Of a stretch of 64,000 bases of DNA, positions 1-64,000 are shown piece by piece; positions within the stretch are counted from its first letter, which is position 1, and each line of letters begins with the position of its first letter. The position numbers were made by a program, and so were the translations under genes. Location: positions 806,001 to 870,000 of the forward strand of contig NZ_JOMR01000001.1 of NCBI RefSeq assembly GCF_000711195.1, in the 5' to 3' direction. Source of the stretch: Thiomicrospira pelophila DSM 1534. GTDB taxonomy: Bacteria; Pseudomonadota; Gammaproteobacteria; Thiomicrospirales; Thiomicrospiraceae. The notes below the pieces were generated by a model that had not been told where the DNA came from, did not search any database, and saw only the letters and a program-made list of their open reading frames with translations.

Positions 1-52
1 TTAGTCCAAAACTCAGCCCCAATACGCAAGTAAGAAGAATCGATTTTTTCAT
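1..52 (-). CDS. N-terminus of a small exported protein (cut by window edge)
   Basis: On the minus strand an ATG at 52-50 opens a frame that runs without a stop to the first base. The 17 visible residues start MKKSILLTCVLGLSFGL: two lysines then a hydrophobic stretch, as in a signal peptide. A possible ribosome site (GAGG) lies 8 bases upstream of the ATG. The single Cys at residue 9 could belong to a lipobox, but the surrounding LLTC is a weak match. Too little is visible for a function. It is co-directional with cnoX and mutS, and the gap of about 75 bases to cnoX holds no clear terminator. Confidence 0.45.
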   Translation of the reverse strand, partial: MKKSILLTCVLGLSFGL

Positions 53-128
53 GTAAATAGCCTCGGTGAATGGGTGTTATTTCAGTTTTTTCTAATATAG
101 TTTGGAATTGTAGCAAAACAATCGTGCA

Positions 129-992
129 TTAATAAAGTAAAGTTTGGAGCTTACGGCGATAGGCTTTAACCAGGCCTGGTGCTTGCTCAGCCAACATATC
201 AAACAGCTTGATGAGTCCTTTTTGTGCACCGCCATCGGCATAACTTCGATCAACGCTAAACAATTTAAGCAGAGTTTGCATGGCTTTTTCATATTCACGA
301 TGCATCACCAAAATACTGGCGAATCCATAAAGTGCGGCTGGATCATTCGGATTGTCAGCCAACTTTTTTTGTAAGGTCTGAATATCATCCGTAGTTTGCA
401 TAATTTCAGCAAAACTCAGAATCACCGACATGGGTTTGCCTTCGGTTGAATTCTTGGCTTCATCCGGTAGCTTGTTAAAAAGGTTGGTGGCTTTATCTAA
501 ATGACCGGTTTGCAAATACATTTGCACCAAATCCAAGTGAACCTTGTGATTGAGCGGATCAAGTTGAGCCGCCTCTCCAAGTAACGCGAGCGCTTGATCC
601 ATCTGGCCGGATACAAACGCTTGTTGCGCTTGCGCACGAATGGCATCCGACGGGCGCGCAATATGTGCATCCAATAATTCACGAAAAGCTGATTCAGGTT
701 GGCCGCCAGTTAGTTCGGCCACCATTTCGCCTTGTTTAAAAAGTTTAAAGCTGGGCACTGAGCGCACGGCATATTGATCGGCCAACGCTGAGTGGTCATC
801 AATATTGATCTTGGCAAGTAAAAACAAGCCGGCATACTCTTCGGCCAATTTTTCTAAAATCGGCATCACCGATTTACACGGTCCGCACCAAGGCGCCCAA
901 AAATCGACTAATACTGGAATTTGATTTGAGTTTTCAATCACGACTTGTTGAAAGTTGTCCGCACTTACATCGGCGATTAAAGCTTGGCTCAT
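129..992 (-). CDS. cnoX: Thioredoxin-domain/TPR co-chaperone CnoX (YbbN)
   Basis: 287 residues. The first ~110 form a thioredoxin fold with active site WCGPC (Cys36, Cys39) and a cis-proline in SVPSF (Pro80). The rest is helical with TPR-like units, as in the YbbN/CnoX family. Family members protect client proteins from oxidative aggregation and hand them to GroEL/DnaK. E. coli CnoX has lost the CxxC pair, while this copy keeps the full redox motif, so disulfide reductase activity is plausible (inference). It starts 26 bases after the mutS stop with an AGGA ribosome site 6 bases ahead, so it is probably co-transcribed with mutS. A copy of the ACCAGGCCTGGT palindrome lies near its 3' end, coding APGLV. 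Confidence 0.9.
   Translation of the reverse strand: MSQALIADVSADNFQQVVIENSNQIPVLVDFWAPWCGPCKSVMPILEKLAEEYAGLFLLAKINIDDHSALADQYAVRSVPSFKLFKQGEMVAELTGGQPESAFRELLDAHIARPSDAIRAQAQQAFVSGQMDQALALLGEAAQLDPLNHKVHLDLVQMYLQTGHLDKATNLFNKLPDEAKNSTEGKPMSVILSFAEIMQTTDDIQTLQKKLADNPNDPAALYGFASILVMHREYEKAMQTLLKLFSVDRSYADGGAQKGLIKLFDMLAEQAPGLVKAYRRKLQTLLY
169..180. repeat. ACCAGGCCTGGT palindrome, inside cnoX
   Basis: Perfect 12-bp palindrome in the C-terminal coding part of cnoX, read as PGLV on the minus strand. One of 12 exact copies in the window. Confidence 0.9.
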
Positions 993-1017
993 GATTTATC
1001 CTATTAATGTTCGCGCA

Positions 1018-3645
1018 TTAGCGCAGTTTTTTGAGTTCATAAAGTAAATCGAGCGCCTGTTTAGGCGTGATTTCATCGGGTGTAATATCATCAAGTTTAG
1101 TTAATATAGGGTGCGATGTGCCCGAATTAAAGAGGTCGTATTGAATTTCGGCCTCTTTTGATGTCTTGTTAGCTTGGGTTTTTGTGCGTCCTGAGCCAAG
1201 CTTGGCTTGCGCTTCTTTGTTTGTGGAGGTGGTGTTGTGGTTTTCTAAATCCTGCAGAATCTCCTTGGCACGTCCGATTACGCTTTTCGGAACTCCTGCA
1301 AGGGAGGCAACCTGTAAGCCATAGCTTTTAGACGCCGCGCCTTCTTGAACTTGATGCAGAAACACAATTTTATCGTGATGCTCAATCGCATTTAAATGGA
1401 TGTTAACTGTGTTTTTAAACTGCTCCGTCAGGCCGGTGAGCTCAAAATAATGCGTGGCAAACAAGCAATAGCCGCGCACATTTTTGGCCATATGTTCCGC
1501 AATCGCCCAAGCTAAAGCCAAGCCATCAAAGGTGGAGGTGCCGCGTCCAATTTCATCCATTAAAATCAACGACTGTTCGGTAGCATGATGCAAGATATGC
1601 GCGGTTTCAGTCATTTCAACCATAAAGGTCGAGCGGCCACTGGTTAAATCATCTGATGCGCCGATACGTGTAAATATACGATCAATTAAACCAATTTGAG
1701 CCGACTCCGCCGGTACATAGCAACCAATGTGCGCCAAGATCGCGATTAGAGCGGTTTGGCGCATAAAGGTAGATTTACCGCCCATATTCGGGCCGGTGAT
1801 AATTTGTAATCGGCGTTGGTCATCAAACACACTGTCATTTGGAATAAACGGTGTGTCAGTTAAAGCTTCTACCGTTAAATGACGACCTTGAATCACCACC
1901 AGGCCTGGTGCTTGAGTTAATTGCGGACGGGTTAAATTCAGTTGCTGAGCTTTTTGGGCAAAGTTGGTAATTACATCCAATTCAGCCAAGGCTTGCGCAC
2001 AAGTTTGCAGGGCTTTGAAAGACTGGTTAATAGTGTGCAACAGTTCATCGTAAAGCTGTTTTTCGCGTGCCAGCGCTTTATCACCCGCGCTTAAAACCTT
2101 GTCTTCAAACGCTTTAAGTTGCGGAATAATATAGCGTTCGGCACCTTTAAGGGTTTGGCGGCGCACATAATCCAGCGGGACTTGAGAGGATTGCAGTTTG
2201 CTCACTTCGATGTAATAACCATGCACACGGTTATAACCAACTTTTAGTGTCGAAATGCCAGTGCGTTCGCGCTCAGTTTGCTCTAAATCCATTAAGAATT
2301 GACCAGCTTCATTTTTTAAATTATTCAGCTCATCCAGTTCCGTGTCATAACCTTCCTTAAATACGCCGCCATCACGCATTAACACGGGTGGATTATCAAG
2401 AATCGCACGATTCAGTGTGTCGGCTAATTCAGGAAACTCTGCGATGCGTTGACTAAGCTGTTTGAGTCCGGCGTCATCAAAAACGGCCAGCCGATTCTGT
2501 AAAGTCGGCAGTTGGTTTAATGCGCGACCAAGTTGTAAAAGATCTCGTGGGCGGGCGCTAAATAATGCGACGCGGCTTAAAATACGTTCCAAATCCCCAA
2601 TCGGCTTAAACTCGGTTTTAAGTGCATCAACCTGATCATGTTTAATTAAGCTCTCAACACTATTAAGACGTTGGTTAATTTTAGTTTGATCACGTAAAGG
2701 CAGTAGTAACCAGCGCTTAAGTAAGCGACTGCCCATGGCTGTACTGCATTGGTCTAACAGGCTTAGCAGGGTGTTGTGCGTGCCGCCATTCAGATTGCTA
2801 TCCAGTTCAAGGTTGCGTCGGCTGATGGCATCTAAAATCAGCGAATCCTGAGTGGAATAAGTATGAAAGCTCTGAATTTGTTTCAGCTCATTCTGCAACA
2901 TGGTTTGTGCGTAATACAATAATGCCCCAGCGGCACTGATAAGCACCGGTTTATCGTCACAGCCGAACGCAATCAAATCTTGAGTTTGGAGTTGTTCGGT
3001 CATTTTGCGATAGGCGCTTTGGCTATCAAAATGCCAACCGGGTAAAGTCACCAGGCCTGGTTGTTCGCTCAGTAGGTTTTCTAATTCGTGTTGATCGGCC
3101 ACAATACATTCAGCTGGCTGTAAGCGCTTTAATTCATCCTCAAAGCTGGTTCTATCGTCAAATTCACAACCTTCAAACCGACCGCTGGCCACGTCCAAAT
3201 ACGCCAGCGCGTAATGATTATCCAGCTGATAACAGGCACACAATAGATTTTCTTGATTGGCTTCGAGTAGCGCATCTTCTGTCAAAGTACCCGGCGTGAT
3301 CACACGTACTACTTTACGTTCTACTGGGCCTTTATCCGGCACAGGGCCAACTTGTTCACAAATCGCGACCGATTCCCCCATTTTGACCAGCTTGGCTAAA
3401 TAACCTTCCGCACTATGATGTGGAATCCCCGCCATTGGAATCGGACTGCCGGCCGACTGGCCTCTTGCGGTGAGGGTGATATCTAACAGTCGAGAAGCTT
3501 TAACCGCGTCCTCGAAAAACAATTCATAAAAATCGCCCATACGGTAAAACACTAAACGATCTGGGTGATCGGCTTTAATCGCAAGATATTGTTGCATCAT
3601 CGGGGTGTGTTGGCTGGAGGATTTGCTCATCTCGAAGTTTGTCAC
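1018..3645 (-). CDS. mutS: DNA mismatch repair ATPase MutS
   Basis: About 870 residues, the normal MutS length. The mismatch-reading FYE motif is in RMGDFYELF near residue 40. The C-terminal ABC-type ATPase shows Walker [10 protein letters not shown], Walker [17 protein letters not shown] and the late FATHYFELT segment. MutS binds mispaired bases as a dimer and recruits MutL. The frame can start at GTG 3645 ([10 protein letters not shown]) or ATG 3630 ([10 protein letters not shown]). Neither has a strong ribosome site, and the second matches the family N-terminus as well. Two exact palindrome copies lie in the gene, both read as PGLV in weakly conserved segments ([10 protein letters not shown] and [10 protein letters not shown]). 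It is divergent from pncC and heads a unit with cnoX. Confidence 0.97.
1898..1909. repeat. ACCAGGCCTGGT palindrome, inside mutS
   Basis: Exact copy, extended by one matching base on each side (CACCAGGCCTGGTG). Read as PGLV on the minus strand. Confidence 0.9.
3050..3061. repeat. ACCAGGCCTGGT palindrome, inside mutS
   Basis: Second exact copy in mutS, read as PGLV on the minus strand, in the connector region of the protein. Confidence 0.9.
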
Positions 3646-3669
3646 TTTAGAATAAGAGTAAAAAAAGGT

Positions 3670-3698
3670 ATCCTAGAGGAATCAATTAGCAAGTGCAA
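3670..3698 (-). promoter_or_regulatory. Candidate sigma-70 promoter of mutS
   Basis: On the minus strand TTGCAC and TAGGAT are 17 bases apart, and the predicted start lies about 20 bases before the GTG. Both hexamers differ from consensus by one or two bases. Transcription from here would also cover cnoX. Confidence 0.5.
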
Positions 3699-3718
3699 TT
3701 GTCAGGAGTAATAAAGTA

Positions 3719-4204
3719 ATGGAATTGAATGCATTGGTCACTCAAGTGGGAGAGGCTTTAAAGAGCCATAATATTATGGCGGTCACAGCCGAATCTTGTA
3801 CGGGTGGCATGATTGCAGAAGCCTTGACATCGGTGGCCGGCAGTTCGGCCTGGTTTGATCGGGCTTATGTTACCTATAGCTACGAGTCTAAGCGAGAAAT
3901 GCTGGGTGTAAAAGAAACCACTATTCAGCGCAGCGGCTCGGTGAGCAAAGATTGTGTCACCGAAATGGCGTTGGGCGCGTTACAACAATCACACGCCGAA
4001 GTGAGTGTCGCTTGCAGTGGCATTGCCGGACCAAGCGGTGGCTCGCCAGACAAACCTGTGGGTACGGTTTGGTTAGCTTGGGCACGTCAGGGTCATGGTG
4101 ATATTGTCACCAAAAAAATGCTATTTGAAGGCGATCGTGATGCGGTGCGTTTGCAAACTACACAGGTCGCGTTAGAAGGCTTGTTGGAAATTTTACAAAA
4201 TTAG
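3719..4204 (+). CDS. pncC: Nicotinamide-nucleotide amidase PncC (CinA C-terminal domain)
   Basis: 161 residues forming a stand-alone CinA C-terminal domain, with the family signature AESCTGGMIAEALTSVAGSS near residue 22 and the later ACSGIAGPSGGSPDKPVGTVW block. The enzyme deamidates nicotinamide mononucleotide to nicotinate mononucleotide in NAD recycling. The length matches the single-domain E. coli form (~165), so it is not a truncated CinA. An AGGAG ribosome site sits about 10 bases before the ATG. It lies upstream of recA, its usual neighbour in Gammaproteobacteria and many other bacteria, but a hairpin with a T run separates the two. Confidence 0.92.
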   Translation: MELNALVTQVGEALKSHNIMAVTAESCTGGMIAEALTSVAGSSAWFDRAYVTYSYESKREMLGVKETTIQRSGSVSKDCVTEMALGALQQSHAEVSVACSGIAGPSGGSPDKPVGTVWLAWARQGHGDIVTKKMLFEGDRDAVRLQTTQVALEGLLEILQN

Positions 4205-4330
4205 AAAGCGTTTAAGTCGAATCGCGGGATGCATTCGGTTTTAATTCCAACGAAAATCCAGTCTAAATTTTAGTATCCCTTCTAAAATGTCGTTAATTGT
4301 GGGATAATTTTTTGTTCACAATGTTCGGTA

Positions 4331-4366
4331 AAAACCTTTGTTTGAGGATTCAGACAAAGGTTTTTT
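4331..4366 (+). terminator. Rho-independent terminator between pncC and recA
   Basis: Near-perfect stem AAAACCTTTGT / ACAAAGGTTTT with a small loop, followed by six T. It lies about 130 bases after the pncC stop and about 100 bases before recA, so it can end pncC transcription or act in the recA leader. Confidence 0.75.
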
Positions 4367-4390
4367 GTTGTCATTAAAATGGGTTTGCGG

Positions 4391-4427
4391 CTTGGTTTTT
4401 ATGTAGTTAATTTGTTGTAAAACCAAG
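4391..4427. promoter_or_regulatory. Inverted repeat in recA leader
   Basis: CTTGGTTTT and AAAACCAAG are perfect 9-base inverted arms with 19 bases between them, 38 bases before the recA ATG. No canonical LexA box (CTG-N10-CAG) is visible between 4205 and 4464. Whether this repeat is an operator or an RNA hairpin cannot be told from sequence. Confidence 0.4.
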
Positions 4428-4464
4428 TAATTCCTAACCAATACGTTACGAAAAGGAAGTCTCA

Positions 4465-5511
4465 ATGGACGAAAATAAACAAAAAGCGCTGGCGGCGGCA
4501 CTAGGTCAAATTGAAAAGCAATTTGGTAAAGGTTCAGTTATGCGCATGGGCGACTCAACGGCGTCGCGTGACATTGAGTCCATCTCAACCGGTTCGTTAG
4601 GGTTGGATATTGCGTTAGGAATAGGCGGTTTGCCAAAAGGGCGCGTAGTCGAAATTTACGGACCAGAATCGTCCGGTAAAACCACTTTAACCCTGCACGC
4701 GATTGCTGAAGCCCAAAAGAAGGGTGGCGTGGCCGCATTTGTGGATGCCGAACATGCGTTAGACCCATCTTATGCTGAAAAACTGGGTGTGGATGTCGAC
4801 AATCTATTAGTGTCGCAGCCGGATACCGGTGAGCAGGCGCTTGAGATCGCCGACATGCTAGTGCGTTCCGGTGGGGTTGATATTGTGGTGATCGACTCGG
4901 TCGCCGCTTTGACACCTAAGGCCGAAATTGAAGGCGACATGGGTGATTCACACATGGGTCTGCAAGCGCGCTTAATGTCGCAAGCCTTGCGTAAATTGAC
5001 CGCCAACATCAAACGCACCAATACCTTGGTGATCTTTATTAACCAAATTCGTATGAAAATTGGCGTTATGTTTGGTAGTCCTGAAACCACCACCGGCGGT
5101 AATGCATTGAAATTTTATGCTTCAGTACGTTTGGATATTCGCCGCATTGGGGCGATTAAAAAAGGCGACGAAATTCTGGGTAACGAAACCCGCGTTAAAG
5201 TGGTAAAAAACAAAGTCGCGCCGCCATTTAAACAAGTTGAATTTGATATTTTGTATGGCCAAGGTATTTCGCGTGAAGGCGAAATTGTGGATCTAGGTGT
5301 ACAAGAAAAGCTGATTGACAAAGCGGGCGCTTGGTATAGCTATAACGGCGAAAAAATTGGTCAGGGTAAAGACAATGCCCGTCAGTTCTTGAAAGACAAT
5401 CCAGAGATCTCCCAGACCTTGCAAGCGCAAATAAAAGAACGCTTAATGCCGAAGCCGGGTTCAAAGACTTCAGCCGCCGCTGAGTTTGATTTGGATGAAA
5501 TACCAGACTAA
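4465..5511 (+). CDS. recA: Recombinase RecA
   Basis: 348 residues, full length. Walker A GPESSGKT is at 66-73. The conserved DNA-binding loop segments follow ([16 protein letters not shown], then [20 protein letters not shown]), and the C-terminal tail is acidic. RecA forms filaments on single-stranded DNA, drives strand exchange and triggers LexA self-cleavage. A strong AAGGAAG ribosome site precedes the ATG. The 3' end overlaps recX, implying co-transcription and coupled translation. Confidence 0.98.
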
Positions 5512-5989
5512 GCAGGCAAGCGTAAAATCCCCCGAGGATTTGTTTAAAACCATGCTCGGGCGTGCGCAATATTTGCTTGCGATGCGTGAGCATGGCGCAA
5601 AAGAACTCAAAGCTAAATTGTGTCAAAAGTTTGCCGAATATGAGCAGGCACCAGGCCTGGTGGATGACGTGATCCAGTGTTGCCAGCAAAAAAAATGGCA
5701 AAGTGATGAGCGTTATGTCGAGTCCTATGTGCGCATGGCGATGCAGAAAGGGCAGGGCCCATTAAAAATTCGCCAAGCTTTAATGCGCGCAAGTGATGAC
5801 CAGGCCATTATGGATGCGCATTTAAACCTGGGGGACGATGTCTGGTGTGACATCGCACAGCAAGCTCTGGAAAAAAAATACCAGGATGCTTATAAACCTA
5901 CAGAGCGTAAAGAACATGCTAAACGCTTACGCTTTTTGCAAAGCCGAGGATTCAGTGGCTCGCAATGTTACAAAGCGTTTAAATCCTGA
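5495..5989 (+). CDS. recX: RecA regulator RecX
   Basis: About 164 residues with RecX-type triple-helix repeats ([20 protein letters not shown], then [20 protein letters not shown]). RecX caps or inhibits RecA filaments. Starts at TTG 5486, ATG 5495 and ATG 5552 are possible. ATG 5495 overlaps recA by 17 bases and is my choice, but none has a strong ribosome site. An exact palindrome copy codes EQAPGLVDD between the first repeats. A small hairpin (TGATGC / GCATCA, 5987-6006) without a T run overlaps the stop codon. Confidence 0.9.
5650..5661. repeat. ACCAGGCCTGGT palindrome, inside recX
   Basis: Exact copy, read as PGLV in a linker between helices. Confidence 0.9.
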
Positions 5990-6053
5990 TGCTTGATAAG
6001 GCATCAAAAATTTGAAACAAAAAACAGAATTTTAACTTTTTAGGTTTGCTTAT

Positions 6054-8645
6054 ATGACCAGTGCAGAACTCAGACAAGCGTTTATTGATTATTTTGCCGA
6101 AAAGAATCACACGCCCGTACATTCCAGCCCCGTGATTCCGGCCGAAGATCCGACGCTGTTATTTACCAATGCCGGTATGGTGCAGTTTAAAGACACCTTT
6201 CTCGGCCATGAAAAACGCGACTATACGCGTGCGGTGAGTGTGCAGCGTTGTATTCGAGCCGGTGGTAAACACAACGATTTAGAGAACGTCGGTTATACCG
6301 CGCGTCACCATACCTTCTTTGAAATGCTGGGTAACTTCAGTTTTGGCGATTACTTCAAACACGAAGCCATCGCATTTGCTTGGGAGTTTCTAACCAAACG
6401 TTTGGGCTTGCCTGAAGAAAAGCTTTGGGTCACTGTATTTAATGAAGACGATGAAACGGCGGATATTTGGTTAAAACAAGTCGGCGTAAGCGCGGAGCGT
6501 TTTTCTCGTTGTGGTGCGAAAGACAACTTCTGGTCAATGGGCGACACTGGGCCTTGCGGGCCTTGCACCGAAATCTTTTACGACCACGGGCCAGATGTGG
6601 CCGGTGGGCCGCCTGGTTCGCCAGATGAAGATGGCGATCGCTATATCGAAATTTGGAACCTGGTGTTCATGCAGTTTGATCGCTCGAAAGACGGCACGTT
6701 AACACCTTTGCCGAAACCTTCAGTCGATACCGGTATGGGCTTGGAGCGTTTAGCCGCAGTATTGCAAGGCGTGCATAATAATTATGATATCGACCTGTTT
6801 AAAACCTTGGTAAAAGCGGCCTCCGACTTAACTGGCGAAACCGACTTAACTAACAATTCCTTGCGCGTCATTGCCGATCACATTCGTTCTTGTGCCTTTA
6901 CGATTGTGGATGGTGTATTGCCATCCAACGAAGGCCGAGGTTATGTGTTGCGTCGCATTATTCGTCGTGCGATTCGTCACGGTTATAAACTAGGTCAAAA
7001 ACAAGCGTTTTTCCATAAGCTGGTGGCACCTTTGGTATCCGAAATGGGCGAAGCCTATCCAGAGCTAAAATCCCAGCAGGCCGAAGCTGAGCGCGCACTT
7101 AAACTGGAGGAAGAACGTTTTGCCGAAACCCTTGAAAACGGCATGCGGTTGTTAGATGAAGTGATTGAAGCTCTAACCGACAAACAAATTCCGGGAGAAG
7201 CCGTATTTAAACTTTACGACACCTACGGATTTCCGCTTGATCTAACCGCTGATATTGCGCGCGAACGGGGTTTGACAATCGATGAAGCTGGTTTTGAACA
7301 ATCCATGCAAGCTCAGCGCGAACGTGCGCGTGCCGCTAGTAGCTTTAGCTCGCAAGGTCAAACACGAGTTGAGTTTGAAGGCAAAACCGATTTTATCGGT
7401 TACGACCAAGATTGCGCCACAGTTAAAGTATTGGCGATTTTTAAAGATGGCCAGTCGGTTGATAAGTTAGAAGAGGGCCAAGCTGGCCTGGTGATTATGG
7501 ATAAAACGCCGTTTTATGCCGAATCTGGCGGGCAGGTGGGCGATAGCGGTTCGTTAACCGAAGGTATGCATAGTTTTCATGTGAACGATGTGCAAAAACA
7601 GGGTAGCTTGTTTTTACATCTAGGCGAAATGACCGCTGGGGTGTTGGCGGTGGGTCAGGCGGTTGAAGCGCGTATTGATGTCGGTGCACGTCGTGCTTCT
7701 GAGCGCAATCACTCGGCGACCCACTTATTGCACGCGGCATTACGCCAAGTATTAGGGTCGCATGTGGCACAAAAAGGCTCACTGGTGTCGCCAGACCGTT
7801 TGCGTTTTGACTTTGCGCATTTTGAACCCATTTCGGCTGAGCAGTTGCGTGAGATTGAACGCCTTGTTAACCATAATATTATGATGAACTTCCCAGTCGG
7901 CACTCAGCAGATGGATATTGATTCGGCCAAACAAATGGGTGCGATGGCGCTGTTTGGCGAAAAATATGGTGATGTGGTTCGAGTCGTCGATATGGGCGAT
8001 TTCTCGATTGAACTTTGTGGTGGCACGCATGTGAACTCTACCGGCAATATTGGTCCATTCCGAATTCTATCTGAAGGCGGTGTGGCGTCTGGAGTGCGTC
8101 GTATTGAAGCCATTACTGGTGAAGGTGCTTGGCAGACGATTTATGAACTAGAAAATGTCATAGGTCAGGTCGCAAACTTAACCAAAGCGGACAAAGCACA
8201 CGTGGTCGATAAAGTCGGGCAACTGGTGGCGTCACAGCGCGATTTAGAGAAGCAAATGCAGCAAATGCAATCCAAACTTGCGGCCAACCAGGGCGAAGAG
8301 ATTTTGCAACAAGTTAAATCCGTCAACGGTATTAACTTATTAGCGGCTCAAATGCAGGGTGCCGATGCGAATTTATTACGCGAAACCCTGGATAAGTTAA
8401 AGGATAAGATTGAACCAGCGGTGATTTTATTAGCCGCGGTTGATGGTGAGAAAGTCAGTTTAGTCGCGGGTGTCAGTAAATCGGCAACGGATCGTTTTAA
8501 AGCTGGTGAGCTGGTTAACTTTGTGGCACAACAAGTTGGCGGTAAAGGGGGCGGGCGTCCTGATATGGCAATGGCCGGAGGCAAAGAGCCAGCCAACTTA
8601 CCGCAAGCTTTAGCTTCTATTGAAGCTTGGGTGGAATCAAAATAA
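6054..8645 (+). CDS. alaS: Alanyl-tRNA synthetase
   Basis: 863 residues, slightly shorter than the E. coli enzyme. The N-terminal class II catalytic core is clear ([16 protein letters not shown], then [16 protein letters not shown]). The editing domain has zinc ligands in HSATHLLH and CGGTH. The C-terminal C-Ala domain ends with [12 protein letters not shown]. It charges tRNA-Ala and clears Ser/Gly mischarging. The segment GQAGLVIMD near residue 478 contains a degenerate relative of the window's palindrome (CTGGCCTGGT). It lies 64 bases after recX; no obvious promoter is seen. Confidence 0.98.
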
Positions 8646-8655
8646 ACTCTGCCCG

Positions 8656-8703
8656 AATCTCCTGCGGTTCCACACCTAAAGCGTCATAAGCAGGGGATTT
8701 AGG
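8656..8703 (+). promoter_or_regulatory. Two overlapping, mutually exclusive stems in the alaS-lysC gap
   Basis: AATCTCCTGC (8656-8665) can pair with GCAGGGGATT (8690-8699), giving ten pairs with one wobble. CCTAAA (8675-8680) can pair with TTTAGG (8698-8703). The partners overlap, so both stems cannot form at once. There is no T run, so this is not an ordinary terminator. It is far too short for a lysine riboswitch. Function unknown. Confidence 0.4.
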
Positions 8704-8732
8704 CAATATCAAGCGATAAGGGCATAAACGAC

Positions 8733-9950
8733 ATGGCATTGATTGTCCAAAAATACGGCGGCACGTCGGTCGGCACGTTGGAACGTATCCAAAACGTAGC
8801 CAAAAAAGTGTCAAAGTTTGTTGATGAAGGTCATCAGGTTGTAGTGGTATTATCCGCTATGTCTGGCGAGACCAACCGATTAACCGATATGGCTAAAACC
8901 ATGCAAGAGCGCCCGTCCAAACGTGAAATGGATATGCTTTTGACGACTGGTGAGCAAGTAACTATTGCCTTATTGAGCATGGCGTTACAACAAAGCGGTC
9001 ATGATGCGATTTCCTATACGGGTTGGCAAGTGCCAATTCAAACCGACGAAGTTCACACAAAAGCCCGCATTGACAGCATTAATGCGCAAAAGATTCAAGA
9101 TCAGTTGGACTTAAATAAAGTGGTTGTGGTCGCTGGTTTCCAAGGTGTGACTGCGAATGGCGATATTTCGACTTTAGGGCGCGGCGGTTCTGATACCACG
9201 GCGGTTGCCTTGGCGGCCGCGCTAAAAGCCGAAGAGTGCCAAATATACACGGATGTGGACGGCGTATATACAACGGACCCACGCATGGTTCCAGAAGCGC
9301 GACGTTTAGAGACCATTACCTTTGATGAAATGTTGGAAATGGCGAGCTTAGGTGCCAAAGTATTGCAAATTCGTTCGGTCGAATTTGCCAGCAAATACAA
9401 AGTGCCGTTACGCGTATTGTCTTCGCTTAAAGAAGGCGGTGGAACCCTAATTACATCTGAGGATGATCAAATGGAAAAACCTTTAATTTCAGGCATTGCG
9501 TTTAACCGCGATGAGTCAAAACTACAAGTATTGGGCGTGCCAGATAAACCTGGTGTGGCGTATGCGATTTTGGGGCCAATTGCGGATGCGAATATCGAAA
9601 TTGATATGATTATCCAGAACCAAGGCCAAGACGGCACAACTGACTTTACCTTTACCGTGCATCGCAATGATCGCGCTCATGCGTTGGAAATTCTGAATGC
9701 GGTATCAAGTGAAGTAGGTGCGCGCGAAGTGGTATATGACGATACGATTGCTAAAGTATCTTTAGTCGGTGTTGGTATGCGTTCGCACGTAGGGATCGCC
9801 AGCCGTATGTTTAAAGTATTAGCGGATAAAGATATCAATATTCAAATGATCGCGACCACCGAAATCAAAATTTCTGTGGTGATTAATGAAAGCCAGTTAG
9901 AGACGGCCGTTAAGACTTTGCACGAAAAGTTTGAGCTAGATCAGGCTTAA
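8733..9950 (+). CDS. lysC: Aspartate kinase
   Basis: 405 residues of the single-function aspartokinase type. The N-terminal kinase domain has KYGGTSVG at 6-13 and the FQGVTANGDISTLGRGGSDTT block. Two ACT domains follow in the last ~140 residues (VLGVPDKPGVAYAILGPIAD and VSLVGVGMRSHVGIASRMF), where lysine/threonine feedback binding is expected. It makes aspartyl phosphate for Lys, Thr, Met and diaminopimelate synthesis. It follows alaS as in many Gammaproteobacteria; csrA, usually next, is absent here. Confidence 0.95.
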   Translation: MALIVQKYGGTSVGTLERIQNVAKKVSKFVDEGHQVVVVLSAMSGETNRLTDMAKTMQERPSKREMDMLLTTGEQVTIALLSMALQQSGHDAISYTGWQVPIQTDEVHTKARIDSINAQKIQDQLDLNKVVVVAGFQGVTANGDISTLGRGGSDTTAVALAAALKAEECQIYTDVDGVYTTDPRMVPEARRLETITFDEMLEMASLGAKVLQIRSVEFASKYKVPLRVLSSLKEGGGTLITSEDDQMEKPLISGIAFNRDESKLQVLGVPDKPGVAYAILGPIADANIEIDMIIQNQGQDGTTDFTFTVHRNDRAHALEILNAVSSEVGAREVVYDDTIAKVSLVGVGMRSHVGIASRMFKVLADKDINIQMIATTEIKISVVINESQLETAVKTLHEKFELDQA

Positions 9951-9969
9951 TAAATCGTATCAAAATCTG

Positions 9970-10012
9970 AAACCGAAAATTAAGCCAAATCTTTGGCTAA
10001 ATCTTTCGGTTT
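9970..10012 (+). terminator. Nested hairpin after lysC
   Basis: An outer stem AAACCGAAA / TTTCGGTTT encloses an inner stem AAGCCAAA / TTTGGCT. Only four T follow, so it is a moderate terminator candidate for lysC. It ends just before the tRNA-Ser promoter. Confidence 0.5.
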
Positions 10013-10016
10013 TGGC

Positions 10017-10045
10017 TTTACAAGGGGCGGGATTCCTTGTAACAT
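10017..10045 (+). promoter_or_regulatory. Promoter of tRNA-Ser
   Basis: TTTACA and TAACAT are separated by exactly 17 bases. The predicted start is about 8 bases before the mature tRNA. Confidence 0.65.
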
Positions 10046-10060
10046 ACGCGGCTTGAATTA

Positions 10061-10153
10061 GGTGAAGTGGCCGAGAGGCTGAAGGCGCTCCCCTGCTAAG
10101 GGAGTATAGGGTTTGTAGCTCTATCGAGGGTTCGAATCCCTCCTTCACCGCCA
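10061..10153 (+). tRNA. tRNA-Ser (GCT)
   Basis: The acceptor stem GGTGAAG / CTTCACC is perfect, the anticodon loop CTGCTAA carries anticodon GCT, the variable arm is long as in serine tRNAs, the T loop is TTCGAAT, and the 3' CCA is encoded. 93 bases. Confidence 0.97.
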
Positions 10154-10187
10154 TTCAATTAAGTGTTAAAAAAGCGTGATATAAAGG

Positions 10188-10215
10188 TTGACAGTTTAGG
10201 CTGATAAACTATAAT
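10188..10215 (+). promoter_or_regulatory. Promoter of tRNA-Arg
   Basis: Both hexamers match consensus exactly: TTGACA and TATAAT with 16 bases between. The predicted start lies about 8 bases before the tRNA. It is one of the strongest housekeeping promoters in the window. Confidence 0.85.
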
Positions 10216-10229
10216 ACGCACCAAGTTAA

Positions 10230-10306
10230 GCGCCTGTAGCTCAGCTGGATAGAGTACTCGGCTACGAACCGAGCGGTCAGGAGTTCGAATCTCTTCAGGC
10301 GCACCA
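10230..10306 (+). tRNA. tRNA-Arg (ACG)
   Basis: Acceptor stem GCGCCTG / CAGGCGC, anticodon loop CTACGAA with anticodon ACG (A34 is normally edited to inosine by TadA), T loop TTCGAAT, encoded CCA. 77 bases. Confidence 0.97.
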
Positions 10307-10317
10307 TACATAAGAAG

Positions 10318-10352
10318 CCCCATCAGTTCTTTAGAGTTGATGGGGTTTTTTT
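10318..10352 (+). terminator. Terminator after tRNA-Arg
   Basis: Perfect stem CCCCATCA / TGATGGGG followed by seven T. It separates the tRNA unit from the flagellar genes. Confidence 0.85.
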
Positions 10353-10379
10353 ATAGTTTAAATTCGTCACACAATTTTC

Positions 10380-10401
10380 AGAGCACCAGGCCTGGTGCTC
10401 T
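10380..10401. repeat. 22-bp perfect palindrome around ACCAGGCCTGGT, intergenic
   Basis: The exact dodecamer at 10385-10396 is extended by five more complementary bases on each side (AGAGC / GCTCT). It lies between the tRNA terminator and the flgF sigma-54 promoter, outside any gene, with no T run. An intergenic copy this long argues for selection on DNA rather than on a peptide. Confidence 0.9.
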
Positions 10402-10446
10402 AATTCTGTTTTATTTAATTCCTATTACCCCTTTCTATTTATTTAT

Positions 10447-10461
10447 TGGCATATAGATTGC
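10447..10461 (+). promoter_or_regulatory. Sigma-54 promoter of flgFGH
   Basis: TGGCATATAGATTGC: the -24 GG and -12 GC are exactly 10 bases apart. It shares TGGCAT...TTGCT with the fliE and cheA promoters. An enhancer-binding activator such as FlrC is required by this promoter class. Confidence 0.8.
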
Positions 10462-10487
10462 TTTTAGTTTTTTGTTAAAGCAATCCA

Positions 10488-10610
10488 AGCGAGATCGCTA
10501 ACACACAAGGGAATCGCGTCGTATATATAAACCAAGACGCACTGTGTTAAAACTAAATAAATTAATAAAGCTGTCGGCTGGGCTTGCCCGGCCATTTTCT
10601 GACCAGAAAA
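10488..10610 (+). promoter_or_regulatory. Structured 5' leader of flgF
   Basis: This 328-base gap without a gene (10307-10634) holds, after the promoter, three stems in the predicted leader. First, AGCG / CGCT at 10488-10499. Second, TAACACA / TGTGTTA (10499-10505, 10543-10549) enclosing GCGTC / GACGC. Third, GGCTGGGC / GCCCGGCC (10576-10593) directly followed by TTTTCTG / CAGAAAA (10595-10610). No T run follows. The last hairpin ends 14 bases before the ribosome site. Confidence 0.4.
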
Positions 10611-10634
10611 CAGATACAGATTCGGAGTAATACG

Positions 10635-11378
10635 ATGGATCGAATGCTATATGTCTCGATGAGTGGTGCGAAAGAAGCCATGATCTCGCAGGCCAATAAT
10701 GCCAATAATCTGGCAAATGCAACCACGGACGGGTTTAAACAGGACTTCAACCAGTTCCGTGCCCAGCATATGGAAGGGCCGGGTTGGCATACACGTACCT
10801 ATTCAATGGACGAGCGTCCGGCAACAGATTTTACCGCGGGGCCAATCAAGGTGACCGGACGTAGCATGGATGTGGCCACCAAAGAAAACGGTTTTATGGC
10901 GGTGTTATCGCCTGCGGGCGATGAAGCTTATGTGCGTTCAGCGAGTATGCAAATTACCGCCGGTGGTGCCTTGGTGGATGTGCACGGCAATCCGATGCTA
11001 AACGAAGGTGGTGCCCCAATTGTGTTGCCGCCAGTTGAGTCGGTTGAAATTGGTCGTGATGGTACGATTTCGGTTATTCCAGTTGGCGCCGCGGCAAATG
11101 AGCTAGTGGTGATTGATCAGCTACGTTTAGTGCAACCAGATGTGAAGCAGCTAGAAAAAGGTTTGGATGGTTTTATTCGTCAGAAGCCAGGTAATGACGA
11201 ATTAGTGCAAGCGCCCGTATCGGTGCTAAATGGCGCGCTAGAAGGCAGTAACGTGAATACGGCGACGGCTTTGGTGACGATGATAGAGCTTCAGCGTAAA
11301 TACGAAATGCAAGTCAAAATGATGAAGACCACCAAAGATCACGGTGCCGCATCAGACAAGATTTTATCAATTCGATAA
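10635..11378 (+). CDS. flgF: Flagellar proximal rod protein FlgF
   Basis: 247 residues. The N-terminal flagellar rod signature (MDRMLYVSMSGAKEAM, then NNANNLANATTDGFK) and the C-terminal FlgBCFG motif (GALEGSNVNTATALVTMIEL) are present. FlgF is a minor rod component exported by the type III apparatus. I place the start at ATG 10635, where GGAG lies 8 bases upstream, not at the in-frame upstream ATG 10584, which would add residues not found in the family. It is first in the flgFGH unit. flgBCDE are not nearby and must lie elsewhere. Confidence 0.95.
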   Translation: MDRMLYVSMSGAKEAMISQANNANNLANATTDGFKQDFNQFRAQHMEGPGWHTRTYSMDERPATDFTAGPIKVTGRSMDVATKENGFMAVLSPAGDEAYVRSASMQITAGGALVDVHGNPMLNEGGAPIVLPPVESVEIGRDGTISVIPVGAAANELVVIDQLRLVQPDVKQLEKGLDGFIRQKPGNDELVQAPVSVLNGALEGSNVNTATALVTMIELQRKYEMQVKMMKTTKDHGAASDKILSIR

Positions 11379-11389
11379 TGGGGTGAGAT

Positions 11390-12181
11390 ATGAATAGAGC
11401 ATTATATGTTGCAAAAACCGGCCTAGAAGCCCAGCAGTTCCGTCTTGCGTCCATTTCGAATAACTTAGCCAATGCGAATACTTATGGTTATAAATCTGGT
11501 CGTGCCGAGTTTGATGATTTGTTATATCAAAACGTGCGGACTCCGGGTGCTCAGGCGACGCAGGATGAAGTAAATACTTTGCCTTCCGGTTTACAGTTAG
11601 GTGTCGGGGTTAAGGCTGTTGGGGTTCAGAAAATTCATACCCAAGGTAATTTAATGATTACCGATAACCAGTTGGATATGGCGATTGATGGTAAGGGTTT
11701 TTTTCAGGTTTTGGATGCCGATGGCAACATTATGTATACCCGAGATGGTTCGTTTGAAGTGAACCAGAATGGCGACGTGGTGACCTCATCAGGTTATTTA
11801 TTGGAACCGAATATCCAGATTCCGCAAGAAGCAACTGAGGTGATGATTGGGCGAGACGGCACGGTGTTTGCTAAAGAGCCAGGAAACCCCCAGCCATTGG
11901 ATTTAGGTCAGTTAGAAGTTGCGACCTTTATTAATCCATCGGGTCTAGAAGCGGTTGGCCAGAACATGTTTTATGAAACCATTGCCAGTGGCGCGCCGGT
12001 GGTAAATAACCCGAATGCGGAAGATGCTGGTGCCTTAATTCAGGGGGCACTGGAATCCTCAAACGTCAATACGGTAGAAGAGTTGATTGGCATGATTGAA
12101 GCCCAGCGCACTTACGAGATGAATTCAAAAGCAATCTCCGCCGCCGATGGCATGATGCAGTACCTAAATAACAACGTGTAA
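11390..12181 (+). CDS. flgG: Flagellar distal rod protein FlgG
   Basis: 263 residues, the usual size. It has the rod N-terminus (MNRALYVAKTGLEAQQFRLA, SNNLANANTYGYKS) and the conserved C-terminus (QGALESSNVNTVEELIGMIE, AQRTYEMNSKAI). FlgG forms the distal rod crossing the P and L rings. It lies 11 bases after flgF behind a GGGTGAGAT ribosome site. Confidence 0.97.
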   Translation: MNRALYVAKTGLEAQQFRLASISNNLANANTYGYKSGRAEFDDLLYQNVRTPGAQATQDEVNTLPSGLQLGVGVKAVGVQKIHTQGNLMITDNQLDMAIDGKGFFQVLDADGNIMYTRDGSFEVNQNGDVVTSSGYLLEPNIQIPQEATEVMIGRDGTVFAKEPGNPQPLDLGQLEVATFINPSGLEAVGQNMFYETIASGAPVVNNPNAEDAGALIQGALESSNVNTVEELIGMIEAQRTYEMNSKAISAADGMMQYLNNNV

Positions 12182-12196
12182 CGTTGAGAGGATGAC

Positions 12197-12904
12197 ATGA
12201 AGCAGATTAAAATTTATTCACGTTTCGGGTTATTAATGTTGATTTTGGGTTTGTTGCAAGCTTGTTCTTCGGTGCCCGAACGCATGGAAGACTTTACTTA
12301 CGAGCCAAGCTACCCAACCAATATGGGGCAGCAGCCTCCACCCAGAAACGGCTCTTTGTATCAGGCATCGAACTCGGTCACCTTATTTGATGATGCTCGT
12401 GCTCATCGAGTCGGCGATATTATTACGGTGAGCTTGGCGGAGCAGTTTAACGCCAATAAAAAAGATGAAGCGAGCTATGATAAAAGTTCGCAGGCGGACT
12501 TCGGTGTAACGACGCCTTTAAATGTTCTTGGGCGCACACCAGCGCAAATTTATTCGGAATTAGGCACGGGTGGCATCGGTTATGGTTCAAGTAACACGTT
12601 TGATGGTTCAAGTGATGTTAAACAAGACTCATCCGTATCCGGTTCGATAGCCGTGACGGTGGTGGAGGTCATTCCTAACGGTAATTTAGTTGTACGTGGC
12701 GAGAAATGGATTACGGTGCATGATGGTGAAGAGGTGATTCGCTTTGCTGGTATTGTCCGACCACAAGACATTACACCTGATAATACAATCGAATCCACTA
12801 GAGTGGCGGATGTTCGCATGATTTATAGAGACACCGGCATAGGGGGCGATACCGCCAGGCCTGGTGCGGTAACAAAGTTTTTGTCAAAGTTTTGGCCACT
12901 TTAA
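12197..12904 (+). CDS. flgH: Flagellar L-ring lipoprotein FlgH
   Basis: 235 residues. The signal peptide ends in a lipobox (LLQAC, Cys at 23). Family blocks include SLFDDARAHRVGDIITV-like text (here TLFDDARAHRVGDIITVSL) and VRGEKWITVHDGEEVIRFAG. It builds the outer-membrane ring around the rod. A palindrome core copy near the end codes ARPGAV. Two terminators follow, so this is probably the last gene of the first flg unit. Confidence 0.95.
   Translation: MKQIKIYSRFGLLMLILGLLQACSSVPERMEDFTYEPSYPTNMGQQPPPRNGSLYQASNSVTLFDDARAHRVGDIITVSLAEQFNANKKDEASYDKSSQADFGVTTPLNVLGRTPAQIYSELGTGGIGYGSSNTFDGSSDVKQDSSVSGSIAVTVVEVIPNGNLVVRGEKWITVHDGEEVIRFAGIVRPQDITPDNTIESTRVADVRMIYRDTGIGGDTARPGAVTKFLSKFWPL
12855..12864. 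repeat. CCAGGCCTGG palindrome core, inside flgH
   Basis: Decamer core with flanks G...T, so 11 of 12 bases of the full repeat. Read in the RPG phase, unlike the PGLV copies. Confidence 0.8.
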
Positions 12905-12932
12905 GTTTGACTTAAGTGGGTTAAAACTTGAC

Positions 12933-12974
12933 CCGGCTTGTTTTTATACTCTCCTTTTTACAAGTCGGTTTTTT
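12933..12974 (+). terminator. Terminator 1 after flgH
   Basis: Stem CCGGCTTGT / ACAAGTCGG with one G-T wobble, a loop of 18 bases and six T after it. Together with the second terminator it isolates flgFGH from flgI. Confidence 0.65.
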
Positions 12975-13017
12975 ATTTAAAGGCAAGCGATTCAAACCTT
13001 GACTCGTTTGCTATTCA

Positions 13018-13039
13018 ATACCACCAGCCCTGGTGGTAT
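13018..13039. repeat. Variant palindrome (ACCAGCCCTGGT) between flgH and flgI
   Basis: Ten-base arms ATACCACCAG / CTGGTGGTAT around a CC centre. It differs by one base from the exact dodecamer. It lies between the two terminators. Confidence 0.7.
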
Positions 13040-13054
13040 ATGATTTCTGGTCTT

Positions 13055-13076
13055 GGGTGCAGTCGCACCCTTTTTT
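13055..13076 (+). terminator. Terminator 2 before flgI
   Basis: Perfect GGGTGC / GCACCC stem with tetraloop AGTC followed by six T. It lies 36 bases before a sigma-54 promoter. Confidence 0.8.
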
Positions 13077-13111
13077 GTCTTTTAGTTTCTGTTATCCTCA
13101 AGATTATGATC

Positions 13112-13126
13112 TGGCATTAATCCTGC
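13112..13126 (+). promoter_or_regulatory. Sigma-54 promoter of flgIJKL
   Basis: TGGCATTAATCCTGC has -24 GG and -12 GC exactly 10 bases apart. It follows directly on two terminators, and this gap of 303 bases (12905-13207) holds no gene, which supports a separate flgI transcription unit. Confidence 0.75.
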
Positions 13127-13207
13127 TTAGTGTTCAATAAATTAATAAAAATCTGCCGCGTTAAGACGGCTTCAAGAAACTCAGTCAATCCTTTAAGGGG
13201 CATGAGC

Positions 13208-14314
13208 ATGATAACCAGAAAAATTTTAGTTTTAATGATCGCGTTAATGGCTTGGAGCAGCTTAAGCTTAGCCAATTCACGCATAAAAGATTTGGCAAAT
13301 GTTGCCGGCGTTCGAGATAATCAGTTAGTTGGCTATGGCTTGGTTGTAGGTCTGAGCGGTACGGGTGATCAAAAAGCCCCGTTTGCGGAGCAAAGCTTGG
13401 TGAGTATGTTAAACAAGTTTGGTATTAACGTGCCGCCGGGGGTGAATACTAAATCTAAAAATGTCGCGGCCGTGGCGATTCATGCAGATTTACCAGCGTT
13501 TGCGAAACCAGGTCAGAAAATTGATGTGACGGTTTCTTCTTTGGGTAATTCCAAAAGCTTGAGAGGCGGTACGCTTTTAATGACGCCGTTAAAAGGTGTG
13601 GATAATCAAGTATATGCGATTGCGCAAGGTAGCTTGGTAGTTGGCGGTTTAGATGCGAGCGGTAATGATGGTTCGCGTGTGACAGTGAATGTACCAAGCG
13701 TAGGACGTATTCCGAATGGTGCAAATGTTGAACGTGAAGTGAATACCGGTTTTGATTTAGGTTCCACGGTCACGTTTAATTTGCATCGTGCCGATTTTAC
13801 GACCGCGAGTAATATGGCTAAATCCATTAATGATTTATTGGGTGAAGGTACAGCTAGAGCTTTGGATGCTGAATCCGTTGAGGTGATTGCACCACGCATC
13901 CCTGATCAGCGTGTGTCGTTCTTATCCGTACTGGAAAATATTGAATTGAAAGAAGGTGAAGGTGCGGCACGTATTATTGTCAACTCACGTACCGGCACGG
14001 TAGTGATCGGTCAAACAGTGCGTGTAAGCCCAGCGGCGGTGACGCACGGTGGTTTGGTGGTACGTATCGAAGAAAACGAAGAAGTGGTGCAGCCGAATGC
14101 CTTTGGAGGTGGTCAAGCCGCGATGCAACAAAATACGGATATTGAGGTTGAACAGCAGGGTGATCGTCGGATGTTTAAATTTGATTCGGGGATTACACTG
14201 GATTCCTTAGTGGAAGCTGTGAATAAGGTAGGCGCAGCGCCCAGCGACTTAGTGGCAATTTTAGAGGCGCTAAAGCAAGCCGGCGCGCTTAAAGCTGAGT
14301 TAATGGTTATTTAA
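13208..14314 (+). CDS. flgI: Flagellar P-ring protein FlgI
   Basis: 368 residues, family size. The signal peptide ends SLSLA before [20 protein letters not shown], the conserved mature start. Later blocks include [18 protein letters not shown]. FlgI assembles the periplasmic ring in the peptidoglycan layer. I choose ATG 13208 because AAGGGG lies 7 bases upstream; ATG 13202 would be only one base from it, and the longer frame from 13130 would bury the signal peptide. Confidence 0.96.
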
Positions 14315-14325
14315 AGGAGGCTGCG

Positions 14326-14775
14326 ATGTCGAGTATTAGCGATTTAACCACAACGCGCCCGCAAGACCATACGATTTACACCAACCTTGGAGCGTTAAAC
14401 GATTTAAAACGTCAAGCGCGCGAAGATCAAGAGTCGGTCTTAAAGCCGATTGCGCAACAATTTGAAGCGATGTTTTTAGAGCAAATTCTCAAAAATTCCC
14501 GCAGTGTTAAGCTAGACGATGGCTGGTTAGATGGTTCACAAGCCGATTCTTACTACGATATGTACGATAAACAGCTTGCACAGGATATGTCGGCTAAAGG
14601 TTCTCTAGGATTTGCCGATCAAATAGTAGAGCAACTTTCTGCCAGTTTGCCAAAACTGAATGATGAACAAAAGCAACAGTGGTTGAATGATCAACAAAAA
14701 CGTTTTGAGTCAAGCATGTCGAGCAAAACGCCCAGTTCAACGCAAGATGCGTTAGCTTTAAGAAACTTGGAATAA
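14326..14775 (+). CDS. flgJ: FlgJ-type rod-binding protein, no muramidase domain
   Basis: 149 residues, only the rod-binding half of FlgJ (FEAMFLEQILKNSRS, then YYDMYDKQLAQDMSAKGSLGFAD). The C-terminal glucosaminidase found in E. coli and Pseudomonas FlgJ is missing. It caps the growing rod in the periplasm. AAAGGAGG lies 7 bases before the ATG. An MltC-like lytic transglycosylase encoded three genes downstream may supply the missing wall-cutting activity (inference). Confidence 0.9.
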   Translation: MSSISDLTTTRPQDHTIYTNLGALNDLKRQAREDQESVLKPIAQQFEAMFLEQILKNSRSVKLDDGWLDGSQADSYYDMYDKQLAQDMSAKGSLGFADQIVEQLSASLPKLNDEQKQQWLNDQQKRFESSMSSKTPSSTQDALALRNLE

Positions 14776-14868
14776 TTGAAATTAATTTAGAATAGCTCGT
14801 TTTAATTATAAGCGGGTTATTCAAAACTGAAACCCCATTAAATGGGTTACCCATAAGCGAGAATCGTT

Positions 14869-16668
14869 ATGTCAGATATGTTAAGTATTGCCAGTTCAGC
14901 GGCCACCACCTTTAGAAAAGCGTTGGATGTGAGTAGTCATAACGTGGCCAACGTCAACACGGAAGGCTACAGCCGTCAGCGTGCTGAAATTTATGCTAAC
15001 TCGCCAAGCATTGTGGGAACCTCTTTTAATGGTGGCGGCTCACGCGTTGAAACGGTTGAGCGTATGTATGCTGATTATATTCAAAAGCAATTGGTAAGTA
15101 CCAATGCTACCGTTAAAGGCTATGAGGAATCGCTCAGTTATTCAAAACAGGTGGAAGGCATCATTGCTGGTAACGATGAAGGTGTGCAGGACTTTATGCA
15201 GCGTTATTTCGATTCGATGCAAAACCTAGCGGATAATCCGACCTCGCGTGTAAATCGCCAGCTGATGTTAGATGAGGCTAATAATTTGACTGGTCATATC
15301 AATAATATCAGCGTGGTATTAGACGATACCCAGTATCAGGTTAACGACCAAATTAAAGATCTGACTCAGGGCATCAATCGCAACCTTGAAGAAATTCAAA
15401 AAATTAATGATATGGTGGCTTACGCTCAATCGCAAGGTACGCAACCACCAAACGATTTATTGGATCAGCGTGAACAGGCAATCTTAGAACTGTCGAGTTT
15501 GGTTGAGGTGAAAACCTATAAACAGCCTGATGGCACGATTGATATTCATACCATCAACGGTAAAGTACCTTTGTTGAGTGATAACACAGTGACGCGTTTG
15601 CAAGCGGATCAAAGCGCTTACCCAGATGAAAACCGAATTGAGATTTATGCTCAGATCGGTGGCCAGCGTAAACAAGTAACGGATTTATTATTAGGTGGCG
15701 GCCAGCTGGGTGGCGTGCTAGATTTCCGTAAAAATATGTTGGATCGTGCACAAAATGAGTTGGGTACAACATTAAATGCTTTTGTAGCCGCGAATAACTG
15801 GCAGCATTATCAAGGGTTTGATGAAAATGGTGACGCGGGGGGTAATTTGTTTACGCCTTTAGCGTCGACTGGGTTGGCTCACAAAGATAACTCAACCCTG
15901 GGTGGTGAAGTTAAAGCTACATTCAATCCAATTGATGCCACGGCTATCCCACCTTATCCTCCTCAGCCGTTGACTTATGGTGATAAAAAACAGGATTTGA
16001 CTGATGCTTATACTTCGATTTCAAACTTGTCGCCCGATGGTTATGAAATGCGCTTTGATGGCACTAATTGGACGGTAACGAATTTAAGTAATAAAGAAAC
16101 CGCGACTTTTGTATCGGGTGACAGTGTTCAGTTTGATGGCTTGCGGTTTGAAGAGGCCAATTTAAATAGTGTCGCGGGTGATCGTTACGTGCTTAAGCCG
16201 CATCAAGATATTTTGAAAGGTTTTGGGGTTGAAATTCGTGATGGTCAAGAGTTGGCTACACGTGGTCAATCGCCTATTGATTCGACAGGTTCGGGTAACT
16301 TGGATGACGAACCAGTACGTCCAGCGGCTGAAGGGGATAACGTAAATATTGCTAATATGGCGAGTTTGCAATCAAAAAAGGTGATGTTTGCTAATAATTC
16401 CGGCCAACCGGCCGAAACACTATTAGGCGGCTACTCACGAATGGCGAGTAGTGTCGGTATGTATGTTCGCGGTCAAGAGATTCAGTTGACCGCACAACAG
16501 AATACTTATGATTACATTATGGATCGCCGAGAGAGTTTATCTGGGGTCAGCTTAGATGAAGAAGCGGCCAATTTGATGCGGTTTCAGCAAGCTTACCAAG
16601 CGGCGGCTCAAGTGATGCAGACCTCACAAACAATATTTCAGACCCTGTTAGGGGCGGTAAGAGGATAG
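14869..16668 (+). CDS. flgK: Hook-filament junction protein FlgK (HAP1)
   Basis: 599 residues. N-terminal SHNVANVNTEGYSRQRAEI and C-terminal GVSLDEEAANLMRFQQAYQA are the two FlgK/flagellin-like D0-D1 ends. FlgK is the first junction ring between hook and filament. The 93-base gap before it contains a wobble-rich hairpin without a T run, so read-through from flgJ is expected. Confidence 0.96.
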   Translation: MSDMLSIASSAATTFRKALDVSSHNVANVNTEGYSRQRAEIYANSPSIVGTSFNGGGSRVETVERMYADYIQKQLVSTNATVKGYEESLSYSKQVEGIIAGNDEGVQDFMQRYFDSMQNLADNPTSRVNRQLMLDEANNLTGHINNISVVLDDTQYQVNDQIKDLTQGINRNLEEIQKINDMVAYAQSQGTQPPNDLLDQREQAILELSSLVEVKTYKQPDGTIDIHTINGKVPLLSDNTVTRLQADQSAYPDENRIEIYAQIGGQRKQVTDLLLGGGQLGGVLDFRKNMLDRAQNELGTTLNAFVAANNWQHYQGFDENGDAGGNLFTPLASTGLAHKDNSTLGGEVKATFNPIDATAIPPYPPQPLTYGDKKQDLTDAYTSISNLSPDGYEMRFDGTNWTVTNLSNKETATFVSGDSVQFDGLRFEEANLNSVAGDRYVLKPHQDILKGFGVEIRDGQELATRGQSPIDSTGSGNLDDEPVRPAAEGDNVNIANMASLQSKKVMFANNSGQPAETLLGGYSRMASSVGMYVRGQEIQLTAQQNTYDYIMDRRESLSGVSLDEEAANLMRFQQAYQAAAQVMQTSQTIFQTLLGAVRG

Positions 16669-16672
16669 GATA

Positions 16673-17701
16673 ATGCGTGTTACCACTAATCAAGTTTATA
16701 GCATGGGATTTAATGCCATCCAGTCGCATTCCAATAAGTTACTAGATATCCAAGAACAATTGAGCACGGGTAATCGGGTTAACCGCCCGAGTGACGACCC
16801 GGTTGCGATGAGTCAAATCCATACTCTTAATCGTGCGATCAATACGATTGACCAATATGCGAAAAATGGTGAATATGCTAAGTCGCAACTGGTTTTGGAG
16901 GAAACGGCTGTCCAAGATACGATTGATATTATGCAACGTATTCGAGAGTTGGGTATTCAAATGTCGAACGATACTTACAGCCCAGATCAGCGTCGAGTAG
17001 CCGCCGCCGAAGTTGAGCAGATGATGTTGCATGTAAAAGGCACCATGAACATGAAAAATTCAGAAGGTGAGTACATGTTTGCCGGTAACAATGTAAAAGA
17101 CACTCCGTTTGTGGATGATCCGGCTAACCCCGGTTACTTAGTTTACATTGGTAACCCAAATGCGGCGGCTGATTATGATGAAAACGCGACCTTTGGTGGC
17201 CGCTTTGTACAAATTGGCTTTGATCATACAGATAAGCTAGAGCCAGATGATGAATTTAATATGTCGCGTGTGCGGATTACTGATACCGGTTCGAAAGTAT
17301 TTGGTTTTGCGCCCAATCCGGCTACGTCTTTAGGCCCGCAAACTCTTCCTCCGGCACCGGGTGAAATTGACCCAAATATATATAATACTATGAAGGTTAT
17401 GTATGATCGGATGATGGCGGGTCAAAAACCTGGAGACGATGTGCTGGATGACTTGAAAAACTCAATCACAAACATGTCAGAAGTAGTGGCGGGTATTGGC
17501 GGGCGCCAAATTCGTATTGAAACTCAGTATGAAGCAGGCGAGTCTTTTAAAATGCCGCTTACCGAACGTAAGTCAAATATTGAAGAGTTGGATATGGTGG
17601 AAGGGATTTCCAAGTTTACCGTTACTCAGAATGCCTTGCAAATGGCGCAACAGGTGTTTGGTAAAGTGCAGGATATGTCTTTATTTAACTATATGCGTTA
17701 A
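16673..17701 (+). CDS. flgL: Hook-filament junction protein FlgL (HAP3)
   Basis: 342 residues. It starts MRVTTNQVYSMGFNAIQ with the flagellin-like LSTGNRVNRPSDDPVAMSQI segment, and the C-terminal coiled coil ends in NALQMAQQVFGKVQDMSLFN. FlgL forms the second junction ring. It lies four bases after flgK. Two tandem hairpins follow. Confidence 0.95.
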   Translation: MRVTTNQVYSMGFNAIQSHSNKLLDIQEQLSTGNRVNRPSDDPVAMSQIHTLNRAINTIDQYAKNGEYAKSQLVLEETAVQDTIDIMQRIRELGIQMSNDTYSPDQRRVAAAEVEQMMLHVKGTMNMKNSEGEYMFAGNNVKDTPFVDDPANPGYLVYIGNPNAAADYDENATFGGRFVQIGFDHTDKLEPDDEFNMSRVRITDTGSKVFGFAPNPATSLGPQTLPPAPGEIDPNIYNTMKVMYDRMMAGQKPGDDVLDDLKNSITNMSEVVAGIGGRQIRIETQYEAGESFKMPLTERKSNIEELDMVEGISKFTVTQNALQMAQQVFGKVQDMSLFNYMR

Positions 17702-17709
17702 CCATTCTA

Positions 17710-17726
17710 AAGTTGGTACCCAACTT
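17710..17726 (+). promoter_or_regulatory. Small hairpin after flgL
   Basis: AAGTTGG / CCAACTT perfect arms with loop TAC. It stands four bases before the longer stem that follows. Confidence 0.5.
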
Positions 17727-17729
17727 GCT

Positions 17730-17755
17730 AATGCCTCCCCAGTGGAGGCATTTTT
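17730..17755 (+). terminator. Terminator-like hairpin that contains the next gene's ribosome site
   Basis: Perfect AATGCCTCC / GGAGGCATT stem, loop CCAGT, then TTTTTG. The GGAGG at 17744-17748 is the only Shine-Dalgarno match before the ATG at 17760 and lies in the 3' arm of the stem. The element could stop transcription of flgIJKL, or hide the ribosome site of the transglycosylase gene, or both. Confidence 0.7.
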
Positions 17756-17759
17756 GTAA

Positions 17760-19139
17760 ATGAAATTTGAACATTTAATCATCGCTTTGTTAATTCCGGT
17801 CGGCCTGTTATTAATTGCAGGTGGCGCGGCGTTTCAACAATTTCAGTATTGGGCGATGGCGCAAAGTTATGCCACCACCAATACATCGAAGATTGCTCAG
17901 GTAAGTTCATTGCCCGATCTGCGTGTGGTTTCAAATCGTCCTTTGCCTGCACTCATGCCTAGCGTGTCAAAACCAACGGAAGTAAAACCTGTCGAAACTG
18001 AACAAGTTAAGCACGTTAAATTGAATGCTTCAATCCCGAGTAACGTCTCGTTAAATACGTCATTAAATGCACAGCCCGTGCAGACTCTACAGACAAAGCC
18101 ATCCAAACCAGCAACCCTAAATCCGACCACCAGGCCTGGTGGTTTGGCACAAGCTGAAGACGAAACTCAACCCAAGTCAGCAGGTCTGGTTAAACCGCCA
18201 GCTGACTCTATGATTACGCAGAATGATTCGGACAGTGCGTTTGAACTTCAGCCGATTGTGGTAGTGTATGATGATGAAATTGTGATTGAATTTCCTAAAC
18301 AACTGGCGACGCCACAAAATATTAAACGAGCCGTCAGTCGAGTGTTGCTGAGCCCGAACCCTTATGCCGAACAGGATTTATTAAGTTTGGAGCCGCTTGA
18401 GTATCGACAAAGACCGGCTTTTTATCGCCGAGTGGTCGATGCAAAACAACAACCCATTCGTTACCCGCGTGCTGCGTTTGAGTATGCTGATTATTTGATG
18501 GCACGTCATCAAACCGAATCTAAGGACGAAGAAGGCGAATTTGTCAGCTTGCATATCCCGTTGCAAGCTTCCAACTTAGCGGAACCCGCTCGTCAATACG
18601 AACCTTGGGTAATGGGCTTTGCGCAAGACTTTAATATTGATCCCGCCTTGGTGTTTGCAATTATGGAAACTGAAAGCCGGTTTGATTCGCAAGCCGTCAG
18701 TCGTTCGCAAGCCAAAGGGCTAATGCAAATTAAGCCCAATGCCGCTGGGCGTGATGTCTACCAATATGTTGATTTTCGTTTGGATGCGCCCAGCGATGCC
18801 GAGTTATTTGATGCTGAAAATAATATCCGAATCGGCACCGCTTATTTAAGCTTGCTGAAACATGACTATTTTGCCGATATTCGCCACCCAGAATCGCGTG
18901 AAATGGTGGCCATCTCATCTTATAACGGCGGCATGTCAACCGTTTGGCGATTGTTTGGCGACACACCTGAGCAAGCGGTGGCGCAAATTAATAAACTCAG
19001 TCCGCGTCAGGTTTATCGCAAGTTGCGATATGATCATGCTTCGGATGAAACCCGACGCTATTTAGATAAAGTGTTACAGGCCAAAACACGCTATCAAGCT
19101 CTATTAGGTGAAGATACGAATTTAATCGCGAGCCGATAA
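17760..19139 (+). CDS. MltC-like lytic transglycosylase, membrane-anchored
   Basis: 459 residues. One N-terminal hydrophobic segment (LIIALLIPVGLLLIAGGAAF) acts as anchor or uncleaved signal, followed by a low-complexity Pro/Thr/Lys linker to about residue 160. Next is an MltC-like preceding domain, then a GH23 transglycosylase domain from about 280. The domain shows IMETESRFDSQAVSRSQAKG with the catalytic Glu, GLMQIKPNAAGRDVY, GTAYLSLL and SSYNGG. It cleaves peptidoglycan glycan strands in the periplasm. Its position after flgIJKL, with a FlgJ lacking its hydrolase domain, suggests a flagellar role. An exact palindrome in the linker codes TTRPGG. Expression may be limited by the hairpin over its ribosome site. 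Confidence 0.85.
   Translation: MKFEHLIIALLIPVGLLLIAGGAAFQQFQYWAMAQSYATTNTSKIAQVSSLPDLRVVSNRPLPALMPSVSKPTEVKPVETEQVKHVKLNASIPSNVSLNTSLNAQPVQTLQTKPSKPATLNPTTRPGGLAQAEDETQPKSAGLVKPPADSMITQNDSDSAFELQPIVVVYDDEIVIEFPKQLATPQNIKRAVSRVLLSPNPYAEQDLLSLEPLEYRQRPAFYRRVVDAKQQPIRYPRAAFEYADYLMARHQTESKDEEGEFVSLHIPLQASNLAEPARQYEPWVMGFAQDFNIDPALVFAIMETESRFDSQAVSRSQAKGLMQIKPNAAGRDVYQYVDFRLDAPSDAELFDAENNIRIGTAYLSLLKHDYFADIRHPESREMVAISSYNGGMSTVWRLFGDTPEQAVAQINKLSPRQVYRKLRYDHASDETRRYLDKVLQAKTRYQALLGEDTNLIASR
18129..18140. repeat. ACCAGGCCTGGT palindrome, inside the transglycosylase linker
   Basis: Exact copy, extended to 16 bp (CCACC...GGTGG outer bases match). Read in the RPG phase in the unstructured linker. 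Confidence 0.9.
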
Positions 19140-19145
19140 CAGTCC

Positions 19146-19157
19146 ACCAGGCCTGGT
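19146..19157. repeat. ACCAGGCCTGGT palindrome, intergenic before legB
   Basis: Exact copy in the 35-base gap between the transglycosylase gene and legB, ending three bases before the AAGGAG ribosome site of legB. Confidence 0.9.
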
Positions 19158-19174
19158 GCTAAGGAGAATAAACG

Positions 19175-20173
19175 ATGCAAGGCAATTGGCAAGGAAAACA
19201 GGTATTAGTCACCGGTGCAGACGGATTTATCGGTTCGCATTTAGCGGAAACCTTGGTCAATGCGGGCGCACAAGTGCGAGCCTTGGTGCAGTACAACTCC
19301 TTCAATAGTTGGGGCTGGTTGGATCAGAGTCCACAGGCTGATGACATGGAAATTATCAGCGGCGATATCCGTGATCCATTTTTGTGCCAGACTATTTGTA
19401 AAGGCATGGATACCGTATTTCATTTAGCGGCATTAATCGCCATTCCTTACTCTTACATTGCTCCCGGTTCCTATGTCGATACCAACGTTACCGGCACTTT
19501 AAATATGGTGCAAGCGGCGCGAGATCAAAATGTGCGCCGATTTATGCATACCTCCACCTCTGAAACTTACGGTACCGCGCGCTATGTGCCGATTGATGAA
19601 AAACATCCAATGCAGCCACAATCGCCTTATAGTGCGAGCAAAATCGGTGCAGATGCGATGGCGATGTCTTATTATTTGGCGTTTGAAACCCCGGTGACGA
19701 TTGCGCGGCCTTTTAACACCTATGGCCCACGCCAATCCGCACGCGCGGTGATTCCAACCATTATTGGTCAGATAGCCGCTGGTCAAAGCCAAATCCAGCT
19801 AGGCGATACCAGTCCAACGCGTGATTTTAATTATGTCGCGGATACCTGTGACGGCATGATGGCTTTAATGGCGAGCGATAACACCATTGGTGAAAGCGTT
19901 AATATCAGCTCCAATTATGAAATTTCGGTACAAGATACGCTTGATTTAATTAAACGTTTAATGGATTCCAACGTTGAGTTTATCCAAGATCCGCAACGCC
20001 TAAGACCTAAAGATTCGGAAGTTTTCCGTTTGTGGGGTGATAACTCGAAATTAATTGAATTGACAGGTTATCGGCCCACTACCTCATTGGAAATCGGTTT
20101 GAAAAAAACCATTGATTGGTTCACTCAGCCACAAAACCTGCAAGCCTATAAAACAGGACTTTACAATGTCTAA
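19175..20173 (+). CDS. legB: LegB-type NAD-dependent nucleotide-sugar 4,6-dehydratase
   Basis: 332 residues of the extended SDR family. The NAD-binding site is GADGFIGSHL (14-23); the catalytic part shows TSTSETYG and YSASK. Its position next to legC, legH, legG, legI and ptmE matches the GDP-N-acetylglucosamine 4,6-dehydratase of the legionaminic acid pathway known from Campylobacter. The product would be a GDP-4-keto-6-deoxy sugar for LegC. AAGGAG lies 8 bases before the ATG. The stop overlaps the legC start. Substrate (GDP rather than UDP) is inferred from neighbours. Confidence 0.85.
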   Translation: MQGNWQGKQVLVTGADGFIGSHLAETLVNAGAQVRALVQYNSFNSWGWLDQSPQADDMEIISGDIRDPFLCQTICKGMDTVFHLAALIAIPYSYIAPGSYVDTNVTGTLNMVQAARDQNVRRFMHTSTSETYGTARYVPIDEKHPMQPQSPYSASKIGADAMAMSYYLAFETPVTIARPFNTYGPRQSARAVIPTIIGQIAAGQSQIQLGDTSPTRDFNYVADTCDGMMALMASDNTIGESVNISSNYEISVQDTLDLIKRLMDSNVEFIQDPQRLRPKDSEVFRLWGDNSKLIELTGYRPTTSLEIGLKKTIDWFTQPQNLQAYKTGLYNV

Positions 20174-21320
20174 CCACCAGGCCTGGTTGCCGTTAATTAA
20201 TTTTATTCGCCAGCATTATGGTGTGGCAGAAGGCTTAATTCCGTTACATGCGCCGTGTTTTGATGAGGCGGAAAAACGGCTGGTTGTCGATTGTATTGAT
20301 TCCACTTTTGTCTCGTCAGTGGGGCAATACGTAACCGAGTTTGAGCAGACGGTTGCAGAGTTTACTGGCGCGAAACATGCGGTAGCGGTGGTGAATGGCA
20401 CCATGGGGTTGTATCTGGCGTTAAAAGTAGTTGGACTACAGCCAAATGATTTAGTGTTAACTCAATCCTTAAGCTTTGTGGCGACGGCAAACGCGATCAA
20501 AATGCATCAGGCTGATCCGGTATTTGTGGATGTAGAGCGCGAAACTTTAGGCTTATGTCCTGACTCCTTAAATGCATTTTTAGCCGAGCAGACCCAGCTG
20601 AAAAATGGCCAATGTATTCATCGTCAAACCGGGCGTGTAATCCGCGCTTGTGTGCCCATGCACACATTGGGCTTTCCGGCACGAATCGACCAAATTCTAG
20701 AAATCTGTAACCAATACCATGTCGCCCTGGTGGAAGATGCGGCTGAAAGTTTGGGCAGCTTTTATAAAGCTCAACATACCGGGACTTTTGGAAAAATGGG
20801 GGTGTTTAGCTTTAATGGCAATAAAGTTATTACCACCGGCGGGGGCGGCATGCTCATTACCGATGATACCGAACTGGCGCGCCACGCCAAACACTTGAGC
20901 ACCACGGCCAAAATCCCACACGCCTGGTTATTTGAACATGATGAAGCGGCTTACAATATGCGGATGCCGAATCTCAATGCGGCACTGGGCCTGGCTCAGA
21001 TGCAAAAATTGCCGGCTTTTTTAGCTGAAAAGCATCAATTAGCACAGGCTTATCAGCAATCACCAGGCTTGGTGATGATAAAACAACCAAAAAATGCGCA
21101 AGCCAACTATTGGTTAAATGCATTGCAATGCGAATCCGAAGTCGAGCGCGATGCGTTTTTAGAATTGTGTAACGGCCAAAACATCCAAGCCCGTCCGTTG
21201 TGGACACCTATGCATCAATTGCCGATCTATGCCGATTGCTTGCGCAGCGAATTGCCCAATACTGAATGGTTAGCCGCGCTGGTGGTCAATTTACCAAGTG
21301 GGGTGAAGTGCCATGACTAA
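20166..21320 (+). CDS. legC: LegC-type PLP aminotransferase (DegT/DnrJ/EryC1)
   Basis: 384 residues. The PLP lysine is in FSFNGNKVITTGGGGM, with EDAAESLGSFY before it and PNLNAALGLAQM after it. It would add the 4-amino group to the LegB product. The start at ATG 20166 overlaps legB by 8 bases, with AGGA 7 bases upstream; the in-frame ATG at 20112 lies inside legB. Codons 4-8 are made by an exact palindrome copy, read in the QAW phase (NHQAWL). A one-base variant (ACCAGGCTTGGT) codes SPGLVM near residue 300. Confidence 0.88.
   Translation: MSNHQAWLPLINFIRQHYGVAEGLIPLHAPCFDEAEKRLVVDCIDSTFVSSVGQYVTEFEQTVAEFTGAKHAVAVVNGTMGLYLALKVVGLQPNDLVLTQSLSFVATANAIKMHQADPVFVDVERETLGLCPDSLNAFLAEQTQLKNGQCIHRQTGRVIRACVPMHTLGFPARIDQILEICNQYHVALVEDAAESLGSFYKAQHTGTFGKMGVFSFNGNKVITTGGGGMLITDDTELARHAKHLSTTAKIPHAWLFEHDEAAYNMRMPNLNAALGLAQMQKLPAFLAEKHQLAQAYQQSPGLVMIKQPKNAQANYWLNALQCESEVERDAFLELCNGQNIQARPLWTPMHQLPIYADCLRSELPNTEWLAALVVNLPSGVKCHD
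20176..20187. repeat. ACCAGGCCTGGT palindrome at the 5' end of legC
   Basis: Exact copy three bases after the legB stop and within the first eight codons of legC. Read in the third phase (QAW). Confidence 0.9.
21062..21073. repeat. Variant palindrome ACCAGGCTTGGT inside legC
   Basis: One base from the dodecamer; flanks C...G extend the symmetry. Read as SPGLVM. Confidence 0.6.
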
Positions 21321-21963
21321 AACGCCGATTCTATTATTAGGAGGTGGCGGTCATTGTCGCGCCTTGGTCGATGTGATCGAACAGACATCCGACTTTGCGG
21401 TGGCCGGTATTGTTGAAGCGCAAGCAACCAGCGGCCAAGTGCTGGGTTATCCAATTGTGGGTACGGATGTCCATTTACCAGGCCTGGTGCAACAAACACC
21501 TCATTGCTTAATTGGTGTCGGTCAAGTTAAACAAGCTGATCTGCGCATGATGTTGTTTGATTTAGCGTTACAGGCGGGCGCGCAGTTTCCAGCGGTGATT
21601 TCACCGCAAGCCTATGTTTCTGAGCATGCCGAAATTGGCGAAGGCACGGTGGTGATGCACCAGGCTTTAATCAATGTCGGCGCGAAAATTGGCCACAACT
21701 GTATTATCAACTCACAAGCATTAATTGAGCATGATGCGGTTATTGGCGATCATTGCCACATTTCGACCGGCGCGAAAATCAACGGCGACGTTACGATTGG
21801 TAAGGGCTGTTTAATTGGCAGTGGAGCGATGATTAAACAGGGCGTCAAGATTCTCGATAATGTGATTATTGGCGCAGGTGCATTAATTTTGAAAGACATC
21901 ACCAGGCCTGGTTGTTATGTGGGTCAAGGTCGGTTACTCAATTCAGCCAGCCGCGCTGATTAA
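21313..21963 (+). CDS. legH: LegH-type sugar N-acetyltransferase (PglD-like)
   Basis: 216 residues. A short Rossmann-like N-domain (ILLLGGGGHCRALVDVI) is followed by left-handed beta-helix hexapeptide repeats from about residue 95 (IGEGTVVMHQALINVGAKIG, DHCHISTGAKINGDVTIGKG). It is expected to N-acetylate the 4-amino sugar made by LegC. It overlaps legC by 8 bases. Two exact palindromes lie in it, coding LPGLVQ and ITRPGC, the second in the last helix turn where the chain is variable. Confidence 0.87.
   Translation: MTKTPILLLGGGGHCRALVDVIEQTSDFAVAGIVEAQATSGQVLGYPIVGTDVHLPGLVQQTPHCLIGVGQVKQADLRMMLFDLALQAGAQFPAVISPQAYVSEHAEIGEGTVVMHQALINVGAKIGHNCIINSQALIEHDAVIGDHCHISTGAKINGDVTIGKGCLIGSGAMIKQGVKILDNVIIGAGALILKDITRPGCYVGQGRLLNSASRAD
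21477..21488. repeat. ACCAGGCCTGGT palindrome, inside legH (first)
   Basis: Exact copy, PGLV phase. Confidence 0.9.
21901..21912. repeat. ACCAGGCCTGGT palindrome, inside legH (second)
   Basis: Exact copy, RPG phase, so one gene carries the repeat in two different phases. Confidence 0.9.
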
Positions 21964-21974
21964 GGAAATAAAGT

Positions 21975-23120
21975 ATGGAACAACAAGTGGTTTTTGATAC
22001 CTGCGCCGATTTTGAATTTGGCTTGAATGGTACACGTCAAACCGATTATTTTATTTATAACACAGACTATACTGATGGTTTAGTCGTATATATCCCCGGT
22101 TTTGGTGGCGACTTGGGTGAGTATGCCAAAGCGTTTTGTGAAAAAACGTCTAAACAATATCAAATGGCGGCTATGACGCTGAATTATTTCTGTATTGGTT
22201 CTCGGCCTTCAGCTGGTGCGAAAGTTGAAGTTCATAACTCTGAAAAAGCCAAAGTTGAACAGGCTTTTATTCAAATGGGGGGAACGGGTGAAGCCTCTAT
22301 TGAAGCTTTAAATGCGCTGCTTATGAACTCCAATAATCATATTAAGTTAACAGGTGATTTGGTACCCACGAAAAATGAATATCAAAACTTTGGTTTGTTG
22401 GCTGCTTTAGACATTGTTAATGCGATTAAAGACGCCACTCAGCGCTTTAATCTCAGCTTGGATAATGTGATTTTGGTGGGATCTTCCTACGGTGGCTATT
22501 TGGCTAACTTGGTTACTAAAGTATATCCGGGCTTAGTTAAAGCAGTATTTGATAACTCATCATGGGCACAAACCAACTTGGCTTATGTGGTAGGACAAGA
22601 AATGGGCGTGCCTGAGTTTTCCTATCAGGTTTATCCTAAGGTCATTCTAGATTTAAATGTTCGTTCTCCTTGGACACTAACCCAGGGATTGCCGAATACA
22701 TTTAGTGGTGGACGTCAAGAAATTCGTGGCTTTTCTAAGCCTCAATTGCAAAGTATGGCAAATCAAGGCGGTCAAGATACGTTTTACGTGTTTTATCATG
22801 CCCAAACTGACAACATTGCACCTACCCATGAAAAAATCGAAATGGCCAATAATATGGCCGAGTTAGGGTTTAAGCATGTATTAATGAACGTGGTGGATGA
22901 GTCCGACATTGATGGGCATCTTATTAAAAACTTAGGCCATGGTATGGGGATGTCGATGCGGAAGTTTTTTGAGGTTGGCTATGGGTTCTTGCAAGATATT
23001 AACCCAGAGTTTAAATTTAACGATCAGCTAAAAAAGGCTGAGTTTGATACATCAGATTTAATTTACCAGTTTGATTTATCGGCTAATGTGGTGACGGGGC
23101 AAGTATCAGTAAAAAACTAA
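21975..23120 (+). CDS. Alpha/beta-hydrolase-like protein, DUF2920-like
   Basis: 381 residues. The segment ILVGSSYGGYLANLV has the GxSxGG nucleophile elbow (Ser in GSSYGG), preceded by LVVYIPGFGGDLGEY, which fits an oxyanion-hole strand. A late GHGMGMS could hold the catalytic His. I recall similar proteins, DUF2920, from Campylobacter flagellar glycosylation loci, where the role is poorly defined. Placed between legH and legI behind a good ribosome site (AAGGAA), it may act on the sugar or its O-linked decoration, for example as acyl transferase or esterase (inference). Confidence 0.65.
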   Translation: MEQQVVFDTCADFEFGLNGTRQTDYFIYNTDYTDGLVVYIPGFGGDLGEYAKAFCEKTSKQYQMAAMTLNYFCIGSRPSAGAKVEVHNSEKAKVEQAFIQMGGTGEASIEALNALLMNSNNHIKLTGDLVPTKNEYQNFGLLAALDIVNAIKDATQRFNLSLDNVILVGSSYGGYLANLVTKVYPGLVKAVFDNSSWAQTNLAYVVGQEMGVPEFSYQVYPKVILDLNVRSPWTLTQGLPNTFSGGRQEIRGFSKPQLQSMANQGGQDTFYVFYHAQTDNIAPTHEKIEMANNMAELGFKHVLMNVVDESDIDGHLIKNLGHGMGMSMRKFFEVGYGFLQDINPEFKFNDQLKKAEFDTSDLIYQFDLSANVVTGQVSVKN

Positions 23121-23170
23121 CTGGCCGGTTTTTAAGGCTGGAGTAGGCATAATTAACAGGAATAATAGTG

Positions 23171-24199
23171 ATGCAAAAAAATACCATAAAGCCATCTGTT
23201 TTTATTATTGCTGAGGCTGGGGTAAACCATAATGGATCGCTCGATATGGCTAAAAAACTGGTTGATGTGGCGGTGGCAGCCGGCGCAGATGCGGTTAAGT
23301 TTCAAACCTTTAAAACCGAGGAGTTGGTGACTGAAACGGCCGAGCAAGCGGCTTATCAAACTGCTAACACGGGTGTTAAAGAAAGTCAGTTTGCGATGCT
23401 TAAACGGCTGGAATTAACAGAAGAAGATCATCATTTTTTGTTTGATTATTGTCGGCAACAAGGTATTGAGTTTATGTCGACGGCTTTTGATATGCCGAGT
23501 GTTCGCCTTTTGCATCAACTGGGTATGCGACGCTGGAAAATTCCTTCCGGTGAGTTGTTATCCATTCCTTATTTACGAGCGATTGCCACCTTAAATCAGC
23601 CGACAATTTTATCCACCGGAATGGGGGATTTGGATGAAATAAGTCTGTCCGTTAATACCTTGCTTCAGGCTGGTTTAGATAGGGAAAATCTTATCGTATT
23701 GCATGCGAATACGGCTTATCCAACGCCGTATGAAGATGTCAATTTGCGCGCGATGCAAACCTTAGCTAATGAACTTGGCGTATCCGTGGGCCTGTCGGAT
23801 CACTCATTAGGTATTGAAGTGCCGATTGCGGCCGTGGCGCTGGGAGCTCAAGTAATTGAAAAACACTTTACACTGGATAAAACTCTGCCTGGTCCGGATC
23901 ATAAAGCCAGCCTTGAACCCTTTGAATTGAAAGAGATGGTGAGTGCAGTTCGTCATATTGAATTAGCCATGGGGTCTGCGGATAAACAACCGTCAAAATC
24001 GGAAAAAGGCAATATTGCCGTCGCCAGAAAACGCATCGTCGCTAAAACTTTGATCCATCAAGGGGATCTTTTTTCGGAGCAAAATTTGACTTTAAAGCGA
24101 AGTGATAAAGGGCTGGAATCTAAATTTTGGGACGATCTTATTGGCAAAACGTCGGTCGCTACTTTTCAAGCGGGTGCGGGGATTGAAATTGAACAATAA
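23171..24199 (+). CDS. legI: N,N'-diacetyllegionaminate synthase LegI (NeuB family)
   Basis: 342 residues. NeuB-type TIM barrel: EAGVNHNGSLDMAKKLVDVA, AGADAVKFQTFKTEEL, STGMGDLDEI, GLSDHSLGIE and EKHFTLDKTLPGPDHKASLE, then a SAF domain in the last ~60 residues. It condenses a 6-deoxy-diacetamido hexose with phosphoenolpyruvate to a nonulosonic acid. Legionaminate rather than neuraminate or pseudaminate follows from the neighbours. I take ATG 23171, with AGGA 9 bases ahead; the GTG immediately before is an alternative. The 3' end overlaps legG. Confidence 0.9.
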   Translation: MQKNTIKPSVFIIAEAGVNHNGSLDMAKKLVDVAVAAGADAVKFQTFKTEELVTETAEQAAYQTANTGVKESQFAMLKRLELTEEDHHFLFDYCRQQGIEFMSTAFDMPSVRLLHQLGMRRWKIPSGELLSIPYLRAIATLNQPTILSTGMGDLDEISLSVNTLLQAGLDRENLIVLHANTAYPTPYEDVNLRAMQTLANELGVSVGLSDHSLGIEVPIAAVALGAQVIEKHFTLDKTLPGPDHKASLEPFELKEMVSAVRHIELAMGSADKQPSKSEKGNIAVARKRIVAKTLIHQGDLFSEQNLTLKRSDKGLESKFWDDLIGKTSVATFQAGAGIEIEQ

Positions 24200-25397
24200 C
24201 ACGTTACGAAAAATCTGCGTGGTGACGGGAACTCGGGCCGAATATGGCTTGCTGAGTCGGTTAATGGCGGCAATTCAAAATGCTGAAACACTACAATTAC
24301 AAGTGATAGCCTGCGCGGCACACTTATCGGCTAAGCATGGTATGACAGTTAACCAAATTTTAGCCGATGGTTTTCAAGTCGATGCCGGAGTTGAAATGCT
24401 CGAGGACGGAGATGATGCCGTTTCGGTAGTTAAGTCGGTTGCAAAAGGGTTGATCGGGTTTGCCGATGCCTTGCAGCATCTAAAGCCGGATATTCTAGTG
24501 ATGCTCGGTGATCGTTACGAAATGCTGGCGGCCGCGCAAGCTGCATTATTGATGAATGTGCCTATTGCTCATATTCACGGGGGCGAATTAACATTCGGAG
24601 CGGTTGACGAGTCAATTCGTCATGCAATCACAAAAATGGCCAGCCTACACTTCACGGCGACTGAACCTTATCGCCAAAGGGTGATACAAATGGGTGAACG
24701 GCCGGATCGAGTGTTTAATGTGGGTGCGCCAGGCCTGGATTTAATCCGTCACCTTAGATTGCTCACTCGAGTGCAATTAGTGACGGAATTAAATATGTCA
24801 CTGAATTCACCGTTGTTTTTGATTACTTATCATCCAGTTACATGGGGTACAGCGGCCGGAATGGAGGCCTTGCAAAACTTGTTTGCTGCACTGGCAGCTT
24901 TTCCACAGGCGACGATTGTATGGACAGCGCCCAACGCCGATGTGCAAGGCGAAACCATGCATCAAATGATTAAACGGTGGTCGCACAACTCAATTTTAAA
25001 CGTACATTTATTTGCTTCATTGGGCTCCGCGCGTTACTTAAGTGTAATGGCATTGGCGGATGTGGTAATAGGCAATTCTTCAAGTGGAATTATTGAAGCT
25101 CCGGCTATAGGCACACCAACCGTCAATATAGGTAGCCGACAACAAGGTCGGTTACGTTCACCCTCAATTTTAGATTGTGATGAATCCGAAGAAGGGATTC
25201 ATCAATCGATTTGTAAAGCCCTGACTTTGGACTTTCAAAAATTGGCGGCTCAAAAAAACAGCGTTTATGGTCAAGGTAATAGTGTTGAAAAAATGCTAAA
25301 AATTTTAAGTGAAGTTGAGCTTAAGCACTTAAACACAAAAGCTTTTTATGACTTGGTCGATAAACCTCTTACTACACCTTCGAAGGATAGATTATGA
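24189..25397 (+). CDS. legG: LegG-type hydrolysing nucleotide-sugar 2-epimerase (NeuC family)
   Basis: About 402 residues. NeuC signature: VTGTRAEYGLLSRLM at the start, VMLGDRYEMLAAAQAAL, AHIHGGELTFGAVDESIRHA and GNSSSGIIEAP. It epimerises C2 and releases the nucleotide, giving the free hexose used by LegI. No ATG fits. TTG 24189, preceded by GGGG at 7 bases and overlapping legI by 11, is the best start; TTG 24183 is an alternative. A palindrome core copy codes GAPGLDL. The stop overlaps the next start (ATGA). Confidence 0.88.
   Translation: MNNNTLRKICVVTGTRAEYGLLSRLMAAIQNAETLQLQVIACAAHLSAKHGMTVNQILADGFQVDAGVEMLEDGDDAVSVVKSVAKGLIGFADALQHLKPDILVMLGDRYEMLAAAQAALLMNVPIAHIHGGELTFGAVDESIRHAITKMASLHFTATEPYRQRVIQMGERPDRVFNVGAPGLDLIRHLRLLTRVQLVTELNMSLNSPLFLITYHPVTWGTAAGMEALQNLFAALAAFPQATIVWTAPNADVQGETMHQMIKRWSHNSILNVHLFASLGSARYLSVMALADVVIGNSSSGIIEAPAIGTPTVNIGSRQQGRLRSPSILDCDESEEGIHQSICKALTLDFQKLAAQKNSVYGQGNSVEKMLKILSEVELKHLNTKAFYDLVDKPLTTPSKDRL
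24729..24738. repeat. CCAGGCCTGG palindrome core, inside legG
   Basis: Decamer core with non-matching outer bases (G...A). Read as APGLD, a position that is often GxPxLD in the family, so part of the match may be protein-driven. Confidence 0.65.
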
Positions 25398-26470
25398 ATT
25401 TGCATGATTGGGTCTTGATTGCGGTTGAGCCAGAAAGCTCGGTTAAACACACATTAGAAGTGATGGATCGAGCCGCTCTGCAGATTGCTCTGGTGATTGC
25501 GACTGACCAAACTTTGGTGGGCACAGTAACCGATGGTGATATACGTCGTGGTCTCTTGGCGGGTTTTGGTCTTGAAAGCGAAATACAAAACGTAATGAAT
25601 AAACAGCCTACGCTGGGCATGGAAAGTGAGTCGGTTTTGGTTTGGCAAAAACGCATTGCTAAACATCAATTACGCCATTTACCGATTGTGACTCAAACGA
25701 AAAAAATATTAGGCTTGTTTTATCAAAAGCAGACTCAATCAGCCTTACCTAATGCCGTGGTTTTAATGTTAGGCGGCATGGGCACTCGGTTACGTCCATT
25801 GACAGAGAATGTTCCTAAGCCCATGCTCCCGGTAGGCAATCAGCCAATATTGGAAACCATAGTGCGCCATATTGCAGAGCAGGGGTTTGAAGAGTTCTAT
25901 TTCTGTATTAATTACCTAGGTCAACAAATACGCGATTATTTTGGTGATGGTGAACAGTTTGGCGTACGGATTCATTATGTTGAAGAAACTGAACGAATGG
26001 GAACAGCTGGCGCGTTATCCTTGCTACCTGAAAGATTAACGGAGCCATTTATTGTGATGAATGGCGACCTACTCACCAAGGTTGATTTGAAAGCCTTGTT
26101 GAAATTTCATCAAACTAATGACGACATCATAAGCGCCTGTATGCGCGAGTATTCGCAACAGGTACCTTATGGCGTGATTGAAATGGATGGTCACCAAATT
26201 AATCAGCTAGTAGAAAAGCCAATTTACCGTTATTTTGTCAATGCTGGAATTTATGCTATAAGCCCAGCAGTATTGAATTTAATGCCGCCTAATGAGTTTT
26301 ATGATATGACATCTCTAATTGAAAAAGCCTTAGCGAATAATAAAAAAGTGGGCGGCTTTCCATTAACTGAATACTGGATGGATATTGGTCAAATGCCAGA
26401 CTACCATCAAGCCCAAGCGGATTATGAAGTACATTTTCAGAAACGACAGACTTCAATACAAGGTTATTAA
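25394..26470 (+). CDS. ptmE: PtmE-type GlcN/GlcNAc-1-P guanylyltransferase with CBS pair
   Basis: 358 residues. Two CBS motifs fill the first ~115 (TLVGTVTDGDIRRGLL; RHLPIVTQTKKILGLF). A sugar nucleotidyltransferase domain follows (VLMLGGMGTRLRPLTENVPKPMLPV; MNGDLLTKVD). This CBS-plus-transferase layout is that of Campylobacter PtmE, which makes the GDP-activated glucosamine used by LegB-type enzymes. Its presence is the main reason to call the pathway GDP-linked. It overlaps legG by four bases. Confidence 0.85.
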   Translation: MNLHDWVLIAVEPESSVKHTLEVMDRAALQIALVIATDQTLVGTVTDGDIRRGLLAGFGLESEIQNVMNKQPTLGMESESVLVWQKRIAKHQLRHLPIVTQTKKILGLFYQKQTQSALPNAVVLMLGGMGTRLRPLTENVPKPMLPVGNQPILETIVRHIAEQGFEEFYFCINYLGQQIRDYFGDGEQFGVRIHYVEETERMGTAGALSLLPERLTEPFIVMNGDLLTKVDLKALLKFHQTNDDIISACMREYSQQVPYGVIEMDGHQINQLVEKPIYRYFVNAGIYAISPAVLNLMPPNEFYDMTSLIEKALANNKKVGGFPLTEYWMDIGQMPDYHQAQADYEVHFQKRQTSIQGY

Positions 26471-26473
26471 CTT

Positions 26474-27184
26474 GTGACTCAAAAGCAAAACAACATACTA
26501 GCAATTATTCCAGCCAGAGCGGGCAGCAAGCGTTTGCCAAAAAAAAATATTATGCCTTTGGGTGGTTTGCCTTTAATTGCTTGGACAATTAAGTCGGCAC
26601 TGGAAGCTCGGCTGGATATGGATGTGGTTGTATCGACCGAATCTGAACAAATCGCTAAGGTTGCATTAGAGTATGGTGCAGATATCCCATTTATGAGGCC
26701 GGATGAATTAGCTCAGGACGCCTCATCGAGTTTTGATGTAATCGACTACACACTAAAGACACTCGCGGCTTCTGGGCGTCATTATGATTACGTAATATTG
26801 TTACAACCCACTTCCCCTTTTAGGCAAAGCCAACATATTGAGGAAGCCTTCTTAATGTTGCAAAAGTTTAATGCAAACGCAGTTGTATCGGTAACCGAGC
26901 TTGATCACCCAGTTGAATGGAGTATGACTTTGCCAGACAGTGGCAATTTAGATGAATTTATCCATCATCATCTAACGCATCTAAAAACCCGTAGCCAAGA
27001 TTTGCCAAAACGTTATCGTTTAAATGGCGCGATAAGCTGTGGACAAGTTAAAGCATTGCTTAGTAATCAAACATTTTATGTTCCTAGTGGTACTTATGCC
27101 TATAAAATGGAGCCTCAGTTTTCTGTTGATATTGATACTTTAACTGATTTCCAATATGCGGAATTTTTACAATCACGTCTTTAA
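26474..27184 (+). CDS. legF: CMP-legionaminate cytidylyltransferase (NeuA/LegF family)
   Basis: 236 residues. IIPARAGSKRLPKKNIMPLG is the CMP-nonulosonate synthetase nucleotide-binding start, followed by LLQPTSPFRQSQHIEEA and a C-terminal FSVDIDTLTDF segment. It activates the nonulosonic acid with CTP for transfer. The start is GTG with AAGG about 10 bases ahead. It lies three bases after ptmE and is the last enzyme of the pathway before Maf. Confidence 0.88.
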   Translation: MTQKQNNILAIIPARAGSKRLPKKNIMPLGGLPLIAWTIKSALEARLDMDVVVSTESEQIAKVALEYGADIPFMRPDELAQDASSSFDVIDYTLKTLAASGRHYDYVILLQPTSPFRQSQHIEEAFLMLQKFNANAVVSVTELDHPVEWSMTLPDSGNLDEFIHHHLTHLKTRSQDLPKRYRLNGAISCGQVKALLSNQTFYVPSGTYAYKMEPQFSVDIDTLTDFQYAEFLQSRL

Positions 27185-27261
27185 AATAAACCTAACTGAA
27201 ATCACTGGTCTGGTTTGTGCTTCAAGGTTGAAACTTAAAACTGAGCTTTTCCGAGGAATTT

Positions 27262-29733
27262 ATGAACGACCTTCAACTATCACAGCCCAAGCACAACGCG
27301 TTTGGTGAAGCCTATTACGAAGAAATTAATAATCTTACATTTGCAAAACAGTCCTCAGAAACCGTCTTTAAACATTATTTTTCGAGTTTGCTTGATGAGA
27401 AAGAGCAGTTATTTATTGTAGTAGGTACTGATAGTGGGCTGCTTTATCAGTTCATTAAAAGTCAGCCCATAAAGCCTCATGTTAAGTTTGTTTTTATTGA
27501 GTTATCAAATGTGATACAGGCTTTAGGGTTAAGTATTGATCAAGATAACAAACAAATTCAATTTGTCGATGAATCGGTAGATTTTGCGGCATTTCATGAG
27601 CAGTTTGAAACCTTTGTTTACCGTAAAAAATACACTTTGATTAAAAGCTTAGCCGTTATGGATGCAACGCCATCAAGTGCCTACGAGCAATTATGGCAAG
27701 ATATTGAAGCGCGCTTTTCAGCATTTAATCTTGAGGTGTTAGTGAGTCAGCGCAGCTCTCAGTTTGAGGATGCACGTTTGTATAATGCCGCGGATAACGT
27801 TCTGCCAATTATGAACTTAAAGAATAAGCTCGAAACTGCGACGGCGATTGTGTTGGGTGGTGGCCCAACCTTGGATGACGTGATTGACTGGATTAAAGGA
27901 AACCAGCAAAACTTAGTCATTTTTGCGGCCGCTAGGGTCGCACGACGTTTAGCGATTGAAGGCATTGTCCCCGATTTCTTTGTGTCGGTTGATCCGCACG
28001 ATGTGAGTTTTGATAATTCAAAAGGAATTTTTGCCTTTGAGGATTCCACTGTCTTAATTAATGGCTATCACGTTAACCCCAAACTGCTCAGTCAATGGGC
28101 AGGTTTGTCTTGTTATATGGGGCTTAAATACGGTTGGAAAAATGATCGTTACGATGAAAATTTTGAACCGATTGGCCCAACGGTCATTAATACCGCCATA
28201 CATGTTTCGGTTTATCTTGGGTGTTCAAATGTCATATTATCTGGCGTGGATTTTTGTTTTGCCAAGGGTAAGAGTCATGAATCTAGTAGTGATGAGGCTA
28301 AAGCGGCTTCACATTTGAGCCATAAGACTAATATTAAACTGGTTACCAATTCGGGTCAGCTTGAAACAACCGAGCCAACTTTGGCGAAAGCACGAGATGC
28401 GCTAGAGCACCAAGCAAACTTCTATCATAAAGAAAACCCCACCATTAAACTATACTCAACCGGGTTGCATTCAGCAAAAGTGGAAGGTGTTGAGTATTTA
28501 GACCCGAATTCTATACATTTTTTGAACCCTGAAACCAAGTCTAAATTAGCCGATTTGAAACAGTGTTTAGCGTTAAATCAACCGCAGCGCTTGGACTATG
28601 CGAAATTAACTCAAGAAGAACTTCAGCAACAGTTGAGAGCTTTTAAAGCGGTTGCTCGCGTGGCGGATGAAGCGCTAGGGTTGATTCCGAAACTGTATAG
28701 TGAAAAAGGTGCCGAGCCCAAGTTCAAGGTCATGAACAAAGTTCAGAAATTAAGAAAAAAAGTGAATCGTTTGGTGGGAGAAGATGGGGATTTATTGTTA
28801 AGTTATCAAGGTGAAAACTTTGCAGATACTTATACTCCAGTCGAACAAGATTCACCGCTGGACTCGGATGTAGTCACCACTCAGTTAAATGGTTTTTTCC
28901 AAGGTGTAAAGCAATCAACACAGCAGTTTGAAACGTTAATATTGAAAGCGATAGAACGAGTTCAGTTACGTATTGATGAGTTGGAGGACAAGGTAGCGTT
29001 GTCGGAGTTATTTAAGGCTTGGCAAGCCAGGGATGAGTTTGGGCGTGTAAAGCTCTGGTTAAACTGGCATAGTGGAAAAAGTTTGACTCAAGATGAGCAG
29101 GCGTTATTGCAACAAGCGCAACAAGCGTTTCAGCTGGAGATTGAAAAAACCGATACCAAGCAATTTCAAAACTTAAAGCGTTCAGCTCAGAACCTAGAGA
29201 CCTTGGTAAGAAAAGTAACCGATGCGTTTAATCAAGCGAGCCCATCTCAGCTGGATATGTTGCTGCAACACGCCGCTCAGTTAGAAGACACTGATCAAAA
29301 ACGTGACTTAAGCTACTTGATTCAAGGTATGCAGTCTGAACTGCAACAAAATGAAGAACAAGCGATAGGGTTTTTTAAACAGGTTCAGCTACCGGATTTA
29401 AAGTTACTGGCTTTAAAACGCATTTTAAACTTCGCGATGCAGGCGCAGCGATACGAAGAGGCCATGGTTACACTTGAAAACCTTTGTTTATTTTCACTAG
29501 ACTACATGGTGTATTATTCGGATTTGTTAGCCCTATTAGGCAATGAGTCGATGGCGATTGAGGTATTGAAGATGTACTTGACACAAAAACCTGACAATAT
29601 CAGCGCTTATATTAAGTTGGCACAACGTCAAATTAATGTGTCTGCAAACCAGGAGGCTCAGGCCAGTTTACAGAAAGTTTTAGCGCTTGATCCAGATAAT
29701 CAAACGGCCTTGCACTTACTAAAGTCTTTATAA
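27262..29733 (+). CDS. maf: Motility-associated glycosyltransferase Maf
   Basis: 823 residues. The central DUF115/MAF region includes AIVLGGGPTLDDVIDWIKG, IPDF-type FFVSVDPHD and LGCSNVILSGVDFCFAKGKS. A long helical segment and TPR-like repeats (YIKLAQRQINVSANQEAQAS) form the C-terminus. Maf proteins transfer pseudaminic or legionaminic acid to flagellin Ser/Thr residues in the cytoplasm. Its place between the leg genes and the flagellin array fits this directly. The 77-base gap before it shows no promoter I can support. A strong terminator follows. Confidence 0.88.
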   Translation: MNDLQLSQPKHNAFGEAYYEEINNLTFAKQSSETVFKHYFSSLLDEKEQLFIVVGTDSGLLYQFIKSQPIKPHVKFVFIELSNVIQALGLSIDQDNKQIQFVDESVDFAAFHEQFETFVYRKKYTLIKSLAVMDATPSSAYEQLWQDIEARFSAFNLEVLVSQRSSQFEDARLYNAADNVLPIMNLKNKLETATAIVLGGGPTLDDVIDWIKGNQQNLVIFAAARVARRLAIEGIVPDFFVSVDPHDVSFDNSKGIFAFEDSTVLINGYHVNPKLLSQWAGLSCYMGLKYGWKNDRYDENFEPIGPTVINTAIHVSVYLGCSNVILSGVDFCFAKGKSHESSSDEAKAASHLSHKTNIKLVTNSGQLETTEPTLAKARDALEHQANFYHKENPTIKLYSTGLHSAKVEGVEYLDPNSIHFLNPETKSKLADLKQCLALNQPQRLDYAKLTQEELQQQLRAFKAVARVADEALGLIPKLYSEKGAEPKFKVMNKVQKLRKKVNRLVGEDGDLLLSYQGENFADTYTPVEQDSPLDSDVVTTQLNGFFQGVKQSTQQFETLILKAIERVQLRIDELEDKVALSELFKAWQARDEFGRVKLWLNWHSGKSLTQDEQALLQQAQQAFQLEIEKTDTKQFQNLKRSAQNLETLVRKVTDAFNQASPSQLDMLLQHAAQLEDTDQKRDLSYLIQGMQSELQQNEEQAIGFFKQVQLPDLKLLALKRILNFAMQAQRYEEAMVTLENLCLFSLDYMVYYSDLLALLGNESMAIEVLKMYLTQKPDNISAYIKLAQRQINVSANQEAQASLQKVLALDPDNQTALHLLKSL

Positions 29734-29753
29734 AACCAAGCTTCCTTCCTTTT

Positions 29754-29778
29754 AAAAGCGCCATTCGGCGCTTTTTTT
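29754..29778 (+). terminator. Terminator after maf
   Basis: AAAAGCGCC / GGCGCTTTT perfect stem with loop ATTC and a T run. It separates the leg/maf unit from the flagellins. Confidence 0.88.
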
Positions 29779-29810
29779 ATTTCTATTGCATTTTTCAGGC
29801 TAAATTTTAC

Positions 29811-29836
29811 TCAAGTAATCGGCGTTAGGCCGTTAA
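29811..29836 (+). promoter_or_regulatory. Candidate sigma-28 promoter of fliC1
   Basis: TCAAGTAA and GCCGTTAA are 10 bases apart; the FliA consensus is TAAAGTTT-N11-GCCGATAA. The spacing is one base short and the upstream box is weak. Confidence 0.5.
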
Positions 29837-29917
29837 ATAAATTGAAGGCTGAAGATACAGCCTCAAGAAAAAATATAAAGATAAAAATATCTAACACACA
29901 CAAGAAGGAAAATAGTC

Positions 29918-30736
29918 ATGGCAATGGTTATTAATACAAATATGGCGGCTATGAACGCCGCAAGAATCCTAGATGGAACATCAAAGGATCAGTCAACCAC
30001 TATGGAGCGTTTAACCTCTGGTTTGAGAATTAACAGAGCAGCGGATGATGCCGCTGGTATGGCCGTAGCGATCGGGATGACCACGCAGATTAAAGGTACC
30101 GACCAAGCTATCCGTAATGCCAACGATGGTTCGTCGTTAATTCAAACCGTTGATGGGGCCTCAGAAGAAGTGGTTAACATGTTGCAGCGTATGCGTCAGT
30201 TGGGGATTCAGTCTTTAACTGGAACCTATAGTAATGAAAACCGCGGTCAAATGAATGCTGAGTATCAGCAACTAGCACGAGAAATTGAACGTGTAGCACA
30301 GACGGTTAGGTTCAACGAAATTGCATTAATGAATAACTCTGCTTCTACGATCCAGCTTCACGTTGGTTGGGAAACAGGCGTAGAAAATAAAATTGTTTTA
30401 TCTATGGTTGATTTTGCAAGTATGGCGGCACTGGGTGAGAACGTTTCAACGGTAGCGAATGCCTCACAAGCTATTAGTGTGATTGATATTAATCTAGCAT
30501 CCGTTAAAACAGAGCGTGCTAAATGGGGCGCGATTCAGAACCGTTTGGATTACACCGTGTCAAATCTACAAAACGTAAACGAAAATATGAACAGTGCACG
30601 TTCCCAGATTCAAGATGCGGATTATGCAAAAGAAAGTGCCAACTTAGCTAGATTTCAAGTTTTACAGCAAGCGGGTATGTCCATGTTGGGGCAGTCAAAC
30701 CAGTTGGCTCAGAATGTTTTGCAGTTATTGCAGTAA
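29918..30736 (+). CDS. fliC: Flagellin 1 (divergent copy)
   Basis: 272 residues. It keeps the flagellin N-terminal D0/D1 (MAMVINTNMAAMNAARILDG, LTSGLRINRAADDAAGMAVA) and C-terminal D1/D0 (QNRLDYTVSNLQNVNENMN, SNQLAQNVLQLL). The middle is very short, with no D2/D3. It differs at many positions from the three following copies and is likely a separate subunit type. AAGGAA ribosome site. Its leader carries a possible FliA promoter. Confidence 0.93.
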   Translation: MAMVINTNMAAMNAARILDGTSKDQSTTMERLTSGLRINRAADDAAGMAVAIGMTTQIKGTDQAIRNANDGSSLIQTVDGASEEVVNMLQRMRQLGIQSLTGTYSNENRGQMNAEYQQLAREIERVAQTVRFNEIALMNNSASTIQLHVGWETGVENKIVLSMVDFASMAALGENVSTVANASQAISVIDINLASVKTERAKWGAIQNRLDYTVSNLQNVNENMNSARSQIQDADYAKESANLARFQVLQQAGMSMLGQSNQLAQNVLQLLQ

Positions 30737-30796
30737 GTTTTTAATTAATAGAAGTAACGTTTTAAAAAGAGAGTGTCGCTGGGCCAAATAAAAACA

Positions 30797-30808
30797 ACCA
30801 GGCCTAGT
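30797..30808. repeat. Variant palindrome ACCAGGCCTAGT before flagellin 2
   Basis: One base from the exact dodecamer, in the 101-base gap between flagellins 1 and 2. Confidence 0.6.
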
Positions 30809-30837
30809 TATTAAAATTGTCACAAGGGAGAAACATC

Positions 30838-31653
30838 ATGGCAATGGTAATTAATACAAATATGGGTGCCATCAACGCGAGTCGTATTTTGGACGGCACG
30901 CAAAAAGAACAAGGTACCGCAATGGAGCGTCTGACCTCAGGTCTACGTATCAATAAAGCGGCCGATGATGCGGCGGGTTTAGCGGTAGTAACCGGTATGA
31001 CCACCCAGATTCGAGGCACAGATCAAGCGATTCGTAACGCGAATGATGGTGCATCATTGTTGCAAACCATGGACGGGGCGACCGAAGAAGTGGTAAACAT
31101 GTTACAGCGTATGCGTGAGCTAGGGATTCAGTCTTTGAACGGTACTTACAGTGCCGATAACCGTACCCAAATGGACGCCGAGTTCCAACAGTTAAGTACG
31201 GAAATTACACGTGTTGCGAACACAACTCAGTTTAACGAAACTGACTTAATGAATGCGAACGGTACCGTGAGTTTGCACGTGGGTTGGCAGACAGGTGCGA
31301 ACAATAAGATTAACGTCAGTACGATTGACTTTACTGGTCTAACAGCGTTAGGTACGGATATTACGACGATTGCTAACGCGTCATCGGCGATCGGTTCAAT
31401 TGATGCCAACTTAGGTTCGATCAAGAACGTACGAGCCAACTGGGGTGCGATGCAAAACCGTTTGGATTACACCGTATCGAACTTGGCGAACGTGAATGAA
31501 AACATGAACGCAGCACGTTCACAGGTTGAAGACGCTGACTATGCACGTGAAAGTGCTAACTTGGCACGAATCCAAGTGTTGCAGCAAGCGGGTATGGCGA
31601 TGTTGGGTCAAGCGAACCAGCAGTCACAAAACGTCTTGTCATTGGTGCGTTAA
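30838..31653 (+). CDS. fliC: Flagellin 2
   Basis: 271 residues. D0/D1-only flagellin, beginning MAMVINTNMGAINASRILDG and ending ANQQSQNVLSLVR. The start at ATG 30838 is set by homology with the other copies and by AAGGGAG ahead of it; an in-frame ATG at 30817 is rejected. Nearly identical to flagellin 3 at DNA level; clear protein differences are GIQ/GVQ near 95, STE/TTE, EDADY/QDADY and ESANLA/ESAQLA. I see no convincing FliA promoter; GCCAAATAA upstream is a weak -10. Confidence 0.93.
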   Translation: MAMVINTNMGAINASRILDGTQKEQGTAMERLTSGLRINKAADDAAGLAVVTGMTTQIRGTDQAIRNANDGASLLQTMDGATEEVVNMLQRMRELGIQSLNGTYSADNRTQMDAEFQQLSTEITRVANTTQFNETDLMNANGTVSLHVGWQTGANNKINVSTIDFTGLTALGTDITTIANASSAIGSIDANLGSIKNVRANWGAMQNRLDYTVSNLANVNENMNAARSQVEDADYARESANLARIQVLQQAGMAMLGQANQQSQNVLSLVR

Positions 31654-31781
31654 GTTTAAAAGCCGCTGGTCAGACTTTAAACTGGCCAGCCGGTTAAGTT
31701 GAGCATCTTAAGCGAGAGTGTAGGGTGTTGAACTTAACTTGATTTTCTTGTGTGTTAGCGGTCTTTATGGCCGCTTTTTTT
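31654..31781 (+). repeat. Duplicated 3' region of flagellin 2
   Basis: About 128 bases after the stop are repeated base for base after flagellin 3 (32726-32853). The duplication unit therefore covers gene plus 3' untranslated region, at an offset of 1072 bases. It ends with the terminator. Confidence 0.85.
31757..31781 (+). terminator. Terminator, flagellin 2 (copy 1 of 3)
   Basis: AGCGGTC / GGCCGCT stem with loop TTTAT and seven T. The same element with the preceding CTTGTGTGTT occurs after flagellin 3 and after flaG2. Confidence 0.85.
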
Positions 31782-31816
31782 ATTTGTGCAAAAAAATAAA
31801 ATTAATTAAATTATTC

Positions 31817-31843
31817 TAAAGTTTTAGTTAAAAGTGCCGTTTA
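31817..31843 (+). promoter_or_regulatory. Sigma-28 promoter of flagellin 3
   Basis: TAAAGTTT, 11 bases, GCCGTTTA: the upstream box is exact and the spacing is exact for FliA. Confidence 0.8.
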
Positions 31844-31909
31844 ACTAAATGAACATACAAGGGGTTGAACCTCTTTAAGAAAATAATTTCCAGTAAGGGA
31901 GAGAACATC

Positions 31910-32725
31910 ATGGCAATGGTAATTAACACAAATATGGGTGCCATCAACGCGAGTCGTATTTTGGACGGCACGCAAAAAGAACAAGGTACCGCAATGGAGC
32001 GTCTGACCTCAGGTCTACGTATCAATAAAGCGGCCGATGATGCGGCGGGTTTAGCTGTAGTAACCGGTATGACCACCCAGATCCGAGGTACGGATCAAGC
32101 GATTCGTAACGCGAATGATGGTGCATCATTGTTGCAAACCATGGACGGGGCGACCGAAGAAGTGGTAAACATGTTACAGCGTATGCGTGAGCTAGGTGTG
32201 CAGTCATTGAACGGTACCTACAGTGCTGATAACCGTACTCAAATGGATGCCGAGTTCCAGCAGTTAACAACTGAAATTACACGTGTTGCGAACACAACTC
32301 AGTTTAACGAAACTGACTTAATGAATGCGAACGGTACCGTGAGTTTGCACGTGGGTTGGCAGACAGGTGCGAACAATAAGATTAACGTCAGTACGATTGA
32401 CTTTACTGGTCTAACAGCGTTAGGTACGGATATTACGACGATTGCTAACGCGTCATCGGCGATCGGTTCAATTGATGCCAACTTAGGTTCGATCAAGAAC
32501 GTACGAGCCAACTGGGGTGCGATGCAAAACCGTTTGGATTACACCGTATCGAACTTGGCGAACGTGAATGAAAACATGAATGCAGCACGTTCACAGGTTC
32601 AAGACGCTGACTATGCACGCGAATCGGCACAGTTAGCACGAATCCAAGTGTTGCAGCAAGCTGGTATGGCGATGTTGGGTCAAGCGAACCAGCAGTCACA
32701 AAACGTCTTGTCATTGGTGCGTTAA
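31910..32725 (+). CDS. fliC: Flagellin 3
   Basis: 271 residues, near-twin of flagellin 2 with only a handful of substitutions. The start at ATG 31910 matches the other copies, with AAGGGAGAG ahead; the in-frame ATG 31865 adds 15 unrelated residues and is rejected. It has its own well-formed FliA promoter and terminator. Confidence 0.93.
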   Translation: MAMVINTNMGAINASRILDGTQKEQGTAMERLTSGLRINKAADDAAGLAVVTGMTTQIRGTDQAIRNANDGASLLQTMDGATEEVVNMLQRMRELGVQSLNGTYSADNRTQMDAEFQQLTTEITRVANTTQFNETDLMNANGTVSLHVGWQTGANNKINVSTIDFTGLTALGTDITTIANASSAIGSIDANLGSIKNVRANWGAMQNRLDYTVSNLANVNENMNAARSQVQDADYARESAQLARIQVLQQAGMAMLGQANQQSQNVLSLVR

Positions 32726-32853
32726 GTTTAAAAGCCGCTGGTCAGACTTTAAACTGGCCAGCCGGTTAAGTTGAGCATCTTAAGCGAGAGTGTAGGGTGT
32801 TGAACTTAACTTGATTTTCTTGTGTGTTAGCGGTCTTTATGGCCGCTTTTTTT
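32726..32853 (+). repeat. Duplicated 3' region of flagellin 3
   Basis: Same ~128 bases as after flagellin 2; sequence diverges right after the terminator T run. Confidence 0.85.
32829..32853 (+). terminator. Terminator, flagellin 3 (copy 2 of 3)
   Basis: Identical AGCGGTC / GGCCGCT hairpin and T run. Confidence 0.85.
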
Positions 32854-32892
32854 ATACCTAAAAAAATTTATTAAATTTTTTTAAAAAAATAC

Positions 32893-32919
32893 TAAAGCTA
32901 TAGTTTGGTCGGTCGTTAA
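32893..32919 (+). promoter_or_regulatory. Sigma-28 promoter of flagellin 4
   Basis: TAAAGCTA, 11 bases, GTCGTTAA: two mismatches in each box and exact spacing for FliA. Confidence 0.7.
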
Positions 32920-32984
32920 CTCTAATGAGGCAAAATAGGATCGCTTAGAATCCTTGTCTTTTTTATTAAAAAAGGAGAGTTATT

Positions 32985-33800
32985 ATGGCTATGGTAATCA
33001 ATACCAATATGGGTGCAATCAACGCGAGTCGTATTTTGGACGGCACGCAAAAAGAACAAAATACCGCAATGGAACGTTTGACCTCAGGTCTACGTATCAA
33101 TAAAGCGGCCGATGATGCGGCAGGCTTAGCGGTAACGACTGGTATGACCACCCAGATCCGAGGCACGGATCAAGCGATTCGTAACGCGAATGATGGTGCA
33201 TCATTGTTGCAAACCATGGACGGGGCGACCGAAGAAGTGGTAAACATGTTACAGTGTATGCGTGAGCTAGGTGTGCAGTCATTGAACGGTACCTACAGTG
33301 CTGATAACCGTACTCAAATGGATGCTGAGTTCCAACAGTTAAGTACGGAAATTACACGTGTTGCGAACACAACTCAGTTTAACGAAACTGACTTAATGAA
33401 TGCGAACGGTACCGTGAGTTTGCACGTGGGTTGGCAGACAGGTGCGAACAATAAGATTAACGTCAGTACGATTGACTTTACTGGTCTAACGGCGTTGGCT
33501 ACAGATATTACGACGATTGCTAACGCGTCATCGGCGATCGGTTCAATTGATGCCAACTTAGGTTCGATCAAGAACGTACGAGCCAACTGGGGTGCGATGC
33601 AAAACCGTTTGGATTACACCGTATCGAACCTGGCGAACGTGAATGAAAACATGAATGCAGCACGTTCACAGGTTCAAGACGCTGACTATGCACGTGAAAG
33701 TTCGCAGTTAGCACGAATCCAGGTGTTGCAGCAAGCGGGTATGGCGATGTTGGGTCAAGCGAACCAGCAGTCACAAAACGTATTATCGTTACTAAGATAA
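32985..33800 (+). CDS. fliC: Flagellin 4, with an unusual cysteine
   Basis: 271 residues. Close to flagellins 2 and 3, with changes EQNTAMER, AVTTGM, TALATD, ESSQLA and a different end (LSLLR). Residue 91, Arg in the other three copies, is Cys here (TGT at 33255-33257, one transition from CGT). Flagellins rarely contain cysteine. AAGGAGAG ribosome site and own FliA promoter. It is followed by a strong hairpin and then flaG. Confidence 0.93.
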   Translation: MAMVINTNMGAINASRILDGTQKEQNTAMERLTSGLRINKAADDAAGLAVTTGMTTQIRGTDQAIRNANDGASLLQTMDGATEEVVNMLQCMRELGVQSLNGTYSADNRTQMDAEFQQLSTEITRVANTTQFNETDLMNANGTVSLHVGWQTGANNKINVSTIDFTGLTALATDITTIANASSAIGSIDANLGSIKNVRANWGAMQNRLDYTVSNLANVNENMNAARSQVQDADYARESSQLARIQVLQQAGMAMLGQANQQSQNVLSLLR

Positions 33801-33814
33801 TTGACTCGGCTTTA

Positions 33815-33837
33815 GGCGCTCTAATTATTAGGGCGCC
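33815..33837 (+). promoter_or_regulatory. Hairpin between flagellin 4 and flaG1
   Basis: GGCGCTCTAA / TTAGGGCGCC with one wobble and loop TTA. No T run follows, so it may protect the flagellin message 3' end rather than terminate. Confidence 0.55.
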
Positions 33838-33863
33838 GGCCTTTATAAATAAAGGAGAAGGTC

Positions 33864-34265
33864 ATGGAAACGTCAGGACTTTCAAATAATATTGGGTATC
33901 GAAGTGATACTCCCGTGTCGCCTCAGGTTGAGCAAAAACCTAGACCCGCTATTGAACAAGTTGACAGGTCGAAATCGGCTAGTCAGCCTGAAGTCACCAA
34001 AACAGAGCTGTTGGAAGTTAATGTTGAACGTGTGAGTGATGCGCTTTCTCAATACGGATTAAGTGTTAACTTTGACCGTGATGCGGAAACCAATCGCCCG
34101 ATTGTTCGTATAGTAGATCGCCAAACTGATGAGGTGATCAAGCAATATCCGAGTGAAGGGGCTTTGCAAGTAATGAAAAATATTCAGAACTATTTAATGC
34201 AACAACCGACATCCGGCATGGATAAACAACAATTGACAGGCGCCTTATTCAATGAAATCATATAG
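33864..34265 (+). CDS. flaG: FlaG-family protein 1
   Basis: 133 residues. A variable, charged N-terminus and a conserved FlaG core (LSVNFDRDAETNRPIVRIVD, then TDEVIKQYPSEGALQVMKNI). FlaG proteins influence filament length and polar flagellin assembly in Vibrio and Pseudomonas; the mechanism is unsettled. AAAGGAGAAGG ribosome site. It lies between the flagellins and fliD, its usual place. Confidence 0.88.
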   Translation: METSGLSNNIGYRSDTPVSPQVEQKPRPAIEQVDRSKSASQPEVTKTELLEVNVERVSDALSQYGLSVNFDRDAETNRPIVRIVDRQTDEVIKQYPSEGALQVMKNIQNYLMQQPTSGMDKQQLTGALFNEII

Positions 34266-34293
34266 ATGATAGATTTGTTAAGGAGTAATCACC

Positions 34294-34761
34294 ATGAGCG
34301 AGTTAAACAAACTGGCTGCTACGGTGTCAAATCAAGTTTATACAAGTGCGGTAAAGAAATCGTTTAACGGCGATGATATTGGATACAATCCGACGCAGCC
34401 AGTTGACACGTTAAAAACTGCGTCGCCCAAACATAACGACAGTCGCGTGGAAAGTATGCAGGCGCCTGTTGATACAAAACAAGCTACGCCTGAGGAATTG
34501 GATCAGGCTATGCTAGCTGCAAATAATCAGTTAGAGAGTTTAAGGGCCAGCTATTTAAGGTTCGAGCGCGATGAGCTGACCGATAAAATGGTGGTTGCGA
34601 TTAAAAATGCCCAAACTGATGAATTGATTATGCAGATTCCCTCCGAAGATTTTCTTCGTATTGCAAAAAATATTGATGCTTATCTAAAGCAAGTCAATAA
34701 TGGATTGAGTGATAATCCAAGTTCAATACCTGTTGGTTTATTTACCAGTCAGCAGGTTTAA
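34294..34761 (+). CDS. FlaG-family protein 2 (diverged paralogue)
   Basis: 155 residues. The C-terminal core (FERDELTDKMVVAIKNAQTD, ELIMQIPSEDFLRIAKNIDA) parallels that of FlaG1, while the N-terminal 85 residues are unrelated and probably disordered. It follows flaG1 by 28 bases behind AAGGAG. It ends with the same terminator module as flagellins 2 and 3. Confidence 0.8.
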   Translation: MSELNKLAATVSNQVYTSAVKKSFNGDDIGYNPTQPVDTLKTASPKHNDSRVESMQAPVDTKQATPEELDQAMLAANNQLESLRASYLRFERDELTDKMVVAIKNAQTDELIMQIPSEDFLRIAKNIDAYLKQVNNGLSDNPSSIPVGLFTSQQV

Positions 34762-34778
34762 CGGTTCCCTTGTGTGTT

Positions 34779-34803
34779 AGCGGTCTTTATGGCCGCTTTT
34801 TTT
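34779..34803 (+). terminator. Terminator after flaG2 (copy 3 of 3)
   Basis: Same CTTGTGTGTT leader, AGCGGTC / GGCCGCT stem, TTTAT loop and T run as after flagellins 2 and 3. Confidence 0.85.
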
Positions 34804-34815
34804 CAGTTGGATTTC

Positions 34816-34842
34816 TAAAGTTTCTAATTTAATGGTCGATAA
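34816..34842 (+). promoter_or_regulatory. Sigma-28 promoter of fliD
   Basis: TAAAGTTT, 11 bases, GTCGATAA: one mismatch to the full FliA consensus. It is the best sigma-28 site in the window. Confidence 0.85.
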
Positions 34843-34932
34843 CTTTTATACAGAGTAAATCAACCAAGCGTTTGTGTTGGTATAGAAGTCGCTTAGAACT
34901 TTTGCAATAAACGCCCTGACCAGGAGAGTATC

Positions 34933-36939
34933 ATGGCTAACGAAATTGGCACTACACTTTTAAACTCGCTAACAAGAAGTTCATTCGATGTTGGTAATAT
35001 GGCTAAAGTCCTAGCTGAAGCTGACGTGGCAGGGCCGCTAAGTATTGTTGATCGAAAGTCAGAAAAATATAATACCGAACTGAATGCGTTGAAATATTTG
35101 CAAACAAATCTGACGGCTTTTAATAGCTATGCTAAAGAGTTAGCGTCCCCTAGTTTATTTTCACAAAACACCATAAACTCAACTAATGAAGCCGTCGTGT
35201 CTGCTTCAATAACGGGTGATGTCACTGCGGGTTCTTATAATATTGAATCGATGCAGTTGGCTCAGGCTCATACGGTTATTTCTGGTAAAACATTTGGCTC
35301 TCAGTATGATGCGATTTCGAATGGAACCATGACCATTAATGGCCAAGATATCACGATTGATGCGTCTAATAATACGTTGGAAGGGTTGCAACGCACTATC
35401 AATGCATCCGGTTTAGGTGTAACGGCATCGATTATTAACAACGGTGGTGGATACCAGTTGATGATGACCGCCAATGAAACGGGTGCCGCTAGCCAGTTCG
35501 ATGTAACTGGGCATCCAGATTTTACTGGGGCGGATGCATTTGCGGCTGTGCCTGGCGCTGAAGGTCAGGATGCCATTATGAAATTAAATGGTGTTCAGGT
35601 AACGAATTCGACGAATTCATTCAGTAATGTGATTAGTGGACTAACATTTAACTTAAACTCTGAAGCCGTGGGTAGCACGCAGGTAGTGTCAATAGCTAAT
35701 GACTCTGAATCTGTTGTAACGGCCATTAAAGATTTCGTGGACGTTTATAACCAGTTGGACACGATCTTAAAGGACTTGGGTTCCTATGATCCGTTAACCG
35801 CAGCTGAGATGGAAGATCCGGAAAAAGAATTTACGGGTGACTTAGCCGGTAATAGCTTGCTTAGAAATTTAAAGACTCAGATTAGAGAGGCAATGAGTGG
35901 CGCTTTAACAAGTACATCAGGTTCGTTTGACTCATTATCTAGTGTTGGGATTTCGTTTGATCGTTATGGTCAGATGCAGTTAGATGAAGCGCAACTTAAC
36001 TCAGTAATGAGCTCTGATATGGATGCTCTGGCTGGTGTTTTTTCAGCCGGTGGAACCGCCACAGATAATTTGGTAAATGTGACGGGGGGATCCGCAAAAA
36101 CGTTAGAAGGTAGTTATGCTTTAGATATCACGCAGGTGGCTGAAAGAGCCGTTGTGGCTGGCGACACTGCAATTGCAGCTGGTGGTGTGGATTTATCAGC
36201 GGCGGCACTCGCGGATAGAACATTCAGTATTAGTGTTGATGGTGGTGCTACTGTTGATATTACGCTTGCCGCACAAAACTATGCGAGCCCACAAGAGTTT
36301 GCGACAGCGATGTCCGACGCGATTAATGGGAATGCCGATATTATGGCTTCTGGTGCACGTGTGAGTGTCAGTTTGGATGGGACTAATAATCTAAACATCA
36401 CATCAAACCGATTTGGCGCCGCTTCGTCAGTTGATATGTCAGCGTTTGCAGCAGCGGGTTATAGTGCGGCTGCAAACGATATTGGTCAGAACGTAGATGG
36501 TACCTTGACCATGAACAATGGTGCGACCGTCAATATTGGTGCTTATGCGGATATGAGTGATGGCCGCAAAGTGAACATCTCTGAGTTTGCGGTGGATTCA
36601 TCAGGTGCTGCAGCCGATGTAAGAGGTCTCCAGTTTGATGTGCAGGGTGGCGCTTTGGGGCCTAGAGGTACTATTGACTATGTTGAAGGTTTCGGTAGTA
36701 AGGTATTTAACACTATTAATGATGTATTAGAGGCTGATACAGGTTTAATCGGTCAGCGCGTCAGCTCATTGAATGATCGTTTGGGTGAGCTTGAAGAGAA
36801 GCGTGAAAAAATTGATATTCGGTTCGAAAAAATGGAAATGAAGTATCGTATGCAGTTTTCTATGATGCAATCCATTATGTCGCAGATGCAGGAGACGCAA
36901 AGTTTTCTAACTCAGACTTATAACAGACCTGCGCAATAA
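34933..36939 (+). CDS. fliD: Filament cap protein FliD (HAP2)
   Basis: 668 residues, longer than the Salmonella (~470) cap. The N-terminal coiled part (ADVAGPLSIVDRKSEKYNTE), the FliD N-domain (VSASITGDVTAGSYNIESMQ) and the C-terminal coiled coil (RVSSLNDRLGELEEKREKID, then QMQETQSFLTQTYN) are all present. The extra length lies in the Ala/Gly/Thr-rich middle (about 380-570), the surface-exposed cap domains. It folds exported flagellins at the filament tip. GGAGAG ribosome site. Confidence 0.95.
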   Translation: MANEIGTTLLNSLTRSSFDVGNMAKVLAEADVAGPLSIVDRKSEKYNTELNALKYLQTNLTAFNSYAKELASPSLFSQNTINSTNEAVVSASITGDVTAGSYNIESMQLAQAHTVISGKTFGSQYDAISNGTMTINGQDITIDASNNTLEGLQRTINASGLGVTASIINNGGGYQLMMTANETGAASQFDVTGHPDFTGADAFAAVPGAEGQDAIMKLNGVQVTNSTNSFSNVISGLTFNLNSEAVGSTQVVSIANDSESVVTAIKDFVDVYNQLDTILKDLGSYDPLTAAEMEDPEKEFTGDLAGNSLLRNLKTQIREAMSGALTSTSGSFDSLSSVGISFDRYGQMQLDEAQLNSVMSSDMDALAGVFSAGGTATDNLVNVTGGSAKTLEGSYALDITQVAERAVVAGDTAIAAGGVDLSAAALADRTFSISVDGGATVDITLAAQNYASPQEFATAMSDAINGNADIMASGARVSVSLDGTNNLNITSNRFGAASSVDMSAFAAAGYSAAANDIGQNVDGTLTMNNGATVNIGAYADMSDGRKVNISEFAVDSSGAAADVRGLQFDVQGGALGPRGTIDYVEGFGSKVFNTINDVLEADTGLIGQRVSSLNDRLGELEEKREKIDIRFEKMEMKYRMQFSMMQSIMSQMQETQSFLTQTYNRPAQ

Positions 36940-36980
36940 TTGATTAACCCCATAGAAATTTTAAGGATAGGGAGCTAAAA

Positions 36981-37430
36981 ATGAGCTTGGCAATGCGTAA
37001 TAAGTTCGCGCAACAGTATGCTAATAATTATGTTGAAACCGCGGTAGTGGAAGCTACACCTCATAAATTGATTAAGTTATTGTATGAGGCGGCGATTAAA
37101 AATCTAGGTGTGGCTAAGGTCTTTATTGAGCGTAAGGATTATGCCAAAAAAGCCGAGCATATTAATAAAGTTATATCCATCTTGCATGGCTTAAAAGCCG
37201 GCTTAGATATGGAAGTTGGTGGTGAAGTAGCAGAAAATCTATGGGGCTTATACGATTATATGGTTCGGCGCACTTTTGAAGCGTCGGCTAAAAATGATGT
37301 GTCGCTAATTAATGAGGTTGTAGATCTATTAAAGGATTTGGATGGGGCTTGGGGTGAAATGCCGGCGGATTACCAAAACCTGACTCAAGATCAATTAAAA
37401 GCCATGCGTCAAAAAAGAGTAGCTCAGTAG
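36981..37430 (+). CDS. fliS: Flagellin export chaperone FliS
   Basis: 149 residues. ATPHKLIKLLYEAAIKNLGV and the four-helix pattern are typical of FliS, which holds flagellin unfolded in the cytoplasm for export. The stop overlaps the next start by one base. Confidence 0.93.
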   Translation: MSLAMRNKFAQQYANNYVETAVVEATPHKLIKLLYEAAIKNLGVAKVFIERKDYAKKAEHINKVISILHGLKAGLDMEVGGEVAENLWGLYDYMVRRTFEASAKNDVSLINEVVDLLKDLDGAWGEMPADYQNLTQDQLKAMRQKRVAQ

Positions 37431-37744
37431 TGTCTCAATCGCATATCTCTGAACCATTAAAGTTGATCGCACATTCCCAAAATATGTTGGTATGCGCGCA
37501 GCAGGAACGTTGGGATGAGCTGCGTCGCTTAGAAACACAGTTTCAGCCAATGTTAGAAGCATTTTTCTCAAATACTGACTTGCCTGAAGAGAAGAGTCAG
37601 GCTTTGTCCGCTCAATTGCTTGAGCAAAATGAGCAAATACAGGCCTTGATAAAACAGGAGCAGAAGCGTATTCTTTCTCTCCAAAGAGCAGAAGGCCGTA
37701 ATATTAAGGCGATGCAGCAATACCTTGAGACGCCAAAAAAATAA
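37430..37744 (+). CDS. fliT: FliT-like small helical protein
   Basis: 104 residues, almost all helical and charged (QQERWDELRRLETQFQPMLE; KQEQKRILSLQRAEGRNIKA). It has the size, position after fliS and GTG start overlapping the fliS stop expected of a FliT-type FliD chaperone. Sequence similarity in this family is low, so the name rests mostly on context. Confidence 0.65.
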   Translation: MSQSHISEPLKLIAHSQNMLVCAQQERWDELRRLETQFQPMLEAFFSNTDLPEEKSQALSAQLLEQNEQIQALIKQEQKRILSLQRAEGRNIKAMQQYLETPKK

Positions 37745-37796
37745 ATTCATTTTATTCCAATTCTAAGTAATCTTTTAATTCTTGCTTGACAATATT

Positions 37797-37827
37797 TTGA
37801 CACTTTTACGCTTTTTGAGGGTAGAAT
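37797..37827 (+). promoter_or_regulatory. Possible sigma-70 promoter of flrA
   Basis: TTGACA (37797-37802) and TAGAAT (37822-37827) are 19 bases apart, longer than ideal. Another TTGACA lies at 37786. If correct, transcription begins after the ATG at 37826, supporting the later flrA start. Confidence 0.35.
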
Positions 37828-37855
37828 GTTTAAAAATTTCATTTGCGGCGAGAAC

Positions 37856-38986
37856 ATGTCTTTAAATCTATTTTCTACTTTGGTTGGTGAAAGTCAGCTT
37901 ATGCAGCGCCTATATACGGCTATTAGCGAGCTGGCGTCTATCGATACGCCTGTTTTAATTTTGGGTGAATCAAGCACGGGTAAGGATTCTGCAGCACATG
38001 AACTACACTATGAATCTGCCAGATCTGCGGCCTTATTTGTGAGTTTTAATTGTGCGGCGATTCCGCATGAATTATTAGAGTCGGAAATTTTTGGTCATGT
38101 GCAGGGTGCATTTCAAGGCGCGATTACAGGTCGAAAAGGTCGATTAGAAATGGCACATGATGGCACTTTGTTTCTAGATGATGTCGATCATTTGCCCATG
38201 CCAATCCAATTAAAGCTACTTCACGCGTTGCAGCAAGGAGAATTTTACCCTGTGGGCGCTCATGTGCCTTTAAAAGTGAATGTTCGTTTGGTCGTCGGGG
38301 CGACCGATAACTTGGTTAATTTGGTGGATGATGGTTATTTCTCGGGCGCTCTTTACGCGCTGTTTCGTTCGCATACGTTACACATGCCACCTCTACGTGA
38401 CCGCCCTGAAGATATTGAATCTTTGTTTCAAGTTTTATTCGCAAAAGTTCAAGCTGCCGATGTAGAGCCACCCATGCTAGATCCATTAGCGTTAAATGCA
38501 CTAAAAGAATACGACTGGCCAGGAAATATTAGAGAGCTAGAATGTTTAGTTGAAAGCTTGGCGACGAACTTTGCCGGTAAGTTGGTTCGTCTGGAAGACT
38601 TACCGGAACGCTATCGCGAGCCTCACTCTAAAGATCAGTTGCCGCTTGGCTTGATTGAAGATGAGATGGCTTTTCTGTTGTCTAATCACTTTAATGATGA
38701 TGAGTGTCATGCTTTTTTACCAGATTCGACTAATGAATTTGATAGTGTGCAACAAGCCTTTCAGGTACAAGAAGTACCAGGCCTGGTAGATATTCCGAGC
38801 TTTGACTTAAATGCTGGGTTGCCAATGAAAACCTATTTGCAGCAAGTGGAGTTGGAGGTGATTTGTGGTGCGTTACAAAAAACGAAAGGGAATGTGTCGC
38901 AAGCGGCTAAACTGTTGCAGGTGAATCGTACCACTTTAATTGAGAAAATCCGTAAACATAATTTGAAGGAGCTTTATATTGCTTAA
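37856..38986 (+). CDS. flrA: FlrA/FleQ-like regulator with a degenerate sigma-54 activator domain
   Basis: 376 residues from ATG 37856 (GGCGAG ahead; ATG 37826 is an alternative adding 10 residues). The AAA+ domain begins almost at once, so the ~120-residue FleQ N-domain is absent. Walker A is GESSTGKD (37-44). The sigma-54 contact loop is GAFQGA (84-89) instead of GAFTGA. Walker B is LFLDD rather than LFLDE. The segment YFSGALYALFRSHTLHMPPL lacks the two arginines at the usual FR...DRL finger positions. The C-terminal Fis-type helix-turn-helix (GNVSQAAKLLQVNRTTLIEK) is intact. It probably binds DNA but may not activate sigma-54 in the normal way (inference). An exact palindrome codes VPGLVD in the linker before the helix-turn-helix. 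Confidence 0.8.
   Translation: MSLNLFSTLVGESQLMQRLYTAISELASIDTPVLILGESSTGKDSAAHELHYESARSAALFVSFNCAAIPHELLESEIFGHVQGAFQGAITGRKGRLEMAHDGTLFLDDVDHLPMPIQLKLLHALQQGEFYPVGAHVPLKVNVRLVVGATDNLVNLVDDGYFSGALYALFRSHTLHMPPLRDRPEDIESLFQVLFAKVQAADVEPPMLDPLALNALKEYDWPGNIRELECLVESLATNFAGKLVRLEDLPERYREPHSKDQLPLGLIEDEMAFLLSNHFNDDECHAFLPDSTNEFDSVQQAFQVQEVPGLVDIPSFDLNAGLPMKTYLQQVELEVICGALQKTKGNVSQAAKLLQVNRTTLIEKIRKHNLKELYIA
38776..38787. repeat. ACCAGGCCTGGT palindrome, inside flrA
   Basis: Exact copy extended by one base each side (T...A); PGLV phase, in the linker between AAA+ and DNA-binding domains. Confidence 0.9.
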
Positions 38987-40127
38987 TCAGGTCGAAAAAG
39001 ATCGTTTGGAGGAGTTGGAGCAAGCCTTTGCTTTATTTAACCAAACATCTGATCAGTTGACCCAAGCTTATGAAGCCTTGCAAAACCAGGTGGTTCACTT
39101 GCAGCAACAATTGGCCCAAAGTGACTCAGAAAAGCGACGGGTAGCGGATCGACTGGAACGCTTACTAACGCTCTTGCCCGCTGGCGTAATTGTGTTGAAT
39201 GTGCACAATCAAATTATTGAAATGAATCCAAGTGCACAATCTATTTTGGGTGATGAAGCTTATGGTCAGGCTTGGAGCGAAGTAGTGAGGCGAGTTTTCT
39301 TAAGCACTAATGACGCGCAAGAATTAATTACACATAACAAAACTATATACCAGCTATCTCAAGTGCCTTTAGACACCACCTTAGGTAAAATTTTATTGAT
39401 TCAAGATGTGACCTCGGCACGTCAGTTGCAGGATCATATAAACCGACACCAGCGTTTACGTTCGATGGGCGAAATGGCCGCATCACTTGCTCACCAAATT
39501 CGTACACCTTTGGCGGCCGCTTTATTGTATGTGTCGCAACTCTCATCTGAAGGTTTAGCGGAGGATAAGCGCCACAAATTTGTGAATAAGACCTTATTAA
39601 GTCTCAAACACTTGGATGGACTGGTTAAAGACATGTTGCAATACGCTAAAGGCGGTAGCGTTGGAGAGGCTTTAATTGAGCTGGATGGGTTGGTTGACGG
39701 CTTGCAGTCGGCTGTTGAGCAGCAAGTGGCCAATAGTGATAGTCAGCTAAGTATTCAAAATAAAGCACCAGGGCTGGTGGTTAAAGGGGATCATGATTCT
39801 CTTATGACGGCCTTGCAAAACCTGGTTGTTAACGCCATAGATGTCGTGCGAATGCGTGCTAACATTAATATTCGAATTCATGATAATGCAGATGGTTGGG
39901 TTGATTTGATTGTGTCCGATCAGGGGCCAGGCATTGATGCGGCGATTCAAGAAAAAATATTTGAACCTTTTTATACCAGTCGTGCCAAAGGCACAGGTTT
40001 AGGTTTGGCGGTGGTCAGAACGGTGGCTGAAGCGCATGGTGGAGAAGCTTGGGTGCGTTCCAAGCTCGGTCAGGGCGCGCAGTTTGGGATACGTTTGCCT
40101 TTGATTAAAGAGGATATGGTTAGATGA
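38979..40127 (+). CDS. flrB: Flagellar sensor histidine kinase FlrB/FleS
   Basis: 382 residues, no membrane segment. An N-terminal coiled coil, a PAS-like domain (LPAGVIVLNVHNQIIEMNPS), an H box SLAHQIRTPLAAALLY with His172, then the ATP-binding domain with N box LVVNAIDVV, DQGPGIDAAIQEKIFEPFYT and GTGLGLAVVRTVAEAHGG. A cytosolic kinase for FlrC. The start is TTG 38979, supported by AAGGAG 7 bases upstream, overlapping flrA by 8. A one-base palindrome variant codes KAPGLVV. Confidence 0.93.
   Translation: MLNQVEKDRLEELEQAFALFNQTSDQLTQAYEALQNQVVHLQQQLAQSDSEKRRVADRLERLLTLLPAGVIVLNVHNQIIEMNPSAQSILGDEAYGQAWSEVVRRVFLSTNDAQELITHNKTIYQLSQVPLDTTLGKILLIQDVTSARQLQDHINRHQRLRSMGEMAASLAHQIRTPLAAALLYVSQLSSEGLAEDKRHKFVNKTLLSLKHLDGLVKDMLQYAKGGSVGEALIELDGLVDGLQSAVEQQVANSDSQLSIQNKAPGLVVKGDHDSLMTALQNLVVNAIDVVRMRANINIRIHDNADGWVDLIVSDQGPGIDAAIQEKIFEPFYTSRAKGTGLGLAVVRTVAEAHGGEAWVRSKLGQGAQFGIRLPLIKEDMVR
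39767..39778. repeat. Variant palindrome ACCAGGGCTGGT inside flrB
   Basis: One base from the exact dodecamer, PGLV phase. Confidence 0.6.
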
Positions 40128-41488
40128 GTATTGCGAAGATTTTGGTGGTTGAAGATGATCCAGAACTTCAAGAAGCCTTAACGGATATTTTAATGCTAAA
40201 TGAGTTTGAAGTACTCGCCGTCAGTTCAGCTGAAGAGGCCTTGGTCGCTTTAGACGACGATATTGGCATGGTTTTTTCGGATATTCGCATGGATGGCATG
40301 GATGGCTATAATCTGATGAAACGGATTCGTGCCTTGAAACCCTATTTGCCGATTGTGCTGATGACCGCTTACGGAACAATTGAGCAAGCTGTAGAAGCCA
40401 TGAAAGAAGGCGCCGTAGATTATATGGTTAAGCCATTTGAAGCCAATGTGTTAGTGGAAAAAGCTAAAGCCTATTTTAATCGCGATGCCTCTTCAGCGGA
40501 CGACTTCATTGTGGCCGATCCGGTGACGACACAAATTAAATTGATGGCTAATAAAGTGGCACAAAGCGAAGCGAGTGTCATGATTAGCGGCGAAAGCGGT
40601 ACAGGTAAAGAGGTATTGGCGCGTTATATTCATCAACAGTCCGAGCGCCGTGATCAGCCATTTGTTGCGATCAATTGTGCCGCGATTCCAGAAAACATGT
40701 TAGAGGCCGTGTTGTTTGGTTATGAAAAAGGGGCCTTTACAGGTGCGATGAAAGCCATGCCTGGCAAATTTGAGCAAGCTCAGGGTGGCACCATTTTCTT
40801 AGATGAAATTGGTGAAATGAAGCCTGACTTGCAGGCTAAGTTACTACGAGTGTTGCAGGAGCGCGAAGTTGAACGTATTGGTTCGATGAAGTCGATTCAA
40901 TTAGACTTGCGCGTGTTGAGCGCGTCGAATGTGGATATGAAGTCGGCTATTTCGGATGGACGCTTCCGTGAAGATTTGTTTTATCGCCTGAATGTTTTCC
41001 CCGTGCATTTACCGCCTTTGCGCGAACGCCCAAAAGACATTGCCGCGATTGCCGAAAAGCTCTTATGTCGGCGCTGTGCAAATGCACGAGTGCAACCTGT
41101 AATTTCAGCGCCGGCTTTAAAAAAATTGATAGAATATACATGGCCGGGTAACATACGAGAATTGGATAACGTAATCCAGCGTGCTTTGGTGATGATGGTC
41201 GGGGATGCGATTAATGAGCAGGATTTATTGTTTGATGGGGATCAACATCAACCTTCTGTTGCTGCCGAGCCGGCTAAGTCGAACGATATTCGAGTTTCTG
41301 AAGAGTCGATAGAGTCGGACACGGATTCCAACTTTGATTTAAAAGCTCGAGAAGTAGAGTTAATATTAACTGCTCTCAAACGAAATAATGGTCATCGTCA
41401 AAAAACAGCGGATGATTTAAATTTGAGTCCGCGTACCTTGCGTTATAAACTGGCAAGACTGAAAGAGCAGGGTGTTGAAATTTCTTAA
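40124..41488 (+). CDS. flrC: Flagellar sigma-54 response regulator FlrC/FleR
   Basis: 454 residues. A receiver domain with phospho-acceptor Asp53 (VFSDIRMDGMDGY), an AAA+ domain with canonical GESGTGKE, GAFTGA, TIFLDEIGEM and FREDLFYRLNVFPVHLPPLR, and a Fis-type helix-turn-helix (GHRQKTADDLNLSPRTLRYK). Phosphorylated by FlrB, it should activate the sigma-54 promoters of flgF, flgI, fliE and cheA. Its intact motifs contrast with the degenerate FlrA next to it. Overlaps flrB by four bases. Confidence 0.95.
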   Translation: MSIAKILVVEDDPELQEALTDILMLNEFEVLAVSSAEEALVALDDDIGMVFSDIRMDGMDGYNLMKRIRALKPYLPIVLMTAYGTIEQAVEAMKEGAVDYMVKPFEANVLVEKAKAYFNRDASSADDFIVADPVTTQIKLMANKVAQSEASVMISGESGTGKEVLARYIHQQSERRDQPFVAINCAAIPENMLEAVLFGYEKGAFTGAMKAMPGKFEQAQGGTIFLDEIGEMKPDLQAKLLRVLQEREVERIGSMKSIQLDLRVLSASNVDMKSAISDGRFREDLFYRLNVFPVHLPPLRERPKDIAAIAEKLLCRRCANARVQPVISAPALKKLIEYTWPGNIRELDNVIQRALVMMVGDAINEQDLLFDGDQHQPSVAAEPAKSNDIRVSEESIESDTDSNFDLKAREVELILTALKRNNGHRQKTADDLNLSPRTLRYKLARLKEQGVEIS

Positions 41489-41511
41489 TGGCCTAATAAA
41501 AAATGTTTTAT

Positions 41512-41526
41512 TGGCATATGAATTGC
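41512..41526 (+). promoter_or_regulatory. Sigma-54 promoter of the fli operon
   Basis: TGGCATATGAATTGC with GG and GC 10 bases apart, 58 bases before fliE. Nearly the same as the flgF promoter. Confidence 0.82.
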
Positions 41527-41583
41527 TGGTTATGTGATAATAATCAAACGCTTTTTAGCAAGTTTTATAGGGTTTAAAATTCA

Positions 41584-41919
41584 ATGGACAAAGTCGATAC
41601 TCAAAGTTTAATGTTGCAGATGCGTGCCTTAAGTGCGCAGGCTCAGAACCGTCCGGAAGACAACCAGCTTGTCGAACAGACAGGTGAAGCCAAAGCCCAA
41701 GGCTTTTCAGATTTGCTAAAGCAGTCGATTGAGTCTGTCAACAAGGAACAAGGTAAGTCCAGAGAACTTAAAGAAGCCTTTGAAAGTGGAGAAGAGGGGG
41801 CCGACTTAACCGAAGTAATGTTGCAAGCCCAAAAAGCCAGCCTCTCTTTTCAAGCTATGACTCAAGTCCGTAATAAGCTGGTGGAGGCTTATAAGGACGT
41901 GATGAATATGCCTATCTAA
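41584..41919 (+). CDS. fliE: Basal-body protein FliE
   Basis: 111 residues. The conserved C-terminus [20 protein letters not shown] identifies FliE, which links the MS ring to the rod and is the first exported substrate. First gene of the long operon behind a sigma-54 promoter. The ribosome site is weak (AGGGTTT). Confidence 0.93.
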
Positions 41920-41973
41920 TTCATTATGCAACCAGTTTGTCGTTGTATTTTTTTAACCTAAATAGAGTGTGGT

Positions 41974-43662
41974 ATGGCTGAATCAGCATCATTAGATAAC
42001 AAATTGAATGCGCAGCCTTCTGCTATGAGTATGTCCACTCTTATCAATAATTTGACATCCCTTCCTGTTGCGCGTCAAGTCGGTATTATTATTGGCTTAT
42101 CCGCTTCGATTGCGCTGGCGATCGGCATTCTAATGTGGTCGCAAACTACCAGTTACACTTTGTTATTTGGCAACATGGAGCCTGTTGAACTGAATGAAGT
42201 GGTTCAGATATTAGATGCGCAAAATGTTAAATACGAATTAGATTCTAATACCGGCTCGATTATGGTGCCGACCGATCAGGTTCATCCGCTTAGACTTCAA
42301 CTGGCTTCAGAAGGCTACCCGAAGCAAGCTGAAACAGGTTATCAACTGCTCGATCGTGAGCAAGGTTTTGGCATCTCTCAGTTCCGTGAAACCACCCAAT
42401 ATCATCGTGCGCTTGAAGGGGAGTTAGCTAAGTCGGTGGCTTCAATCAACTCGGTTGAATCGGCTCGAGTCATGTTGGGTATGCCTAAGCGTTCGGTGTT
42501 TGTTAGAAAACAAGAGGAAGCTAGCGCTTCAGTAGTTATTAAATTGCGCTCCGGTCGAACGCTGGACGAGCCAGCTGTATCGGCTATCGTTCATTTGGTT
42601 GCTGCAAGTGTACCTAATCTCAATCCAAAAAATGTAACCGTCGTTGATCAGTTGGGTAACTTGTTGTCGAATGATAGTAGTCCAACTAATATGCAAATGA
42701 GCATGAAGCAGCTGGACTACACGCGTTCAGTAGAAGAAACTTTGTCCAAGCGAGTAGTTAATTTAATTGCCCCGATTGTGGGCGGTGCAAATAAAGTAAG
42801 AGCCCAAGTAACAGCAGAGCTCGACTTTACTCAGCAAGAACAAACCCGAGAAAATTACGACCCGGATCCGGCCGCGATTCGTTCTGAGCAAGAAATCCGT
42901 GAGATTAACCGTAACGAAGGTCCTACCGGTATTCCAGGTGCTTTGACGAATCAACCTCCTAGAGCAGGTATCGCGCCAGAGGAAGGTTATACTGGCGCTC
43001 AAAATGACCCAAATCTAAAAAACCTATCCGAACGCAGTACTCGCAACTACGAAATTGATCGCACAATAAGCCATATCAAAAATTCAGTCGGCAATATTCG
43101 CCGTTTATCCGTGGCCGTAGTGCTGGATGATAAGTGGGTAGTAACGGATGATGGTATGGAGCGTCAACCTTTAACAGAAGCGGAGCTACAAAGTTATCGG
43201 CGCTTAATTACAGATACGGTAGGCTTGGATGAGACTCGAGGTGATACTTTAAGTCTCGTTAATGCATCATTTGTAGAGCCGGAAGATGACTTCTTTGAAG
43301 CCACACCAATTTGGCAGGAGGCTTGGTTCTGGGACATTATGAAGCAAGTGCTGGCGGCCTTGGCTCTATTTATTATTGTATTCGGTGTGATTCGCCCTAT
43401 GTTAAGAGACCTATCACGTAAAGAAGAAACTTACTTAGATTATCCAGATGAAGTGCCGGAAGAGGACGTTGAAGAAATTCGCGATGCGGATGAAATTGCA
43501 AATGCTTTGGATAAGATGAACAAAGAATTGGAAGAGAAAGTTGCACAAGATAACGAGTCTAACTCAGAAGAGGCTGATGTGTTTGAACGTGTTAAAACAA
43601 TGGCAACCAATGATCCTAAGTTAGCGTCAATGATCATTAAACAGTGGATGCAGGGGAAGTAA
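41974..43662 (+). CDS. fliF: MS-ring protein FliF
   Basis: 562 residues. N-terminal membrane segment (VGIIIGLSASIALAIGILMW), a YscJ-type periplasmic ring region (MVPTDQVHPLRLQLASEGYP), the FliF C-domain (RNYEIDRTISHIKNSVGNIR), a second membrane segment near 455-475 (VLAALALFIIVFGVI) and a C-terminal acidic tail that binds FliG. It forms the inner-membrane base of the motor. Confidence 0.96.
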   Translation: MAESASLDNKLNAQPSAMSMSTLINNLTSLPVARQVGIIIGLSASIALAIGILMWSQTTSYTLLFGNMEPVELNEVVQILDAQNVKYELDSNTGSIMVPTDQVHPLRLQLASEGYPKQAETGYQLLDREQGFGISQFRETTQYHRALEGELAKSVASINSVESARVMLGMPKRSVFVRKQEEASASVVIKLRSGRTLDEPAVSAIVHLVAASVPNLNPKNVTVVDQLGNLLSNDSSPTNMQMSMKQLDYTRSVEETLSKRVVNLIAPIVGGANKVRAQVTAELDFTQQEQTRENYDPDPAAIRSEQEIREINRNEGPTGIPGALTNQPPRAGIAPEEGYTGAQNDPNLKNLSERSTRNYEIDRTISHIKNSVGNIRRLSVAVVLDDKWVVTDDGMERQPLTEAELQSYRRLITDTVGLDETRGDTLSLVNASFVEPEDDFFEATPIWQEAWFWDIMKQVLAALALFIIVFGVIRPMLRDLSRKEETYLDYPDEVPEEDVEEIRDADEIANALDKMNKELEEKVAQDNESNSEEADVFERVKTMATNDPKLASMIIKQWMQGK

Positions 43663-44684
43663 TGGCTGAGTCGAGAATTGAAGAGATTGACGGTTCCAGT
43701 GATCTTAAGGGGATGGATAAAGCCGCTATTTTGTTGCTGGCTTTAGGCAAAGAAACAGCCGCTTCAATTTTGAAACATCTTAACCCGCGTGAAGTTCAGC
43801 AATTGGGCACGGCGATGACGAGTGTCGAAAATGTGACACATGAGCATGTTCATCAAGTTATGAAGTCTTTCGTAGACCTAGTTGGTGATGACGCACTGGG
43901 TGTGGATGCCAATGAGTACGCTCAAAGCTTAATGACCGACGCGCTTGGAGATGGCGGCGGCTATTTAATGGATGCGGCCTTGTTTGGCGATCAGGTTAAA
44001 GGGCTTGAAGCTCTAAAATGGATGCACCCCACTACGATTGCGAATATGCTGCGTAATGAGCACCCTCAGGTTATTGCTATTGTTTTATCTTATTTTGATT
44101 CTGACCAAGCTGCAGAAGTATTGCGTGGCATTCCTGCACGCTTCCAAGCCGAAGTTATCTATCGTATTGCGACCTTAACTACGATTCAGCCGAGAGCCTT
44201 ATTTGATTTGAATGATGTGCTTGAATCGGCCTCACGTGATGGTGAAGGCGGTAAATTAGCGTCTATTGGCGGAGATAAGCGTGCGGCGGAAATTTTAAAC
44301 TATGTTGGTAGTGGCTTAGATGGCAAGATTTTGGATGAAATTGCGGTAGAACATGAAGATGTCAGTAAGGCGATCCAAGACAAAATGTTCGTATTCGACG
44401 ATATTATCGGCATTGATGACCGCGGCGTTCAAACCATATTGGCTGACGTCGCTAATGATGTGTTAGTAATCGCACTGAAAGGCGCTGAGGCGACCCTTAA
44501 AGATAAGTTCCTGAATAATATGTCAAAACGTCAAGCCGATATCATGCGCGATGATCTGGAAACGGGTGGGCCAGTTAAACTAAGCGATGTAGAAGAAGCA
44601 CAGCGAACTATTATCCAAACCGTTCGTCGCTTGTCTGACGAAGGCAAGGTTATGATGCCAGGTGGGACAGAGGAGTTTGTCTAG
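43662..44684 (+). CDS. fliG: Motor switch protein FliG
   Basis: 340 residues. EHPQVIAIVLSYFDSDQAAE is the FliG middle-domain signature; the C-terminal torque helix region includes MFVFDDIIGIDDRGVQTILA. I start at ATG 43662, overlapping the fliF stop by one base with AGGGGAA ahead; an in-frame GTG 18 bases earlier is unlikely. It couples MotA to rotor rotation. Confidence 0.96.
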   Translation: MAESRIEEIDGSSDLKGMDKAAILLLALGKETAASILKHLNPREVQQLGTAMTSVENVTHEHVHQVMKSFVDLVGDDALGVDANEYAQSLMTDALGDGGGYLMDAALFGDQVKGLEALKWMHPTTIANMLRNEHPQVIAIVLSYFDSDQAAEVLRGIPARFQAEVIYRIATLTTIQPRALFDLNDVLESASRDGEGGKLASIGGDKRAAEILNYVGSGLDGKILDEIAVEHEDVSKAIQDKMFVFDDIIGIDDRGVQTILADVANDVLVIALKGAEATLKDKFLNNMSKRQADIMRDDLETGGPVKLSDVEEAQRTIIQTVRRLSDEGKVMMPGGTEEFV

Positions 44685-44687
44685 TCC

Positions 44688-45515
44688 ATGGCTAGCGATG
44701 ATCAGCGTCATCCCGATTCAGTCCATGACGAGGCCGAATTGACCCGTCTTGTGAGGGCGGAAGAGGTTAAAAATCCAGAAGTTCATGCTTGGCAGTTTAT
44801 CAATCTCGAACAAGACGAAGTCCGAAAAGAGCAGTTAGTTCGCTCCGAAGTGTATGAACGCATACAGCGTGAATTAGAACCACAAATATCTAAGCAAACC
44901 GCCATCCTAAAACGAGAAGCTTTTGAAGAAGCGAAGCAGGCTGGTTTTGAAGAAGGTTATCAAGCAGGATTTGAAACCGGTCAATCTCAAGGGATTGAAA
45001 AGGCCGAGCAGTCTGCTAAAGCTGAAATCACACCAAAAGTTCAACGTTTAGAATCCATTTTGACCGATCTTACACAGCCACAAGAGTTATTAACTGAAAA
45101 AGTTTTTCAGCAATTGGCGGAGCTTGCCATTAAATTGGCGGAACGTATGGTGGAAGAGACACTAGATTTAGATAAACAGCGTATTACACAGTTTGTTGAA
45201 CAGGCGGTGGCCTTAATGCCAGAAGGCGATGCGCAAATTGAAGTTGATTTGCACCCTGATGACCTCAGTATGGTGACCTATTATCAGCAACAAACTGAAC
45301 AAAGTTGGCTGCTGAAACCGAATAAAAATATCAAACCTGGCACTTGTCGAGTTAAAAAGTTAAATTCGGTTGTGAGTCATAATTGGCATACTCGATTGGA
45401 TACGTTGTTGTCAGATACCCAGCGACTGGTTAACTCGATGGTTTCACAGCCTGATGATGCCGTAGACTCGGTTGGTGATGCCAAACCATCAACAAACGAC
45501 ACGACCACCGTCTAG
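44688..45515 (+). CDS. fliH: Flagellar export regulator FliH
   Basis: 275 residues. A helical N-terminal half with GxxxG-type repeats (AGFEEGYQAGFETGQSQGIE) and a conserved C-domain (LAELAIKLAERMVEETLDLD; VDLHPDDLSMV). FliH dimers hold the FliI ATPase at the export gate. Four bases after fliG. Confidence 0.92.
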   Translation: MASDDQRHPDSVHDEAELTRLVRAEEVKNPEVHAWQFINLEQDEVRKEQLVRSEVYERIQRELEPQISKQTAILKREAFEEAKQAGFEEGYQAGFETGQSQGIEKAEQSAKAEITPKVQRLESILTDLTQPQELLTEKVFQQLAELAIKLAERMVEETLDLDKQRITQFVEQAVALMPEGDAQIEVDLHPDDLSMVTYYQQQTEQSWLLKPNKNIKPGTCRVKKLNSVVSHNWHTRLDTLLSDTQRLVNSMVSQPDDAVDSVGDAKPSTNDTTTV

Positions 45516-45517
45516 TC

Positions 45518-46861
45518 ATGAGTTTCTCTAGCTTTTTAAACCAACAAATTGAATCCCAGTTAGGTTATTTGGAAACAAACTTACCTCAACCACCAGGCCT
45601 GGTGGTTGAGGGGCGTTTAGTGCGCATGGTTGGCATGACGCTGGAGGTTGTAGGTACTTATGCTCCAATTGGCTCTCGTTGTCTAATTATGCATGATAAT
45701 GCCGAGCCGGTAACCGCTGAAGTCGTTGGGTTTCATGATGATCGTTTATTTCTAATGCCGGTTGGCGAAACACATGGTTTAGCCCCTAATGCAAGGGTTA
45801 TACCTATAAAAGGCGGGGTTAAAGTTCCGGTAGGTATCGGCATGTTGGGGCGAGTTATTGACGGGCGTGGTCAACCTTTAGATGGCAAGGGCGCGTTAGC
45901 CACTGATAGTTATGCCGATTTATCTGGACAACGAATTAATCCTCTTCACCGTCACCCAATTGAACGGCCACTCGATGTCGGTGTGAAGGCAATTAATGCG
46001 CTTTTAACCCTTGGGATGGGTCAGCGTATTGGATTGATGGCTGGCACCGGGGTGGGTAAAAGTGTATTGCTTGGCATGATGACCAAGTTCACTAATGCTG
46101 ATGTTGTTGTGGTGGGGTTGATTGGTGAGCGTGGTCGTGAGGTGAATGATTTTGTACGCCATAACCTGGGTGAGGAGGGGTTAAAACGCGCGGTGGTGGT
46201 CGCGACGCCCGCCGATGATCCACCTTTAATGCGCTTGCACGGCGCCATGTTAGCGACCGCCATTGCCGAACACTTTCGTGATAAAGGTTTGAATGTTTTG
46301 TTGTTAATGGACTCCTTGACGCGTTTTGCACAAGCGCAGCGCGAAATTGCATTAGCGATTGGAGAGCCACCTGCCAGTAAAGGGTATCCGCCTTCGGTGT
46401 TTGCGAAATTACCACAATTAGTTGAACGAGCCGGTAATGGCCGTCGCGAAAGCGGCTCGATTACGGCTATTTATACCGTACTGGCGGAAGGTGATGATCA
46501 ATCTGATCCAGTGGTGGATTCGGCGCGTGGTGTGTTGGATGGTCATATTGTATTGTCACGCTCAATTGCCGACTCAGGGCGTTATCCAGCTATTGATATT
46601 GAATCCTCGATCAGTCGTGTCATGATTGAGATTGTTTCGAAAGATCAATACAGTCATGCCCAGACCTTTAAGAAGATCTATTCAATTTATCAGCAAAATC
46701 AGGATTTAATTAGTGTGGGTGCGTATCGAAAAGGGTCAAACCCTGAAATTGATCTTGCGATTCAAAAACATAGCGCGTTAAATAACTTTTTAAGTCAGTC
46801 GATAGATGAACGATTTGATTTTGCAAAAAGTTTGCATGCGTTAAGCAAAACCCTCTCTTAA
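45518..46861 (+). CDS. fliI: Flagellar export ATPase FliI
   Basis: 447 residues. Walker A GLMAGTGVGKSVLLG, Walker B LLLMDSLTRFAQAQREI, and the F1-type signature YPAIDIESSISRVM near the C-terminus. It energises substrate unfolding and export. Codons about 23-32 (NLPQPPGLVVEG) are built by a 28-bp perfect palindrome, the longest version of the window's repeat. Two bases after fliH. Confidence 0.96.
   Translation: MSFSSFLNQQIESQLGYLETNLPQPPGLVVEGRLVRMVGMTLEVVGTYAPIGSRCLIMHDNAEPVTAEVVGFHDDRLFLMPVGETHGLAPNARVIPIKGGVKVPVGIGMLGRVIDGRGQPLDGKGALATDSYADLSGQRINPLHRHPIERPLDVGVKAINALLTLGMGQRIGLMAGTGVGKSVLLGMMTKFTNADVVVVGLIGERGREVNDFVRHNLGEEGLKRAVVVATPADDPPLMRLHGAMLATAIAEHFRDKGLNVLLLMDSLTRFAQAQREIALAIGEPPASKGYPPSVFAKLPQLVERAGNGRRESGSITAIYTVLAEGDDQSDPVVDSARGVLDGHIVLSRSIADSGRYPAIDIESSISRVMIEIVSKDQYSHAQTFKKIYSIYQQNQDLISVGAYRKGSNPEIDLAIQKHSALNNFLSQSIDERFDFAKSLHALSKTLS
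45584..45611. repeat. 28-bp perfect palindrome around ACCAGGCCTGGT, inside fliI
   Basis: The dodecamer at 45592-45603 is extended by CCTCAACC on the left and GGTTGAGG on the right, all complementary. It lies in the N-terminal domain of FliI and is read in the PGLV phase. Confidence 0.92.
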
Positions 46862-46876
46862 AACTTAAGGTTTGTT

Positions 46877-47308
46877 ATGTCACGCTCTAAGCGAATGCAA
46901 GTGATTGCGGATTTGGCTGAAGAAGAAATGGCCACAGCGCATGCGACTCTTAAAGAAGTGACCAATCAGCGGGATTATGTCCAAGTTCAGATGAATGACC
47001 TAAAACAATATCTAAACGAGTACGTCATCAAATTAACCACTTCTGGTCAGCAGTTTATGCCGATTCAACTTCAAACTACCCAAGCCTTTATTGAAAAATT
47101 AAAAACCGCGATTGAGAATCAGCAGGAACAGCTGGATTCACTGGAAGATATTGTAAAGATGGCGCATGAGCAGTGGACAGAAAAGCGGGTGAGATTTAAT
47201 GCCCTACAAAAAGTTTGTCAAAAGTTGCAGCGGGATGAAAGGGTGGCGTTAGATCGTGCTGAGCAAAGATTGATGGATGACTTGGCCGCCCAAAAATTCC
47301 TTAAATAA
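46877..47308 (+). CDS. fliJ: Flagellar export chaperone FliJ
   Basis: 143 residues, a coiled coil throughout (LAEEEMATAHATLKEVTNQR, then QKVCQKLQRDERVALDRAEQ). FliJ binds the FliI hexamer centre and FlhA. Position after fliI settles the call. Confidence 0.88.
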   Translation: MSRSKRMQVIADLAEEEMATAHATLKEVTNQRDYVQVQMNDLKQYLNEYVIKLTTSGQQFMPIQLQTTQAFIEKLKTAIENQQEQLDSLEDIVKMAHEQWTEKRVRFNALQKVCQKLQRDERVALDRAEQRLMDDLAAQKFLK

Positions 47309-47324
47309 CTGGAGGTTTAGTTAA

Positions 47325-47375
47325 GTGTTGGGTTTTAGGCATAGTGTTTGCTTTAGCTCGTTTAGAAGAATTTAA
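47325..47375 (+). CDS. Possible 16-codon leader ORF before fliK
   Basis: GTG 47325 with a strong GGAGG 9 bases upstream opens a 16-residue frame (MLGFRHSVCFSSFRRI) that stops 13 bases before the fliK ATG. The ribosome site is better than that of fliK itself. It could couple translation into fliK, or be a by-chance ORF. Confidence 0.25.
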   Translation: MLGFRHSVCFSSFRRI

Positions 47376-47388
47376 TGAGATATGTATT

Positions 47389-49284
47389 ATGCTGAACAAC
47401 GCACCGGACGCAAAAGCGGCACCATCTATGTTTGGGTTTATTCATCGTGCTGAAACCCCATCTTTGGAGGTATCGGGTCCTGGTTTAAAATCACAGGGCG
47501 ATTTCTCGATGCAGTTGGGTGCGCTGATGATGGCCGAATATAAAAAAGGCAATTTAGACTTGGCGGCCTTATCCAATCTTAAAAAAGTCGACCCTCAATC
47601 TTTACAAGAGTTTGCGGAAGGCCTGTCTTTTGATGTTGACCTTGAGTCCGATGAAAGTATGTTTGAACAGCTTTCAAGTTGGCTGGCTCAGCAAGGTTTA
47701 GCCACATCGTTTACCGAGTCCCCTCTGAATGCGAAGTCGTCTGCAGGCGGTGAAAGTGACTCGTTCTCTGAATTGGACGCGTTGGGTAATATGCTTAATT
47801 CATCGCTTGATGTTGAATCTCCAGGCCTGGTTGAGCTGTCTGAGGCGGTTGGACAAGTTAATTCTGATGAGTTAACACCTGAGACTTTATCTGAATTTAA
47901 AGAGCTGGCTGAAGAGTTGAAAGCTTCAGTTCAAACCATGCTTGAAGCACTAAAAAGTGCCGAAACGACGGAGCAAAAACAGTTAGCGCTGGATGGCTTT
48001 AAAGATTCACTACAGAAGTTAATGGCTTTTCTAAAGCAAGAGAAGCCATCAGTTTCATTCGATCTAGATACTGATCAGGGTCATAATTTAATTGCCGAGT
48101 TTGAAGCTGAGGCGGCATCAGAAGATTCGTCGTTACTGGCGGATTTTATTCAAAAGCATTTATTGCCACGCGCTCAAAAGTTAGTCGATAACTTGTCGGC
48201 TGATCAGGTCAATCTTGCCGCCTCAAACTCTGGTGAGTTGGAGTTCAGTGATATGAGTGCGCTTCATACATTGGAGGAATTGACGGTACTTTTGTCCTCT
48301 GAGAGTTTGCAGATACCCAATCAGCTGAATGATGATTTGGTGCATATCAAACCCATGGCTAAGGCTGAGGGTAATAAAGAGTTAATCAACCCTGATTTAG
48401 ATATGAATACTGCTGAAAATGAAGACAGCATTAACTCGATTCTAAACCAGGCTATAGCTTTTACTCCTGCTAGTACTCAAGCAACCCAGCAAGCTGCGCC
48501 GCAAGGTTTAACAGGAATGGTGCAAGCCGCAGTTAATCGTCAGGCTCAGCCCGCTAGCCCCAGCGCGTTAGCAGATAAAGCTCAGGTTCAAGCGGCGACA
48601 AGTGATTTAACCTCTAAGCCTTTGCAAGATACTCAGGCGCCGGTACAGACGGTTCAACAGCAGTTAAGCCAATCCAACTTGCAGCAACAGGCGATGAATT
48701 TAAATTTAAGAGATCAATTGGCGCAACAGCAGCAAGAAACCTTAAAGGCCTCGGACATTAAGTATAAAGCGGCAGATGCGGAAGGTGAACTTGAGTTACT
48801 GGGTGTGCAGGCAGCCGGAGCCGAGCGGAAATCGAATGCACCAGCCTTGGCCTCGATTGCCTACCCTCTGCGTCATCCCCAGTGGGCGCAGTCAGTTGGT
48901 AAGCGGATTGTCTTTATGGCGAATCAGCAGATGCAACAAGCTCAAATTAGCCTTAACCCAGATAAACTTGGGCCTATTCAATTGAGGTTGCAGTTAGATC
49001 GAGATCAAATGGTGACGGTATCTATGACCGCACAACACGGCGCGACACGTGAGGCTTTGGAGGCCGCGATACCTCGATTAAAAGAAATGTTGGAAGAGGC
49101 TGGTATCCGTTTCGATGAGGTTAAAGTTGAAGACGAAGAGGTCTTTGAGCAATCAAGCCAAAGCCAAACAGGCGAGTCAGATAGAGTGAAAGCAGCAGGT
49201 AGCTCAGGTTCCGGAGACGAGGATGATGCTGAGTCGCCCTTATCCAAAAAACAAACTGATAATATGATCGATTTTTATGCTTAG
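47389..49284 (+). CDS. fliK: Hook-length control protein FliK
   Basis: 631 residues from ATG 47389 (GAGA ahead; in-frame GTG 47344 adds 15 residues but has no ribosome site). A long low-complexity, acidic and Gln-rich ruler region is followed by the conserved Flg_hook C-domain ([37 protein letters not shown]). It measures hook length and triggers the FlhB specificity switch. A palindrome core codes SPGLVE in the ruler region. Confidence 0.9.
47821..47830. repeat. CCAGGCCTGG palindrome core, inside fliK
   Basis: Decamer core followed by T (CCAGGCCTGGT, 11 of 12 bases). PGLV phase, in the variable ruler region. Confidence 0.8.
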
Positions 49285-49294
49285 GAGTAGACGA

Positions 49295-50290
49295 ATGAAA
49301 GCCGTTAGCAATGGACTGTTTTTGGGAGGGCTTAGTTTGCCCGCAATCAGCATGGCGAGTACTGAAGTTACAACTGGCTCTATGATTGGTTTTGTGGCGG
49401 TCGCGGTGGGTGTGACCGCTGTAATCGTTAGTGCATTGGTCTACTTATTGTGGTGTAATAAGGCGGGCGTATGTGAGCAGTCAGAGCTAGTTGATGAATT
49501 AACACAAGTGGGTCATGATGATCGTTTTGATCAGGTTTTGAAAGCTCCAAATACGAACCCTAAATTATTAAAAGCATTGAATCAACTACTTGAGCAAGCT
49601 CAGGAAAAATTAGATCAGCGTTCGAAAGAAGTGACTAACTATCAATCTGAAATTGAAAGCTTGCAGCAACAGGTAAATAGCTTGAATTCGGCCTTAACCA
49701 ATGCTCAGCAAGAAACAGAAGAAGCACGTGCTTCAGCGGATACAGGTTTTGATGTGAGTGAGTTATTTGAGCTCTCTGAGCAGGTTGAAAAAGCGGTAGA
49801 ACGTATGAGTCATGGCTCTGTCTCGGGTATGTCTTCTGCTGAAAATGTTATAACCGAGGTTAGCGGTTTAACTGAAGAAGTAACTCGTGCAACCGAAGTG
49901 ATTAAGCAACTTGAGTCCGACAGTAGTAATATCGGTACGGTTTTAGTCTTAATTAGAGACATTGCAGAACAGACGAATTTATTAGCACTGAATGCCGCAA
50001 TTGAAGCGGCTCGTGCGGGTGAGCATGGTCGAGGCTTTGCGGTAGTGGCCGATGAGGTTAGAATATTAGCAGGTAAGACCCAGCAGGCCACAACCGAAAT
50101 ACAAACCATTATAGAAGAATTACAAAAACGGGCTCGAAATGCGGTTCAGGTAATGGAACATGGACAAGAACGGGTAGAGAATACGCAAACACAAGCTGGA
50201 AAAGTGAGTGATTTTTTAAATGATATTGCCGCTAGTTTGAATCAATTAAAGTCAGCTCAAGACGCTTTGACGAATGTTATTAAACACTAA
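49295..50290 (+). CDS. Chemoreceptor-like signalling protein without sensor domain
   Basis: 331 residues. A signal-like start ([20 protein letters not shown]), then one membrane segment ([20 protein letters not shown]), a coiled coil (about 85-145), and an MCP signalling hairpin with the conserved tip [20 protein letters not shown] / [20 protein letters not shown]. There is no periplasmic ligand domain, no HAMP motif I can see, and no CheB/CheR pentapeptide at the end (it ends TNVIKH). ATG 49295 has GGAG 8 bases ahead; the ATG at 49277 overlaps fliK. It sits between fliK and motAB in the fli operon, so a role in motor or flagellar signalling is plausible but unproven. Confidence 0.75.
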
Positions 50291-50376
50291 TAACACAAAA
50301 CCAGTTATCAAACTTGGTTTTGGTATATGAGATGGGTGTCTTAGTCTTATAGTTTTATGAAAAGGGTAAATATACA

Positions 50377-51228
50377 GTGAAGGCGATTGTCGGAACCTTA
50401 ATAGTAATGGGTTGCTTTTTAGGCGGCTACGTCCCCCATGGAAGCTTGAGCATACTTTTTCAGCCATTAGAAATGCTCATCATTTTTGGTTGCGCGCTGG
50501 GGGCTTATATTATTGGTAATCCTGGCTGGATTATTAAGGGCGGCTTTGCCGGTGCGCTGGCTTTAGCAAAACCTTCCAGCTTTAACAAGCAGCTCTATAT
50601 GGACTTATTAGGTTTAATGTTCCGTATTTTCAATAAGGCGCGTCGTGAAGGCTTAATGGCCATTGAAGCAGATGTGGAAGAACCTCATGAAAGCGATATT
50701 TTTAATGCGTATCCTAAAATTGTAAAAGACCATCATGTGGTCGATTTTATATGTGATTATTTGCGATTAATGATTAGTGGTGCCAGCAATCCATATCAGC
50801 TTGAAGACTTAATGATACTGGAGCTAGATGTGCATCATCATGAAGCCATGGCGCCTTCAGAGGCCGTTGGGAAAGTAGCTGAAGCTTTGCCTGGTTTTGG
50901 TATCGTGGCAGCCGTGTTAGGTATTATCGTAACCATGAGTTATTTGGATGCAGGTCCAATGGAGATCGCTCATCACATGTCGGTCGCGCTTGTCGGAACC
51001 TTTCTAGGTATTTTGGCGGCTTATGGTTTTGTCGGACCAATCGCTTCAGATATGGGGAATCGAGCTCACGAATCTAGTGCTTTTTTTACTACAATCAAAA
51101 CCTGCTTAATGGCTAATCTAAACGGTTATGCGCCGCAAATTGCGATTGAGTTTGGACGCAAATCAATTCCTGGTAAGTTACGCCCGACTTTTAATGAAGT
51201 GGATGAATACTTGCAAACTCAAAAATAA
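50377..51228 (+). CDS. motA: Stator protein MotA
   Basis: 283 residues, E. coli MotA type. Four membrane segments; the cytoplasmic loop carries the charged RREGLMAIEADVEEP pair (Arg and Glu that face FliG), and LPGFGIVAAVLGIIVTMS and GFVGPIA hold the two conserved prolines. The start is GTG with AAAGGG about 11 bases ahead. The 86-base gap before it has an imperfect hairpin (AAAACCA / TGGTTTT) without a T run. Confidence 0.94.
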   Translation: MKAIVGTLIVMGCFLGGYVPHGSLSILFQPLEMLIIFGCALGAYIIGNPGWIIKGGFAGALALAKPSSFNKQLYMDLLGLMFRIFNKARREGLMAIEADVEEPHESDIFNAYPKIVKDHHVVDFICDYLRLMISGASNPYQLEDLMILELDVHHHEAMAPSEAVGKVAEALPGFGIVAAVLGIIVTMSYLDAGPMEIAHHMSVALVGTFLGILAAYGFVGPIASDMGNRAHESSAFFTTIKTCLMANLNGYAPQIAIEFGRKSIPGKLRPTFNEVDEYLQTQK

Positions 51229-51247
51229 TGACCAATGACAAAATAGC

Positions 51248-52129
51248 ATGAGTGACGAACAGTCCATAATTATTAAACGAGTCAATAAGTGCCCCCATGT
51301 TGCTCATGGTGGTGCTTGGAAAGTCGCATTTGCAGATTTTATGACTGCGGCGATGGCCTTCTTTTTGATGTTGTGGATTTTGGGTGGAACTAGTGATTCA
51401 GAGCTCAAGTCCATGGCTGAGTACTTTCGCGACCCTACTGTCATTGAGGCGTCTCCGGAAATTTTAATTCAATCTGAACGCGCCGGCCAAGCTACCGATT
51501 CGGTAATCGATATGGGTGGGTTTAAAGACGCCCCTCGTGGCGACAAGAATGATGAGATTAATGAGCAAGAGCGTCAGCAAGAGCGTGAAGAAATGCAGCA
51601 GCTGAAGCAAGAGTTGGAGCAGCGTATTGAAGCATCACCAGTATTGCAAGAATTTAAAGAGCAACTCAAGCTCGATATTACACCAAACGGCTTACAGGTT
51701 CAGGTGCTAGATGATCGGCGGCGTCCGATGTTTGATGCGGGTGTCGATGCACCGCGAGCTTATGCTCAAACGATCATTAGAGAGTTAGGCATGGTGTTGG
51801 GTAAAAGTTCCAGTAAAATTAGTGTGGCTGGCCATACCGATTCGTCAAGTTATGGCGCAAATGCTGAATATACTAACTGGGAATTGTCAGCAGATCGTGC
51901 AAATGCGGCTCGCCGATTAATTTTGCAGGGCGGTGTGGGAGCTGACAGAATTGTACAGGTTGTAGGTCTTTCTGATACCGTCCCATTTGACAAGGAAAAC
52001 CCGTATAATCCACGCAATCGTCGGATCAGTATTGTGGTACTAAATCAAGACGCGATTGCGCGTATTCGCTCACTCAGTGATGCCCCTGTTGTTGATTCAG
52101 CTGGCAGCCAATTACAAAACACCCTATGA
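51248..52129 (+). CDS. motB: Stator protein MotB
   Basis: 293 residues. Short cytoplasmic start, one membrane segment FADFMTAAMAFFLMLWILGG with the proton-binding Asp30, a plug/linker rich in Glu/Gln, and an OmpA-like peptidoglycan-binding domain (ISVAGHTDSSSYGANAEYTN, then NPRNRRISIVVLN). Resembles the proton-driven E. coli stator. It lies 19 bases after motA. Confidence 0.94.
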   Translation: MSDEQSIIIKRVNKCPHVAHGGAWKVAFADFMTAAMAFFLMLWILGGTSDSELKSMAEYFRDPTVIEASPEILIQSERAGQATDSVIDMGGFKDAPRGDKNDEINEQERQQEREEMQQLKQELEQRIEASPVLQEFKEQLKLDITPNGLQVQVLDDRRRPMFDAGVDAPRAYAQTIIRELGMVLGKSSSKISVAGHTDSSSYGANAEYTNWELSADRANAARRLILQGGVGADRIVQVVGLSDTVPFDKENPYNPRNRRISIVVLNQDAIARIRSLSDAPVVDSAGSQLQNTL

Positions 52130-52176
52130 TTTTGGTGTTACAATTTTCAATTAAATCATAATTTAGGATTACAGAC

Positions 52177-52695
52177 ATGGCGGAAGAAGTCCAACCGGAA
52201 AAGAAAAGTAGCAAAGGTTTAATTATTGCATTAAGTGTGGTGGTTTTATTGTTGGCTATTGGTATGGGTGTAATGGCGACGATGCTTATGGGGTCAGGCG
52301 GAAACGGAGCTGCAGCTGAACAAGCGGTAGCCGAATCTACCTCTCCTTATAAAGAATATCCTGCTCCACCTGCAGGTACTCCGCCGTCTTACTTTGAAAT
52401 GAAGTTTGTTGTGAACTTTAAAGGTGAAGGTAGGGCCCGCTTTTTAGCAGTTGATTTGAAGTTTATGTCACGCCACCCTGAGTTAATTGAAGACATGGAA
52501 CACATTCGTCCAGTTTTGCAAAATGATCTGCAAATGTTATTACGTAACCAAACATATACTGAGTTGAGTCAAGATAACGGTCAAGAATTACTGCGTCAAC
52601 GCATTTTAGAAATTGGACGTGCGGCGGCTGAAAGTAACGGTTTAAACCCTGAATATGTGCAAAATGTGTTTTTAACCCGTTTTGTCATGCAGTAA
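52177..52695 (+). CDS. fliL: Basal-body-associated protein FliL
   Basis: 172 residues. Lys-rich start, one membrane segment (LIIALSVVVLLLAIGMGVMA), an Ala/Pro linker and the periplasmic FliL domain (RARFLAVDLKFMSRHPELIE; RNQTYTELSQDNGQELLRQR). FliL surrounds the stator and raises torque, which fits its place next to motAB. Confidence 0.92.
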   Translation: MAEEVQPEKKSSKGLIIALSVVVLLLAIGMGVMATMLMGSGGNGAAAEQAVAESTSPYKEYPAPPAGTPPSYFEMKFVVNFKGEGRARFLAVDLKFMSRHPELIEDMEHIRPVLQNDLQMLLRNQTYTELSQDNGQELLRQRILEIGRAAAESNGLNPEYVQNVFLTRFVMQ

Positions 52696-52705
52696 GGAAT
52701 GTTAG

Positions 52706-53722
52706 ATGGATGATATCCTAAGTCAAGATGAGGTTGATGCGCTCCTCCGCGGTATGGGGGATGGGGATGTAGAGACTGAAAGCGATGAGACATCTGATGG
52801 CTCAGCTAAAGTCTATGACTTTACTAACCAAGAGCGTATTATTCGTGGGCGCTTGCCAGCGTTGGATATTATTAACGAACGTTTTGCGAGAGGGTTTCAG
52901 CGACATTTTAATGAGATGATCCTAGCAAGTGTCGAAGTGACGGCTGGTGAAGTTAAAATTATTAAAATGATTGATTATCTTCGTAATTTGTTTGTCCCTA
53001 CTAGTTTAAATATTTATCGCATCAATCCACTCAACGGCATTTCTTTGTTTACATTAGATTCAAAGCTTATTTTTACAGCAGTGGATATCTATTTCGGCGG
53101 CACAGGCTTGTTACCCTTCAAAATCGAGGGGCGCGAATATACGCCTGTCGAAATGAGTATGATACGTAGCATTTTGGATATCTCCACCGAAAACATGCGA
53201 AAAGCATGGGCGCCAGTGATGGATGTTGAAATTGAGTACATGCACTCTGAAATGAATCCTAAATTTGCTGGGATTGTTGATGCGACTGACATGATTGTGG
53301 TGAGTCCAATTAATGTGCGTTTTGAGGGGGTAGAAGGGCGTGTTGATATAGTCATGCCTTACGCCATGCTTGAACCGGTTCGCGATAAGCTTGAAGAGGG
53401 TATGCAGAATCTTCAGGGAGAATCCGATAACCGGTGGTCGAAAACTTTGAGAGAAGAGTCAAAAAACATTGAGGTGACCATTACGGCTGCGCTAGCTGAG
53501 ATAGCGATGGACATGAACGATATTTTAAAAATGGAAACTGGCGATATTATACCTATTGAGATGCCAAAATCTGTGACCCTCCGAGCTGAAGGGATCGCGT
53601 TGGCTAGAGGTAAAGTTGGCATTAGTAACGATAAAAAATCTATAAAAATTGAAGAAATTTTGCATCATCCTGCTTATCATGAGCGAATGATCGATAATGT
53701 GAAGGACTGGTACAATGAGTGA
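52706..53722 (+). CDS. fliM: Motor switch protein FliM
   Basis: 338 residues. The N-terminal CheY-P-binding peptide DILSQDEVDALLRG, a middle domain starting VYDFTNQERIIRGRLPALDI, and a C-terminal SpoA domain (MNDILKMETGDIIPIEMPKS). It forms the C ring with FliG and FliN. Overlaps fliN by 8 bases. Confidence 0.96.
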   Translation: MDDILSQDEVDALLRGMGDGDVETESDETSDGSAKVYDFTNQERIIRGRLPALDIINERFARGFQRHFNEMILASVEVTAGEVKIIKMIDYLRNLFVPTSLNIYRINPLNGISLFTLDSKLIFTAVDIYFGGTGLLPFKIEGREYTPVEMSMIRSILDISTENMRKAWAPVMDVEIEYMHSEMNPKFAGIVDATDMIVVSPINVRFEGVEGRVDIVMPYAMLEPVRDKLEEGMQNLQGESDNRWSKTLREESKNIEVTITAALAEIAMDMNDILKMETGDIIPIEMPKSVTLRAEGIALARGKVGISNDKKSIKIEEILHHPAYHERMIDNVKDWYNE

Positions 53723-54200
53723 TCAAGATGAACTAGATGCGTGGGGTGACGCCTTAAATGAACAAGCTGAGTCTGAAGCAGATACTGATGATGTAGGTGC
53801 GGATGATGATCCTTGGGGTAACGCTCTGAGCGAGCAATCAAAAGCTGAGGCCGCAGAAGGCGCGAAAGCAACCAAAGCGGGTGCGATGGATGCCGCCGCA
53901 TTTGAAGCGTTAAATGCTGATCGCGGTGATTCTAAAAACAAAGTTGACCTAGATGTAGTGCTCGATATCCCTGTTACTTTGCAGCTCGAAATTGGTCGCG
54001 CTAAAGTGTCAATTCGCAACCTGTTGTCTTACACGCAAGGTTCAGTGGTTGAGATGGATAGGTTGGCAGGTGAACCACTAGATTTATTGGTAAATGGTAC
54101 TTTGATTGCTCATGGTGAAGTCGTGGTGGTGAACGACAAGTTTGGTGTTCGTTTAACCGATGTAATTAGCCCACAAGAACGGATTAAAAAGCTTAAATGA
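53715..54200 (+). CDS. fliN: Motor switch protein FliN
   Basis: 161 residues. A long acidic N-terminal extension (~75 residues, Asp/Glu/Ala-rich) and a SpoA domain (DVVLDIPVTLQLEIGRAKVS; NGTLIAHGEVVVVNDKFGVR). C-ring base; also docks FliH. Overlaps fliO by four bases. Confidence 0.95.
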   Translation: MSDQDELDAWGDALNEQAESEADTDDVGADDDPWGNALSEQSKAEAAEGAKATKAGAMDAAAFEALNADRGDSKNKVDLDVVLDIPVTLQLEIGRAKVSIRNLLSYTQGSVVEMDRLAGEPLDLLVNGTLIAHGEVVVVNDKFGVRLTDVISPQERIKKLK

Positions 54201-54664
54201 CGCGATTTAAATTCTTGCTATCGGCTATTATGGCCGGTTTAATGATATTGATGGGGACGGCTTTAGCGGCCGAAACTGGTACTAGCGGCAACGAAGTTGG
54301 TGGTTCATTGATCAGGCCTGGTGATTATTTGGGTCAGATTATGATCTCTTTAATATTAGTGTTAGCGATTATATTTATGGGCGCTTGGTTGGTTAAAAGG
54401 TACGGACGTTTTTCAGCGGTAGCTGATGGCCAGCTTCGTGTTTTAGGCATGCTGTCAGTGGGTCAAAAAGAACGTATTATGTTATTACAAATTGGCGCTA
54501 AGCAGCTGTTGGTTGGCGTAACGCCTAGTAGAATTACGACACTACACGAACTTGATGAGCCGATCATGATTCAAGAACAAAATTCAACGGGCGATGTTAA
54601 GCCCTCTTTTTCACAACGACTTCAAGATGCCTTAAAGCAAAGACATTCTGGTGAAAATAGTTAA
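54197..54664 (+). CDS. fliO: Flagellar export assembly protein FliO
   Basis: 155 residues. N-terminal signal/membrane start, then one membrane segment ([20 protein letters not shown]) followed by the FliO domain ([20 protein letters not shown]). It helps assemble the FliP ring. A degenerate palindrome (TCAGGCCTGGTGA, 54312-54324) codes IRPGDY. Confidence 0.88.
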
Positions 54665-55403
54665 ATTCTTTCTTTTTCTTTTATTATCCTTCTTGCCCAT
54701 TTTTGCCCAAGCAATGCCGGGTATTCCTGCCTTCACGGTGGAAACCGATCCACAAGGAAATCAAGATTATAGCTTAACGATCCAAATTTTACTGCTGATG
54801 ACAGGTTTAACTCTGTTACCAGCGGCACTAATTGCCACTACTTCTTTTTTGCGCATCATTATTGTGTTGGCGTTATTACGTCAAGCTTTAGGTACAATGC
54901 AAACACCGTCTGGTCAGGTTTTGATTGGTTTGGCTTTGTTTTTGACCTTGTTTATCATGTCGCCGGTATTAGATCGAATTTACAATACGGCCGTTAGCCC
55001 TTATTTAGAAGAACAGATGGATTTTAGAGAAGCGGTAGACCTAGCAGTTGTGCCGATGCATCAATTTATGATTGAGCAGACACGTGAGTCGGATTTGGGT
55101 ATGTTTGCAGAGATGGCTGATATAACGTTGGTTTCTCCAGAAGAAGTGCCGCTTAGAGTTTTGGTGCCGGCTTTCATGACTAGTGAACTAAAAACGGCGT
55201 TCCAAATCGGATTTATGATTTTTATTCCGTTTTTAATTATTGACTTAGTTATAGCGAGTTTACTGATGTCGATGGGGATGATGATGTTGTCTCCGATGAT
55301 TATTTCTTTACCTTTTAAGTTAATGTTGTTTGTCTTGATTGATGGTTGGGCATTGGTTGTTGGTACATTGGCGAATAGTTTTGTCGTGGTAGGAGGTGCT
55401 TAG
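54651..55403 (+). CDS. fliP: Export gate protein FliP
   Basis: 250 residues. A cleavable signal peptide ending FAQA, then four membrane segments; the family block [20 protein letters not shown] and the [20 protein letters not shown] region are clear. GTG start overlapping fliO by 14 bases. Forms the core export gate with FliQ and FliR. Confidence 0.95.
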
Positions 55404-55673
55404 ATGCAACCCGAAACAGTATTAACGCTTGGGCAAAAAATGTTGGAAGTGGTGGTGCTGTTATCCGCGCCGCTTTTAATTCCGGCCTTGTTAGTAGGCT
55501 TATTGATTGGTATGTTTCAGGCCGCGACTCAAATTAATGAAATGACCTTAAGCTTTATCCCCAAGTTAGCGATCATTGTGGTGGCTCTGATGATTGCTGG
55601 ACCATGGATGTTAACCACCATGATTTCCTATACAACTGAGCTATATATGAATATTCCTGCTTTGATTGGTTAA
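55404..55673 (+). CDS. fliQ: Export gate protein FliQ
   Basis: 89 residues with two membrane segments (VVLLSAPLLIPALLVGLLIG and LAIIVVALMIAGPWMLTTMI) and the FQAATQINEMTLSFIPK loop. Its ATG follows the fliP stop without a gap. Confidence 0.95.
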   Translation: MQPETVLTLGQKMLEVVVLLSAPLLIPALLVGLLIGMFQAATQINEMTLSFIPKLAIIVVALMIAGPWMLTTMISYTTELYMNIPALIG

Positions 55674-55675
55674 TC

Positions 55676-56455
55676 ATGTCTTTTACCTATCAAGAACTTC
55701 TTCAATTGATAGGCTTGTACTTCTGGCCGTTTGTGCGTATTGGCGCAATGCTATCAATCATTCCATTGTTTGGCATGCGATCAGTTCCAGTAAGATCGCG
55801 CCTGATCCTTACAGTTTTGATCACCATTGCTGTTGCTCCCATGTTGAATCTACCGCCACCAGTTGATCCCTTCACCTGGTTGGGTTTAATGTATATCATG
55901 CAACAGATTTTAATTGGCTTGGCCATGGGTGTTATTTTTTTGGTGGTCTTTCAGGCTTTTGTTGTGGCGGGTCATATGATTGCAATGGGGATGGGTTTGG
56001 CTTTTGCCTCTATGGTCGATCCCGCCAGTGGCGTTCAGGCGCCGGTTGTTTCACAATATTTTACAATTATAGTAACCTTGCTTTTCCTAGCGTTAAATGG
56101 ACACCTAATGGTCATCTATGCTGTGGTTGATAGCTTTCATTATTTGCCAGTTGGCGCCGATATGTTAACCACAGAAAGTTTTAAACTGGTGTATGAGTTT
56201 GGAAGCTATATGTTTTCGGCAGGGGTACTGGTAGCCTTGCCTGCCATTACAGCGTTATTACTAATTAACATTTCTTTTGGTGTGATTACACGTGCGGCAC
56301 CGGCTTTAAATATTTTCGCAGTTGGTTTTCCGATTACTTTATTAGCTGGCTTGGTGATGATGATTTATACCACACCTATGATTTTGCCACATTTACAAGA
56401 GTTGATGACCCGTGCAATGGAGACTATTCAAATGCTGCAACTGAATTCAGCCTAG
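55676..56455 (+). CDS. fliR: Export gate protein FliR
   Basis: 259 residues, multi-spanning. FVRIGAMLSIIPLFGMRSVP and GVITRAAPALNIFAVGFPIT are FliR signatures. Two bases after fliQ. Confidence 0.95.
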   Translation: MSFTYQELLQLIGLYFWPFVRIGAMLSIIPLFGMRSVPVRSRLILTVLITIAVAPMLNLPPPVDPFTWLGLMYIMQQILIGLAMGVIFLVVFQAFVVAGHMIAMGMGLAFASMVDPASGVQAPVVSQYFTIIVTLLFLALNGHLMVIYAVVDSFHYLPVGADMLTTESFKLVYEFGSYMFSAGVLVALPAITALLLINISFGVITRAAPALNIFAVGFPITLLAGLVMMIYTTPMILPHLQELMTRAMETIQMLQLNSA

Positions 56456-56464
56456 GTGTAATAC

Positions 56465-57592
56465 ATGGCAGAAAACGACAGTGGTCAAGAAAAAACCGAA
56501 GAACCCTCCGAGAAAAAGCTTCGAGAAGCGAGTGAGAAGGGGCAAATTGCGCGCTCAAGAGAGCTCACCACCTTTTTGATGGTGATTTCGGCATCCCTAT
56601 TTTTGTATTTTTTCGGTGCCGGCATGATTCAGTCATTTGAAGTGATAATGGTCAATGGGCTGAGTTTTGATCGAGATCATGCATTTGATCTCACTAAGAT
56701 GCTCGAATTGATTATCGCTTTGGTTGTGGAATCAATCATGCTGTTGATGCCCTTTTTTATACTAATGGTATCTGTTGCGATTATTGGTTCTTCGCTTTTA
56801 GGTGGCTTTAATTTTAGTGCGCAAGCCATGTCTCCTAAATTTAGCAAGCTTAGTCCTCTTAAGGGGATCAAACGCATGCTGTCGACTCAGGCATTAATGG
56901 AGTTATTCAAAGCCTTAGCCAAATTTACCTTAGTGTTAGCGGTTGCAGTTTATTTTTTATGGCATGTATATGAAGATGTTATTGCGATTGGTAGTCAGGC
57001 TTTGCATGCGGCTTTAGCCCATTCGGCGAAAATTATTATTGAAGCTTTTATTTTTGTCAGCTTGGCTTTGATTGTGGTGGCCATTGTGGATGTGCCTTTT
57101 CAAGTTTGGCAGCATACGACTCAGTTGAAGATGACCAAGCAAGAAGTAAAAGAAGAATATAAGCAACAAGAAGGTAACCCAGAGGTTAAAGGTCGAATTC
57201 GCCAAATTCAGCGTGAAATGTCACAACGACGAATGATGCAAAAAGTTCCCGAAGCGGATGTCATTATTACCAACCCAACTCACTTTTCTGTTGCCTTAAA
57301 ATACGAGCAGGACTCAATGCGGGCTCCAGTTGTTTTAGCCTCTGGAGTCGACTTCATGGCTGCACAAATCAGAACCTTAGCAAAAGAACACAATATTCCA
57401 ATTATTGAGGCGCCGCCATTGGCGCGAGCTTTGTACTATAATGCTGAGATTGATCAGCCTATACCGGACTCTTTATTTAAAGCCGTGGCGGCGGTATTGG
57501 CTTATGTGTTCGGTTTGCGCGATAATAAACGCACAAAACCACTGGATGTCAGTAGTCTTGATATACCCAATGATCTTAAAACCGAGCCCTAA
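56465..57592 (+). CDS. flhB: Export switch protein FlhB
   Basis: 375 residues. N-terminal EKTEEPSEKKLREASEKGQI, four membrane segments, and the self-cleaving NPTH motif in DVIITNPTHFSVALKYEQ. The C-terminal cytosolic half binds FliK and sets substrate order. Nine bases after fliR. Confidence 0.96.
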   Translation: MAENDSGQEKTEEPSEKKLREASEKGQIARSRELTTFLMVISASLFLYFFGAGMIQSFEVIMVNGLSFDRDHAFDLTKMLELIIALVVESIMLLMPFFILMVSVAIIGSSLLGGFNFSAQAMSPKFSKLSPLKGIKRMLSTQALMELFKALAKFTLVLAVAVYFLWHVYEDVIAIGSQALHAALAHSAKIIIEAFIFVSLALIVVAIVDVPFQVWQHTTQLKMTKQEVKEEYKQQEGNPEVKGRIRQIQREMSQRRMMQKVPEADVIITNPTHFSVALKYEQDSMRAPVVLASGVDFMAAQIRTLAKEHNIPIIEAPPLARALYYNAEIDQPIPDSLFKAVAAVLAYVFGLRDNKRTKPLDVSSLDIPNDLKTEP

Positions 57593-57605
57593 CTAACGGA
57601 ACATA

Positions 57606-59696
57606 ATGAATATTCAACAAATCTTTCAACAAGCTAAGAAATGGCTAAAAAGTGGGCTTGGAGCACCAATCTTGATTCTAGCCTTGTTGGCTATGATCAC
57701 AATTCCGTTGCCTCCGCTTTTGTTGGATGTTTTCTTTACTTTTAATATCGTGATTTCGTTGGTTGTTTTGATGGTGACGGTATACGCTAAGCGTGTTCTG
57801 GATTTTGCTGTATTTCCGACTGTCATTTTGATTGCAACTCTGTTTCGTTTATCGCTCAATATCGCCTCCACACGTGTGATTTTGCTAGAAGGGCATAACG
57901 GTGGCGATGCCGCCGGTAAGGTAATTGAAGCCTTTGGTGAGTTTGTTATTGGTGGCAACTATGCTGTTGGTATCATTATTTTTGCGATTTTGGTTATTAT
58001 TAATTTTGTGGTCGTAACAAAGGGCGCTGGTCGCGTTGCTGAAGTCAGTGCACGATTTACATTGGATTCGATGCCCGGTAAGCAAATGGCGATCGATGCC
58101 GACTTAAATGCGGGTTTGATTACGCAAGAAGAAGCTCAAGAACGTCGTCAAGAAATTACTATGGAAGCTGATTTTTATGGCTCCATGGATGGTGCCAGTA
58201 AGTTTGTGCGTGGCGATGCAATTGCCGGGATTATTATTTTGGTGATTAATATTATTGGCGGGTTTGCGATTGGCGTTGGTCAGCATGGTTTAAGTTTTGG
58301 TGAAGCTGTTGAGGTTTATACATTATTAACCATTGGTGATGGTTTGGTTGCTCAAATACCAGCGTTACTTTTATCGACTGCAACCGCGATTATTGTTACC
58401 CGTGTTTCTGGTGATAAAGAAGATATGGGTGAGCAGCTTGAAGCGCAAATGTTTTCTAGCCCACAAGCGCTAGGTGTGACCGCTGGTATTGTCGGAGCCA
58501 TGGGTCTCATTCCCGGAATGCCCAATGTTGCCTTCCTGTCCTTTGCAGCCATAGCTGGCATGGGTGCTTATCTCATCTACCTGAATCAACAGAAAAAATT
58601 AGCTGTACAGAGCGATCTGATTGAACCAGACTTTGCAGAAGAATCAAAGCCAGCTGAACTGGACTGGGATGATGTGCAAAATGTTGATGTGTTGGGACTA
58701 GAGGTGGGTTACCGCTTAATTCCGATGGTGGATCAATCGCAGAATGGGCAGTTGTTAGAACGAATTCGCGGTGTCCGCCGCAAAGTATCTCAAGACTTAG
58801 GTTTCTTAGTTTCTCCTGTACATATTCGTGACAACTTGGACTTAAAACCGAACCAGTATAGAATCATGCTCATGGGCGTGCCATCTGGTGAAGGTGAAGT
58901 AATGCCGGATCGCGAAATGGCGATCAATCCTGGCAATGTTTATGGTGAAGTGGCCGGAACGCCGACGCAGGACCCGACATTTGGCTTGGAAGCGGTTTGG
59001 ATTGAGCCTGCAGATCGTGATCAGGCGCAAGCTTTGGGTTACACCGTTGTTGACTCTAGTACAGTCGTCGCTACGCATGTCAGTCAGGTTATTCAAGACT
59101 ATGCATTTGAGCTATTAGGTTTTGATGAGACCCAGCAACTACTTGATAAATTAAAAGCGACGTCTCCTAAGTTGGTGGACGAGTTAATTCCAGATCAATT
59201 ATCGCTGGCGGTACTGGTGAAAGTCCTACAAAGCTTACTGGAAGAAAAGGTTTCTATTCGTGACATGCGTACGATCGTTGAAGCTATTTCAGAAAAAGTG
59301 GGTCAAACACGCGATCCGAGTCAGCTCATCATGCATGTCCGGGCTGCATTAGGACGTTCAATTATTCAAGATATTGTGGGAATGAACTCAGAGTTGAAAG
59401 TCATTACGCTTGAGCCTTCATTAGAGCAATTATTATTGCAGGCTACTCAAGGGGCACCGGATGGTCAGTTAGCGATTGAACCGGGCTTGGCCGAACGTTT
59501 GCATGGCACGTTAAAAGAAGAATCGCAAAAAGTTGAAATGGACGGTCAAGCTCCTGTGTTATTGGTGGCGCCTCAGATTCGAGCGCAATTGGCGCGCTTA
59601 TTTAAATTTAGCTTACCGAGTTTGCATATTTTAGCTTATTCGGAAGTGCCGGAAAACCGGCAGATTAGTGTGGTGGCAAACGTTGGGAATGGTTGA
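57606..59696 (+). CDS. flhA: Export gate protein FlhA
   Basis: 696 residues. Eight N-terminal membrane segments; the FHIPEP-type loop region includes RFTLDSMPGKQMAIDADLNA. The C-terminal cytosolic ring domain binds chaperone-substrate pairs. Typical length for the family. Confidence 0.96.
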   Translation: MNIQQIFQQAKKWLKSGLGAPILILALLAMITIPLPPLLLDVFFTFNIVISLVVLMVTVYAKRVLDFAVFPTVILIATLFRLSLNIASTRVILLEGHNGGDAAGKVIEAFGEFVIGGNYAVGIIIFAILVIINFVVVTKGAGRVAEVSARFTLDSMPGKQMAIDADLNAGLITQEEAQERRQEITMEADFYGSMDGASKFVRGDAIAGIIILVINIIGGFAIGVGQHGLSFGEAVEVYTLLTIGDGLVAQIPALLLSTATAIIVTRVSGDKEDMGEQLEAQMFSSPQALGVTAGIVGAMGLIPGMPNVAFLSFAAIAGMGAYLIYLNQQKKLAVQSDLIEPDFAEESKPAELDWDDVQNVDVLGLEVGYRLIPMVDQSQNGQLLERIRGVRRKVSQDLGFLVSPVHIRDNLDLKPNQYRIMLMGVPSGEGEVMPDREMAINPGNVYGEVAGTPTQDPTFGLEAVWIEPADRDQAQALGYTVVDSSTVVATHVSQVIQDYAFELLGFDETQQLLDKLKATSPKLVDELIPDQLSLAVLVKVLQSLLEEKVSIRDMRTIVEAISEKVGQTRDPSQLIMHVRAALGRSIIQDIVGMNSELKVITLEPSLEQLLLQATQGAPDGQLAIEPGLAERLHGTLKEESQKVEMDGQAPVLLVAPQIRAQLARLFKFSLPSLHILAYSEVPENRQISVVANVGNG

Positions 59697-59716
59697 GATG
59701 AATCAGGAGTTTCTTA

Positions 59717-60891
59717 GTGAAAATTAAGCGTTATGTTGCACCAACAATGCGACAGGCTATGGTGAAGGTTCGTGAAGATCAAGGGCTTGAAGCTGTAATT
59801 TTGTCTACCCGAACCTTGTCAGAAGGTGTTGAGGTAGTGGCTGCGATTGACCCAGAAGCCATTGAACACTATCAAAAAAGTCAGCACGAACATAAGCATG
59901 CCACTTATAAAGCACCACTAGACCAGCATTTTGCAACGCCACCGACTACGCCCAGTGTGCAAGGTTCGGAGCTTGATAGAATGTCGCAAGAGCTTCAAGC
60001 CGTGCGTAACCTGCTCGAACAGCAATTATCTGGTTTGGCTTGGGGGCAATCTGAAATTGCACAGCCGAATAAAGTCAGTTTGTTAAAGCGTCTAATGGGG
60101 CTAGGGTTAAGTTGGGAGCTTAGTCAACAGTTAGTTAAAGATGTTCAGCAAGATGAAGAGCAGGCCTGGTCCTTCTTATTGCAAGATATTGAAAGTTTAA
60201 TTCCCAAGCATGAACGCGACATTATTGATGGTGGTGGCATTGTGGCTTTAGTTGGGCCGACAGGTGTAGGTAAAACCACGACCATTGCTAAGATAGCCAG
60301 TCGGTTCGTAATGCGTTATGGGGCGAACCAGCTCGCGTTGATTACAACAGACTGTTATAAAATTGGTGCGCAGGAACAATTACGCACCTTCGCAGAACTC
60401 ATTGGCGTACCGGTTTATGTAGCGAATACTCAAGGTGAATTATATGCGCTCCTCTCTTCGTTAAATATGAAGCGTTTGGTGTTAATAGATACCGCTGGCA
60501 TGAGTCAGCGTGATTTACAGTTGTCTCAGCAGCTTACATCAGGTCATGCAGGGGCTGGCTCGGTCAGAAATTATCTGGTTTTGTCTGCGGCTACCCAGTT
60601 AAATGTGATGCGTGATATTGTTAATTCTTTCGGCCAGGTTGTATTGAAGGGGTGTATTCTGACCAAGGTGGATGAGGCCTTGCAATTGGGCAATGTATTA
60701 GTGTGTTGATTGAAACTGAATTGCCTATGGCTTATGTTTCGGTCGGCCAGCGTGTACCAGAAGACTTACAAAAAATGACCGCCACTGAGTTGATTGATCG
60801 TGCGATCGTATTGGGCCAGCAGGTTAATAATACCACTGATGACTTGTTATACCGGATCGGTATGGGCAAGGAGATGTCAAATGCGCAATGA
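59717..60891 (+). pseudogene. flhF: Polar flagellum GTPase FlhF, split by a frameshift
   Basis: The first frame (59717-60709, GTG start, 330 residues) has the FlhF N-terminus (MKIKRYVAPTMRQAMVKVRE) and SRP-type GTPase motifs (ALVGPTGVGKTTTIAKIA; LITTDCYKIGAQEQLRTFAE; VLIDTAGMSQRD; ILTKVDEALQLGN). It stops at 60707 after NVLVC. The next frame, from about 60700, continues at once with SVLIETELPMAYVSVGQRVP and EDLQKMTATELIDRAI, the conserved FlhF C-terminus. One base is missing near 60698-60700. The C-terminal part is well preserved, so either the mutation is recent or it is a sequencing or assembly error. FlhF recruits the first flagellar parts to the pole; loss would be expected to impair polar assembly. 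flhF, flhG and fliA follow in the usual order. Confidence 0.85.
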
Positions 60892-61780
60892 TCAAGCGGC
60901 CGGTCTTCGCGCAATGCGGCGTTCTCCACAAACTTCAAGTGTGAAGGTAGAGAATCAAAAAACTCAACAGAAACCAGTTCGTGTTATCACGGTGGCGAGC
61001 GGAAAAGGTGGGGTGGGCAAAACCAATTTATCCGTTAATCTAGCCATTTCGCTTAGCAAACTTGGCGGCCGTGTATTATTGATGGATGCGGATATGAGTC
61101 TTGCCAATGTGGATATTATGTTGGGGTTGCAAACTAAATATAACTTGTCTCACGTATTGGACGGCCAAAAAACTTTGCGCGAAGTAATCGTTGATGGGCC
61201 TGGCGGTATTAAGATTATTCCGGCGGCTTCTGGGGTAAAACGCATGGCTCAATTAAGTGCTTTAGAGAATGCTGGCATCATTAATGCTTTTGCAGAGTTA
61301 TCGGATGAATTAGATGTTCTAATTGTGGATACAGCCGCGGGTATTGCCGATAGTGTCGTGAGTTATTGTCGAGCCGCCCAAGAAGTCATTGTTGTGGTTT
61401 GTGATGAACCCGCTTCAATAACCGATGCATACGCACTTATAAAGGTGCTAAGCCGAGACTATCAGGTGACCCGTTTTCGCTTAGTCGCTAATATGAGTCG
61501 TTCAGCGGCCCATAGTCAGCGTTTATATGAGAAGTTTGCACGCGTATGTGAGCAGTTTTTAAAGGTTCATATAGATTATTTTGGTACGGTACCGTTTGAT
61601 CAAGCTTTACGTGATGCGGTGCAAAAGCAGGTGCCAGTGACATTAAATCAACCGATGAGCCCATCTGCTAAGGCCTTTAGAGATATGGCCAAAAAACTAC
61701 AGACTTGGCCTGTGCCAAGTGATGCGACAGGATATTTACAGTTTTTTGTAGAAAATTTGTTTAAACGGAACAGTCATTGA
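60881..61780 (+). CDS. flhG: Flagellar number regulator FlhG (FleN), MinD-like ATPase
   Basis: 299 residues. The N-terminal DQAAGLRAM motif, which in the family stimulates FlhF GTPase, is present. Deviant Walker A SGKGGVGKTN (40-49), DADMSLANVDIMLG and DTAAGIADSV follow. It limits flagellar number and, with FlrA/FleQ, flagellar gene expression. ATG 60881 has AAGGAG 7 bases ahead and overlaps the flhF end by 11 bases; upstream in-frame starts lie inside flhF and are rejected. Confidence 0.94.
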   Translation: MRNDQAAGLRAMRRSPQTSSVKVENQKTQQKPVRVITVASGKGGVGKTNLSVNLAISLSKLGGRVLLMDADMSLANVDIMLGLQTKYNLSHVLDGQKTLREVIVDGPGGIKIIPAASGVKRMAQLSALENAGIINAFAELSDELDVLIVDTAAGIADSVVSYCRAAQEVIVVVCDEPASITDAYALIKVLSRDYQVTRFRLVANMSRSAAHSQRLYEKFARVCEQFLKVHIDYFGTVPFDQALRDAVQKQVPVTLNQPMSPSAKAFRDMAKKLQTWPVPSDATGYLQFFVENLFKRNSH

Positions 61781-61794
61781 CGGAGTCAAAACGG

Positions 61795-62520
61795 ATGAAC
61801 GGAGCCAGTTTATATAACCAGGTGCAGTCGACGCAAGACGGTCCTTTAGGGGACATTGAGCAATACTTGCCCTTAGTTAAAAAAATTGCCTATCATCTGA
61901 AAGGCCGCTTGCCTAGCAGTGTTTTCGTCGAGGACTTAATCCAATCTGGCGTGATTGGATTAATGGAGGCACTCCAAAAATATAATGTAACCCAGGGCGC
62001 GAGTTTTGAAACCTATGCTGGTATCCGTATTCGAGGCGCGATGCTGGATGAGATCCGAAAGGGTGATTGGACGCCTCGATCGGTGCATCGCAAGTCACGT
62101 GAGGTGAGTGGAGCAATGGCGAGTGTCGAGGCCAGGCTGGGACGCGAAGCTCATGATGGGGAAGTAGCTGAAGAACTAGGGGTTACATTGTATGAATACC
62201 ATCAAATTCTGATCGATACCTGTAGTGCACAGCTTCTGTCAATTGATGAGCCGGATCATGAAGACTTATCGGAAGATCAACTCGATAGTCATACAAAGTC
62301 CCCCTTGGCGGATTTGGCGGACTCAGGATTTAAAGAAGGTTTAACTCAGGCGATCGAACAGTTACCAGAGAAAGAGCGCTTGGTTATGGCACTTTATTAT
62401 GATGAAGAGCTTAATCTCAAAGAAATTGGTCAAGTATTAGATGTTAGTGAATCACGGGTAAGCCAAATTCACAGTCAAGCCATAAAACGATTACGATCTA
62501 GGTTATCAGACTGGATTTAG
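61795..62520 (+). CDS. fliA: Flagellar sigma-28 factor FliA
   Basis: 241 residues. Region 2 (VFVEDLIQSGVIGLMEALQK, SFETYAGIRIRGAMLDEIRK), region 3 and region 4 (LNLKEIGQVLDVSESRVSQI) are all clear. ATG 61795 has GGAG 9 bases ahead; a TTG at 61777 overlapping flhG is less likely. It should read the promoters found before flagellins 3 and 4 and fliD. No flgM (its anti-sigma factor) is in this window. Confidence 0.95.
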   Translation: MNGASLYNQVQSTQDGPLGDIEQYLPLVKKIAYHLKGRLPSSVFVEDLIQSGVIGLMEALQKYNVTQGASFETYAGIRIRGAMLDEIRKGDWTPRSVHRKSREVSGAMASVEARLGREAHDGEVAEELGVTLYEYHQILIDTCSAQLLSIDEPDHEDLSEDQLDSHTKSPLADLADSGFKEGLTQAIEQLPEKERLVMALYYDEELNLKEIGQVLDVSESRVSQIHSQAIKRLRSRLSDWI

Positions 62521-62556
62521 CGTGCTAAAATAATAAAAAAATTCAGGAAATATGGA

Positions 62557-62967
62557 ATGCAAATCAATCGAGATATGAAAATTTTAGTGGTAGATGATTT
62601 TTCTACTATGCGTCGAATCGTTAAAAACCTGTTAAAAGAATTAGGATTTAGTCATTTCGATGAAGCCGATGATGGCTCAACGGCTTGGCCAATGGTGCAA
62701 ACAGGCAAGTATGACTTTATTGTAAGTGATTGGAATATGCCTCAAATGACGGGGTTGCAGTTGTTAAAAAATGTACGTGCCGATGAAAAGTTAAAGGAAA
62801 CACCATTTTTGTTAATCACAGCGGAAGCGAAACGCAGTCAAATTTTAGAAGCAGCGCAAGCCGGAGTTGATGGTTATATTGTTAAACCTTTTACCGCAGC
62901 CACGCTCAATGCAAAGATTCAAAAAATCTTTGAAAACGTAGCAAAACGCGCTCAGGCCGCCGAGTGA
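62557..62967 (+). CDS. cheY: Chemotaxis response regulator CheY
   Basis: 136 residues, single receiver domain. [20 protein letters not shown], phospho-acceptor Asp58 in [13 protein letters not shown], and KPF switch lysine near the end. Phospho-CheY binds the FliM N-terminus. It lies 36 bases after fliA with a terminator behind it. Confidence 0.96.
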
Positions 62968-62973
62968 TCAATA

Positions 62974-63005
62974 AAAAAGAGCTTTGGAAACTAAGCTCTT
63001 TTTTT
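62974..63005 (+). terminator. Terminator after cheY
   Basis: AAAAAGAGCTT / AAGCTCTTTTT perfect stem with an 8-base loop and continuing T run. It ends the long fli-flh-fliA-cheY run. Confidence 0.85.
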
Positions 63006-63106
63006 ATATCTAATCCTTTCTTTCTATTAATCTACGCCATATTGATCAGCCTAATTTAGCTAGCTAATAATGGCCGAGCTTATTACTTTATATTTCGAGG
63101 TGTGAC

Positions 63107-63778
63107 GTGTCATTATTAACCCAAATTAGTATTTCTGACGTACAAACATTATTGTCTGATTTGGAGGCGGGTGATCTGATTGCCGCTGGTGCGCAGCTTG
63201 ATAAATTAACCCAGTTACGAGAGCATGAACTTTATCAAGAGTTAGGCCGAATGACGCGTAATTTGCATGACACATTAAAAGAGCTGGATGATACCGAACT
63301 GTTGCAGCAAGTTAAGCATGACTTGCCCGATGTATCTGAGCGTTTAGAATATGTTATGGCTTCCACCGAGGAAGCCAGTGCTAAAACTTTAAGTGCGGCT
63401 GAAGACTTGGCAGAGCGTCTTGATCAAGTAAACGAACTTATCGCTACGTTGCCATCTAACCAATCGCAGCCGATAAAGGCTTTGCTGGATGAGGCATCAA
63501 GTCAAGTAACGAATATTATGATGGCACAATCCTTTCAGGACTTAACGGGCCAAGTTTTGAATCGCGTTATGATCGTCATGGGGGCGTTTGAACGTAGTTT
63601 ATTAGAGTTAATTTCTCGATCCGGTCATGATTTATCAACTTTGCCAGAACGCAGCGCGTCTTCAAAACGAGAGGACGAGTTGAAAGGCATAGGCCCCAAT
63701 GTCACCAAATCCAGTCAACAAGATAACCTTTCCTCCCAAGACGATGTCGATGATTTACTGGGCCAGTTAGGTTTTTAG
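63107..63778 (+). CDS. cheZ: CheY-P phosphatase CheZ
   Basis: 223 residues. The catalytic helix MMAQSFQDLTGQVLNRVM contains the active Gln in QDLTGQ, and the C-terminal peptide DDVDDLLGQLGF binds CheY. GTG start with GAGG 6 bases ahead. It lies 139 bases after cheY behind a terminator, so it should have its own promoter, which I could not identify. Confidence 0.95.
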   Translation: MSLLTQISISDVQTLLSDLEAGDLIAAGAQLDKLTQLREHELYQELGRMTRNLHDTLKELDDTELLQQVKHDLPDVSERLEYVMASTEEASAKTLSAAEDLAERLDQVNELIATLPSNQSQPIKALLDEASSQVTNIMMAQSFQDLTGQVLNRVMIVMGAFERSLLELISRSGHDLSTLPERSASSKREDELKGIGPNVTKSSQQDNLSSQDDVDDLLGQLGF

Positions 63779-63820
63779 ACCTTAAGTTGCCTTGTTCTAA
63801 AACGGGATTTTTGAATTTAA

Positions 63821-63835
63821 TGGCATAATCATTGC
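63821..63835 (+). promoter_or_regulatory. Sigma-54 promoter of cheA
   Basis: TGGCATAATCATTGC with GG and GC 10 bases apart, 56 bases before the cheA start codon. Fourth member of the TGGCAT family in the window. Confidence 0.8.
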
Positions 63836-63890
63836 TTTAAAACGAGCAAGATAATTTTGAGCTAGTTTTAGCTTTTATGAGGAACCTGCC

Positions 63891-64000
63891 GTGGATGAAG
63901 AAATTTTACAAGACTTTTTAGTCGAAGCCACTGAACTCTTAGACCAACTGAATGAGCAGTTGGTTGACCTAGAAAATTCACCGGATGATTCGGATCTTCT
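63891..64000 (+). CDS. cheA: Chemotaxis kinase CheA, N-terminus (cut by window edge)
   Basis: The frame from GTG 63891 (AGGAA about 10 bases ahead) stays open to the window end: MDEEILQDFLVEATELLDQL and NEQLVDLENSPDD. This matches the start of the CheA phosphotransfer (Hpt) domain. The phospho-accepting His lies beyond the window. Confidence 0.88.
   Translation, partial: MDEEILQDFLVEATELLDQLNEQLVDLENSPDDSDL

Follow-up and report, generated by a model that had tools for sequence, protein, structure and literature searches.

A FlrA-type flagellar regulator with replaced AAA+ motor residues and a retained helix-turn-helix in Thiomicrospira pelophila, a candidate autorepressor of its own operon

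The window analyzed here, 64,000 nucleotides from the complete genome (2,108,215 bases) of Thiomicrospira pelophila DSM 1534, carries a flagellar gene cluster in the order fliD-fliS-fliT-like-flrA-flrB-flrC-fliE, in which flrA, flrB and flrC are named by their domains, fliT from a weak match only, and fliD, fliS and fliE by eye. The features central to the argument are the following, with positions counted along the window:

37788..37801, + strand: palindrome GACAATATTTTGAC, the proposed FlrA operator, resembling the FleQ box GTCAATNNATTGAC with 2 mismatches
37797..37827, + strand: likely sigma-70 promoter of flrA-flrB-flrC, assigned by consensus (-35 TTGACA, -10 TAGAAT, spacing 19)
37856..38986, + strand: flrA-type gene with replaced AAA+ motor residues, a conserved Fis-type helix-turn-helix (HTH) and no N-terminal domain
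38979..40127, + strand: flrB, sensor histidine kinase, whose frame start overlaps the flrA stop
40124..41488, + strand: flrC, canonical sigma-54 activator with a receiver domain, by motifs and domain search
41512..41527, + strand: sigma-54 promoter-like site TGGCATATGAATTGCT 5' of fliE, kept despite the changes to the FlrA motor, with no adjoining TGAC half-site

The start of flrA fits better at 37856 (MSLNLF), since the alternative ATG at 37826 falls within the likely -10 element. Elsewhere in the window, two adjoining FlaG-like genes (33864-34761) follow a flagellin-like gene (32985-33800); the second matches FlaG models weakly and the first was judged by eye.

Domain searches recover an AAA+ domain and a Fis-type HTH in the flrA product, and no PF06490 FleQ domain. 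Its best sequence and fold matches are Pseudomonas aeruginosa FleQ and Vibrio cholerae FlrA (8p53, 5exx, 26jl); against the FleQ structure 5exs it shows 43% identity and a TM-score of 0.93 on the target, and within the searched collection, the named relative closest to this genome is a Thiomicrospira MAG, with 83% identity for this protein. The HTH and a FleQ-box-like site are traits it has in common with FleQ and FlrA, as its position directly 5' of flrB-flrC is with canonical FlrA of the sister genera. However, it departs from FleQ and FlrA in lacking the N-terminal domain (a family-wide trait) and in its altered sigma-54 loop, Walker B Glu and finger arginines. Translation bears out the last three changes as the initial annotation had described them: the sigma-54 contact loop reads GAFQGA instead of GAFTGA (T97 lost), Walker B reads FLDDV as against FLDEI (E119 lost, D118 kept), and the finger region reads YFSGALYALF as against xFREDLFYRL, with R173 replaced by S and R179 by L. 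The HTH does remain, as claimed, with 21 of its 22 invariant residues; Walker A, also said to remain, keeps its K53 but not an intact motif, reading GESSTGKD with the replacements G50S and E54D. Along with K53 and D118, the sensor II R236 is kept.

P. aeruginosa FleQ numbering equals the window FlrA position plus a constant offset of 127; the Walker A E181 thus corresponds to D54, E246 to a D, R300 to S and R306 to L, while among further nucleotide-handling positions R260 is H133, D302 is A175, R185 is H58, and R363 stays R (R236). From work on PspF, we take FleQ R306 to be the second finger arginine; finger arginines act in trans. Passages of PMC10723142 assign a part in handling ATP to, among others, FleQ R300, E246, D302, R260 and R363. 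An AlphaFold model (pLDDT 81 on average, with block values above 90 across residues 21-200) predicts an intact AAA+ fold with a high-confidence core nearest to the FleQ AAA+ domain, which is what structure prediction, suggested by the initial annotation as a check, contributes. From the sequence we infer a protein that would have neither ATPase nor sigma-54 activity, and the label of sigma-54 activator that the domain model PF00158 gives to the flrA product is probably wrong.

To place these changes, we compared 53 copies of flrA, comprising that of the window, 51 from fetched loci in which it lies directly 5' of flrB, and that of L205, where the contig ends behind the gene. In the six remaining fetched loci the gene is absent from that place (L150, L152, L155, L156) or the contig ends before it (L158, L207). 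All 47 sister-genus copies with a complete AAA+ domain and HTH are canonical, with T97, E119, R173 and R179 invariant, and two copies truncated by contig ends (L174, L206) are canonical in their readable part. The 47 define 152 invariant columns, at 53 of which the window protein differs. They also have open frames of only about 340-403 aa. Hence, the absence of the N-terminal FleQ domain, correctly noted in the initial annotation, does not belong to the same change as the motor residues: its loss is family-wide, all FlrA proteins read in the family being short, and predates theirs, and the absence of PF06490 is not decisive for FlrA/FleQ membership, the sister-genus genes being equally short. 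PF06490 was not found in the host genome at E 0.001; its matches in 27 of 62 family genomes are weak (about 20-30 bits) and were read as receiver domains rather than the FleQ domain.

Alignment with relatives, another check that had been suggested, restricts the motor-residue losses, as far as these loci were read, to the genus of the window, a small group of sulfur-oxidizing bacteria. Eight members of this genus have flrB, of which four encode a FlrA devoid of finger arginines and the other four lack flrA 5' of flrB. The motifs vary among the former: G006/L154 has GAFQGA and LDDV like the window, G005/L153 has GAFPGA and LDEV, retaining the Walker B DE, and G003/L151 has GAFSGA and LDGI, with the finger region deleted and sensor II lost. 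According to passages of PMC3162934, the preferred loop change in relatives without sigma-54 contact is Thr/Ser-to-Pro, the state of L153, and Ser at the GAFTGA Thr position is an accepted working variant. Since the GAFSGA of L151 possibly works and L153 keeps DE, the two finger arginines are the residues missing from every one of the four. The same replacement occurs in all four at eight positions (77, 123, 137, 138, 142, 158, 167 and 173), which favors a single ancestral change. The other four genomes (G001, G004, G007, G008) have flrB and flrC with no flrA there, and FlrA thus seems dispensable in them; no flrA was found elsewhere in these genomes by a search that a very degenerate copy could escape. 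In a tree of FlrB and FlrC the genus forms one clade (support 88), within which flrA was lost at least twice; the lost lineage L150/L156 joins L151 and its sisters weakly (61). The ninth member, G002, had no flrB match at 1e-45 and is perhaps flagellum-free.

Beyond the family, 204 genomes were searched, and at 1e-82 there were matches in 115, including two from the same family; the best 80 of the other 113 matches were read, a choice that favors canonical copies. The loop Thr is present in 80/80 (79 GAFTGA, one GSFTGA), as are the Walker B DE, both finger arginines and sensor II. Residues invariant in 47/47 canonical relatives and kept in 80/80 loci of other families exclude chance for the motif losses. 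The 45 best bacterial enhancer-binding protein loci give a similar picture: one (L010) is from the same genus, and in the remaining 44 the loop Thr and both arginines are intact, isolated deviations elsewhere being seen in L029 (LSDI), L064 (LDDI), L032 and L037 (GAFTSA) and L034 (GAYTDA). The order-level search took in the same 62 genomes as the family-level search. As a separate observation, the genome of the window also encodes a response regulator, NtrX-like by eye (L005, 1039-2430), without a recognizable GAFTGA loop, to which all nine genus genomes have weak matches in frames of 447-487 aa.

The c-di-GMP-binding FleQ proteins are marked by the LFRS arginine, an RN pair after Walker A and ExxxR, none of which is found in the window FlrA. 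FleQ R144, R185, N186, E330 and R334, which are presumably the c-di-GMP-binding residues, are S, H, E, V and K in it. The LFRS and RN elements are likewise absent from the canonical short FlrA read in the family (loci L150-L207), and hence c-di-GMP sensing of the FleQ kind is improbable for the short FlrA proteins of this family.

No second FlrA/FleQ-type protein was found elsewhere in the complete host genome by sequence and domain searches. The caveat of the initial annotation, namely another canonical flrA with the present one under relaxed selection, is accordingly not borne out, the gene itself having a dN/dS of 0.089 against its ortholog in L154. FlrC, which it had taken as an internal control, serves well as one: its motifs are canonical in 57/57 readable orthologs (48 GAFTGA, nine GSFTGA), seven of them from the genus, with one further ortholog, cut by a contig end, standing outside the 57. 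We propose that FlrC is the sole flagellar sigma-54 activator in this genome. The sigma-54-like site before fliE is present in all six loci read from the genus, in 4/4 of group g2 and in 44/46 of the others, and the window has more such sites at 10447 and 63821. What differs is a TGAC half-site within 12 nt 5' of the -24 element at fliE, which occurs in 0/6 loci of the genus as against 23/44 of the sister genera outside g2 (1/4 in g2); for the former two groups Fisher's p is 0.025, with the species related and the element picked after viewing the sequences. A matrix trained on the flrA-promoter palindromes did not cleanly separate the fliE promoters, and a plain TGAC count did better. The half-site is short, and its pattern is suggestive of, and would fit, a loss of FlrA action at this early promoter. 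Independently, 3' of the fliE sigma-54 site (window 41512-41570), there is a TGTGATAAT-like element, also seen in several sister-genus loci, that looks like the extended -10 of a second promoter.

Selection on flrA is uneven along the gene. Between the window and L154, dS is 1.14, dN 0.101 and dN/dS 0.089 (on the stop-to-stop frame of 398 codons, about 22 of them 5' of the start), as compared with dN/dS values for the same pair of 0.023 for flrB, 0.052 for flrC, 0.034 for fliS and 0.048 for fliD, and with 0.085, 0.044 and 0.086 for canonical flrA pairs. A pseudogene is thereby rejected, the frame also being open; stops in sister-genus flrA matches came from alignments that extend 5' of the start, the frames themselves being open too. 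The flrA dN is raised relative to that of flrB (0.101 vs 0.026, a ratio of 3.9 where four canonical pairs range from 1.0 to 2.1), and wider, near-saturated comparisons give dN/dS of 0.160 (L154-L153, dS 2.06) and 0.276 (window-L151, dS 2.54), which point to relaxation in part of the protein. FlrA of this clade is, therefore, partly relaxed yet far from neutral. The constraint is, judging by retained residues, concentrated in the HTH: the window, L153 and L151 keep 21, 21 and 20 of its 22 invariant residues, as against 61, 60 and 44 of the 108 in the AAA+ core and 16, 17 and 11 of the 21 in the lid, and the HTH of the window and L154 is identical at 52 of 54 positions.

The counterpart of this retained HTH on the DNA would be the palindrome at 37788..37801, with most of the flrA -35 hexamer contained in its right half. 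The FleQ box is given in passages of PMC10723142 as GTCAAT-NN-ATTGAC. A palindrome of the form GNCA-(six)-TGAC ending in a TTGACA -35 is found in all 46 canonical loci with a readable promoter, its six central positions being A/T except for one G in L184. As the right half was selected by TTTGAC, the information sits in the left half, of which all four scored letters are present in 39 of these loci and three in seven; the -10 rule fits 44, and the -35/-10 spacing is 17 in many relatives as compared with 19 in the window. The palindrome is also kept in 4/4 loci whose FlrA lacks the finger arginines, as GACAATATTTTGAC in the window and L151, GACAAAATTTTGAC in L153 and GACGAAATTTTGAC in L154, the last with one change in the left half. 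It was not found 5' of flrB in the four genus genomes without flrA (0/4), an absence that counts for little, since the site may have gone with the deleted flrA; the palindrome could also be read by a protein other than FlrA.

We also observed FleQ-box-like palindromes 5' of fleQ/flrA in other gammaproteobacterial families (loci L218-L297): among 69 of these 80 loci (11 were dropped for too little upstream sequence), 30 have the pattern upstream, with the -35/-10 rule also fitting in 12, and none has it inside the gene. Five distinct control patterns (six were written, two being identical) each gave 0/69 upstream, with two giving one match each in the gene, and 50 dinucleotide shuffles yielded a mean of 0.18 and a maximum of two. 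This suggests that autoregulation of fleQ/flrA is ancient. Within the window, the palindrome is the only intergenic FleQ-box site with at most two mismatches; a scan allowing three gave 46 matches against 35.5 expected, a figure reached by 4/100 shuffles and weak by itself. Across the genome GNCAAWWWWTTGNC has 11 matches as against eight for its reversed control, and hence a wider regulon cannot be claimed. The site at the flrA promoter is the only one of the 11 outside open frames, the other ten lying within frames of at least 90 codons, called by length, in a search that looser sites would escape.

Taken together, the motif losses, the want of another FlrA in the searches, the purifying selection, the HTH, the palindrome and the fliE sigma-54-like site lead us to favor, with modest confidence, the view that the window FlrA descends from an activator and now does no more than repress its own operon, flrA-flrB-flrC, sigma-54 activation being the task of FlrC. 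Of the three options raised in the initial annotation, this conversion of an activator to a repressor is the best supported, by the HTH, the purifying selection, the palindrome on its own sigma-70-like -35 and the lack of a second FlrA, whereas a partner of FlrC and a sigma-54-independent regulator stand as rivals. The ancestor would have been an ordinary short FlrA that acted both as a sigma-54 activator and as a feedback regulator of its own sigma-70 promoter. FlrC would have become sufficient in the ancestor of the genus, presumably by taking over the early promoters, freeing the FlrA motor from selection; FlrA would then have lost the remodeling of sigma-54 polymerase and retained sequence-specific binding at the flrA operator. 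Occupying the palindrome (37788-37801) over its own -35, it would repress the operon and, as flrA, flrB and flrC overlap, set the amounts of FlrB and FlrC, with FlrC alone activating the sigma-54 flagellar promoters. A longer course of stepwise stripping may be proposed more tentatively, on somewhat less than even terms: the sensory domain lost in the ancestor of the family, then the motor in that of the genus, leaving a feedback governor whose DNA binding at an ancient autoregulatory operator is what selection still maintains, while FlrC carries the whole sigma-54 hierarchy, after which two sister lineages dropped the gene.

The alternatives are taken in descending order of probability. It is unlikely that flrA is a decaying remnant, lingering without an important job after its motor was lost and already gone in sister species. 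The absence of flrA in four of the eight genus members with flrB, through at least two losses, would be in keeping with this, as would the greater degeneracy of L151 (finger region deleted, sensor II lost), the raised dN relative to flrB and the ratios of 0.160 and 0.276 in the wider comparisons. Against it stand the dN/dS of 0.089 at a dS of 1.14 for the closest pair, open frames in four species, an HTH retained even in L151 (20/22) and the palindrome in all four loci.

Improbable is a partnership with FlrC in mixed oligomers, DNA specificity coming from FlrA and the motor from FlrC, despite their common operon and a predicted AAA+ fold that is intact and closest to that of FleQ. A precedent, of which the present case would be the mirror image, lies in FleQ/FleT of Cereibacter sphaeroides, two paired flagellar activators one of which is likewise without an essential domain: passages of PMC11999139 describe FleT as lacking the DNA-binding domain, whereas the window FlrA lacks motor residues and keeps the HTH. 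However, no TGAC half-site adjoins the fliE sigma-54 site in the genus (0/6), FlrC occurs with no FlrA in four sister species, and the finger arginines that act in trans are lost.

Doubtful, too, is a role like that of TyrR or VpsR, as a sigma-70 regulator, whether activator or repressor, of other genes that may lie outside the flagellar set. Relatives of these activators whose GAFTGA is not functional do exist, passages of PMC3162934 reporting sigma-70 dependence for TyrR, DhaR and HupR and doubting the sigma-54 dependence of VpsR, and P. aeruginosa FleQ acts at sigma-70 promoters of biofilm genes, according to passages of PMC10723142; but the ten other strict palindrome matches lie inside frames of at least 90 codons, from a search that looser sites would escape. 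The window FlrA resembles these four relatives in its defective GAFTGA, predicted AAA+ fold and retained HTH, and differs from them, as members of other subfamilies, in that a flagellar master regulator is hit, in Walker B and both fingers as well, within one genus. That it is still an active sigma-54 activator, as its retained K53, D118, sensor II R236 and fliE sigma-54-like site might hint, is most improbable, given the joint change of the loop Thr, the Walker B Glu and both finger arginines, all kept in 80 FlrA of other families and 47 of sister genera.

We return to the view of FlrA as an autorepressor. Activator relatives without sigma-54 contact are already known (TyrR, DhaR, HupR and probably VpsR, in passages of PMC3162934). 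In the open-licence PMC literature, we found no earlier report of a motor-dead FlrA or FleQ among the matches listed, no FlrA autorepression (the single mention of autorepression concerned ArgR) and no work on flagellar FlrA in Thiomicrospira; FleQ autorepression appeared in no title among the matches listed, most subscription journals lying outside that literature. A dispensable fleQ is on record for Azotobacter vinelandii, where, according to PMC2885672, the gene is not needed for flagella, with FlhDC as the master regulator; in contrast, FlrC is the only flagellar candidate in the genome of the window. The promoters of fleQ/flrA genes across several gammaproteobacterial families seem, moreover, to carry a conserved palindrome. 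One bacterial family offers a graded natural series that runs from canonical FlrA through four orthologs without finger arginines to outright loss, and whether the DNA-binding feedback of FlrA is separable from its sigma-54 role would thereby be testable with orthologs rather than engineered mutants.
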